The translations under genes were made by a program, and so were the position numbers. 64,000 nucleotides of DNA from Brugia malayi (lineage: Eukaryota; Nematoda; Chromadorea; Rhabditida; Onchocercidae), in contig NW_025062475.1 in the NCBI RefSeq assembly GCF_000002995.4, positions 10,606,187 to 10,670,186 of the forward strand, in the 5' to 3' direction. Numbering within the stretch: the stretch's first letter is position 1; each line of letters opens with the position of its first letter. Under the pieces are notes generated by a model that worked only from the letters and a program-made list of their open reading frames with translations, was not told the DNA's origin and ran no database searches. This document shows, one piece after another, positions 1 through 64,000 of this stretch.

Positions 1-112
1 TTTACAATAATCAGAAAGTGCATCATCATCACTGACATTTTTTATAACAGTTTTTGAAAAATTTGAATATTAATTTATTTGAAATAGAATTAAAAGATAT
101 CCTAAAATTAAC

Positions 113-1115
113 CTATAGCGAAATCGACTTCCAATGCTAAAGAATGATTTTGGTGGCGGTATCGGTGGAGCAATAAGTCGAAAGAATGTATGATGTTCAA
201 TGCAACTTTTCCATAATGCTTTACAACTTTCCGGATTTTGAATGTTAAAAGTAATCAACGTATCTTCTTCCGTCTGTAATTCATTTCTGTTATTACCATT
301 TAGGTTATTATTAATTTGTCAATTACATCAATATTCTAAGGAACTATTCCATTATCAACAAAATTTTCTTTTAAAATTTTAAAAATTATTCTCGATTTAA
401 TTCAGAAACAAACTTATCAATAAACTTCTCTCTCTCTCTTTGCTTTTCAAAAGCATACACTTACATTATCACTTTTGATCGTGCGCATATGTATACTAAA
501 TAACTTCTTCTTAAATGATAATTTCATAATGGCAGACCACGGATAGATTGATTCACGACGATTACATCGCACAAGCACTACGCCACTGTTACTCACACCG
601 ATACCAATCATTGTACCATTACTTTCCTGCATCAAATTTTATTCAGAAATTAATGAAATTTAAGAATCTTAAGAAATACTTTCAGTTAATTAATAGTTAA
701 TTAATATTTTATTTAATGAACATTGATTATTCGATTGGACTTAATATAATAAAATTATAGACTGATATAAAAGGAAATAATATTAAGCTTTAAAATAATT
801 TAAAAAAAAAAAAAAGAAAATATAATATATCATTAAAATGATAACCTTAGCCGGATAGAGATCAATACCATATAGGTCGAGATCCTTGGCATATTTTAGG
901 AAATTGAATTCTGCTTCAGCTGGACTTTGTCCTTTATGAAGTTTATGTAAATCGATTACATTCTTAACTAGGGCAGTACTCTGTTCAGGAATAAATTTGA
1001 ATTCATTAAGGTATGAGGTACCATGTTCCTCCTCACTGTAATCACCAAATTCTGCTGAAAAATTAGTTTCACCTTGTTATAAGCTAGGAAATTTCAACTA
1101 TTTCAAACAATTCTA

Positions 1116-1149
<34 letters not shown>

Positions 1150-3129
1150 TTTATTAAAATGTATTGATCTGATCGAGTGAATTATTCAAAATATCAATAA
1201 GATTTCATAAAATTAAACTTGAATAAAAAAAAATAAAGCGTACATTGGACAGCATAGCTGGCAAGCATAGCAACACTATTTTCAGGACAAACTAATCGAC
1301 CTTCCAATAAATCATTTTTGAGTTGAAGAAAAACATGATACCTGTAAAAAAAAAAAATATGCTAGGTCTAAAGAATTAAAGGAAATTATCGTGAAATAAT
1401 AAAAATTGTCCAAGTAATATTTATTTATGATGTTTGTATTAAAAATGATTCATTTCTTATTTACTTGAAATCTATGTTGAATAATAAATAATACCTTGTA
1501 TATTCTTCCATTAATTTTGATGGATCACTAACATAAAATTTGAGGCGAAAATGCAACTGATATGGTGGGTCTGAAAGGAAATTTACAGAATATCATAGAG
1601 AAAAAAGAAGAAAGGAAGCTTTTATTAAAAATATTGAAAAATTTTCAACTTCAAACAGGAATTTAAATGATGATGCCAAAAGATTAGGTTAAGAAATATT
1701 TCTAAAAACTACCAAAGGTTGGCAATTGGTTAGAGTTTGTAAATGAAAGAAACACTTAAAAATGACAGATCAAGTCATTTTTTGTTTTGTTAATTCAAAA
1801 TTATCAAAAAAATGAAGGAAAGAAAAATTACAAAATAATTGTTTCCTAATCGATTTCGTTGGATCAAGCCATTTCTGAAACAATAGAGTAATTATTTGAT
1901 TCTATAATAAAAACTTGAAAACGATAAAAAACGATGTGTGAATGAGTAAATAATTAATTACTAATTTTAATAACTCCTTTTTAATAGAACTGAAATAAAA
2001 GCTAAAATACTATTTTAGATTTAATACAAACCTTAACACCGGCTTGGCTTGTTTCAAGGGCAGATATGTACTGCAATCCGAAATAATCCTTCTCGACCAA
2101 TTCAAGATGATCAAATACCATGTTAAGTAATATTTGTCCTTTGGCATGGCGCTAAAATTACTAATTGGAACAATTCCCCAATTCCATACTCAATGTCAAG
2201 TGTCACCAACATTCATTAAACTATTTTCTTTCATATATTTGTTGAATAGCTAAGTTATCTTACTTATTCTCTCAACACTGTACCTCAGTGTAATTTTCAT
2301 TAGACGTATTACGCGACATACGCAATACATTTTTGTTATTTTCAAGATAGATTCGATTTTTGATCAGAAAAATTATTGAAAACTTTGAATGGTAATATCT
2401 AAAGGTTAAATATAGTTGATACTATATTTTCTACCACTTCATATTTCTTTTCATCGAAACGTACGTGACTTCCCATTAGCACTTTATACTTTTTTAATCG
2501 AGACGTACGTAACCTTCCGTTTAAAGTTTAAGCACAAGTATCAAGTTTCCAACTTAATATTTTAGAATATTAATATTATTTACTAGTTTTCAATAAAAAA
2601 AAAAAAGGAAAGAAAGAAAAACAGATGAAATGATTTACTCGATTGATAAACAAAAACGCATTTGTTTTCATAGTTCATAAATCATTTATAAATGAGACTT
2701 GAAATTTGACTCTTGAACTCTATTGAAACATTTGGAAAAAATTTTTTTTTCTCAATAAATAAGTTTACAGTTAATTTCCCATTAATCTTGATTTAGTAAG
2801 AAAGATACGAAAGTTTAACAATGAAGTGAATTTCTTGATAGCATGACAAATTGCGCCTGATGATAACATCTGGCAATAAACCTCATTTTATTTCCTGAAT
2901 TGAAGGAAAATTATTATGAACTTTTCTCAATGATTTTAAATAACAAAAAGGAGGAAAAAAGAGAGAAATGAAAAGTAAAAGTAAAATATACCTCAATTTC
3001 GAATCTTCGTTCAGTGTTATCTAGGAATGTGACGGTGCAAGAAATTGTCCGAACCGGGAATGTTAAGCTTTGCGGATTTAGTCCTTCCGATTCCCGAACA
3101 CTATAACTGCCCGAACCAAACTTGATCAT
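113..3129 (-). CDS. ptp-1: FERM-domain tyrosine phosphatase, PTPN3/PTPN4 type (N-terminal part only)
   Basis: Exons in transcript order: 2992-3129, 2032-2151, 1832-1874, 1495-1570, 1244-1341, 846-1054, 465-626, 113-273; all introns are GT-AG and all phases join. The product runs through the three FERM lobes, starting [16 protein letters not shown], then [66 protein letters not shown], and ending [11 protein letters not shown] and SIGSRFRYR. These follow human PTPN4 and PTPN3 block by block, closer than other band 4.1 proteins, so the missing part should encode PDZ and phosphatase domains. The ATG at 3129 aligns with the PTPN4 start, and an acceptor-like site 13 bases upstream (3143) could be a spliced-leader or 5'UTR splice site. 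The FERM module normally anchors the phosphatase at membranes. The last exon ends in phase 2 and the gene continues beyond base 1. The phosphatase identity is inferred because the catalytic domain is not in the window. Confidence 0.85.
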
Positions 3130-5014
3130 TCCCTCCTCATCGCTGTAATAAACAATTTACAATGAAAAATGATGATAAACTAAAATTCGTAATTATATGA
3201 ATAAAACATACGGAAGTTGTTTTTGTTAATTAATGCATTAGTCCGTAAAAAATATTCTAAAATCAAAAATGAAAAAGCAATAAAATTTAAGAGCATAGAA
3301 GATTTTATTCCATGTTTGAATAAGCTATAAAACTATTTGAAATAAAAATTAATGCGTCAAAATACATTACTAATTGATTAGAGTTATCAGAGAGTTTTTG
3401 CAATCTCGAGTGTTACTAGTAACAAATTTGCCATAAAAATTATGCCAAATAGTTCAATGTAATGTGACAATGAGAAAATAAACTAATATGCACAGAAAAT
3501 TGTCCTGAAATTTAAACAATTCCAATTTAGGTAATTTAGAGAAATATATAGTTGCAGCAACTATGATTTGAAGTTTCTTTCCTATTTTCAGTGAGATAAT
3601 TTCTAAAATATTTGAAAAATTGATGGAAATTTAGGATAAGAATTTTATAAGATGACAGTCTTTATGTTTTGTGGATGTGCTTCAATTTTTTTTTTGGGAG
3701 GGGGAGGGGAAAGAGGGGAGGGGAATTTGACACATATCATCGGACTTCTTCCAATTAATGACAACAAATGATAGGAGAATATTCTTCTGCATGAAATATT
3801 TGATTTTAGCAAGGGATGCTAGAAGTTGTTCCAAATGAGATTTTGTCATATCAAAAGTGGAAATGGAAATTAAAAAAAGAAAAAGAAAGAAGAATTGAAG
3901 GAGAGAAAAAAAGAAAAAAGATTAAATTAAGAGGAATTAAGAGAGAAAAGAAATCTAAGATAATTATAAAATACTTCAAGTATTTTACTATTAGCTAATA
4001 TAATTGATCAATTTAAAAGTTAAATCATCAAAATTAATTTCATTTAAAAAGGATGGAAAAATTTAAATGGAATATTTTAAAAATAAGAAACAAACAATTG
4101 AAAGAAAATTAAATATATAATTGTATATGAAGGAGCATATATTTCAAGATAAAAACTGATAACAGCTAAAATTTCTTCTTTCCTTCACTTCCTTTATTAT
4201 TTTACATTTCTTCTCTTTGCTCTGAATTCATTCATTTAAGCTTGTCCCGTTTTTTTTTTTTTTTTTTAAATCCGCTTGCCTCAAAAAAAATCTTTATTAT
4301 TGGATAGAATTTTTTAATTTACAACTATTCTTTCGACAAATAAGCCATATAAATTCTTTTCCGTATTCGGATTTTTATTCTTTTTATTATATTATTAAGA
4401 ATCCGGTTTCCCTTTTTCATTCAAAAAATTCCTTTTGTCTGAATTCATCATTTTGCAAAAAAAAGAGTAAAAAAAGCCGACATAGAAAGCAATAGTAAAC
4501 ATATGCACAAAAGAAAAAAAATGTATTATGAACTAACAAAAATTTAAAAAAAAAAAAAGAAAAAACGAGTTCCATTATCGAAAATCACTATAATTTGAGA
4601 AGATGACAAGGTGACAAGAAAATTATTGAACATCACAACGAGAGTAAAAATTGAAGTAACAATTCTTAAAATGGATTTAATACATTCGCTTTAAGCATCA
4701 AAAAAAAGAGTCATTGATGCGAGATATGCTTTTACACTAATTAAAATTAGCAGTATCAGAAGTAGCAGTAGCAGTAGTAGCAATAATGATAATAACTAAA
4801 AGTGATAAGCAATATATCACTGATAAATAGTTTATGAATCATTCAATATTTACAGCAAAAATTTTATAATTGAATGTGCTGGAAAGTACTGCACTCTTTT
4901 GTCTTTTTCTAAATGAATGAAAAAGTTTAACAGCGCTGATTAGTACAAATAGCAAATAGCAAAACAAGACGAAGGAGTGCTTGCGTAGCGGTCCTTGTCC
5001 TCCCCATGTGACCT

Positions 5015-5236
5015 GTCCATGTGACATGTCCAGCTATCATTTCCTTGCATCACTGCTAATCATTTCTCACATGCAAAATTAACTATTGAAAGAAATTAAA
5101 AATGATTTCTTTCTTAAATGAAAATACATTTCTTATAATTTTTGCTTTCATCATTGTTAAATATTTTCAATTTGTTATTAAACATCACCGATTCCATGAT
5201 TTTTTCACATACTTCAAATCTAAAAATGTACAACAG
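5015..5236. repeat. Diverged direct repeat, copy 1
   Basis: Resembles 6900-7082 in the same orientation. Both contain a TTGCAT..C.GCTAAT.ATTTCTCA block and, about 130 bases later, a CACCGATTCCA.GATTTTT.CA block followed by an A-rich AATCTAAA or AGTCTAAA segment. Order and spacing are kept, so this is an old duplication or two copies of one dispersed repeat. No coding potential seen. Confidence 0.6.
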
Positions 5237-5891
5237 ATTAACGGGTTATAAATCTCTGACAAATAATTAGTGCAAATTATAAAAGTTTTTCAAATATAAA
5301 AATGAAAATGGGAGAGGAAGAATAAGAATAAGTGTCTGAAAAAGAAAATGAAAGAATAAAGTGGCTCATAAATTATCATCAACAAAAACAGAAGAGATAA
5401 AGATGATAACAGTGATAAGCTTGCATTATTAAAGAAGGAGAGAAAAAGAAAAAATTTTAGTAAAATGTGTAGATTTGATGACAAAGTTGGCGATTATTTG
5501 GAAGTAAAATAACTGATATGGCAATATGATATTGTTGAAATTGAAATGACGAAATGAAATGAAATGAAATGAAATGTGAGATACTAAAGTGACTGATAGA
5601 AGAAAAGCAGCTGAATGAAAGTAATAGCAAAGATTACGACAAGAATTTTTTGCAAAAAAAAGGTAATAAATGAAAATGTGATAATGGATGAATGTGAGAT
5701 ATATAACAGTGATAACGATATCATTGCAGGTGATAGCAGTACATCTTGCATCTGTAAGGATAAATAAAGCATAATATAATGAATGGATCAGAGATGTTGC
5801 AGTGAAATTATTTTGCATAAATGTATGATTAATAAGTGTACCAGCTGGTTTGCTTACTAGCGACAGCTGTATCGCATTACAGCGACTGATA

Positions 5892-5921
5892 ACGATGACG
5901 ACGACAACGACGACGACGACG
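5892..5921. repeat. GAC trinucleotide repeat
   Basis: A short run of GACGAC/ACAACGAC triplets, unusually GC-rich for this block. It lies just before a 26-base tandem duplication. Confidence 0.8.
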
Positions 5922-5940
5922 TTGATATTAATGATGATAC

Positions 5941-5992
5941 TGACAATGATGGAAGATATGGTATACTGACAATGATGGAAGATATGGTATCA
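5941..5992. repeat. 26-bp tandem duplication
   Basis: Two adjacent copies of a 26-base unit beginning TGACAATGATGGAAG (5941-5966 and 5967-5992). They differ only at the last base of the unit, which suggests recent slippage or duplication. Confidence 0.9.
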
Positions 5993-6050
5993 CCAACGAA
6001 AGTCAATAAATGAATATTTTGTTGTAATAAGTACTATTCCATTATTTTTA

Positions 6051-6410
6051 TTGCTATTTAATGTATTATTATTATTGTTATTATTACTATTTATTATTAT
6101 TTATTATTGTTGTTACTATTACTACTATTTACCATTATTATTTCTTTATTATTATTATTGCCATTGTTATTATTTGTCTATTATTATTCATTATTATTAT
6201 TGTCATTACTATTATTTATTTATCATTCGTATTTAATTAGTTGTTTATTATTATTATTGTTACTATTTATTATCATTATTATTATTATTACTATTATTAT
6301 TTATTATTATCACTATTATTATTTATTATTCTATATTACCATTTATTACTATTGTTATTATTACCATATTATTAATTACTATTATTTTTTATTTATTTTT
6401 GTATATTAAT
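6051..6410. repeat. Long imperfect ATT microsatellite
   Basis: About 360 bases of almost unbroken ATT/TTA triplets with scattered G and C interruptions. The Leu/Ile/Tyr-only open frames over it are artefacts of the repeat. A smaller AAT tract lies at 8654-8756. Confidence 0.9.
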
Positions 6411-6899
6411 ATTTCCGTCTTGGTCACTTCACAAAAACAATAAGCTAATGAAATCGCAAACATGAATAACGATAAATGATAATGTTGCTGGGTACTTATT
6501 ATCACTGATGAAATAATAATAATATTATCATAAATGATGGTAGAAAATAATGACACTAAAAATTATTTCTACTGTATATAATACCAGTAGAGTGGTAAAG
6601 GTAAATCATTCCTAACATTATAATAACAATCATCTAAAATAGTGTTTATAGGTACGATCAATAGTCATGTTAATATGAACTACCTCTCTAATGAATTGCT
6701 CAAATAATCAATTTACCAACCTTTTTCGACGTAACGATGCTGATGGAAATGAAGAAGCGGAAAAAGTGAATAAAAATCGGCAAGAACGTACAAATGACAT
6801 GGATGGTTAAGCACCTTAGTGACACAATACGACAACTAATTTCAGATGACGGCCATCAACCCTACCTACCCAACTACCTGTCACAACAGTAATGGTTCA

Positions 6900-7082
6900 T
6901 CTGTCTGTGTGAAAATGTCTCATGTCATCATTTTCTTGCATTACCGCTAATTATTTCTCATATAAAATCATTTATTAAAAAACAAAAAAAAATTATTAGC
7001 TTAGAATAAGAGATATTTTCAGTTTGTCATCAAGTTTCACCGATTCCACGATTTTTCGCATACCACAAGTCTAAAGTGCACA
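6900..7082. repeat. Diverged direct repeat, copy 2
   Basis: Partner of 5015-5236. It shares the GCTAATTATTTCTCAT block and the TTTCACCGATTCCACGATTT block in the same order, with substitutions and small indels between them. Confidence 0.6.
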
Positions 7083-9231
7083 ATCATCATACTTTCATGG
7101 AAACTTCAGATAGAATGATGGTGTTATAGTAGCAGTAGTAGCATTCAAATAATATTTGAAGAGCTTTTCCTTTAAATGGTATTGTTGTCCTATTTTTTTT
7201 CAATTATTTATTTACATAGAATTACAAAGAATGGAATTCGGGAACAGCAATGAGTACTAATTACCTGAAATATAATTTCAGGAACGAATTAATAATATAA
7301 TTAATAATAACAATACTAATAAATGATAATAATAATTGAGAATGTTGGAATATGTAGGACCAAAAGAAACGACCTAATGATGAATGGGTGCTGGCCTTAG
7401 CAACCAACCATTCAAAACTCTCTTTTCTCTCTTTCACATCGGTCAATTTTTTGTTGGAAGCCAAAACTGAACAACGAATTATGTCGAGCCATAATTTTAT
7501 AGGCTCAAGAATTGATTAGCAGAGACAAGAATTGATTCCCATTCTTCATAATCACTATTACTATTATTATTATTATTCAATTTACAGAAGTATAAATTTA
7601 ATTTGCACTTTTCATTAAAGGTTTCTTTCAAATTTAATGAAAAAAACAATACAAATAATCAACTACTATCCTAATGTATCACTTCAAAAACAAAATCTCA
7701 GTTACAAATTTCAGTAATGTTAATTAGTAAGTAGAATACATTGAAGGAAGTTAGTCTAACTCGTATGGAATTCGTAAGGATTTGCTGTGTCTACGATTAA
7801 TACTCTGTCCATTTCTAGTTATTTTGAAATTGAAACTTTTTAACTTCAAAAATTATGAAGTTGAAGAGATGAATTAATTTGTCTACTCAATCTACTTAAT
7901 TCATTTTCCCGACAAGCAATTAAATTAAATAAATAAATAACTCTGACAATCTTTTATCTCTTCATGCATGGGAGAAGAAATCTCTCTTGATATTAAACAA
8001 CTGTTTTAAAAGCAAGTGTATATTCATTTCATATCTTTGCTCTTCCTCATAATTCACTTTTCGAAAATGAAATTTTGCATACAAATTTCATTTATTACCA
8101 ATGAATGTTATTAATAAGCTATTAATAACTTATTATCTATTCAATCAAATATTTTAGAGTGATATTTCTAGATTCCATCAAATTTTTGAACATTTTAAAT
8201 GAACCATAAATGTTATAAATGGAAAAAAGAAAATGACAGGAATATTTATTTGGTTTTACAAAAGCATAAATGAAATGGTAGAAATGAATGAGATTTTAGT
8301 CAGATTTTGCTGCCTTCTGTTCAAGTGTGTTAGGCCTGTGAGTACTTAATGGCAACAAGGATTTGGCCTTATTCAACCAGCAATTCGGGATGAGTAGGAA
8401 TACAAAGGGAAGTGTGGTGGTGCTAGATCGATAGGTAAGGGAAGAGGAGTATGAAGGGCGCAGGGAGGAGAGGCGCAGATGGTTCCTATCAGTAACAGAT
8501 GAGAGTGCTTAACACATTCCTTCAAGTGGATAGCTGCTTGTGCTGCTACTGCTCTGTTCCGCATTGCCGTAATTATGGCATTGATAACTTACTTTATCAT
8601 TTAACTTACTCATCACAACTATGATACGTTAGTCGGACATGGTAACTTATACTGCTAATAATAATAATGATAATAGTAACAGTAATAATAATTATAATAA
8701 TAGTAATAGTGATATTAATAATGATAATAATAATTATTAATAATAATGTAATTAAATGTTATGATATCACTAGAAAAAAAAAAAAAAAGTTTTCGATAAA
8801 GAAAGCTTAGAATGAATTTCAATGAGAAATCTTTGTAAAATTTCCTGAATAATTCAGAAAATATACTTTACCTGCAACTGTAATTTGCTTGATGGAAATG
8901 AAGGTCATCATTAGCTGAAGCAGAAGTACCGAAAGTAGCAGTGGAACTGCTCGCTGTACCGAGAGATCTCGTTCTTGACGAGCAAACAGTACATGGCAGA
9001 GGGTAGTAGAACATCCCATGTAGAAGTTCAAATATCAAATATCATTTGAGTAAGGGAAGGAAAGATTAGCATAATATTGGGAAAGAAGACAATAGAGAGT
9101 GGATTAAATATACCGGAGGGAATAATCTTTCAAATCACTGAAATATTTTTCATTTTTTCTTCCTTATTTGATCCAACTATCAGAGTATTTCCTAACAGAA
9201 AAAAAAAAAGAAAGGAAAGAAATGAAAAGAG

Positions 9232-9296
9232 AAATTTATTCAAAAGTGATATAAAACTATCTTCAAATTTATTCAAAAGTGATATAAAACTATCTG
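9232..9296. repeat. Tandem duplication of about 34 bp
   Basis: Two exact copies of a unit of about 30 bases containing TTCAAAAGTGATATAAAACT, separated by three or four bases. No coding function is apparent. Confidence 0.85.
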
Positions 9297-12200
9297 TTGT
9301 TGTATATTAGAATTGAATAATTTCATAATTTAACAGAGATCAGAAGTTGAAATGATTTAAACTCTTTTTTAATATAATTAATGATTTATGTGATTGAAAG
9401 AAGAGAGAGAATAATTAATAACGATAAACATTGGAAGAATCACAGATCATTGTAATGTAAATCAAACAAATATTTTGAAAGAATAGAAATAAAACTTGGA
9501 TATATACAGGAGAGAGAGGGAGAGAGAGAGGGAAAGACGGTTAAGAGGGACAGGAAGGAGACAACAGCGGCCACTTATGGATGGGAAAATATGGACAAAT
9601 GAGCTAAAAATGAGAAATGGAAATGAGGAAAGAAAGAGAGAGAGAGAGAGAAATGGATTAAGTGAAATTGTAGTATAGCAATAAAGTTGTATGCATGTAG
9701 TGCGGAGAAGTATAAAGTTTTAAGCTGCTTCACTAGTATATTAATTATATGGCTAAAAGAGGGAGATTGATTTGTAATGGCGCAAATTTGCATTCCCCAA
9801 ATGATATATTATGTGAGCAATTTTATGGTAAAAATGAAAATTGAAAGATAGGATATATTCGAGTAGGTGAAAAATGAAATTATCTTGAATTCAATTGAAA
9901 TTTTTCTTCAGCTTCAAGAATTTTGATATACATATGATGCAAAAAATTCCAGTGGATTTCATTTAGATATATTGCAAAGTTAAAATTAATTTGATTTAAT
10001 TTCACTTCAGTAAATATGTGGAAAAATTTTTAATTGCCAGCGACAGGAAAAAAAAAAAAAGAAAAAAGAGAAATATAAAATTATTATACTGACGAAGAAA
10101 ATTGTTGAATTAAAAAATTTTCTCACACATTGTTGCATTTCAATTACTGAAAAATAAAAAGTAAAAAAGACTTATTAGTATTTCAAATGCATTTCAATTC
10201 ATTGTGCAGTAATGAAGTACAAAGAATAAAAATGCAGTCGTTTGAGTAAAATGTCAAGTAAAAATATTTCTAAAGTGGAACAAAATGAAAGTAAATTCTT
10301 TTTTTTTTTTTTTCTCAATTTCAAAATGAATCAATAGAAAGTAGAATAAATTTAAATATGTAATGTTTGATTTTAAAAAATTATTATTAAGTATGATTTG
10401 AAATTAAGCAAGAAAAAAGAAAAAGGAGTGGAAAATAGGACAAATTTAAATTCATGAAACAATTCTTGAAGTAAAGTTAAGAACTGTAATAATATGTGAA
10501 TATTTTTTTCTTTTTAGCAATTTATGAAAAATAAAAAGATAAGTAAAAAGTGCTGGAAAATTAACGAAATCTGTCTCGTCTATATAGAAATTGAAGGTAT
10601 TATGTAACTTTGTAAGATTAAAATTAATTTAATTTATTTTAAAATGAACTTAAAATATATTAGAATGGAGTAGTCTCAATGAGTGAGTGATAAATGGGAT
10701 TTTAGATAGAAGAAATGCAAGTGAGGAGAACTTCTCAAGGTGAAATCTATTCTGAATACTTTTAAATTACAAGAATTGAATCCGTTCGCCTCAAACTGGC
10801 AAAAAAAAAAAAAAAAAAGAAAAAAGAACTCCACCCATCCTTCCTTTCTCTCTTTCCGAATTTTAATTGCATTACAGAGAAATCGACAACGAAACAAATA
10901 ATGCGAAAACATTGCTCACATCCTTTCTGAAATTTTAACCGTGCAATAATTTCAAAAAGGGTAATTTAGTAAGTAAAAAAAAAAAATTGCTTATGGATTC
11001 CATATTTATCCAACCGGATTTTTAGGGTAGGTTTTTTTCCGAAAAAGACGAAAAGAAGTGATAATTGAGGAAAAAAATGCTCAATTGATATTATAATACT
11101 GTAAATGCATCTCGGTTTTGCTATCAATTGCTATGAGAATTTTATTTTTTGTTGTAATTTAAATTTACATAAGGTTCATTTATGAATTTAATAATGTCTA
11201 AAAATGGAAGATTTGCTATTGGGGATAGAATTATTTGTAGGGAAAAAATAACATAATGAATTTAAATTTGAAGAAAATTTTTGCACTATCAAATAATTCA
11301 CTAATTTAAAATTGAACTGAACTGAATATGAACTGAATAGTTGAGTTAGAACTTTCTTATCAAATTTTTTTTTTTTTTTTTACAATAATAATTTGAGGAT
11401 TTTTCCTGAATTTGCAAAAACACAGGAAGCAAAAGAAGAAAGGACAACAAATAGATGTGTATTTTTGTGATCTGAGAATGATAGAAGAGAGTTATGGAAA
11501 AGATGAAATGGATGAAGTATCTTGAAAGGCTAGAAAGGTCAATCTGTGAAGGTCATGATGGTAAGTGACCCAAACCTATGCTGCAGTGGAATCATATTGT
11601 GCTCAAATGTCAATAATAGTCATCGGTGCTCTCTCTCTCTTTGTTAGGACAAATAAATCATTCATCATTTATAGCGAATGGATTTATGAAGTGGGAAATA
11701 GTAATTATATTCGTTTTGTTCCAACTCTTTAACTTTTAAAAAAAGTTATCTATTTTATAAATTGATTTCAACATTTATTCAGCATATTCTTAATTTCTAA
11801 ATTTTTAAATATAATTATTTTACAAATTTATTAATTTATGTACTAATATTTAAATAAATAAACAATTAAAAGAGCAATTAAAGTGGTAAAACTTTTAATT
11901 TCCTTATTTTTCTGATTAATGTTCTTTCAATTCTTTCGTTTATTCATTATATTTTCTACTAAAATCACAATCGTAGTACTATCAGTATTCACATTGATTA
12001 TTTATTCTTTTCTTTTATTAGTTGCAGAAATTTCCAAAAAAAAAAAAAAATCACATATTCAAAAGAAACAAATGAAAGGACATTCAAAAATTTGAAAATA
12101 ATTTTGATAAATTTGTTTTTCTTATGAGAAGTGAAGACTTAAAAAAAGAAAAAAAACTACTAAACCGGACTACATAATCATATTTAATTCGAAAATACCC

Positions 12201-13477
12201 TTTAAATGAAATAAATTTACCCTTAAAAAAAAAAGTTATTTTTCTTAATGCCCAAAAAATGAACATTAAATCGTTATTTTGTCATTTCTTTTTATCATTC
12301 TCTTCATATTATCATTTTATTTTATTCATCTAAACTAATATTGATTGTCTATTCTTTCACTATCTTTATTTTTCTCTTGAAATTTCCTTCTCTGAAATGC
12401 ATTAATTTGAAAATTAAAAATTTATCAATAATAAATTACACAATATTTCCTTCAACTTTCTATGCTTTTTTGTAATTTCTAAAATTTTTTATTATCTAAT
12501 GCTTAGATGCGAAGAGAAGATTAAGAAAATGATAAATAAAAATAGTGAAAGAATTATAGTTTGGCCATAAATGCTAATGCGCTTTTCTAATAAGCTAATA
12601 CTACTATACCGCCTGGCTTAAGCGTAAAAAAAATAGAGTTTTCAACGATTTGCCTTTTAATTCTTTTGGTAGAATTATTTCTCCTCGAAATATTGTGCAG
12701 CGATTATTTTAATGAATATGAAAACTTCGTATTTTCTAATTTTATTTATTTATGCAGCATTTTCCTAACAATTGGAAAGTTTGTGAAATAATACTAAAAG
12801 TTAAATTCCTAAAAATATCATTTTCGTAATTTCAATTTATAAAACATATTCCCTGCCAAAATCTTTAATAAAATCTTGAAGAAATAATTTAGCTTAGAAT
12901 GATATAACGGATCAAAGTGATAAATTCAGGTGAAGGATACTATTAATTGCTTTAGAATCGGTTTAGTTGATAACATTGATTTTTTTGCTAAAAGTAAGAT
13001 TTATCGTTTTCCAATAAAACATAATTTTTTATCATATTTTCTGATAAATGAATAATAATTAATTACAATTAATACGGGAATGCATTAGCAAAGACGTCAT
13101 ATTATTTTTTTTTAAAGTAATAAATAGGTAATTTGGTATGAAGGAATTGTATTATCTCCACTGTAATTAAGTTAAAAAGAGCTTTTATTTACAATAAAAT
13201 TTAAATAACCTTTCTTATTTACAGAAATTTCATCTATTCCAATTACTTAATTTAAAGTATTCTCAATTGTATATTAATTACCTCTCACTTTGCACTATTC
13301 TTATCTTATATTTTAAGTTATTATCTATACAATTCTGTTGTTCATAGATGGCTTATAATTAGCACAAAAATTAATGATGGAGAAAAGTTAGAGAAATATT
13401 GAAGAAAACTTTTTAGTTTCTTCCCTTCAAAGTTATCCTTTACGTCACTTCTCTTTTCTCTCTCCCCTTTCTTCATC

Positions 13478-13855
13478 TTCTCTCTCTCTCTCTCTCTCTC
13501 TATTTTAATCTCTCAAAGCTTTTCATCCATTTTTGCTCACAAATTGTATTTTATCTTTTCAAAAATGCATTTTATTCTCAAAAAAGAAATGCTTTAAAGG
13601 ATTTTAGCAAATTTATTACTTTGAAATTAAAAGAAATTAAACAAAAAAAAGGAAAAAAAGGAAAAGGAAGGAAGAAAGAAAGTGAGAAACGAAGGAACGA
13701 ATAAGAAATTGATGCATTGTCACCAAAAGATCCAAATTTCTACTATGTTCGATCCTTCTGAGAGAAATATGATAATTTCCCTTCTCTCCTTCTTTTCCAC
13801 CTCTCTTATCCCACTTCTTTCTTTCTCTCCCTCCCTCTCTCTCTCTCTCTCTCTC
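13478..13855. repeat. Pair of CT microsatellites
   Basis: Two CT-repeat tracts at 13478-13501 and 13828-13855 within pyrimidine-rich DNA. Open frames rich in Ser/Leu or Arg/Glu here come from the repeats. Confidence 0.85.
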
Positions 13856-15849
13856 GTGCTCTTCTAATCCCACAAAAGTTTTCGTCTATATTTGCTTGTA
13901 ATTCTACAAGAATTTAGTGAATCATAAAGTAATTTAGATAATTTCAAAATATTCCACTAAATAATCTTTTAACTTTATTATTTCGTCTTTGCTTCTTCAA
14001 ACAACTAAATCATTTATCATTTTTATTGATATGCATAATTTACATTGCATTCTTACTTATATTTTTATTAAATAACTTATATGCTTACTTGATATTGCAC
14101 AAATTATAATGCCAAGCTATGTTCACTCTCGAATTCTCGTGATGTCAATCTTTGCTCGATAAAATCTCGACAAAATATGATTGTGTTGCTTTTCTTGAAA
14201 ATCAATGAGTTTCACATTGTCTTACAGCCTTGAACGATGGCATAATGAAGAAATTTTGAGCTTTTTTTCGAATTTTTTTTTTGGAATTAAATCATTCATT
14301 CTACTGTGATATGCTAATGTAAAGAAATTGATAACAATTATCATCTCTTTTCAATTTTCACCTAACAATCAAATAAGTAGAAGTAATTAACTGAGGAGAT
14401 GTTGAATGAACTCTTTTCTCAACAAAGGTTGCTGAGATCAAAGAAAGTGGGATAGAACGAAATGAAAATAATCAGTAAGTGGAATATATTGTTGAATTAT
14501 CGTAGTATTATCAATGCTTCCCTTTCAGTTACCAACTTTTCATCTCAGTAATAAACTATCCATGAATAATCGTTTTTAGAATTTTGAAAAAATCTTCTCT
14601 TTCTTATAATTTTCCATCAGTGCAAGTTGCTTGAGGAAATGTAAAATAAAAATATAATATTTAACTACCAATCAATCAGTCAAAATTAAGAATCAATCAA
14701 AATTAAATTAATTATTTATATTAGTAAAATCATTTTGTTTCAATTTTAAAATTACAAATTTCCATTTCAGTTTATGACTGAATCATCTATTTTTATTAAT
14801 TTTTCAGTTTGATATGCTATATTTTTATTAATTTATCCCTTCAGCTCCAAGCTTATCTTATAAATAAAATTTCAGATGTGACACTTAAGGTATGTATTTC
14901 ATATGAAATGTTATGAATATACTTCTCAAAAGTATCGGATTCCGAAGTGAACGATTTTCTCGAGATATTTCTTGATTATTATGTTGTTATGTAAATAGCT
15001 TTTTTCACCAAAAATCTCTCTAGAACACTCCGAATAATATTTTAATCATAAAGAGACAGAAAAGTCTAAAACAATATTGCTACGACTTAAATCATAGATC
15101 TGATCTCGATAGACGATAACTATCCATATCAAATACCTTCAGTTAGACGATTCAAAAGTAATAATTAGTAATAATCGAAAAACTAAGTAATATATTTGAA
15201 TGTCATTCCAATAGTTTCATGATGAGAATTTATTTCAGTAATATTTTTTCAAATATTATTCGAAATATTAAATTATTCAATAACATCCATTTGCTACCAT
15301 TTGGAATATTATCACTTAGATATTCCTCGAAGATATCAAATGTTCAAATCATTCAAAATCAAATTTACTTTATAATTCATTTCTGGTAATCTAATAAAGG
15401 ATAAAAAAGAAAAATGCGTCTTCATTCTGAGTGAGCCTTTAATTTTTATAAAACGTTTTGGCTATTTTTTCTTAAATTTTTGCTAATATCAAAAGATCGA
15501 TTATTCTTGTTTCTTTTGTAACATATTAGATTGCACAGTTACTGATACTTTGCATTTGCATAAAGTATAAATCTCTCTGCTTCAGTACTTTTGCAACTGA
15601 TAATTCAAGTTTTTAATATTAGTGATATCAAATGAATCAGTGACATCAAATGTTACTTAAACGAAATAAATTTCTGTTAAATTCGCATCTAATCTCTTTT
15701 AATTTTGACTAATACTTCACTTCTAGCATTAGTCAAAAAAAAATTATGCAAATGCAATAAATTTCATCGAATAAAATATGAGACTCATCCTATGACATTA
15801 TTTTTCTGCAAATCCGTGCTAGCAGACGGCTGTATATTATTTCAAAGAA

Positions 15850-16701
15850 ATGCCACGAAAAGTTCCATCACAACTAGAATCAAAAGTAATTGATACCAGC
15901 GATAATGGTGATGATTTAATGACGGGAATTTCAATTTCACAAGAGAAACTGACCAATCATCAACCCTCAAATGATAATATGGAAAATATTACTATGTACA
16001 AATCATCGTCATCATCATCATCATCATCAAATGATCATCACTCACAGTCATTCTTTTTCAACGATGATATTATCGGTCAGAAATACGTGGAAACAGCAAA
16101 ACTTCCAGGAATGAAACATATTCATGGTACAAAAATTATATGGAAAAAAACGCAAAATGTACTCGAATTGCCAATTCTTGGACATTTTCAAACGTACGAG
16201 AAACGTGTCGAGCGATCATGTCCAAATCCATGGCGTCGACATGGTGCATTATTAAAAATTTATGAAATTGGTGGATGGATTTCAAAAATGGAGAAACAAC
16301 AGATAAGTCGTCGTGATCGAAAGTATTTTTACGTCAAAGCTGGAAGTAAACCATGTAATCCACCATTACGGCCACCGATTAGCATTCGAGAAAGTAAATT
16401 TCTACCGCCTTCATCAGTTTGTATTCCATCAGCAATAAACCGAAGTGTAGATGAGTTAGCATTTATAGCAGCTATACAAATTCAGAAAGCAATTCAAAAT
16501 TCAACATCAATCTTTCTGGATTCACAGCAAAATGGAGGAGCAGGAAGAGATAAAATTGATATTAGAAATGATTACTCAATTAGAAGAATGAATTTAGGAG
16601 GAAGAAGTTCCTCTGTACAGCACTTATCTACTCGGTCTACATTACCGTTCAGCAAAAATTCTCGATCTCGATCAATGAGTTTATCGAGTAGAAAATCATG
16701 A
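15850..16701 (+). CDS. Uncharacterised Ser-rich basic protein, single exon
   Basis: An uninterrupted frame of 283 residues in DNA where random frames rarely exceed 100, so it is very probably a real intronless gene. The start is the ATG at 15850. It is preceded two bases upstream by a TTATTTCAAAG acceptor-like site that could take a spliced leader, and TATAAAT occurs at 15566-15572. The product begins MPRKVPSQ, has nine serines in a row near residue 52, then a compact middle part with motifs NPWRRHGALLKIYEIGGW and SRRDRKYFYVKAGSKPCNPP, then IAAIQIQKAIQ, and ends in an Arg/Ser-rich tail. I see no signal peptide, membrane segment or known domain. The conserved-looking middle suggests a folded core with disordered ends. 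An AATAAA lies at 16936-16941. Function unknown, probably nematode-restricted. Confidence 0.75.
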   Translation: MPRKVPSQLESKVIDTSDNGDDLMTGISISQEKLTNHQPSNDNMENITMYKSSSSSSSSSNDHHSQSFFFNDDIIGQKYVETAKLPGMKHIHGTKIIWKKTQNVLELPILGHFQTYEKRVERSCPNPWRRHGALLKIYEIGGWISKMEKQQISRRDRKYFYVKAGSKPCNPPLRPPISIRESKFLPPSSVCIPSAINRSVDELAFIAAIQIQKAIQNSTSIFLDSQQNGGAGRDKIDIRNDYSIRRMNLGGRSSSVQHLSTRSTLPFSKNSRSRSMSLSSRKS

Positions 16702-18375
16702 TAATGCTTGTCTGATTACAGTTACAACATTATTATTTATTTATTGAGAATGCTTAGCATAAGTCTTTCGATTTTATCAATCCAGAATCTATTGTAACTG
16801 TGATTTTCTAACAATCTTAATTTTTCTTAGAAATTTTTGATACATTTATTTGAGCACAAAGAAAGAATTAATGGAAAAAAAAATTGCACTAATATAAAGT
16901 AACTAAAATTTGAATAGCAAAAGTTTGCTTGTGTAAATAAAATTAATAAGCATAATTTTGAAATAAGAAAAGATGGTAATTTTTTAAGATGAGAAGGAAA
17001 TGAAGATGTGATGGAGAATAATGCGAGAAAAGTTGAAATATTTTGCAGATTATATTCTCCAAGGTATTTCCTGGTCTTTGAAGATAACCTGTGAATAGCT
17101 AAAGATCACTGATCCGTGATGGAATCAGATCAGTTTTTCTTAAGAATAGCTAATATGTAGAACTGAAATATACAAACTGAAATTACCCATCCATCTAAAG
17201 TATAAAAGTTATTATTTTACGTATTTGTAACAGAAAAGACACAAAGGTTTCTGTTTTTTTTTTTTTTTTTTTTTAATTGCGATGTGCTATTAGTTTATTT
17301 TGAACTACATTTCAAATTTACATAGGCATTACTCTTGAATCAGTGACTAATTCTTCTTTTGAAAGTGAAGATAAGGAATATGATAAGGTAAACAGTGAAG
17401 ATTGACTCATCACAAATCCTTTTTTTAAAACTTAATTTCAAGTTATTAGTTGGTTAAGCAAATATGCAAAAGCAAAAAGTTTTATGGAGCGTTAAAATTC
17501 CTAAAATTATCCATCATTTGTCATTGTCGCAACTTGCATACTCCATAACTTATCATAATAAAATACCAAGAATGATTAATCATGATAGCAATGCTGAAAT
17601 TTTATGTCTGATATTAAAATTTGATTAGAGCTATTCGATGTGAGTTTCGAAAAGTTCAATATAACTAATATTGCCAGTTTCCTTCCACATAATGGCTGGC
17701 AAATTTGTCTTGCACAAATTATTTGCAGAATTAAAAAAAAAGATCTCATTTTATATTCACGAAGAGAAATGAAGAGATTAATCTGATCTACCTTGCTTTA
17801 ATTAAATAAAATGCTAAATTATTTATTATCAAACAAATAACAATAAATTTTAATCAGAAATCATTTAACTATGACTTATTTTCAACTGCAATGAATTAAT
17901 GATAAAATTTGATGTCTTTATTAAAATCTGGAGCTATCCGTTTATAAATTGCAGCTGTGCTCTGAGCTTTGCAAGCTGTTAAAATTCATTTATAATTTAT
18001 AGCTGATTTAAGAATCAAAAAAATTTAGTATAAAATACTATAAATGAATTAATTACAACATAGAATTTATTAACAAACCAATAAAAGTTTATTCAAAAAT
18101 ATTACATTTTGCAAATAGAAATATTAATTATAAAAGTAGAAACATTTTTTTACGTTAATTAAGGAAGTGTCATTAAAATATGAACGTTTAATTTACTTGA
18201 TATTTGATAAACTCTGAAATTTTTTAATTTTAAAATTACTGGAATTTAGAACCAATGAGTCTTTCCGAATTGGTTAAAATAATTTTAGTACGAAATCAGA
18301 ATTGTTTATTAAAGAATCGCTAGAAGTGTAGCAACAAATACTGTTCAATGATAATTCCTGATAATAAAAATCTGT
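16702..18375. other. Intergenic region between convergent genes
   Basis: AT-rich DNA holding the probable 3'UTR of the orphan gene (AATAAA at 16936) and a T20-type tract near 17255. No further coding signal seen. Confidence 0.6.
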
Positions 18376-21270
18376 TTAAAAGTGAAATAATCCTTTAATT
18401 TTGGATGACAGCGTGAAATAGCTACTACTGGGTCGAGCAGCAGATAGTTTCACATTCAATTCCTGAAATGTTGGACGATTTTTCGGATCATATGTCAAAC
18501 AGCTAAACATTATTTGCTGCATCATCGGTGGCATACCAGGTGGGCTGCATATCTTTACCTGAAATTTATAAAAGTTTAATAATATGGATTAAATTAGTCT
18601 TTAGTTTTTTAACTCCTTGTACTTTTTTTTTTAATTTTTAACTTATTTCAAATTTGACCTCAAATTATTGGATTTGAAATCTAATTATTCCATTTAACCA
18701 GTTCAAATTCTGAATTCAATTTCTCAAATAATTTAGTAAGCATTCGTTCCTTTCATTTCCAGAAAAAATAATAAATTCACCCGTTGTTCAATAATGCCTC
18801 GTCGCAATTCCTTATTATCCTGAATTTCTGCATATGGTTCCTGACCGCCTGAATATATTTCCCAAATGGTTATACCGAAACTCCAGACATCGGTCTTTGA
18901 TGAAAAACGTCCATGTTTTAGTGTTTCCGGTGATAACCAACTTAAATTGGATGAATTAATTGATATTGAATTTATTTTAATTTAATTTAAGATATAAAAA
19001 GTCAATTTTTAAATGCAAATTCGACTGTGTTTCCGGCCTTATCGTTTTCCATATACGGAAGCTTCAATAGGGCTCTCACCGAATAGGCACATTTTTCATG
19101 CTTCTTTCGCGATATTTAATTCCAAGCAATGACAGTCCAAAATCGCTCAGTTTAACCTCATCATCTGCACTCAGCAAACAATTTCGTGCGGCAATGTCTC
19201 GATGAATAATCTGCATTGTTTCGAGATATGCCAGACCAGAAGCCGCCCCAGCACAATATCGTATCTTATCCGCATCAGTAGGCTATGAGAATTGGAAAAA
19301 AATAAAAACAAAAAATAAAATAAATAAACAATCAATCGATAAAGCAAAAAGCTTTTTTATTTCAAGTTTTAAAAGTAAATTTTGATATATTCTACCGGTC
19401 GTTTGGTATTCTGTACTCGTGCAAGGAGTGATCCACCACTAGCAAACTCCATAACGATCATAATAGGATCCTTTAAGGTTGCTACGCCATAAAATTTGAT
19501 GATATTGGGATGGCTTAGTTTAAGCATTAAATTTGCTTCTCGAAGAAATTTAATTCTTTCATCTGCACTAATATTTCCTGAATGAAGTGTTTTGATTGCC
19601 ACCGGTATGTAACCGCGAAACACTCCAAGGTTAAGCGTTCCTTCCCAAACCTCACCAAATGCTCCCTCACCCAATTTTTTGTTTCGTTCAATCTGTAAAT
19701 TAAAAAACTCATTGCAAAAAAACAAAGCAAAACAAAATGTAAATTTATGGAAAAAAATGAAACAAAAGAAATAAAAATTTTGAAAAAAAATTAATGTAAG
19801 ACTGTTCGGTATTCTTCTTGCTTACTTATAGAAAAGTAAATCTACCATTAAGTACAAAAGCAAATTAATATTTACCTGTTCATGGGCAAGTTGCCAATCA
19901 CTTCGTGCAATCCCTTTCAGAATGCATACGTTTTCATTATTTAATGGCTTTTTCATACGACTATGATATGCAATTAGATCAGAAATTGTTTTGAATGCGT
20001 ATATGTACACGTAATATAGGTGTTTCTGAAAATGATTTAACGTACGAACGTAAAAACGCATATTACAGCACGTGAAGGAATGACAGTGAGAGTTATGTTG
20101 AACTAATTTGAATTTCATTGAATTACTCACAGGACGAGTCTTCTTGATGATAAAATTTGTAATTTCATTTGAATTTTCGGGAAGAACAGTGATGACATAT
20201 TGCATTTCACCATCAATTTCTGCCCGTCGTACCAGAAAATCACCCGCATTTGTAAGCAGTGGTTTGCATTCATTATTTGACATAAAACCATGATAAAATG
20301 GCTCATCTTCTACTTGCCAAGCTGTTCCACCAGCCTCTTCAGGCATTATCTAGAAAAGATTTAATATGACTTTGAGACTTTTTATATTTTTTATCCATTT
20401 TTTCATTTATAGAGAATATTTGCTGACCTGAATAAGCTTTTTACTGCGTAACGATTGAGATGGCACCGGTTCAGGCATTGATTCAGGATAATACTTAAAA
20501 TTTTTCCAATTATAGGTAAACATGTAGTAAGTAAAGAAATATACGTAAAACAATTGTCGTCCAAAATTTCAAATTTTCCTGTGTTTATTTTAATCCCAGC
20601 ATCTTGGCGTATCATTTTTTTAAGAGCTGAATTTTTTTTTTACTCTTAGTAGTTCATTTCGTAAATCTTGACTAACTGTTGAACACGAGAGTACCTCAGA
20701 AATTGCAGATCGTGAAGATACAGAGGACTTCACTGGTGCTATTGCTGTTTGCCCCAAAAAATAATCAGAATAATCAATAGTATTGTAACAAATTTTTAAA
20801 CTTAACTTTTTCATTTAACATTTTTTTGAAAATTCTTAAAACGGAAATAAATCAATTAGTGAATGAATGTTAGATGAAATTTACCACTGCTACTTCGTGA
20901 TGACCTTCTACGAATGATAAGTTTCTTCGCTGAAAGAAACTTTTAATTTAGATGATCAGCAACAAATGTAATCAACCAACTATTTTATTCTTTATCACTC
21001 ATTTTTTTTTTTTTTTTTTGAGAAAATTCAAACAACAACTTACATTCATTATCTTTTTATCAACAAAAATGCATTATAAAAGTGTCAAAGGATTTTACAA
21101 TGGCTATGTGATAATGCTGATCCTGATCCTGATCCTAATCCTGTTCCTGTTCCAATTCCTGTCCCCGTTCCTGTCCCTGATCCAGTCTGAGATGATCGTG
21201 AAGATCCATTAACAGGTGTGTGAGCACCATTTGAAGTATGAATTGGAGTTGTAGCTGATTGATACACCAT
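18376..21270 (-). CDS. SH2-domain non-receptor tyrosine kinase, Fer/SPE-8 group
   Basis: Exons: 21099-21270, 20885-20929, 20644-20744, 20428-20493, 20131-20349, 19876-20025, 19396-19692, 19080-19282, 18781-18940, 18376-18558; phases join and give 531 residues. The N-terminus has a Gly/Thr/Ser repeat (about residues 29-52) and a basic KKLIIRRRSSRSSS segment. An SH2 domain at about 146-235 includes GDFLVRR with the phosphotyrosine-binding Arg169. The kinase domain from about 252 has GEGAFGEV, ATP-binding Lys285 in VAIKT, HRDIAARN with catalytic Asp379, SDFG with Asp397, and WLSPETLKHGRFSSKTDVWS. All key catalytic residues are present, so it should be active. There is no F-BAR region, as in the many short nematode Fer-like kinases, several of which act in spermatogenesis. 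Which paralogue this is cannot be told. The first four exons rest on splice signals and phase alone. Confidence 0.87.
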
Positions 21271-23474
21271 TACAAAATGCAATGTTTCACAATTGCTTTC
21301 ACCAAATTTCGCTAAATTCTTTAACAATTAATGTAAAAATGCTACAAAATGATTGCTATATATTGCTTTTCATCATTTTATTCATATGATCGATCAAATT
21401 TGCATTTTATGCAAATTTGACCGAAAATAGGAAAGCGATGAAACAAGAAATATAAGGGGTTGTGAACTAATAATTTCTGATTCAACTGAATTTATAATTG
21501 AAAATATTGTTTCATAGATTATTCATCTGCTGATTATTATCAAAATGTTTCCTAGAAATAATTGATATCAAAATGATAATCTTTTGCACTCATTGTTTTC
21601 CTTTCAGTATTACACTGTCGAACTATGAACTAATTATACTATTGGTGGAAAATTCTGCAAATAATTTTCGAGAAATTTTCAACGAATCAATGTAATTTTC
21701 TTATAATTCACAGCAACGCAAAAAAAAAAGACATTAAATATTCGTGCTATTCGTCTAATCAATTATTTTTGATATGTAATCACTAATCAGTGCACCGTTT
21801 TATCACCTTATTTCCATTCTAATCATATTTCCTTCATTTTTAAATGTTTCAGTGAAAATTTTGACAAGATTTGTTCAATTTTCCTATTCATAAATTTTAA
21901 TCCTTGTTTTAGCTTATTTAAAATGCGATGAAACAAAGAAATAAAATTGTGCAAAATGTGTCATTGTCTATTGTTTTAAATCATTCTTTTTGATGATTTT
22001 TAACCAAAGAAAAAAATCGATCGATATTTTTCAATTTAAAATTTCTATTTCTTATTCATTCATAATTCTTTTTCATTTCACAAAAAAGCCGAGGAAATAA
22101 AAATGAAAAAAGGCTCTCTATTTCATATGAGAAATGAATGATTGTACAGCAGTGTTGTACTTCAGTGTGTGACAGTACAATCGGATATACTCTTTCTTAT
22201 CAATGTTATCATCACTGATATCGCCCAATATAGATTTGTCTATAATTGTTATCACTAAATAAAAACTATTTCTTTTCCTTTGCAATTTTTGCAATTAAAA
22301 ATAGGAGGAAGTACATTTCTATATTTGCTCTGATATTTCCCTTCTTGAAATTATTTCCGAAATCAAATTTCTACTCATTAAATATGATAATATGAATGAT
22401 ATGAGAGATACCTGGCACTAACTAATACTTTGATAATTTAATCATAGCTGTCTGTTTGAAGTGAGAGAAGAAGGAATTAGCTGAGTTACTGAGAGTTCAC
22501 TTTTAATTTAACATTGTGAAAAGTAGTATTATCGGTTATTTGCCTTCTTAAATTTGCCAGTGATTTTATTTGAAATGAAGAAAACTGAAATGAATTCATT
22601 GCAGGTGAACCTCTCTCTCTCTCTCTCTTTCTCTTCCTCCCTTCCTTCCTCCCTCTCTTCTTCCTCTTCCCTTCTCTCTCTGACTCAAGTTCTATCACTT
22701 CCTAACATTAAAATTATATTTTTATCATTTCCTTTCTTTGGAAGATTGATAAAGGAAGAAAAGAGTATTGCTTACCGAGACAGCAGTAGAGAAAAATAGA
22801 ACTTTTAGAAGAGTGTGTTTAGAAGAGAGAAAGATACTTGATACGTGGTAGTTTGCTTTGCATGTGAATAATAATATAAAATTGTGTTGTCAACGTTTGC
22901 GACGTGTGGTCGAACGTGAAGAGGACGTACGTTATATTGAATAACTTGATACGGACAATAAGAATAAGCGGGATTACGTGGTGTGAGTAAGTAAGAAATA
23001 GCTCATTCATTGATTAAAGAGGCTTCATTGAACAGTTCCTATGATGGGATGGGAATATTTGGAGAAATTTCAGTACTGTTAAATAATTAATAATCTACAA
23101 TTATTAATAAATATGTGTGATTAATAGTCTCTAATTAATCTGCAATTAGATGGTTAATAATCTATAATTAAGAAAATAAATTAATATGGAAAAGAATGAA
23201 GATTATATCATAATGACAACTTCTTATTATTTTGTTATCATGCTTTATACTTTTTTTTTTCACATCTTTTGTTAATTGAAATTAAATTAATAACCGCCTC
23301 ATTGTGTAAAAAGGAACATTCCAGGCGGAATTTTCTGTTAGTGTTTGAAAAGTAGAAATAATAGCACTTTTACTTTCTTTCAATTATTCACATTCTTTTA
23401 TTGCCATATGAATTAGCAATGAAAGTAAACAAAGAGATTATTCAGGTACGGCGGGCTATGTTTTGCCCGCCGAC
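21271..23474. other. Shared upstream region of two divergent genes
   Basis: About 2.2 kb between the start codons of the kinase (minus) and the nucleotide transporter (plus). It is AT-rich with a CT-rich tract at about 22610-22685. It should hold both promoters, but I can point to no specific element. Small open frames here look random. Confidence 0.5.
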
Positions 23475-26396
23475 ATGAAGTTATTGCAGCAAGATATCGA
23501 AAGTCGTCCTACTAGTTGTGATAAATTGTGGAGCAGGTTTGTTTATTTACATTATTTTTCTTTTATTCTCGCACTTTTAATTGGAGTCAATATGTAAATA
23601 GAATTTTTTATTGACCGATACAATATATCCTCTCACGTGATGTCATCGCTTACTTGAATCTTATTAAACTAGATTTATTTGATCAGAAAGAATTTATCTT
23701 AAAACTATCACTTTTGATGATTCTTTGCAGAATGATTTGACAGAACAAAAACGATATTTTAAGATAGTATCATTATTGATTGGTGATAAATTAGCATTCA
23801 TATTTCAGACAGGAATGTCGTTTATGGACAGCCAATTTGTTTCTTGGTACATGTATGTTATATGCTGCACGTGTAGCTTTACCAGTATGTGCTACAGTGA
23901 TTGCTCATGAATATTCGTGGAACAAAAATGATGCAGTATGTTTTATCTTTCGAATTTTCTCTCTTTTTATGTTACTAAAGCAGCAGGAAGGTTTATTTAT
24001 GTTACTAAATCAATTGTAATGTCTATTGTATTTATTATTTTCACTAATTATCTTGCCGGACAATTATATGATTTAATATGTTGTTAATCGCAATAGTTCA
24101 AGATGAACTGTTATAGTTATTCGTGTTACAGTGATAGGAACGATTTTCCTTAGAATATCAATGCATAGAAAAATATAAATTAACGCAAATTTATGTTTAA
24201 GGGGACTGTATTGTCATCGTTTTTCTGGGGATATGCTTGTACTCAAATAATTGCTGGTCATGTAGCTGATCGTGTGGGCGCTGAGAAGGTGTTGAGAATC
24301 TGTACATTAACATGGGCGTTGCTCACTTTCTTTACTCCTCTACTATTCGACCTCTCATACTCTACAAATCATCCAATGCTTTTTATAATTATCATCCGTT
24401 CAGCGACAGGTGTTGGACAAGGTACGTTCTAACTGATTCTAGAATTTCGATCATTTCAGAGCCTAAAAAATGAATCACTTCCTCGATTGATTTTGAATCT
24501 ACCAAGGCGTACATGTTAAAGCTTTTCAAGCAATATATTTTTGCTTGCAGCTTTCCATCTTCCATCGATGGCTTCAATGACTTCTCGACATCTGACGTCT
24601 TTTGATAAGGGGCGCATATTAGGCATATGTCTGGCAGGATCTCATCTCGGGTGAGGCACTAATTTTTTAACCGGTTTTCCGTAAAATTTATTGGAAAAGG
24701 TTTGGTTATAATTGGTAGCATTTTTGAACACTTTATGCTTTTGGTTTCTAGGACGGCGTTAGCAGGTGCAGTTGGTTCAATATTACTGGAAACTTTCGGT
24801 TGGCGCGCCCTATTTCAGTGTGTGGGTATGTTTCCAGTTAGTATTATCTCTGCTCGGTAGCATTTCACTGTTTCGTTTTGACTGGATTAATATTGCTATT
24901 GCTCATTTGGAAAGCTTGTTTTTATTTTTTACTTGTAAAAAATAAAACTTGTAAAGTTTCAGGGTTGATGTCATTTTTGTGGTGGGCATTGCTTCGCTTC
25001 ATGTTGACATCACGTAACCAATCCAGTGACTTTGACGACGGCAAAAGCGACGAGTTGAAAGCTCCCTTAGTTAGTGGCTTGCGGAAATCATTTAGCAATA
25101 GCTCCTCCGAAAATGTGGTTCCTTGGAATACACTCCTGAAACATCGATCGTTTTGGTACGTTGGAAAATTCTGTCCTCTTTTTCTATTTTAAACTGTTCA
25201 AAATAACATGAATCTCATGTGGTTTCTTCATTTCAAAGTTTTGAAATTAAAACTGGCGAATATTTCGAACTTTTTTTGGAATTTCTTTCATTATTTCTAT
25301 TATTATTTCTGCCATTAATTACTATTATCTTTGTAAACTTTTTTGTTACTAATTATTACTAATTATAATAGTTCCATTGTGTTTAACAAATGCTACGTAC
25401 AAGTTTTTTAAGGGCAGCAGCAGTCGCGCAATACTGTGGTGCTAACGCTTATTATACGTTGTTCAGTTGGCTTCCATATTATTTCGCAGATACATATCCT
25501 GATGCCAAAGGAGTTATATATAATGTAGTACCTTCACTTGCAATTGTTATAACTGCCTTTTTTGCCCCGTTTATCGCAACATCATTATTTGTCTATGTGC
25601 ATTCTCTTACTCTTACCAGGAAGTTGATGGAGGTTAATTTTTTGTCGTACGTTTATATTGTTTCGTTCATAACTGTAAATTTTCTACCAAATAAACTAAT
25701 TTCTCATATTTGCAGGGTATTTCATTGAGTGCAATTGCGGTATGCTTATTAATTTCAACGCAGTCTATGAGTTTCAGTGCAGCTTTATTCACTTTTACAT
25801 TAGCTATGGCAGCACGTGGCTTTCATCATGGTGGTGTTTCAGTGAATCCATGTGACCTTGCTCCTAACCATACTGGCTCAGTTTTTGGTAATTTCGCGCT
25901 TCTAAAAAAAATTTTTTTTTCACTAGGTTTCAAAGGAAGCAGTTAGGAAACTTACCACACATTCATAGAGTATTTCGAATTGTTTTAAAACCAAAGTTTT
26001 TGAATAAAATTTATATTAAGGTTTTTTGAAAGTGTTAGCCAAAAAGTAGAGGGAACTAATTATTTAATCCCTTATGCTAAGGTATGTAAAGATGTGATGT
26101 AGATAGATATTCATTTGCTATTATAGATTGCACCCATTTTTTGGTACAAATAAGCAATCAACATGAACTTGATATTTTCTTTATCTATATGAAATTTCCT
26201 TCTCAAATTTCTTTCATTTCCAGGTGTTTTTAATGCATTCTCTGCAATAACCGGTTTTGTTGGTGTGTATCTTGCTGGATATATATTACACGAAACGGGC
26301 AGCACTTGGGCTTACGTGTTTATTTTTACATCTTTGCAGTGTTTTATTGGAGCAATTGTTTTTTCTTTATTTGGTACCGCAAATAGAATTATCTGA
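23475..26396 (+). CDS. vnut-1: Vesicular nucleotide transporter, SLC17A9/VNUT type (MFS)
   Basis: Exons: 23475-23536, 23809-23935, 24202-24421, 24551-24650, 24752-24825, 24963-25155, 25413-25632, 25716-25887, 26224-26396; all GT-AG, phases join, 446 residues against about 436 in human SLC17A9. Family blocks appear in order: QECRLWTANLFLGTCMLYAA, EYSWNKNDAGTVLSSFFWGY, GHVADRVGAEKV (the MFS loop motif), SWLPYYFADTYPDAKG with NVVP, LTRKLME, and VSVNPCDLAPNHTGSVFGVF. These distinguish it from other SLC17 members. The protein should load ATP or other nucleotides into secretory vesicles, driven by membrane potential, for purinergic release. A hydrophilic Ser/Asp loop (about residues 205-250) separates the two halves. 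The start is the first in-frame ATG after an in-frame stop, 23 bases past an acceptor-like ATTCAG. Confidence 0.9.
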
Positions 26397-29300
26397 CTTC
26401 CTTTTTCATTTTTTGGAAATTTAAAAGATTTTGTTTATCACTTCGTTATTTATTATAATCTGTTGATTTCCGTTTAATAGTCTACGTTATTTTTAGGCTG
26501 GAACTTCACATACAGCTTGAATAAGACATATGTTTTTAAATGGTATTAGACATTAAATAGTATACCTAATACACCACTATTTCTTCACTTCTATCATTTC
26601 GCCTTTTATTACTCATCCTTGCAAATTGTATTACTTATGTCTAATTGTATTATTTGTAAGCGAAATTAGTTGTGAAGTCATTTTCATCTTAGCCATTGAC
26701 AAATTCAGTCACTGAAGTCATTTTTTCATTAATCCACTTGATTGTATAAAGTTTTGTGCAATTAATTTATTCATGTTGTCCTCTTCTCCAATTTTGTGAT
26801 CTCTTATTATCGTATCGCCCTATTAAGAAAAAATTGCTGCTACAATGAAGCTAAAGTTTTTTTGCTGTTTTAAATGTACCTCACGAGTGATGCCACAGAT
26901 TTCCTATCGATACGAATCATGAGATCATAACGTTTGAGATTCACGAACAAATTAAATATATAAATATTACACACTTAACGTTCTGTATTTAGGAAGTATT
27001 GAAATCAATTTCTTGCTTTCATTAATGTTTTACTTTTAAGTTTTTGAGAGAATGAAATGAGACTGTAGCAGAGGAAGTTAAGTTTTCTATACTAAGTGAT
27101 TGTCAGTCATATCGATTTAGAGCTCAGTTTATTTTGTTCTTACTTCTTCATTTCTACATTCTTCATTGTCCTATACTGTCCTCCCTGTTCTTTATCCCTT
27201 CAACATATTTTAGAGCGATATTCAGGTTTTTCATGCAGTTCCTAAGTATGTGATCGGACGATAGGTAAATTTTCTAGGATGAAGTAAATATGTGCAAATG
27301 ATGATAAGGTTGTTCATGAAGTCGGTGTGGATGATAATGTTATTGAGATACTGGAGATCCATAATGTTTTCCTTTTTATCTACTCGTACAATTTGAAAGT
27401 TTTTACTAAGGATTCATTGGAACTCCGGATAAAATCAACTGGGACATCGAAATTTTTGAATCGTTTATTTTTTCCACACGTTGAATTAATTGGGGTTGTC
27501 AGCGACTTTAATAACTTCAGTATATTCACATGAGCATATACAGACGAAAATCATTATCTCCTAATATCTTTATACTTTACAAAATATGTTTATCATTCTC
27601 CAGTGTTATTTAATTAAAACTTCGGGCTAAAGATGTAATAAAGTAATATTTGATAGTCATATCTAGATGAATGAAAGCAAAAGCCAGATATTCCTGAAAA
27701 GAAAAAAGAAATAAGATAGATACGTCTTATTAAAAGATCTTTGAATATCTTTATATTGACAGATCTCTTAATGATTGATCCATTCGTAATTTCACTCGTT
27801 ACATTCAGCCATAAACAGAAGAAATCTTTTTCATAAGGATGCAATAGAACAAATTTCAGGCTACTTCCCAAAGATACAATAAAGTAGATTTCATGCTACA
27901 TATGTTTGAACTTTAATTTATTCATGCAATATAAATGAAGATGAAAGAGAGGCCAGGATAGGTGCATGTCATCAGACTGTACTACAAGGAGTGATATGGA
28001 TAGGGACGATATCTTGAAAACCTTTTGTATTTGAGTTATTTTAATGTGCTATCCAGTTAACAAATTTATGAAACATTCTATTTTGTTTAATTCTACTTTT
28101 TGTTTAATTCACTTTTTAATTTGACTTTTCTGTTTTGTTTAATTCGTACTTGATTACTGCATAAAATAATCGAAGAAATTTTACGAAAGCAAAGCTTAGC
28201 GTAGCTATGAATTAAATTCTTTCCAAGAATGAAGTTAGAAAGAATTAGAGATAAATAAATTTCATATGTTATATTTAAAAAGTAACAATGAAATTTATCT
28301 AAACCTCAAATGTATTTTTGAAAACGATTCATCTTCTCAAGCGTTTTCGTTCAATTTCTTTTCTGCTGCCGCTAATTGCCTTGAACATGCCAGAATGAAA
28401 GAGAGAATTTCCAAATTTCTGACCTAATTTAAAACAAATTATTGCAACTATTAAAAATCTTTAAATATTCTAACAAAGCTATAAAATAAGGTATAATAAA
28501 TCTGATTCAAATTTTAGCGAAGCATAATTTTCCTTTCAAGTTTTCGACTTTATGAAAATTGAAGGGAATTTTTTTAAATTAATTGATTAATTTTGCTACT
28601 TATCAATCCCGAAATTGAAATGGATGATGAATAAATGATATGAATGATAGGAAGTAGTAAGAGAATTAAATTTTAAGGTAAGCTAAATGTTTGCATTTAA
28701 GCCAAATACTGAATATGTTGGAAGGAATAAAATGATAGTAATATATATTACTTTTGTCTTACTTTTATCGTACAGTTAATCAACGATGCCACTTTTTCAC
28801 TTATGTCATCTGTTAAATTAAGAAAAAACAAAAAATTCTCTTCAAAACAGTGAAAAATAAATAGTAAATAACAATGAATCATTCATTCTTTTACTTTTAA
28901 GTATGCAAATTTTCCTTTTTTTTTTTTTTTTTTTGAGTTTCTTTTTTTCCAGGGAGAAAATGATATCACTTCGTCTTTTCTTCACTCGTAGTTGTGATGA
29001 TACGATATCAAATTCACGGAATGTATTAGAAGTTATTAAATTTTCAGCAAATCATATAACCTTTCAAATAATTAATAAAAATAAATAATTTATAACCATC
29101 TTACTCGTACGTCACCCTGTCGTACGTCATCCTGTTAATCACGTTAATATTTTTTTGTGGTAATTGGATGATATTCGAACTCTTTAAGGGTATTATTAAT
29201 GGAATGGAATGAAAAGGAGAAGGAAAATATATCGGATAGTTCTATCAGTCTTATCAGATAGTTTTATCAGTAAAATTTTATTCCATTCATTAATCGCATA

Positions 29301-30030
29301 CTTTCCAATTGTAAAATTGTTAGCTGAATTATTTATTAGATTCAAATTCCCGCCGTACGTATTATTCCTGGCAGTGTCATTTGTCAAGCAGTGACGGATT
29401 TAATGGATTTCCATTTCTTCTGCTCATTAGTTAGGTGTTTGTGCTTTTCCTGATTGGTCGCCGTGTTTATTACTTCCGGTCGTTTCCGAATACTTTTATA
29501 AATTACTCAGAGTTATTCCTATTCCTATTTTGTCCATAATTAATTGGCGATTAGCAGTGAAAGAAATATTACTCAGTGGTTACCTGTAGAAGGAATAATT
29601 TCAACAGAATTTAATCGATAGTTACCTGTAAAGGGAACAGTTTGCAGCACAGCTATCAAACTATTGCTACTAATCATTTGTAGATTTAATATTTTAAAAA
29701 TTTTTGATTATTTTGCTTCCTAATTTATGCGTGAATAATTTCTGAATCATTCAATATAAATTATATTACGTCTCAACTTCATACCTGAATTGCATCACTT
29801 TTCTAAGTGTGTGGAAATCTTTTTAAGTTGTATGAAATTTATATTAAGAAAATTGTGAAATTTGTTGTGAATAGATGTTGCACCAATTTAATACTTTTAG
29901 CTATAAGTTATTATAGAATTTAAAAAAGCTTTGGTAATTCTTATTTGAAATGACGTATGTTTAGTAATTTTGTTTTTGCTTACAGTTTCAGGGATAGTTT
30001 TTCGTTCTTCATTACATAAGGCATTTGGCA
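26397..30030. other. Intergenic region
   Basis: About 3.6 kb between two plus-strand genes. It includes the transporter 3'UTR and low-complexity T runs. Open frames of 60-85 codons, such as 27327-27533, lack similarity and splice context, so I do not call them. A TTGCTTACAGTTTCAG acceptor-like site near 29983-29998 could be the trans-splice site of the next gene. Confidence 0.5.
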
Positions 30031-33000
30031 ATGGCAAATGATGACGAGGAGCAGATGGCTGTGCAAGATGAAAATGAACAAGGAGTGGCAGGTTTAGCGC
30101 AACGAGCTGCCCAAATGTTACACAATTTACCTTTTTTGAATTTCCCAGCAGTTGAACAGAATGAAAATCCAAATGATTTGGATCATCTCGACAGGGATTT
30201 TCATGCATTGGTACATAATGCAAATGCTCTGTTAGCTGAACAACTTGCGGTGTTGGGAGAGTCGGTTTTTTTCTTTTTGTTTAAACTCAGTTTTTTATTT
30301 AATTCAGTTTATGAATGTTTTCTTTGATGCATATAGCTTATGATTTATGGAATTTAACTACATAGAGTCTTTTTTTTTTGATGTATTCCTTACGTAATTG
30401 TGTGAGATTTCTTTTTCCTAAATCACTTTCCTCATTTTCAATAGGTAATTTCAGCAAATCCTCTCTAGATCCATTGACATTCTGTGGATTCATCCACATA
30501 TATGGTTAGGTTTATTCGTGGATTTACGATCTGATGGAAGATTTTTTATTGGGAATCAAAATATCGTTGGGTGATTATTTCCGAGGAATTCAGTATTCAT
30601 AGAGAAGTGAATCGAGCAAATGATCGACCAATAATGGGTGCTGGAATGGAGCGTGTTGCTGTGGGACTCATTGATGAGCTGCGTAATATGATTGAACATT
30701 TGATAAGACAACGCGATGAAATGCGACAGTTGGTTATGCAGCGAGGCTTATTTGATCCAATTTTCGGTCAATGGGATGAATTGCTGGAAATCTGGGGAAT
30801 GAGGAGTTTTAATCGAGAAAGCGGGAAAGTAAACAATCCAGGTTTGTTTGCTGAACTATATTTGAAATATTTAAATTTATTGCAAATTTTTTAAAAAATT
30901 CACTTCAAATCTTTGTAACTAAGTTATAAAATGTATTTCGAATTAGTCTTTCAATGGGCAGATATTTTCCCAGTGAAGAAAGCAAGTAAGAAAATACATA
31001 GTGGCTCCAAAAGTACAATTGCTGGAAGATTTAAAAAAATTCCTTCTATAAGATTTCACGAAGAAAAAAAATTTTTTTTTAAAAAAATAAATTTATTATT
31101 TCATATGGATTCGTCTCTGTTTTATCCACTGTCAGTTTTATTTGCAGATGTTGATTTTATGATGAAATATTTAAACATTGCAGGATCGCTAGAAAACGCG
31201 GTCGTGAATTACATCTCGAGTAAAATAAACGGAATGCCAGCAGAAGCATATTCTCTGCCATTACCATTGCTGTTTGAGATCCACGTAGGTTTATATAAGA
31301 AAAACAAATTTCTTATATTGAGCAAAGAATGGAGTAGCATCGACACATTTCAAAGAATTCTAAATTGGAAAATGAGGAGGTTTGCTATTATCATGAGAAT
31401 TATTCGGTATTTATGGGTTACAATCTACCATTTATTTCATGTTTTGTTATTTTATGTGTTTGATAATTAAGTTGTTGGTTAAAATTAAACGACTGATATA
31501 TGCAATAAGATTTCACTTTTTAGAATGACAGTTCATGAGCTTTTCAATGGATTAATGAATAAAGGTTATTTAATTGAACGAATTTTATTCGAAGACTTGA
31601 AGCGACGAATTTTGGATCGTACAAGAACGAAAGATATAGAATTGTACGAATGTACACTCATATTAGGTAACTGTCATAAATAGAGGAAAGAAATTATCAG
31701 CTTAGCTCTCATGTCAGCAAAAAGTTGTTATAATAAATTGATATATTGAGATAAAGGCTGTTTAGCAAATAATAATGATGACAGTTTTTAGGCACTTTTC
31801 TTTTGGATCACGGATCGCTTAGTCTTCCCGGTGAGATCTTTATATATTGTCAAAAAATTCTGAATTGGTTATCAGTCGACCACCATTTGCGTCAACGTAA
31901 ATTATTTGAACTAAATTACTGGTATGTTTTTTTTTTTTTTTATGGAATTATGTTGGTTATATTAATTTGTAGCATTCCACTGAAATATGTCGTGTTTGAA
32001 ATGTTAAATGATGCTGAATGAAGCATGGCATCTCAGACTGTTTCTTGATAGCTCTTTTGCTGATTTTAATCAAATCTTTTAAAGGCTACTGAAATATTAC
32101 ATGAATAACTGTTCATTCGTCGAAGCAGTACATATTAGTTCATTTACTGATACATTAATTGATAAGCTAGAAAGCAATGGTGATATTGGAACACTCAATT
32201 TCGTTCAAATTCAAACGCAATGCGCTTTGTTATGGCTAGTTTTTTTAATCCTTAGTTAGCCTTACTTTTCGTAATATAATGAATGGATTTGATTATTTTT
32301 GAAAATAAACTCTATAACGTTTGTATTTTCAGGTACGTACTTGGCCATTACAAGAAGTCCATGGAGTTTTGCTTAAAAGCACTAAAAGCTGCGCATGACA
32401 AAGGAACGCATATTTCCGTAAGTTGCATTACTGACAGTGAATGGATTTTAGATGAAACTAATTTCTCAAGTATTATATGATTTTCTTTATCTCCTCTGTG
32501 AATAAATTTAAAATGTAAGGAACATAAAAAAAGAAAATGAAAAAGCGAATGGATCCATATTCTTTATGATCTTCGATCATGTTATGTGTGATTGAGTCGA
32601 CTGAAATAGAGGTTTCATGATATATGTTGTGTAGGACTTGTTTGCTGAGGTATTTATCAGGATTATATTGCGTAAAAATTAAGGTTTAAATCTGAATTCT
32701 TGCAGGGACAAGTGGAGCTTTTATGTGTTACTGCAAAGATTCTCATTTTCAAAGGATGTTTTAAGTTAGCACTGAGAGCTGTTCGGTTCGCACTAGTAAT
32801 TGTTTTGAGTCATCCAGAGCTTGAGCGATTGTTGTGTTCTGTGTTATGTGACTATGGAGATTGTTTGCTCAATTCGGATCATGTTGAGATAGCTGTACAG
32901 GTTTATACTGTAAGTTGTGTCTTTATTCGTTGGATATTGCTTGTAGGAATAGTTAACATTTTTTATTCGTTGTAAGTCGTTATAAATTTATAAGCTACTG

Positions 33001-35317
33001 AGGTCCTTAGATGAATTTTTCCGAATTTGACATCATAAATTTTATTCAAACCTAATGTTCTGTCGAAGATTTTCAATATTTTTCCTTTTTTGGAAAACAA
33101 AGAAAATTTAAAATTGATTTGATATAGGTGATGGCAAAAATGGTTCAAAAACATTTTGGGACAGATTCTCTCCGTGATGGACAAGCAATGTATGAATATG
33201 CTCGTGCTGCATACCGGCTTCTCTATGATAATTATTCTGGATATCGTAGCAATAGGCATGTTTTTTATTTTTCTTGCAGGTTTTTCTGTTGATTTATCAT
33301 AAGGTATAGATTAATTTATAGATGGGAGAGTAATGTTCCTGAGATCTCTAAAACTTAAAATTTTTAGCGACAAATACATTCAACTACGTTTTCGTTGTGA
33401 AAAGTATGCCAGTAAAGCACTGGAAATTTATCGGGCAAAGCTGGATAAAGAACATTATCAGCTATTAAATGCTGAAGAGCTGCAAGGTTGTTCACTATAG
33501 TTTAAAGATTTGAATTACAAAACGTTGCAAGTTCTTTTATTTGTCTTCTGGTTTTAATTCAAAATCTCGGTCATTTTTCTTTACATTAAGGAAAACTTAC
33601 CTTAAGAATTATTGTCACTAAAGTCATACCGATAGATGTGATGTTCTGCTGAAATTTTTATTAAACCAAAGCATATTGTCGCGTACTACTCAAGTTAAAA
33701 AAAAAATATATATATAGCGCTAGTTTCGATAAAGAGTACGTTACGAAATGATACCACTCAAGAACAATTGCTAAATGAAGCGATGGAAACACATATGCGA
33801 GCCCTGAACAAGTATCTCAATTTTAAAGGCGAGAATGCGAATTGTGCGAGGATTTATGATTATCTTGGCTCTATATTTCGTCAATTGCAAAAAACTGATG
33901 TTAGCATTTGTATATTTAATATTAAATTTAAGCTTGTTCTGACTTGCTGACTTACTCAACTTATCTTGCGTTATATTGAAAAGATATTCCAAACAATGTA
34001 AGGAAGCTTTGCTGCACAATGGCAATTAAACAATTTCGACCACTGAAAAAAAAATGGTTCATAAAGATTGGTATTTTTGCCTAAATTTTTATCATAAATA
34101 TTAAATGAAAATGAATTTTCCCATATAGGTTTCTGAAGAAATGTTTGAAAAAGCTTTGGCTATAAAAAAAGTTGTCTACGGCGCGTATGATCATGAAACA
34201 GCTCTCACTATGACTTCCTTGGCTTATCTTTATCTGAAGGATGCGAATCGACCTCGGGAAGCTTTGGTTCTTTTCAAAAAATGCCTTGAAATTGGTAAAT
34301 TCCTTCTTAAATTTTTTTTAGAGAAATTGTACAGTTATATTTGGTTAGTCATAATTTCTTGAATATTTTAGCTATTCATGATTGGATTATCACTGCTATT
34401 TCGTTAGCTCATAGTCATTTTTATAAATAAATAATTTCATTTTAGCTCCTTAACGTTCATTTCACAATGCTTTATCATTACATATGTAATAAGTAAATTT
34501 ATTCATTTTTCTTTTACTATTACTTATGCTATAAAGATACAAATCTTCGGAATATTTACAACATTTACTCTTCCATATTATTATCGTTACCCATAGCTCA
34601 CATCTTATATTCCACCCTCAGAATTGGATGTGAGACTTAGCAATAAGGTCAGAACTTAAACTCGAAAAAATAATCTTTACATTATTATTATTGTTATTAT
34701 TAATTATTATTGCAATTTTTAATTATTATTATTACTATTACTATTATTAGTTATTATTAATTATTGTTGCTAAATTAGAAAAATTCTTTCGAGTTGAGAT
34801 CCTGACCTTATTGCCAAGTTCCACATCCAAATTATTCTTCACCTTTTACATCCATATTATACAGATTTTTTGCTTGAAAGTAAACTTCAATAGATTTCTG
34901 ACTTTCTCGCATCTTTCATGCATACATTTATATAAATTTAAACACGAATAGAAAGTACTTTCTATCTAGAGGAAAAGGACAATATCGATTCGTTCATCCC
35001 AACATCTATATGTTATAATTTTTGCAGAGCTGAATATATTTGGTGAGGAATATTCTGGACTTGGCATTATTTATGATGGAATGATGTTAGCCTATGAAGA
35101 AATTGATGATTTGGCAGAAGCACGAATTTATCGTGAACGGCTGTACATATGGAAAACTAAGATGAGCATCCTTGATGAAACACCATCTGATAATCCCTTT
35201 GGGGGATCGTTATGCATCAACGAAACATTTCAGGATTTTACCCTTGAATGCTTTGAAAATCTCACTTCCAGTGAAACGAAACATTCATCAGATGTAGAGG
35301 TGAAAAAAGAATGTTAA
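30031..35317 (+). CDS. APPBP2: APPBP2 (PAT1)-like TPR protein with N-terminal extension
   Basis: Exons: 30031-30264, 30455-30504, 30594-30841, 31148-31406, 31524-31666, 31792-31921, 32085-32228, 32333-32417, 32706-32909, 33128-33255, 33368-33486, 33718-33899, 34129-34294, 35028-35317; about 793 residues. From residue 178 it follows human APPBP2, which starts there: VDFMMKYLNIAGSLENAVVN matches the human start, then CALLYVLGHYKKSMEFCLKAL, LCDYGDCLLNSDHVEIAV, EEMFEKALAIKKVVYG, and FGEEYSGLGIIYDG. These are TPR-type helices. Human APPBP2 binds the APP tail and microtubules and is a substrate receptor of a CRL2 ubiquitin ligase. The first 177 residues (acidic start MANDDEEQMAVQDENEQG, then a helical MIEHLIRQRDEMRQLVMQR) have no human counterpart. 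Exons 1-2 are the least certain. The intron after 33255 uses a GC donor. AATAAA lies 22 bases past the stop. Confidence 0.82.
34624..34830. repeat. Foldback (inverted-repeat) element in the last APPBP2 intron
   Basis: Arms of about 48 bases at 34624-34671 and 34783-34830 are inverted copies sharing CAATAAGGTCAG and ACTCGAAA.AAT with a few mismatches. They enclose about 110 bases of ATT-type repeat. It looks like a small non-autonomous foldback element or MITE relic. I could not identify target-site duplications. Confidence 0.7.
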
Positions 35318-35338
35318 TGTTTCTAACTTAATTTTAAA

Positions 35339-35344
35339 AATAAA
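35339..35344 (+). terminator. Polyadenylation signal AATAAA of the APPBP2-like gene
   Basis: Canonical hexamer starting 22 bases after the TAA stop, within the short 3'UTRs usual for nematodes. Confidence 0.65.
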
Positions 35345-35659
35345 ATGTAAATATTTTGTATTCATTAAATGCCTTCTTTTTCGTTGTTCATCGTTATTGT
35401 GATATGACTTCATATTTTTTGCTTCCGAGTTACATAGTTGTAAATGAATAATAGTTTCCACTTCAGTTAGAAGCTATAATCCCCATTTTCCACTCGTTTT
35501 TTCCTTTTCTCTTACCTCTCCATTTTCCGTAATGTTTTGCCTTTCTGTTGCAAAGACAATTACTTTATTGTAAGTGATTTTATGCCTGGTATGAAACTTC
35601 TCATTAAATTTTTAATTTAACAGAATTATGCAGTTGCGTTTACTCCCATTATAAATCCC

Positions 35660-35830
35660 ATTTTAAATAATAATAAATATTATTATTATTATTATTATTG
35701 ATTTATTATAATAATAACTATTATTATTTTTTATACTATTATTAATTAATTAGTTATTATTGTTATTATAACTATTATTATCAGTTATTATTATTATTAC
35801 AATTATTACTAATTACTTTTATTATTATTC
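35660..35830. repeat. ATT microsatellite
   Basis: Imperfect ATT/TTA triplets over about 170 bases. A similar but shorter tract is inside the foldback element at 34681-34770. Confidence 0.85.
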
Positions 35831-36060
35831 TGTAACTTTTAATTTTATTAGATTTAATTTTATTAGATTTAATACTGTTGACTTCCACGGACTTCCGACA
35901 TGACAAATAGGTAAATTCTTTGAAAGTTCAGCCATCAATCGATTGTTAAAACGGCGAAGAAAAAATGACGCAAGCGCGACAGGTTGGAGAACATGCTCCA
36001 TTCATGTTTCCCCAAATAAATTTTAAGTTTTATTATCATTACTAATTACTTTTATTATTA
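35805..36060. repeat. 23-bp direct repeats flanking a unique insert
   Basis: A 23-base string containing ACTAATTACTTTTATT occurs at 35805-35827 and again at 36038-36060. The DNA between, especially 35876-36010, is less AT-biased than its surroundings. It may be an insertion relic or a duplication. No open frame or terminal inverted repeat is visible. Confidence 0.5.
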
Positions 36061-38747
36061 TACTGTTATTAATTAATTAAGTTTAATTGTAACATTTCGA
36101 CTTTTTTTTCTATTTACTTGTTCCTCTAGTTAGCTAGCTTTAATATTACGGCTTGTTAATAAATTTTTTTTACTCTTTTCTCATTTCTTCTACGTGCTAG
36201 CAAGGAAATATTTGTAGAAGATTGAGTTAGTTGTTAATTAATAATTAATAGAATCTCTGGAAGATCTTAAGGGGTTGGTACGGTTGAATTCATTTCTTCA
36301 CATAACACTTCTTTATGTATTTACACATTACTCACAGCAATTTAAAATAAAGTAAGAAAAATGTAACTTCAATTTTAGCTAAAAGAAGGCCCATTAAAGT
36401 AATTATGGGAATTCGAAAAGTTATGCATAAGTATTCGTTTCAATCAAATTGTAAAATAACAATACTTACTGCTGTTATTAAGTAAAGTTCTCTAATTAAC
36501 CTTAATGAAGGTGGGACCGAGGAAGTAATAACCTTGTTTTTATAACCGATTCTGTAAAGATTACAAAAATGCTAATTTGATGTGGAGAGAGTTACAAAAG
36601 GAGTGATAAATTGCATATTTTATAAATTAATTACCAAATTTGACCCTTATTAATTCTGCAGAGTCAAGAAGCATATGATTTCAATATTTTAATTTTATCT
36701 TTTATTATTAGTAAGCAATATCAAAAAATAATTTTTCGTATTATTTAGGTTTTTAGTTACAAGTTAAAAACAAAAAAAAACGTCAACATTCTTTATAATG
36801 TTGAATTCGACGTTCTTTTTCTAATTTTTTGTAAACCGTTAGTGCATAAGATACAACAACTTATTACTTAACCTTTAACCCGATTCTTACTTTTATTTTT
36901 ATCTTATGCATAGTACTATTACAAGGAATTATTCATTTTAAAAAAAAAAAAATGTTGCATGCCTTCGATTAGACTTGAAATAATTTCGATTAAACATGAA
37001 ATAAAGATAATTTTTTCATCATATTCGATTGGATTTCAGGAAGACTAATACTACACTGTCTGTTGTCATCTTTTAGCAATTTTACAGTTAGTAATTGAAG
37101 GAAATTAAAATGTTTCTTTAACGTTATCCAATGAATTAAAATATTATTTATCATTCATTACTGCTTTATGTTTATGTTTGGTAGTATTTTATTACAATGC
37201 TTAAAATAATAATTCGAATATATTTTATGCTTATATTTTCACATTTTAATTTTTTTTTTTGTTTTAGAAAAAAGAAGCATTTGATAGTTCACATCAATGA
37301 GTTGAAATTTTTTAAATGTTTAACAACTTTAGTATAGCATTAAAACTGTAAATTTTATTATTCCATGTTTTTGCTATTTAATTTTTTTAACGAAGCATTA
37401 GTCTATTTGTGGTTTTTGTTTTTTATTTCAGTATTTAAGGTCATCCATTTTACCATTTAAATTATCAATTCTTATAATCTGATTACTGTTTCATGTCTAA
37501 ATTTCCAACAAATAGTATAGTATCAAATAAACCTAAAAAGAAAATATGTGACAAGTGGCACAGGTGAAATATATTTATTACTTCTAAAAAATAAGCACTA
37601 AACTTTTTGAGAAGTTTTTAGCATATTCAAGAAAAATGATGGAGGGATTTAAATATATGCACATATATTTAAATAAAAACTATGTTAGAAATTGAAATTA
37701 ATGGGGAGACATTTCCTAATATGAAAATTGATTTTAATATTTTCGTCATTTTTTATTTTCATAGAATTCTCATTCTCCATCACTGTAATTAATTTTACCA
37801 ACTTTTATTTTTGACTGCCTTTTCAATTATTACTCTTTGTTTAATTTCACTGTTACTAAATTAATTAGCCTATTAGCACAAAAATTGCATGTCATCTATG
37901 TCAAATATTTCATTTAAAAAAATAAAATAAAACAATAGCTAAAAAGTGATAGGAAGAAAAACGAGAAAAATTTTCATGTAAACCTCAAAGAAATTTAATT
38001 CAAATTGATGAATTTCATTTTGATTATTTTACATAAATATACTGTCGAAAAGACCAAATTATAATATAGAGAAATAAATTTTTATTAAATTCATAAGACT
38101 AAAAATTGTTTTGTTCTCATATAAAATTATTTCATCTTTATTTCTAAGAAATCATTTATCTAACATTCACTCATTTTCCAATTTCAGCTGAACTTATCTA
38201 CCTTATCTAGAATGTTACACACTGTTAACAAAGAATGTTTGCATTGCTTAATATGTTGAGAATTGCTTTGAGTCATTTTATTCTTGCGACCTTAAATTTT
38301 AGAAGTCAAACTGAGATTCGATTGCTAAAAGGTTTTTGGTCAGCTCTTTGTCTAACGTCGAGTACAGAGATCTGTCGGTGTAACTGTCATCTTACAAGCA
38401 ATTAACACAATGTTAAAAACAACTCTTACTATCTTACCTGTATAAAAAGTAAATTCGTTCGATAGTGACAGCTCTTTACTTACTGCGAGTATGAGCCAAT
38501 GCCCACCTAAGCTTCAGTTTGACTAGTCTCGCGCACTCATTCATTCAAACTCTTCCGCATCTTTCCATGCTCGTAGATAACGCTTCTAGAAGTTATCAGT
38601 ACATTATCAATATGCATTAACGTAGTTCGTAGGAATAAAATTCGTTACAACAGATCCCATTACACAACACATCTGTCTATACAAACCTCAAACTATAATC
38701 AAGAAAACTTCGCTGACAAATCCTTATAAGTTCTCCATACGTATATG

Positions 38748-38752
<5 letters not shown>

Positions 38753-38799
<47 letters not shown>
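38753..38799. repeat. GA microsatellite
   Basis: A near-perfect run of about 22 GA units. Likely polymorphic in length. Confidence 0.95.
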
Positions 38800-38803
<4 letters not shown>

Positions 38804-40884
38804 ACGAATGAAAAATTATTAGATAATCTAAAGCTAATAATCTTTGCTATGGCTCAACACTTTTTTTTTAACTCAATGTATTTTTATTAAGTTTTTTTTT
38901 TTTTTTCACATTTTTAAAACTTTAAATTTTGCACAGTTGAATATCGTATTGCAACTTTTTTTAATCATATTACAATTTTAATAAAGTAATTATATGAGAG
39001 TGTCTTACATAAAAGGTCAGAAAACATCAAATAGATATAGCCAACAGATAACGTAGGTTCACGTCTAAATGCTTGCGTTTTTACTGAGAGTTGTTGCGGA
39101 CTACTTAATATTACCGTTATTACTCCAAACTACTTGACTTTGGACTCTACATTAATCTTCATCTTTAACATGCAAAAGCAATGTCATATTTCACTGATTG
39201 TCTAATCTCACCTAAATTTAATTTTTCATAAATCTCTGCATACACTCACATTCATTATTCCAACGGGAAATGCAACTAATCATTCTATCATACTCTTTGC
39301 TAAAAGTTTCTTTGTTCGTATCTTCACTAATGCTAAGTGATATCTGAGAATTCGTAAATTAATTACTGAGTTTTAATGAGGTTTGAATGAGACTTTAATG
39401 ACTTTTAATGAGGTAATTTTATAAACTTTTTTCAGCTTTGTCATATTTTAGTATGTTTTTTATTTAGTTTAGCCTGAATATGTGATACATATACAATTGT
39501 AAACATACTAAAAAAAATTTCTCCTCCAAAATTGCAATCCATTATTTACTTCATTTTCTATTTGGTGACTTCCAAATATTTAATTCTATTGAAAAAAACA
39601 CTGTGATGTAAACACTTCATTTTCTTCTACTTAAAAGTATTTGGAAAAAAAAGAAAGCCGTACCATAATTAATCATTCATCTGCAACTCAAAATATATCA
39701 TTAATTGTAATTTAGAAAAAAAAAAAAGGAAAACCCTATATAGGTCTTTCTGAAAACAACATCATCTTATTAGTTTACTAATATTTATTAATTTTTAGAT
39801 AGAAGTTTGACAAATCTTACATGATGACATTCGTTTGATAATTAAACAAATCAAATTTATTCTGGTAGATTCTGGACGTTTTCATTTTTTAAAACATCTT
39901 ATTTGCTTACAGTTTTTCACAAATTTAAAAAATCTTTTCTGCAACAATTTTTCTATTTTCATTTTTTCATTGGTAATCATTGAATCTGTCTCCATGGAAA
40001 CCACAAGACCTAATATTTTTTAAAAGTTTGATTTTCAAAGTACAAAGAAGTAAATTTTAAGAAATAAATGGATGGCCAACTATTGTAAAGTGGTATCAAG
40101 TAAAAAAATCTTGGTAAGATGTCGAGAAAATTGCAATATATGTATTAGTTGGAATGTTAACTTTGTAAGCAAATTATTTTTTAGCATAGAGTAAGGAGAA
40201 ATAAGAATAGGTTAGAAAAAAATGTTTTGGCATGTTTTGCGTGCTGATAGCAGCGATATCAGAGTGCTGATAACATTCCAATGATAGCACCAAATCTGAA
40301 TGACAATTTGATTGGGCGACAAATTGAAATGTTTTATCATGTTATCACCACTTTTAATATCTTCGGATGATTTAGGTCCATTCGGGTGATTGCCGTGACA
40401 TTTCGGACTCTTTTGACACTTTGTTAATTTCGAAAAAAGTTTATTCCCGTTCACTATGGTCAATAACAGTACTTGCAGCATTCCATGATGGACAATTAGT
40501 GGACAACATAACGGCTAGCACAAATAAAAGAATGGCAACTCGATAGTGATAAGTACTGATTGCTTAACTTTAACTTTAACTCTTCCAGTAATTACGATTA
40601 AATTATTCATCTATCTCAACTGTGAATGATTATTTGGTTGCTTATCACATGCAAGTAAGCTATCTATATGTGTATGCAAAGCGCAAGTGGAATATTTTTT
40701 GTTTGCATATGTGCAAGAGTAACTGCTATCTCTCTTCAGCACTCTACAATATTCATTAATATTAATTAATTGATTTATTAATGAACTGTTTGTAACTCAA
40801 ACCTTATATTAATTCAACTTTTACTTCTCTTAATAGAAATATTATAAATCATCATCACGGCATAACTATTATAGATCAGTGAAC

Positions 40885-40906
40885 CGATCGATCGATTGAT
40901 CGATCG
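40885..40906. repeat. Perfect 9-bp-arm palindrome of GATC units
   Basis: CGATCGATC, then GATT, then GATCGATCG: perfect inverted arms of nine bases around four. It lies about 950 bases upstream of the sepiapterin reductase start. Function unknown. Confidence 0.7.
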
Positions 40907-41852
40907 ACTAATATGATGATTATTGGTCGAATGACAATGCCATTCAGCTTACATTTCTATTTCTTATCAAATATATCTTCCTTTTTTTACTTCCTCTCTT
41001 TCTCCTTCTTAACTCCTACATTAATGGCATTATCTTGTTATCAGCAAGCTAATCATCATATCAAATGACTATCTGTAAAACATTAGTTTATTATTCTATC
41101 ATCTTTTGAACAAATACGTCAACATCCCATCGGCTTTTTATTTCTGACTCTTTGAAATAAATAAATATTCCATTTTGCCTTCCCTTCAATCTACTGCAGC
41201 TGCCAGTTCTGCCTATTCTAAGAAATTGTTTTTGTTCTTTTGAAGAGAGTGCGCAAAAGCACAGACAATTTAATCGAAATGAAATAAACAAGGAAGGATA
41301 TATATTTATCGATCCAATAATTATTCTTCAATTTTTTCCCTTCTTTTCTACTATTTCATTTCTGCGATGGAATAAAATTAGAACTGTGAATTGATTAAAG
41401 CTTTTAGTTAGCATACTCTTAACTATAATCACATCAAAGAATTCACACACAAAAAAAAAAATCTCTTCTTTACAAATGTATTATCTCTTCGATACTCTTT
41501 TAATATTTACAAGCTTGTTTTGAATTGATCATTAATGATAACGAAGTGTGAAATTAAAAGATCTCAAATTGTCAACTGATAATCAATGATACAAACAGGT
41601 TCTGAAAAATTACCTGTGCCTAAATGATTTATTCCTTATTTCGCATTTTCATTTTCTTTTAAAAGTTTCATTTACAGAAGATTATTTCATCGGGAATGTT
41701 ACACTTGCACACTAATCATCTTTATAGCTTTTTCAGTTTTATGATTGTAATCTTCAATTTATAATTGTAATAAAACCAGAATTATTTCAATTTTGTGAAC
41801 TAAACGAGTAGAAGCTAATTAAAGCGACCGTTAACGATATTTTGGGCCCATA

Positions 41853-44019
<2,167 letters not shown>

Positions 44020-44061
44020 TTTATATTTGCAAAATTGTCACTTTCTCACTTCAATCTTTTC

Positions 44062-44067
44062 AATAAA
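44062..44067 (+). terminator. Polyadenylation signal AATAAA of sepiapterin reductase
   Basis: Canonical hexamer 43 bases after the TGA stop. Confidence 0.65.
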
Positions 44068-44545
44068 CACAAATTTTTGTTGTCAGCAAAAATCATACGA
44101 TGATAGCAATAGAAGAATTCATTCTCACTATCAATAGCATCACGATTAGCAATATAACAATCCAAAAGTCAGGTGACAGGTGACTCCTCGTTGTCGGGGG
44201 AAGTGTGCCATCACGCATCCAATACATCAAAGCGCATGCCTAACCACAGTTCCCATTGCACCGTCGAGAATATTCCCTACACTTTATAACATATACGCCA
44301 CGTGCGTCACATACACCACATACAACATGCACACATACACATTGTGTAATGCATTCTTCAGCAGCACTTTCGCTCATCTCTACCGTCTCCAGTTGGCATA
44401 CGTTCTCTATTCGGCTTTAGTATGGCTTAAATCATATGACATAGGACTTCTGAGCTTGTTCTACTAAATAACTGTGTCCTCATTTTAGAGTCTGAGGACT
44501 GCAGGACAAGGACTTCGAACAGTATTGTCAAATTATGACTTCCTT
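44068..44545. other. Intergenic region left of the inverted arm
   Basis: Less AT-biased than its neighbours, especially 44170-44290. The 95-codon open frame at 44180-44467 has no signal peptide, similarity or splice support, so I leave it uncalled. The arm homology begins abruptly at 44546. Confidence 0.45.
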
Positions 44546-44704
44546 CTACACATTGTATCAGCCCAACAATCGCTACAATATGAAATAATCATAGCATCCC
44601 AATAATCGCTATCACGGTTCATGACTGAAAATTCGAGTGATGTTGTTAACTCTCTTCTTCCCTTCTCTTAATCAAATGTCTTATGAGTACACGGATGTCC
44701 TTAT

Positions 44705-44730
44705 CATTTATCACTTTCAGGTGATAAATG
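44705..44730 (-). promoter_or_regulatory. Perfect 10-bp stem-loop in 3'UTR (left copy)
   Basis: CATTTATCAC, then a six-base loop, then GTGATAAATG: a perfect inverted repeat 53 bases downstream of the stop of the minus-strand peptide gene, next to a poly-A/T run. It could fold in the mRNA as a stability or processing element. The loop does not match iron-responsive or histone stem-loops. Confidence 0.5.
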
Positions 44731-44782
44731 CAAAAAAAAAAAAACAGCGAATAGTATCTACAGCAAACAAATCGTTCCATCC

Positions 44783-44956
44783 TTAGTGACCTATTGAATG
44801 ATGGTGGAAATGTTGATGAGGGAAGTGTCCATGATGGTGATGGTGATGATACTGATGCCATGGTTCATCCCAGTCATCGTCCCACCAGTCAGATGTTGTC
44901 ACCGATACTGTCAACAGAGCTAACAATAATATTGTGGCAAATCTTAGTGATACCAT
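44783..44956 (-). CDS. Secreted His/Trp/Asp-rich peptide, short form (left copy)
   Basis: 57 residues: a signal peptide (MVSLRFATILLLALLTVSVT, cleavage probably after TTS), then DWWDDDWDEPWHQY, six histidines, and an ending HQHFHHHSIGH. The mature peptide is about 35 residues with a Trp/Asp head and a His tail, likely secreted and able to bind Zn, Cu or Ni. It is a paralogue of the longer peptide at 45459-45677. Where that one continues GGHGG-like in frame, this one has TAA at the same place (GGTCACTAA against GGTCACGGA), so it looks like a truncated duplicate whose frame is otherwise intact. An acceptor-like CTTTCAG sits 6 bases upstream of the ATG. The copy at 62227-62400 has the same sequence. 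Function is not known. Confidence 0.75.
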   Translation of the reverse strand: MVSLRFATILLLALLTVSVTTSDWWDDDWDEPWHQYHHHHHHGHFPHQHFHHHSIGH

Positions 44957-45128
44957 TTCCCCCTGAAAGAATCTTGAAATTGTTATTCGGCAGCTTTAAT
45001 CAACAGTACTGTGTGAGGAACAGAAATAAAAATTTAAAAAAATATTTAGAAAATATTGCCCTGTTCTAACTTAATGAGGAAGAGAAGAATTAATGAGAAT
45101 GTCGCGGTGGAAATGAATTGAGAACAAC

Positions 45129-45268
45129 TTAAATACCCGAAATTAGGCCAAAAGCTAATATTACTTGTAAGACTGGAAGTGGGAAAATTGCAGTCCAACA
45201 AGAAGCTATAAAAAAATTCTTTTCCCATTAACCTAATTCTAAGCCTGTTTCAGTATTTGATATATAAG
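45129..45268. promoter_or_regulatory. Bidirectional promoter region of the left peptide gene pair
   Basis: TATATAAG at 45261-45268 (plus strand) points to the long peptide gene. About 60 bases on, a donor ACTCA|GTAAGT at 45331 pairs with the acceptor TTGCAG at 45456, giving a 5'UTR intron of 126 bases directly before the ATG. TATTTAAG on the minus strand (45128-45135) points to the short gene. The two TATA-like boxes face away from each other about 125 bases apart. TATA function is inferred from position and sequence. Confidence 0.55.
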
Positions 45269-45458
45269 CATCTCTTTTCTGAACTTCCTTATAGCAACCT
45301 GAACAGAATACCTCTTCTAACAAGTACTCAGTAAGTTTCTCCATTAGTCATTCCTTTTTACTAAAGTTTATTTAATCGATAATTACCTAACTTATCTCCT
45401 TGGTCATTTTTTGTGGCGTAATTCGATGTCTTAAATGCTAATTATCTGTATTGCAGTG

Positions 45459-45677
45459 ATGGTATCACTGCGATTTGCCACAATATTATTGCTAGCTCTG
45501 TTGACAGTATCGGTGACAGCATCTGGCTGGTGGGACGATGACTGGGATGAACCCTGGCATCAGTATCATCACCATCACCATCGTGGACACTTCCCGTGGC
45601 ATCAGCAACATTTCCACCATCACCCACATCACGACGGTCATCATTCGTTTGGTCACGGAGGATGGAAATGGGATTGA
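45459..45677 (+). CDS. Secreted His/Trp/Asp-rich peptide, long form (left copy)
   Basis: 72 residues: the signal peptide MVSLRFATILLLALLTVSVT with likely cleavage after TAS, then GWWDDDWDEPWHQY, five His, RGHFPWHQQHFHHH, and an ending HSFGHGGWKWD. About a third of the mature 50 residues are His and seven are Trp, with an acidic head; there is no Cys. It is probably a secreted metal-binding or antimicrobial-like peptide, but no known family is recognised. The start is the ATG at 45459 right after a TTGCAG acceptor; the upstream ATG at 45435 lies inside the proposed 5'UTR intron. The copy at 61506-61724 differs by one residue (RG against HG). The downstream flank is not shared between the copies, so the two loci may end in different 3'UTRs. 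Confidence 0.8.
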   Translation: MVSLRFATILLLALLTVSVTASGWWDDDWDEPWHQYHHHHHRGHFPWHQQHFHHHPHHDGHHSFGHGGWKWD

Positions 45678-45681
45678 TATA

Positions 45682-46388
45682 TTCTTTGGCAATGTTCAAC
45701 TGTTTTGCCTCGTATTTGACAATTTCTTCTATCTTAAATTATAAAGCTTTTCTTTGTATTTATTGGTAAATAGCTCAACTAGAGATATAAACGTTTATGA
45801 AATAGTATGCTTTCACTACCGTAACTGATCAGTTGCAGATTGCAAGTAATATCATTGCTACTAGAATGGTAAAGTATTAAATAAGAAGCAAATTTTCGTC
45901 TTTTTTTTTTTTCCTGCCTTTATTCCCTGATCAATGAACTTCTTGACATAATTTGGTCCAATTATAGTAGTTTTTTAGTAAGGTATTTTCAAATGTTAGT
46001 GCTTCGTCCTATTCTGAAATATCAAAAAAAAGCAGAATACAGCGAGTTCTGAGATTTAGTTAAAGTTTTAAATGAATGATGACAGCAGAGTTGATATGTA
46101 ACACAGATACTAAAAGCTGAATATAAAAAATGAATGGACAGCCTGAAACTAATGGACTCAAGCATATACTTTCTATTTGCATAAAGTTCCAAAATTTTAT
46201 AAAAAGTTTATGAAACTTATCATTTAATGGAGCAAAAATTTTAGAAATTATGTCAAATGGAGTCACTTGAAGAGATAAACAATGGAATTATGAAGAATAC
46301 TTAGTGAATTCCTAAGTTTTATTCAAAAATGAAAATGCTAGAGTAGTAATTATAGTGGTGACTTCATTAAATATATAAATTAATTCTT
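45682..46388. other. Intergenic region inside the inverted arms
   Basis: About 700 AT-rich bases between the left arm and the 3' end of the orphan membrane-protein gene. Only a T run near 45900 was noted. The sequence differs from the corresponding inner flank of the right arm. Confidence 0.5.
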
Positions 46389-47512
46389 TTAACTTTTTTC
46401 CGATAATGATCTTGTGAAAGATCTTGTTGTCGCTGATACGGAAGATGGCCTTTTCACGTGCATATTCGTCCCTCTTCTGCTGCGTGACGTTATAAACTTG
46501 TCATTTGTAATAGTTGATTTCTTTGGAATGCTAGTTTTCGAATTCATATTACTTGATTGTATTGTTGATGAAGATTCTATATCAGTGTTGACATTTCTTT
46601 GATATTTCCTTATCCCTTCTGTGTCATCTTTTCGTGTAGTGCATGAGCTTGATTGCTGTGTAGGAGATGTACACAATAACGATACTAAAACTGTTTCAAT
46701 TTAAATTCATTTGCAGCTGCAGGATGCAATCATCCATGCATGCAGCATGTAAAACGCTAACAATATGCTCTATAACAGAATAGCGGGAAATTGATCCACG
46801 CAACGTAATGTGCTTACGCAATTCTCTAGATGATGGGCAATTTCGAGCAGAAAAAATGGCTCTGATTTCTTCTCTGCTGCGATTAGCATTGCAATTAAAT
46901 TGTTTTTGGCATTGGAACTGTTCTTCGGATATACTATTCTGCAATCATTCTATCATCGTTCATTATCATTTTTCAATTTGAATCTGTGACCGTAACAGTT
47001 ACCCACTCTTTGATCCTATGAGATTAGATAATACTTCTTATATTTAAATGAGGCAAAATATATTACTTTTACTGATAAGATCAATAGTGAAGTTAAATGA
47101 TTTTATATAGATATAATGGTGACAATCACTTAGATCTCGAAATATCTGTGTAATCTTTTTTTCATGCGACTGTGAAATTAAAAATAAGAAAGCTTTGCAT
47201 TAAAACTATACTAATAATTCAAAGATTCTTTAAGCATAATATAGTCGTGATGCTTGATTTAAATGATGCTATTTCTTGATTTTTGAATATGCTTGCTATT
47301 TCAATTATCCTTGAAAGTATGAATTGAAATGACGAAGGTAAGAAACAACTAACCACTGGAATGATAAATTTTTTTGGTCTAAATTCAAGTAAAAATTGAA
47401 ACATCTTTTGTTGCTTTCGTTCCAAAAATTCAAAGATAATCGCTGGTACAAGGAAGATAAGTGGCAGCAAAGTCATTAAAATAATCATTGCTACCGTTTC
47501 ATATAATTTCAT
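46389..47512 (-). CDS. Uncharacterised single-pass membrane protein
   Basis: Proposed exons: 47354-47512, 46818-46938, 46389-46684, joining in phase to 191 residues. Exon 1 begins MKLYETVAM and is followed by a strong hydrophobic helix (about residues 8-28) and a basic ERKQQK segment, fitting a signal anchor with a cytosolic Lys-rich edge. Exon 2 carries four Cys in CQKQFNC and ARNC with an acidic/basic helix REEIRAIF. Exon 3 is a Ser/Thr/Arg-rich, probably disordered tail ending SFTRSLSEKS. Donors CCAGTG|GTTAGT and TTGC|GTAAGC and acceptors ATTGCAG and GTTTTAG are acceptable, and the phases (0 then 1) agree. An acceptor-like TTTAAAG is nine bases before the ATG. No known domain is recognised. 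It lies alone between the inverted arms. Confidence 0.45.
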
Positions 47513-50500
47513 TATTCCGAACTTTAAATTGCAGACAGGTAGTATCAGTGATATAATTTTTAAGTTATTGTTCAAAATTTGGATAGAATTAACAAATATT
47601 GGAAATACTGAGATATTTTCTTTATGTGAATCTCATTTTTTTTAAAAAAAAAAAAAAAGGTAAGCGAAATCAATTGCACATTTCTTCATTGACATAGTAA
47701 TTAATTATAAAGAAGTAATACTAATTAAGAAGTAATGTAGATCATTTAATTGACTTGGAAATTTTGATTTTAATTGTTTTACAGGGCAGGAAATGTCCAA
47801 ATAGTTAATGGGACATTTTTCCAGAGACATTCTGTGTGATTGCATAGTGAAGTGATTCCAAAATAGATTCATGAACTTGAATCTCAAATCATATTTTGAT
47901 GTATTGTGCTGACAAAAAATGTGTATTCTTGGCTGGTCTAATAATTTCATCAATGTAATTAGCATCTTATGATTTTGATCAGTTCTGGCTGAAGGAATTA
48001 TTGTTATCAGACAGGAAAAAAAATATAAGAAGAATTATGCTGACGAGTCATAAAAGTTAATTCAAAGGTATACTGATGGTTTCTAAACGATATTACTTGC
48101 AAGCCTCTAACAAGTATTTTCTCACTTTTTGAACTTAACTCTAAAATTGGCTATGTGCATGAAATAAATGAATGTACATAAATATTCATATAAATAAACT
48201 TAGCAATTAATGTATCAAACATAGGAGAAAATATTTGATTTTGTCCGATTATATTACAAAATACGAGATCTTAAATCATGCGATCAATGTTGTTCGAAAG
48301 AATTTTTAAGATACATGAACAATTATACCATTTTAATTGTGCAACCGGTTCACTGAGAATTCTTTTTAATCAAACAACGCTCTGTTTTAAATTATTCCTC
48401 ATTATATATCATTATGAAATGAAAGTGATAGCAAGTAATTTTAATAAAATATTAACAACAACATTTTCTATATGAATTACTCTTAGATGGAATGAAAGAG
48501 ATAATTTGATCATTCAAATTATAACTGCTGAAAAAAGAACTAAGATTTTAGTGATAATCCATGAATGGACTATTGCGCATTTGTTCAACTTTAGAGCTGA
48601 TTTATATCTTGTTCTTTAAGACTTCATAAAATTCTTGTTAGATTTTCAAGTCTTCATCAGTGGTAAGTACTGCGTGTTATGATTCTGAAATATTAGAAGA
48701 ATGAACAAAATAAGTGAGAAATTGTTAGCTTTACTTTGAATTCTGCTTTGCAAGTAAAAATTTTTTCTATAGCCTTTATGATTTTTTCTTTTTTTATGGT
48801 GTTTTGTTGCTTCACATAGGTTAGTACAAATCATTTTTGATCGAGCGCATAAGTACTGGAAAAGGACTGGAAATCGAACACTAAAGATCGAATATCCGGT
48901 ATATAGTTCTCTCTTGTCATTGTAAATTTCATTTGTTTTAGAGAACTATTTCTCTCTCTTCCATGCTTAAAATCAACTAAATTTTCCGGATCAGTAGTTC
49001 TTGTGTGTTTACTTAAATTAGTGAAAGATGCAAAATTTATTGAACACTTTCTTAATTTAATTAATACAGAAATTTAATTGTTTTGACTTAAATTCTGCAA
49101 AAATAAACGTATCCCTTGAAGATTTGCAACACTGAAATGACTGGTTTCTTTTGACCGCAGATATGACCGGAATGAAGAGAAATTGGATAACACTGAAAGA
49201 AAAGTAACAATGATAAAAAGGAAATGTTGACGGAAAGGAATTGAGAAGGGCGGTGATATATGAGAATTTGAAGGATGTGGGGAAGAAGTGAAAGGTCAGT
49301 GGGAAATGATTTTGACAATTTACGAGTCGCTTTAACCATTTACCGACTGGTTTCAAATTTTTCTCTAAACTTTATAAACTTTATTGATATTAAAAGAAAA
49401 AAAATTTTTTTTTTGTTCAATAATTCTGTTAATAATGAAATGTAACTATTGGTAGGCTATTAATGAGTGAAATATTACCGAATGATCAGTCAAGGCGCAA
49501 TTGTGATTTATGCATCTCGAAGCATTGTGAGCCAATTTATATTTAATTTGATGCATTTGAATAATGATGAAATGTATTAAAATAGTACAATCGAGCAAGA
49601 AAATGTATGTTTTATAATTTTTTCAGCTTAAGACTTCTATTCAATTATTATTTACTTTGAATAATTGCCATAAGCAAAAAAAAGTTCAATAATAACAAGT
49701 TTGAGAAGTTTTTTATTTTTTAATAATTCAGCAATGAAATAAAATAATTTTTGCTTTTTCTTCATTGAATTTTTAATGGAATTTATAAGATTACTAACAA
49801 ATAACTTATAATACTAACAAAGCATTAGACCATAAAATAATTACAAACGTATAACACAACTTTAAAAGTTTTGAAAAAAAGATGAAAGTGTTAAAGTTAA
49901 CGATAAAATACAGATTAGAAGAAAGGAATTGAACGTCTTCAATCTGCGATAGTTTAATGTTTGAAACAAATGAAAGAGTTAATAAAACTTAATCAACACA
50001 AGCTTTATTAGCTGAGTAGTGGTGGGAAAAAATTGTCGTCTTGAGATGTCCTGTAAAGAATGGAAATTATTTCTCGATCGAATTGTAAAATGACTTTTAA
50101 ATGCCGTCTCAATGGTCAGATGGAAAATCTCAAAATAGGAAATAGAAAAAAAAATAGTCATAATCATTGATTGGTGATTATCGTTCGCAATGATTTTTCC
50201 AAATATAAATGTAACTATTTTACCTCAGAAAACCAATGTACATCGAAAATGAATTTTGTTCAGTCAACAAAATGTCACAATTCTTAACTACGAGAACACA
50301 CTATAATAGTTATTACTTAATTAAAGGATATGGTCGATTTATTCATAACAATTTGAAATTATAACTTGAAACTATAGTCACTTTTGTATTCTGCACTTCT
50401 TTGAAGAAGCTATCAATGCATCCTTTTAAAAGCACAAAATTAAAATTTTTAAACTCTGTTTCGCTTCCATTTCTCTGAGTACAAGTTTAAGCTAAAAATA

Positions 50501-52127
50501 GTCAATAACTGACTGATAAGTGCACTTATAATTAATATTAAATCAAATTGTAATTTCAATGAGTAATTCAAATAATATACGAAAGATAAACGATAAATCT
50601 GAAAATCTTAAATCAGTAATGAGTACTTTTTTGTTTATCGTTAAAATTGAGAGTTATAGAATGTTGAGGAAAACAATCACATATCTGAAAGATAGAAAAT
50701 TTGGAATATGCAGAAAGAACTTCTAATTTTTTGATAAATTCCAAAAAAAGAATTATTATTTTTTTTTTTTTTTTTTTGTTGGATTTTTCTAATATTTGGA
50801 AGCCATCTAAAATTAGCATCATTTTCAAATTATATGGACCATGTAAATTTGTAATCATTTAATGAAATTTAGAGATTTAAATAAGAATTTTGCTGATTTC
50901 TCAAGTTTCTCAGAATTAGGGATATTGAGAAGGAAATATTAGAAAACTTTCTAGAAAACATTTTATTTAGTTTCATTGTGCATTATTTGTTCAGATCAAA
51001 GACATTGTTTGCATGAATCCCGAGATATATCGAGAATTCTGCTATCAAACTATGAAACTGACAAGACAAATGTTTCTTTTACATTATTTTATTATTGCTT
51101 CTTCCACTTCTATCTTCATTAAAAATTTTTTTTATCTTTTAATAACTAATTTCCTGATAGCTAGTAATTATTACTTACTAACTTTAGTAAATAGCGGATA
51201 TTTGCGTAACGTAATTAATTAATGAAATAGCAATTATTGCATTTAATCATGGTTATAACTTATTTTATTTTCATTTCTTAATAATTTATTTCCTTTTAAA
51301 GTGCTACGATCATTATGAAAAGCACTGGAAATCTTTTCACTCCCAACAATAAGAATTTTACCTAGTGAAATGAATACATTCAATAAAATTTGAAACAGAA
51401 GCAGAATGATCATTGATATTTCGATCACTGCGACAATAATAGTGATTGCTTATCAGACGATAGACGATGCTGATTATTTCATCTTTACTCTTCTATATTA
51501 TCATTTTTTTTATCATTTCATTTAGTCTAATAATTATCCTTTTTAATCAATCTTAAGCCCTATTTTGTTGTTTTGCGTGCGAAAATCTTCTGATATCAGT
51601 GATAATTATTATTATCACGAAATCTCACATGATTAAAAAAAAAGGTTTGCTAGTCGCCGAAGTGTCCATTGTATGTTTAGTTTGCATGATGCACATATTA
51701 ATGATAATTCTCGAAAACATTTCGTGTTAACTTTCTTTGTGAAATCCTGTAATTGAATTATTTTTTGATCAATTATATCCATCCCTATATAAAGTACAGA
51801 AAAAGATAAAAAAAATTTAATAATCATCAACAATGGTCATTTGTTACTTTGTAGAAATTTTTCATTGTGAATTTCTTATCAAAAATTTCTTTATCAATTT
51901 GCTTTATAAAGCTGTTATAATTTATTCAGCTATTTCCTGAGTTTTTTTTTTCTCTCCAAATTGTTAAACTTAATAATTTCAAATTTTAGTGATAGCAATT
52001 CAACTATTCAATTTCATTTCTATTTTAAATTTATTTTGTTTCGTATCAAAGGTACGTGTTTATATTACATACGTAAATAGTCATTTGAGCAAATTTTGCA
52101 GTTTGTAAAGTGCTCTCTTATTTTGAA
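47513..52127. other. Gene-poor AT-rich region inside the inverted arms
   Basis: About 4.6 kb of AT-rich DNA with A and T runs and no convincing exon on either strand. The promoter of the vWA-ZP gene should lie at its right end. AAATTTTGCAG at about 52100 is an acceptor-like site 27 bases before that gene's ATG. Confidence 0.55.
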
Positions 52128-55100
52128 ATGCGGCAAATTATACGAAGATTTGCAATACATTTCGTAATAATTATAAATGTGAGTTTCTTTTAAAATTTTT
52201 TAAATTTTCAATCTAAATGTAATGAGAAACTTTCCAAATGCGAAATTTTTTTAGACTTAAATCTCCTTAATTAGTCAATTATTAATAACTTTCATCGTTT
52301 TCCATTTCTTTATTTTAGAGAATTTAGAGAGAAAGAAACTGAATGAGAAGTGAGTGATGTGGGCTAATAAATAAACGTCTGACGTTTCAAATGAAAATAA
52401 TAATAATATTGAAATTTAAATAACTTTGAAAAATCTGAATTCTTCCAATCTTAAAATTATCACTAATAATTCATTATTATTTGGGTGAGAAAGTGAAATG
52501 GAATCTTGCAAGAGGTCACAATTTATTTATGAATGATTTCATTGGCAAAATCATTTCATCTTTGTTTCTTAGAAATCTTTGCATTTCTTAAAAATGTGTA
52601 CGTATTGGGCGGAGAAAAGGTCTTTGTTGAATTCGCACTTCTGTGGCTTTTGCTCTTTGGCGGTGATTTTTGATTGATCCATTAATGAAAATTAACACTA
52701 ATTTAATTTTGCTTCAAATATTTCCATAGGGAATGTCTATAAATTGACATCATAATTAATATTATGAACCATTAGTGATCTAAATTAATTTAATTCAAAG
52801 AAAATTAATATAATCTAAAGCAATTTAATTCAATGCAATTGGTTGAAGTTTGTGAACATGAATTTTATGGAATGAAATTCAGTTTCTAAAAATTCTGAAA
52901 TCTCAGATTTATCTTTCTTGATGTTCCAAATTACTTTCAGGTAGTACTGATCTATAGAAATACTACAGCAACTCCTGATCATAACCCATCATTTGACTAT
53001 CACTCTCAACACCACACCGATAATCAGAGAACATCAAGATTTAACGAAAATGAACAAAGTCAACAAAAAATCGCTGATGTTTTGGATGATAAATCAATCA
53101 ATAATGTACACATTCAAATATTTCTGGTTACTCCAAATAAAACTCCCACAAACTCCAACATACGAACAAATGAACTTCGTAATAAAGAAATAGGTAAACA
53201 ATTTCTCATCAGTTCTACTGTTACATTTGCGCTTTTATTTTCACGTTTATATTTTTAACTCTTCCATTTTTGTATAGTTATTAGTTTTTTTTTATCATGA
53301 AGTAAATATGATTGCATTGTTAGGCAGTCAAGAAAATCCCATATCACTTGAAATTGATCTTGAAAAAGGTACCGTAGACGAAGTAAGCAATAGCCGCCAT
53401 GTGTCGCCAAGGATCAATGATGAAGTGAGTAATGAATTTCTTAATTTTTCAAGATTTCGTTAAAAAATCCACAATGGATTGAAGAGTTATAGAAGTATCA
53501 TTAATAATAAATTAAATATAAAAGCGGAAATGACGAAAAATTCTCTTAAAACTTTAATTCACTTTTACGTAATGATTTTTGTTGTGTTGGTAATAGAAAA
53601 TTCAAAAAATTATACTGCTAATTTACATGTATACAACTAAGTTATAAAAGGAATTCCATTACATTTACAAGAAAAATCGCTTGAGCAGTGGTTTAATGGT
53701 TTAAAAAAGTAAGTTTCTAGTGAAAAGAAAAATGCTTTATGGACTTTTTATCTATCAATTTTGTTTTAAATTAAAAAAATTTCAAATGTACCCACATTTC
53801 TTTTTAAAATGAGATTTAAAAAATCTTTAATTAATATTTTTCAGGGAAACATTGCAACATTTATTCAACCGATTGATCAAACTAATAGAAATAGCAAAAA
53901 TGGAATGCAATCCAAGAAATTTGAAGGATTATCAATTGAAGAAATCGAACCATCGAAGAGATTTAAATCAAATTCTGATAATGTAGCAGCAATAGACAGA
54001 AATTGGCTGAGAGCTAATTTTGATAAAATGAGTCCAGCTACTTTGAATGTATCGGAAAACGGATTTTCAACATCGAATCATATCAATAACATTAATTCGA
54101 ATTCATCTACCTATAGATTTGGAAACTTAGAATCAAGCCATATCGTAGATTATTCGTCATTTTTCACAAAAACTCCATCTATGCAAACAACTACACTAGT
54201 TTCAGATTTCGAAGTTGTTTTCATTTCTCCTGAACAAATTCCCACTACTACAACAATTTCTATTACTGATAATGAAATGCTATTAAAGCAAACATCAGAT
54301 CAACAAAGTTCTGATGCAACAATTAATTTTAATCCCAAAATATTTTATGAAGATAAACATTCCGGAACGTCAAGCACACAAACCGTGCACTTTCTTCCTA
54401 ACACCTACAGGATTTCAGAGAATGAAACAGATTTCAAAAAAACGATTTTTTCAAGCACTGGTCATAATGCCGTTTCTAAGAATATTTTACCTTTTGAACC
54501 ACTTTTAACTTCCACAGTTTCTTTGCCAAATGCAACACCGGAACTATTAATTTTTACTAACAAAAAAAAATTTGATCCAGCTCACGTTGGAATTAAACTA
54601 CTACCGGTATTCGATGAAACCAGTAGATCGTCAGGTATAACTTTGATTGAAAACATTACTGAATCGAAAATTAATTCTGAAAATCAGTCATTATATTTTG
54701 GTCCAGCACATCCGGTTGCTTTCATTGCGGTAGGTGATCGAGAGATTCTGGATGAGCAAAAGTCACACAGAGAAGCTTCATCAGTTCTCACAATTCCGCA
54801 TATTGCAGTTGGCGAACAGATCAGTGAGATGCAAGAAACTTATCCTTCAGATTCCGCTGAAGATGAAACTATGATTATGGGAAGACAATCAATGATTGAT
54901 TTATTACAAAAACAGGATAGTATTAATACAAAACGTATTTCATCTCAGGAACATACGATGGAATCAGCTGAAATAGCAGAGCAAACACAATTCAAAAAGC
55001 CTTTTCGTTCCGGATTTAATTCAAGAGATGGAATAATTTTACCTGATCTTACTACTCAAGGGCAAAACATTTCCTCGCCGGAAATATTTTTAATTCCAGA

Positions 55101-58100
55101 ACAAGATTTTATGGCTTCTCAACCGGATTACATAGAACCGATTGATTCAGTAAGAACTTTAATTTCGAGTGAGCATGCACCACCGTCTGCTGAATTTGGA
55201 ACAAAGCGAGGGAAAAGTGAAATTCTGAAATCTGAATTAATAACATCGGTTAGCATTCATTTGCTAGAACTATTAAGACATAATTTATTCAACCACAATT
55301 ATCATTAAATCTAACCAGACTTCAAGCAATTAGTGATAAAGTAAATATTTCAGAACGTGATTTCAGAATTTCATAAATAAAACTATTGAGAATGAAGTAT
55401 AGTTGAGATATTGAGATACTTCTCAGTAGGGCAATAGATCTGTTTACAGTTTTAGGATTTCTATTCAAAGATAATTTAAATGATAGCAAAGATAAAATGA
55501 TTTCACTTCTAATGATTCTATTACTTTCTGTTCAAAATTTGTCAAGAGTCGGAATGTAAATATAACTAGTTATTGATAATCAATGATAAATGATTAAAAT
55601 TTTGTAGCAATCAAATACAAACAAAATAAAGGTCAGTGAACCGATCTATTGTGATAACATTGCTACCAATGAAGGTAACTTATTTTTATTGAGGAAATTA
55701 TTTTTTTTTTTAATTCTTGAAGCATGAAAGAAGCGATGTCACATATGATTAGGAAGACATATTTTAGTATGAATTTCTTACTAATGGGAACATGATGTGA
55801 TATTTCAAATGTAAAATTTTGTGCTAATTTTTGGAGTATGGAAAGAATTCGGTAGAAATTTAAAAGTAAAATTAAAATTAATACGGTAGTCATACGATGT
55901 CATACGAAAAGATTTTAGAAATATTAACTTCGAAGTGCTAAATAATTTTTATTGTAGGTGAATGTCCGATAGTAAATGATAAATCTGATCAAATACGATC
56001 CGATATATTATTCTTATTAGATACTTCTCATAATATTACTAAAATATACTTTCAACAAGCGGTGAAATTTATCATGGACACCGTAGAACAATTTAAAAAT
56101 ATTGGTCCTGATGGAGTGCAGGTTAAATTAGATTTATTAAAATTCATTAAATTTCCATAATTTAAAAATAATGATTAAAATAAAAATATTAGTAACGAAG
56201 TTTTACTTCATTTTAAAAATGTCATTTTTAATAAAATTTTAAAGTTTAAATTCATTTTTATTGAGCAGATTTCATTGGTACAGTTTACACGTGAACCAGT
56301 GCTGGAATTTTCATTCCGTAAGCATAATTGTAAACCTTGTCTTCTTGCTGATATTGGTGATACTGAATACATCAGTGATTTGAATAGTGTTGATAATGTC
56401 ATTCATAAAGTTGTCAAATATGGTTTTAGCAAACGAAGAGTAAGTTTAATAAAGATTTTCAGTTTCTTTTTTTTTAAAAAAACAATCAAATTAATTTATA
56501 AAATTTAAACTATCAAAGTATTAGAATAAAATTTGCAAATCTTTTCACTTGATATAAAAATTCTTTTATATCACTGCAATATCTTCTTTACTTTAGGGTG
56601 ATAGGGATGAAGTGCCGAATGTACTTGTAATGGTCAGTAGCGGTATGTCCAGTGGTCAGTTCCATGAAGCGTTACAGGTAAGCTTATTTTATAATTAACT
56701 CAAAATCTAAACGATTTCTTCATCGTTAGCTTATCTCATGCAAAAAGGCCAGTTAAATTGTTCGTCTTATACTGTCATCAAAGCAAATTATGAATGGCTT
56801 AACATAAAATGGACAATGGCCAACAAAGATGTCCAAATGCAATTTAATTTAAAAATAGTAATTAATTTTAGTTACTTGATCCAAACAATATAACTGTAAT
56901 AATAGTATCCATCAAAGATACAAATCCTCAATTGATTAAACAACTTATCAGAGACGAGCATCATAATCTTATCTTCAATGTAACTGCAGTGAACAATGGT
57001 CAACTAGCTGATCATTTAGCAAAGCATATTCGAACCACTACAAAAGGTTAATTAAATTTTGCCATGCGAAATTTTTAAAATAAAAAAAAGTTGAAATTCA
57101 CGAATGTAATAAAATTATTGCAGTAAAAAATTTTAATAATTTGATCGCACCAAATGGATTCTTTTTGAAAATTTCATTAGAGGTAAGGTAGATAGGTAAT
57201 TCGGTTAAAAATGGATTGAGACTGTTTACGGTAGCAAATAGTGGTATTGTTTTTCTAAATTATGTCTAATTTAAACCATATAATATGTTTGAAAATTTTA
57301 AGAAAAATTAGCATTTTTCGAGAATAGAATAGCAATGGAAATGGATCAATCAGTTCAGGAATTTACTGTTCAATGTTTAAATGATGGATTCAATGTAACA
57401 TTTAAATTACTCAAATCATTTGGTGGAACTATCGTTGTTCGGGGTATGAGAGAAAAAGCTTATTGTTGATTAATATTCTTCAAATAGTTTTGGTTTTATT
57501 TTACTAATTTAACCCATTTGTTCAATATAAAAGCTTTGATTTGTTATCTTAAGTGGATAGCAATGAAAGTTTTTTTTTTTTCTTTTTTATTTTCAATTAT
57601 CAAAAATTTTTTTGCTGGCTGATTAATTTTATTTTTACACTAATTACTGAAATAAATTTGGTTTATTTAAGGTAAAAATATGACGAAAAATTGTTCAAAA
57701 ATTATTCAAGCTGAACAATTCGGTGAACGTATTGACACTCGTGAAGTTCATTTCTTCATTAGTTTTAAGCAATGTGATATTGAAGAAATAATATCGGTAA
57801 GAATTTTTATTTATTAAATTAATAGAACGATGGTGAAAACTCAGATTTGTCATTTGCTAATTTATATTTCATGCTATCAGTGAGAGAGGGAATAAGAGAG
57901 AAGAGGGAGAGAGAGAGAGAGAGAGATTAGTCTAATCAAGTAGTTATCACAGTTGACACGATTCAGTTGTCATAGCTATAAGAAAGCAGCGATAGTTATT
58001 GTAACTTATTGCTGATGTCATTTTCACTGTCCATTCTTGACAATAATTAATAATAATGATAAAGTGATAACATAAATTTAATGATAAAGTGATAACACCT

Positions 58101-61001
58101 TTTTGCTCGCTGTTTTATTGAACTTTATAGAATTAATAGTATTCCATAGAAGAATTTGAATCAATTTAAATTCGCAGGTAAATCCAGCAGGACTGAATTA
58201 TTCCGCACTGATCAATATAATTCACGACAAATGGTTAGTAAGTGATGCAGATAAGGGATTTGTTCTTCAGTGTTATCAACCTCAGCAGTTACACGAATTA
58301 ACAAATTTGCGCATTAATCAGCGCCCACAAGGGTTAGAATAATTTACCTTTAATATATTAGTTCAATTTATAAAAATTTAGTTAAAATATTTCAGTTAGA
58401 AACTTAAGTATATTTGTTTTTTGAAGGATTAAATTTCTCCAAAAAATTTATAGGGAATTTGTTTTTTTTTTTTTTTTTTAAATCCTAATTTTGAAATTGT
58501 AGTTCTTTTGCTGTGACTGATATTGAAATTTTATTCATAAAATTTTTGTAGTAAGAGAGAAGCAAAGTGAAAAAAAAGACGACTATAAAATATGGTGCTA
58601 TTATAATAATAAAGTTTGCCAAAACTTTTTTTCCAATTTTTCGAAATAATTTTGTAATTTTAAAGTTTGAAAATAACCTATCTTTTGAGTGCCAATTTTT
58701 TTTCTTTGTTAATTTTAGTGATATTAAAATAGCAAAAATATTACCACTGAATTCAATACCACCATTATGTAATTATACAATTCGAGCGGATACACCAAAT
58801 GGACCGATAATCCAATATGCTAAACTTGGCGATACTATCTATCATAAATGGGAATGTGAAAATAATCACCGTATGATTCTTTTTTTTTTTGTTTAATTCT
58901 TTAATTAAAAAAATATTTCAGCATTAATTGTAAAATATGGTTTCCTCTACTGTGTGAATTATATACTGAAATTATTTTTGTCGCAAACTTTTAAATATTT
59001 TAATGACATATTTAACTTTTACAAGTGCGTTTGCTTTACATTTGGTGTGAACTTTTTCAATTCAATTTTTTTAACAAAATTTTGAATGGGAATAATTAAA
59101 ATTTCCTGATTCTTTAAAATTTAGTTTAATCCCATTCTTTTTAGAGTAACTGAAAAAATGTAATCGCTTTAAAATCGAAACATTGCAGAAGCATTAGATT
59201 TATACGGATTACACATTCATGATTGTTATGCTAAATCAGAAAGCAAACAACAACAACAACATATTATAATCGATAGTAAAGGGTAGAAACTTTTTTTCCT
59301 CAAAATTATCATTTGATTGGAAAAAAAAAAACTTCATTTTGAAAGGTTTTTAGCAATCAAACTTGAAAAGATTTTAAAAATCGAACAACATAGCACTGAT
59401 CATTAATGAGGCTTAAATAAACTCTCTTCTATATTCAATAAATAATTTGTAGTTACCATGCAGAAGTGCTCGCCTTTTTCTTTTCCTCTTTTTTTCAAAA
59501 TATTTCGAAAATGAATTAAAATAAAAAAATATTTGCAGCTGTATTGCGGATGCGAATATTGTTAACGATGTGATTTACTCCGATGATAAACTTATGGCTT
59601 TTGCATATGTCAAAGTTTTTAAACTTACCAATTCGGAACATTTATCATTTCATTGCAAGATTAGTTTGTGCATTAAAAGAGCGGATGGTTGTGAAGGAAT
59701 TACAGTAATAAATTTTGTCACTTTGTTTTTTTTTTTTTTTTCCTAAAAATTTTTCGGCATTTGTAATTAGAAATAATTTAGCAAGCTCATTATTGTATTG
59801 CTATAGTATTGATGTAAATTTAGCACTTATAAATTCTCTGAAATTTTCTTCATTATTTGATTGCAAAACTTTAAACTTTTTTTCAAAGAAAAACTAGAAA
59901 ATTTCATTGGAAATTATTTAAGAAAAGGTTAACATAATCAGAGAATTCTCGAATGTAAACTACAAAAAATATTTTATAAAAACTCATATAGCATACTAAT
60001 ATTCATCGCCAAATGTTTAACACTTTGATACGTTTTTGAATTTTAAGTATAATTGAAAACACTTATAAGTGAAAAAATTTTTAAATCTTATTTTCTAGGT
60101 TTTCATTTGTTTTTCTTTCTACCAAAAAAATTCCCAAAATAAACATATTTATAGCCACCTCGATGTCCAGGAACCGATTACAAAGATTTATTGATTTATC
60201 ACCGGAATCGTCATAATACGGAATCTTTCTTGGCTGCGCTAACCACTGAGGAAGAAGTTAGATTTACCGTTGTTCCATCAATGAATGTTACCGATTCAGC
60301 CTTTTCGCATCAAACCGTTAAGGAACTCTCAAATACAAATTTACTTTGGTTGATGGTTATCCTTATTGCCTTATCTGCTATTATCCTTTTGATCCTTATC
60401 AGGTTCAAATTTTAATTCTTAATCCTATCTTTTTTTTTTTTTTTTGGTTTGAAACTAGTTAACACCACTATTGTTATTGTTATATGTATTTGATCATTTT
60501 GACAGATAATTATTATTTTGAAAACTATAATTTTTATCCTATTCAAGTATGATACTTGGATTATAAAAAATATATCTGCTTAAAAATGTATCCAAAATTT
60601 AACTGAAATTGAAGATTAATATTGTATTCCAGTTCTGACCAATTTTCAGATACATTACTAGAATGAATAGCAAGGATGAATTTATAGCTTCGGAAAGTTT
60701 AAAAAGGCATAAAACTATCGATAACATTGATTACATCACATCTGCAACAACATTTGCAAAATTTTTGTCAAACGAAAAAAGGGTAAAGAAGGAGCAAAAC
60801 GATGCGTGTCGTAGCGAATCGCTAAAAGGAAAAAATAATGATGGAGAAATAAAAACTGAAATCGTTTCTGTTAGTCTAAATTCTACTAACGATGGAATTA
60901 GACCATCCGTTAAGTATGATTCTTCGGATGGCACTGTATCAGCCACGGAATCTCGTCATGTTCAATTTGATCAACATGATGGATCTTCTTGGTCATTTTA
61001 A
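52128..61001 (+). CDS. vWA plus ZP-domain transmembrane protein (cuticlin-like, CUT-6 architecture)
   Basis: Sixteen exons: 52128-52178, 52941-53193, 53324-53424, 53845-55168, 55958-56121, 56269-56439, 56597-56677, 56872-57046, 57303-57443, 57672-57796, 58178-58332, 58719-58870, 59189-59282, 59539-59704, 60155-60402, 60650-61001; phases join, 1250 residues. Order: signal peptide (MRQIIRRFAIHFVIIIN plus VVLI); Ser/Thr/Asn-rich region to about 577; vWA at about 590-770 beginning SDILFLLDTSHN, where the metal site DxSxS reads DTSHN; ZP module at about 793-1055 with cysteines in FTVQC, FKQC, VLQC, LCNYTI, WEC, HDC, GCIAD and CKISLC plus the nematode signature LGDTIYHKWEC and CEGIT.PPRC; membrane helix 1114-1133; 117-residue tail. 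vWA-ZP proteins such as CUT-6 assemble in the cuticle. The donor after 55168 is chosen for phase. Confidence 0.85.
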
Positions 61002-61501
61002 TACTAAAATGTTTATACTTCTTTTTGATTTATCTCAATTTTAATATTCATCTCACAATTAAAATTTGCCGCAAATACGATATTATCAAATCGTTTTTTA
61101 TATAATACTGCAATTCTTTTTCATTTGTCTTTTATATTAATCCCTTATTTACATGAATAAGATGAAATAGAGATATTACGCAAATATTGTTCTAAACCAT
61201 AGTTTTCCTTTAAGAAGTGATAAATACTATAAAAAATTACTGTATGTTAGTATGAAAATTTTTGAAATTAACTCGATCAATAGTAATTAGTTTTCTAGAA
61301 CTATAAAATTTTATCGACCAGCTGCTAACTTCTAGGAATCTCAAAATTACTCCATATATTTTTGAAACTATTTCATGCACCTAATATTATTACAGTATAA
61401 AATAAAAATTTCTTTTATTTCAAATTACAGAGAAATTACAGTAAATTATTTTTTTAATCAAAAGTCGTTTTGGAAAACAGCAATACAGTTGCATTTTACA
61501 T
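61002..61501. other. Intergenic region, 3' side of the vWA-ZP gene
   Basis: About 500 AT-rich bases holding the likely 3'UTR of the vWA-ZP gene (nearest AATAAA at 61401-61406) and then the inner edge of the right arm. No coding signal. Confidence 0.5.
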
Positions 61502-61505
61502 CATA

Positions 61506-61724
61506 TCAATCCCATTTCCATCCTCCGTGACCAAACGAATGATGACCGTCGTGATGTGGGTGATGGTGGAAATGTTGCTGATGCCACGGGAAGTGTCCAT
61601 GATGGTGATGGTGATGATACTGATGCCAGGGTTCATCCCAGTCATCGTCCCACCAGCCAGATGCTGTCACCGATACTGTCAACAGAGCTAGCAATAATAT
61701 TGTGGCAAATCGCAGTGATACCAT
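61506..61724 (-). CDS. Secreted His/Trp/Asp-rich peptide, long form (right copy)
   Basis: 72 residues, same as 45459-45677 except for His in place of Arg after the five-His run. The signal peptide, the GWWDDDWDEPW head and the HSFGHGGWKWD end are intact. The mirrored 5'UTR intron (61727-61852) and TATA box (61915-61922) are present, so this copy should be expressible. The 3' flank beyond the stop is unique to this locus. Confidence 0.8.
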   Translation of the reverse strand: MVSLRFATILLLALLTVSVTASGWWDDDWDEPWHQYHHHHHHGHFPWHQQHFHHHPHHDGHHSFGHGGWKWD

Positions 61725-61914
61725 CACTGCAATACAGATAATTAGCATTTAAGACATCGAATTACGCCACAAAAAATGACCAAGGAGATAAGTTAGGTAA
61801 TTATCGATTAAATAAACTTTAGTAAAAAGGAATGACTAATGGAGAAACTTACTGAGTACTTGTTAGAAGAGGTATTCTGTTCAGGTTGCTATAAGGAAGT
61901 TCAGAAAAGAGATG

Positions 61915-62055
61915 CTTATATATCAAATACTGAAACAGGCTTAGAATTAGGTTAATGGGAAAAGAATTTTTTTATAGCTTCTTGTTGGACTGCAATTTTC
62001 CCACTTCCAGTCTTACAAGTAATATTAGCTTTTGGCCTAATTTCGGGTATTTAAG
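61915..62055. promoter_or_regulatory. Bidirectional promoter region of the right peptide gene pair
   Basis: Mirror of 45129-45268: a TATATAAG box on the minus strand at 61915-61922 for the long gene and TATTTAAG on the plus strand at 62048-62055 for the short gene, facing outward from each other. Confidence 0.55.
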
Positions 62056-62226
62056 TTGTTCTCAATTCATTTCCACCGCGACATTCTCATTAATTCTTCT
62101 CTTCCTCATTAAGTTAGAACAGGGCAATATTTTCTAAATATTTTTTTAAATTTTTATTTCTGTTCCTCACACAGTACTGTTGATTAAAGCTGCCGAATAA
62201 CAATTTCAAGATTCTTTCAGGGGGAA

Positions 62227-62400
62227 ATGGTATCACTAAGATTTGCCACAATATTATTGTTAGCTCTGTTGACAGTATCGGTGACAACATCTGACTGGTG
62301 GGACGATGACTGGGATGAACCATGGCATCAGTATCATCACCATCACCATCATGGACACTTCCCTCATCAACATTTCCACCATCATTCAATAGGTCACTAA
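62227..62400 (+). CDS. Secreted His/Trp/Asp-rich peptide, short form (right copy)
   Basis: 57 residues, with no difference seen from the left copy 44783-44956. The ATG follows a GATTCTTTCAG acceptor (62220) by six bases. Either a cis intron with an unidentified 5' exon or spliced-leader addition would fit. The frame ends in TAA, where the longer paralogue reads on through Gly-Gly-Trp. Confidence 0.75.
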   Translation: MVSLRFATILLLALLTVSVTTSDWWDDDWDEPWHQYHHHHHHGHFPHQHFHHHSIGH

Positions 62401-62453
62401 GGATGGAACGATTTGTTTGCTGTAGATACTATTCGCTGTTTTTTTTTTTTTTG

Positions 62454-62479
62454 CATTTATCACCTGAAAGTGATAAATG
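62454..62479 (+). promoter_or_regulatory. Perfect 10-bp stem-loop in 3'UTR (right copy)
   Basis: CATTTATCAC, loop CTGAAA, GTGATAAATG, 53 bases after the stop of the short peptide gene. Identical to the left copy. It follows a 14-base T run. Confidence 0.5.
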
Positions 62480-62638
62480 ATAAGGACATCCGTGTACTCA
62501 TAAGACATTTGATTAAGAGAAGGGAAGAAGAGAGTTAACAACATCACTCGAATTTTCAGTCATGAACCGTGATAGCGATTATTGGGATGCTATGATTATT
62601 TCATATTGTAGCGATTGTTGGGCTGATACAATGTGTAG

Positions 62639-63120
62639 CGAAACTGGAAATAAAATATATCAAATAAAATAAAATTGTATTACATCCATAAAACTAAAAG
62701 TTGTCTTATTTCATGTAGACCATTTATTTTGTTTTCATCTTCCAAATAGATTGTTTACACGGTATTAGCTTCTTATTTAGTTGACCTCATAGCTATTATT
62801 TCGTCATTAATTGTAAATTATGTTTGAATTTACACCATTAACCACTTTGGCTTAACTGACTTCCTTTATGGTTTATCAACTGGTGATTAGATTTACTTAT
62901 AAACCAGGTCAAGATTAATTTCCCTTTCGGCAAGTCAATTTTTTGTAAATCGTGTACTTCGTTCATGCATACTGCTTGCTATACAAGGAGGTCACTCATG
63001 TTCAATTAGAATATATTATATACATATATTATATATATCAAACCACCATTAACATTCCAGAAATTGATCGATTATGACACTGGAATTCATAGGAACACAT
63101 TCAAGAATAACTTAATCTAC
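62639..63120. other. Flank between the right arm and the retroelement
   Basis: AT-rich DNA with AATAAA hexamers just outside the arm (about 62649-62675) that could end transcripts of the short peptide gene, and a TA-rich stretch near 63010-63040. No clear long terminal repeat was recognised. Confidence 0.45.
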
Positions 63121-64000
63121 AGGATGACGAACAAGTTTTAGAAAGGTTCAAAGGAAATATCACAAAAAACAATGGTAGATAGCAAGTTGCTTGGCCATGG
63201 AAAGAATCCAGAATCAAATTAAACGATAATTTCGGATTGTGTCTTGGTCGCCTAAGATCCTTAACTAAACAACTTCAGAACGATGAACTCAAATATGACG
63301 AAACGATTCGCGATCAGTTACTATTTGGCATTATCGAAAAGGTATTTGCAGAGATGGACCAGTTGGAGTTACTACCAATAAAAAGAAACCGCAACGATTC
63401 CTTTGGTTAAAGGATATAAACGGACAAGTAATAGATGATAATATTGAATATTATCGATTTAAACGAGTCCCATTTGGAATAATATCATCACTACTTTTAT
63501 TATCCGCTACACTTAACTATCATTTGGAAAATTACGACAATGAACTCGTTAACGAGATTAGAAAAAATCTCTATGTCGACAACACTACAGTATCAACCAA
63601 GTGTATCTACGCAAATATCAAGAAATGAAAAACATCTTTAACGATGCCTCAATGAGTGTTAGAGAATTCTTATCAAACAACAAAGAATTCAATTCTAAGA
63701 TTCCCGAACAAGATCAAGCAGAGACAAACGAGTTTAAAAGGATTCTTGGTATCAATTGGAACCCAGGTGAAGACATTAATTCAAATAACCCTAAAACCTT
63801 GGAAGAATCAAGTACCAATAAAAAGAACAGTATTACAGTTCCTAGCTTCTCAATATGATCCCTTAGGATCCCTAGTTCCATGTACAATGCCGATAAAATT
63901 ATTTCGTAAAAATCTTTGGAAAAAGAAAGTAAGCTGGGGCCAGTTAATAAGTATGGAGGATCAGAAGAATTGGGAAGATCTTACATGTGCATGGTCAATA
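63121..64000 (+). pseudogene. Decayed BEL/Pao retrotransposon Pol fragment (runs off the right edge)
   Basis: Blocks in three frames resemble BEL/Pao polyprotein in order. Frame from 63123: QVAWPWKE, then GRLRSLTKQL and a GIIEKV motif, with an in-frame TAG at 63180 and a TAA at 63408. Frame from 63389: [20 protein letters not shown] and YVDN (63572-63583), the reverse-transcriptase active-site region. Frame from 63601: FNDASMSVREFLSNN and KRILGINWNPGED. Frame from 63824: LQFLASQYDPLGSLVPCTMP to the edge, the Pao-specific (peptidase A17 family) region. The part normally found between GIIE and RFLWLKD is mostly missing, so there is an internal deletion besides frameshifts and stops. It cannot encode an active element. 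BEL/Pao elements are common in nematodes. Confidence 0.85.

Follow-up and report, generated by a model that had tools for sequence, protein, structure and literature searches.

A segment of 1.14 kb on Brugia malayi chromosome 1, which carries two small genes for histidine-rich peptides, has a nearly perfect inverted counterpart some 15.8 kb away. It is likely that one recent inverted duplication of the left copy (the left arm) made the right one. We reached this view from a window of 64,000 nucleotides (positions 10,606,187-10,670,186), together with searches of the surrounding DNA and of the whole genome. One cyclophilin exon in this genome matches PDB 1a33, a B. malayi cyclophilin, at 74 of 74 aligned residues. 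A first-pass annotation had described the repeat and made no mention of the genes inside its arms. With them, a bare repeat becomes a dated kind of event, in which a gene pair of a human parasite was newly duplicated; the duplication may still be polymorphic.

The inverted repeat

Alignment of the window to itself with BLASTN pairs 44546-45680 with 61503-62638 on the minus strand at 99.824% identity over 1136 columns, with one mismatch and one gap across the whole length, non-coding DNA included. Direct inspection of the bases places the substitution at 45583 (G) and 61600 (A, in the arm's sense), where codon 42 of one of the genes reads CGT (Arg) or CAT (His), and the gap in a run of A from 44732 that has 13 letters in one arm and 14 in the other. 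The near-identical repeat with one substitution and one homopolymer indel, as first described, is confirmed by both approaches. Its outer ends (44546 and 62638) also stand; its inner ends, given as 45681 and 61502, are each one base too long and are corrected here (Table 1).

Beyond the arm ends likeness ceases, with 3 of the first 20 bases identical on the outer side and 5 of 20 on the inner side in ungapped comparison. Within the arms, the outermost differences sit 185 bp from the outer edges and 97 bp from the inner edges. When the whole window was shuffled with dinucleotides preserved (n=5), the best off-diagonal match was 20-31 bp in all five shuffles; because nothing exceeded 31 bp, a chance origin of the arms is excluded. 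No N occurs within the 144 kb read around the repeat, and the background of pairs of at least 300 bp and at least 90% identity in this DNA is four, two inverted and two direct.

Table 1. Positions of features in the window
Feature	Position	Strand	Remarks
Left arm (unit A), probable source copy	44546..45680	+	Window self-alignment; source role inferred from flank comparison
Possible hairpin between gene a (from 44775) and gene b (to 45667)	44775..45667		Pieces 83-95% complementary, 502 nt loop
Gene a, left arm	44783..44956	-	57-aa His-rich peptide, signal-like start
TATA-like box and putative 5' UTR exon of gene b, left arm	45207..45330	+	
Putative intron of gene b, left arm	45331..45456	+	126 bp
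Gene b, left arm	45459..45677	+	72-aa His-rich peptide, Arg42
Spacer with VWA and cuticlin-type ZP pieces (+ strand)	45681..61502		15,822 bp
Right arm (unit A'), inverted near-identical copy	61503..62638	-	Window self-alignment
Gene b, right arm	61506..61724	-	72-aa His-rich peptide, His42
Gene a, right arm	62227..62400	+	57-aa His-rich peptide, protein identical to left-arm one
Repeat block, 2 bp outside right arm	62641..63014		81% alike to a stretch near unit B, partly present elsewhere

Several other repeats lie nearby. A direct duplication at 97.7-98.6% identity pairs 63044-63511 and 65957-66759 with a stretch at 97864-99123 (window scale, downstream) in which the two pieces are joined, so that 2.4 kb was either lost there or gained at the split copy. 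The DNA at 62639-64000 contains repeat and reverse-transcriptase pieces with at least 76 genome matches (40 of 171 candidates scored), among them an RVT_1 match at 63299-63625 below the Pfam cut-off; the element may be of Pao/BEL type. More than 20 copies elsewhere have nearly equal scores (68-69%), a hint that the family is young. Long degenerate arrays of ATT/TAT type at 6015-6413, 34681-34777 and 35678-35829 match one another.

A divergent pair of peptide genes in each arm

Each arm holds a back-to-back pair of small divergent genes, a (57 aa) and b (72 aa), whose peptides are rich in His and Trp: the 50 residues that follow position 22 of right-arm gene b, a cut chosen by eye, include 18 His and 7 Trp. 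Both genes open with a hydrophobic, signal-like stretch. From the look of the N-terminus the peptides are likely to be secreted, and their composition alone makes metal binding likely. Splicing of the putative intron of gene b yields the start MMVSLRF, exactly that of the Loa loa protein LOAG_17952 (hereafter P0001), and this common start supports the spliced model. The 164-bp repeats inside the arms had raised the idea of RNA genes (snRNAs), which we rejected, as the repeats are the peptide genes themselves; the window has no Rfam match at gathering score and no tRNA.

The single coding difference between the arms is the Arg/His replacement; there are no synonymous ones. Arg42 occurs in the left arm only; P0001, the peptides of gene a and all remaining copies of gene b have His instead. 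Arg42 arose after copying or is a sequence error; indeed, sequence error could account for this substitution as well as for the difference in the A-run. The copied genes in the right arm look intact. Gene b there has a different 3' flank and hence a different 3' UTR.

About 5.8 billion proteins yielded two relatives, both hypothetical proteins of Loa loa. P0001 is 74% identical over the whole query, and LOAG_11164 (P0002) is a weak profile match (E 0.08); the sequence search returned one protein of 2 candidates and the profile search two of 2420. The B. malayi peptide itself is absent among the protein matches listed. P0002 has the same leader as the His-rich peptides, followed by an Arg/Gln-rich remainder without the His run. 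As a protein query it matches only itself, and in the B. malayi genome it finds only the same seven places as the His-rich peptides (best E 2.5e-4). This likeness of leaders makes possible a family with a conserved leader and variable cargo, like some defence peptides. Gene b has no Pfam match at E 1, the NCBIfam matches of both peptides and P0001 are all far below cut-off, and the best PDB match (E 0.017) is to His-rich or other tails. The family looks little studied: in the literature on histidine-rich filarial or nematode peptides and on LOAG_17952, searched under these names and mostly outside subscription papers, no title or abstract opening describes it. Our analysis brings to notice a small family of His/Trp-rich peptides, which these searches located in B. 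malayi and Loa loa only.

A cluster of four units on chromosome 1

A genome-wide search at protein level (E up to 10) identified seven genes for His-rich peptides, all on chromosome 1 between 10,650,963 and 10,729,256. They fall within 78 kb into four units, both counts being lower bounds: the arms (units A and A') have two genes each, unit B, located 72 kb rightward of the left arm, has two, and B' has one. The last is a shorter inverted copy of B. The two are 97% identical over 544 bp and differ by 10 substitutions and one indel of 6 bp, as against one substitution in 1135 bp between A and A'. The first-pass annotation did not include the pair of B and B', whose position is 54-61 kb rightward of the right arm. 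The same picture is therefore seen twice, with a right-reading unit followed on the right by an inverted copy of all or part of it.

Units A and B are old. They are 80% alike overall by BLAST, 59-62% alike in flanking DNA and in the DNA upstream of gene a, and 74% alike in the intron. Two stretches depart from this pattern. One is the block of TATA-like box and 5' UTR of gene b (45207-45333), at 97% between A and B where other non-coding DNA is mostly near 60%; a genome search with this block yields only the four known units. The other comprises the first 126 nt of gene a, which differ at one position between A and B (99.2%) and are flanked by DNA at about 62%. The best A-B segment, 135 nt with one mismatch, was reached in none of 2000 permutations, and dS is 0.04 over the 126 nt of gene a versus 0.49 for gene b. 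We read the gene a stretch as a probable conversion tract between units 72 kb apart, for which strong selection on the sequence is an alternative. From the promoter block, at 97%, it is clear that other parts of the unit are subject to selection or conversion as well.

Origin of the right arm

Which arm is the source can be judged from the flanks. The left flanks of A and B align with a score of 62, where the best of 200 shuffles reached 46; this is the only one of 12 flank pairs whose score no shuffle reached, and for the left flanks of A' and B 60 of 200 shuffles did so. Because this older A-B homology passes the outer edge of the left arm, and the right arm adjoins a repeat at that point, the left arm is probably the source and the right arm the copy. 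The evidence is modest, since the call depends on 105 aligned bp at 59% identity to the left of the arm edge. Neither inner flank has a second match in the genome, and the two are unlike each other. A' lies between DNA without a second genome match and a repeat block 2 bp away, and its outer end falls within 2 bp of the end of this block, which is common to the neighbourhood of B. Insertion of A' into a continuing repeat was considered and rejected: the continuation beside B does not match the DNA across A' from the block, with a score that 126 of 200 shuffles attain. On the ancestral orientation of the spacer the comparison gave no signal: when the right flanks of A and of A' are set against that of B, 95 and 152 of 200 shuffles respectively equal the score, so neither resembles it.

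Three readings of the repeat had been offered at first pass: a very recent inverted duplication, ongoing gene conversion, or an assembly artefact. The duplication fits best, given identity to the last base at both ends and the A-B flank homology. The right arm could instead be older, its likeness restored by recent conversion between the inverted arms. A conversion-like tract is present in this family at gene a, and had likeness been confined to the genes by the time conversion set in, a common end at the gene b stop codon would follow naturally. Yet the identity spans 1.1 kb of mostly non-coding DNA without decay at the edges, and the outer edge falls inside sequence in which A and B are still alike but A' is not. 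In Drosophila, many older duplicate blocks are described as having raised edge divergence, read as mutation working against conversion (PMC2588116). The present arms are free of differences over their outer 185 bp and inner 97 bp, although with two differences in all this is a weak test. Because the edges are undiverged, a single recent duplication is favoured over long gene conversion, which is not needed to account for the arms and which we consider rather unlikely. What speaks against a single duplication is that the inner ends of A' and B' coincide after the gene b stop, and an older homology edge kept by conversion could yield the same. The agreement, within 2 bp, between the outer end of A' and the edge of the block common to the B neighbourhood also counts against it.

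An assembly artefact, in which a piece of the left arm was misplaced at the edge of a repeat, is less likely again. The right arm does lie between single-copy DNA and a repeat block, and the published assembly, built on PacBio reads, optical maps and manual curation, is described as including grafts from an older assembly (PMC7181701). Those same data types lend the assembly support, however. Both inner flanks are unique and different from each other, there is no N nearby, and the arms differ at one base, at which the left arm is the odd one. Moreover, these genes make up another inverted pair close by, which has plainly diverged (97%) and shows that copies of this kind do arise in the region. 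A mobile element that contains the gene pair is a very improbable explanation of the arm. Four units in one region, with copies that end at one point on the gene b side, would suit such an element. Against it, the genome search, whose counts are lower bounds, places the units (at least four) only within 78 kb of chromosome 1 and not dispersed, and the other ends of A' and B' differ; by eye, no short target duplication was seen in the flanks of A'.

Under the favoured reading, a single recent duplication, the divergent gene pair of the left arm would have been copied as a piece of 1.14 kb and placed in opposite orientation downstream of a gene with vWA and ZP domains, at the edge of the repeat block. 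Template switching or break-induced synthesis between nearby sites could have done the copying. The likely first effect would be a higher dose of the peptides.

A possible hairpin and the common end of the copies

All four units diverge just after the gene b stop codon, and none of the six pairs of right flanks is alike. The parting of A and B at this point may reflect drift. In the two inverted copies, likeness ends 3 nt past the stop in A' (45680) and 2 nt past it in B' (117588, window scale), that is, 13 and 15 nt past the end of the inverted repeat formed by genes a and b (45667 and 117573). A hairpin of the gene pair may thus have set one end of the copy, to judge from where A' and B' stop. 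Copying guided by it would explain the common end, an unproven lead that comes from two events. In yeast without Mre11 or Sae2, breaks near inverted repeats are described as leading to inverted duplications at high frequency (PMC10622511). It would be a further step, and one we think doubtful, to propose that replication is repeatedly broken or stalled at the base of the hairpin of this near-palindromic pair, which would thereby seed inverted copies of itself, and that a filarial-restricted family of secreted metal-binding peptides grows in this manner, with conserved leader and variable cargo. If the hairpin does explain the common end, the cluster would offer a natural test of the way in which nematode inverted duplications begin.

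The spacer and its possible inversion

The vWA-ZP gene that had been proposed in the spacer is supported by a VWA match above the Pfam cut-off (55942-56157; a second, at 56179-56505, is below) and by two cuticlin C-terminal pieces on the + strand, at 58555-58893 above cut-off and at 59525-59743 with 28.9 bits against a cut-off of 30. In the region of the proposed orphan membrane gene, three minus-strand ORF stretches (46392-47632) have no Pfam match at E 0.5. Long, near-identical inverted arms of the kind that generate inversions are present, and it is plausible that the spacer inverts through them and that both orientations segregate. Such an event would reverse the vWA-ZP gene and exchange the 3' flanks between the two copies of gene b.

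Comparison with known systems

The mechanism of duplication is ordinary for nematodes, and the peptide family is mildly interesting. Newborn duplicates in C. elegans are reported as often adjacent and inverted, mostly intrachromosomal and compact, with a median span of 1.4 kb (PMC2728529). Like the young inverted duplicates in that account, the B. malayi arms lie close together on one chromosome and on opposite strands, are about 1 kb long, and have very low synonymous divergence, with no synonymous change at all. Unlike them, the arms hold a whole divergent gene pair and stand 15.8 kb apart rather than adjacent. As in inversions described in humans, near-identical inverted repeats flank a segment; one such inversion has a likely breakpoint region of 782 bp at 99.9% identity (PMC3961182). 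This is shorter than the present arms, which by that measure are long enough for inversion, although the B. malayi locus is known in one orientation, unlike the human cases. Finally, small peptide genes that multiplied by recent local duplication recall the nlp-29 antimicrobial cluster of C. elegans, as presented in PMC2453101. The B. malayi peptides differ in being rich in His and Trp, and the likeness is one of cluster growth.
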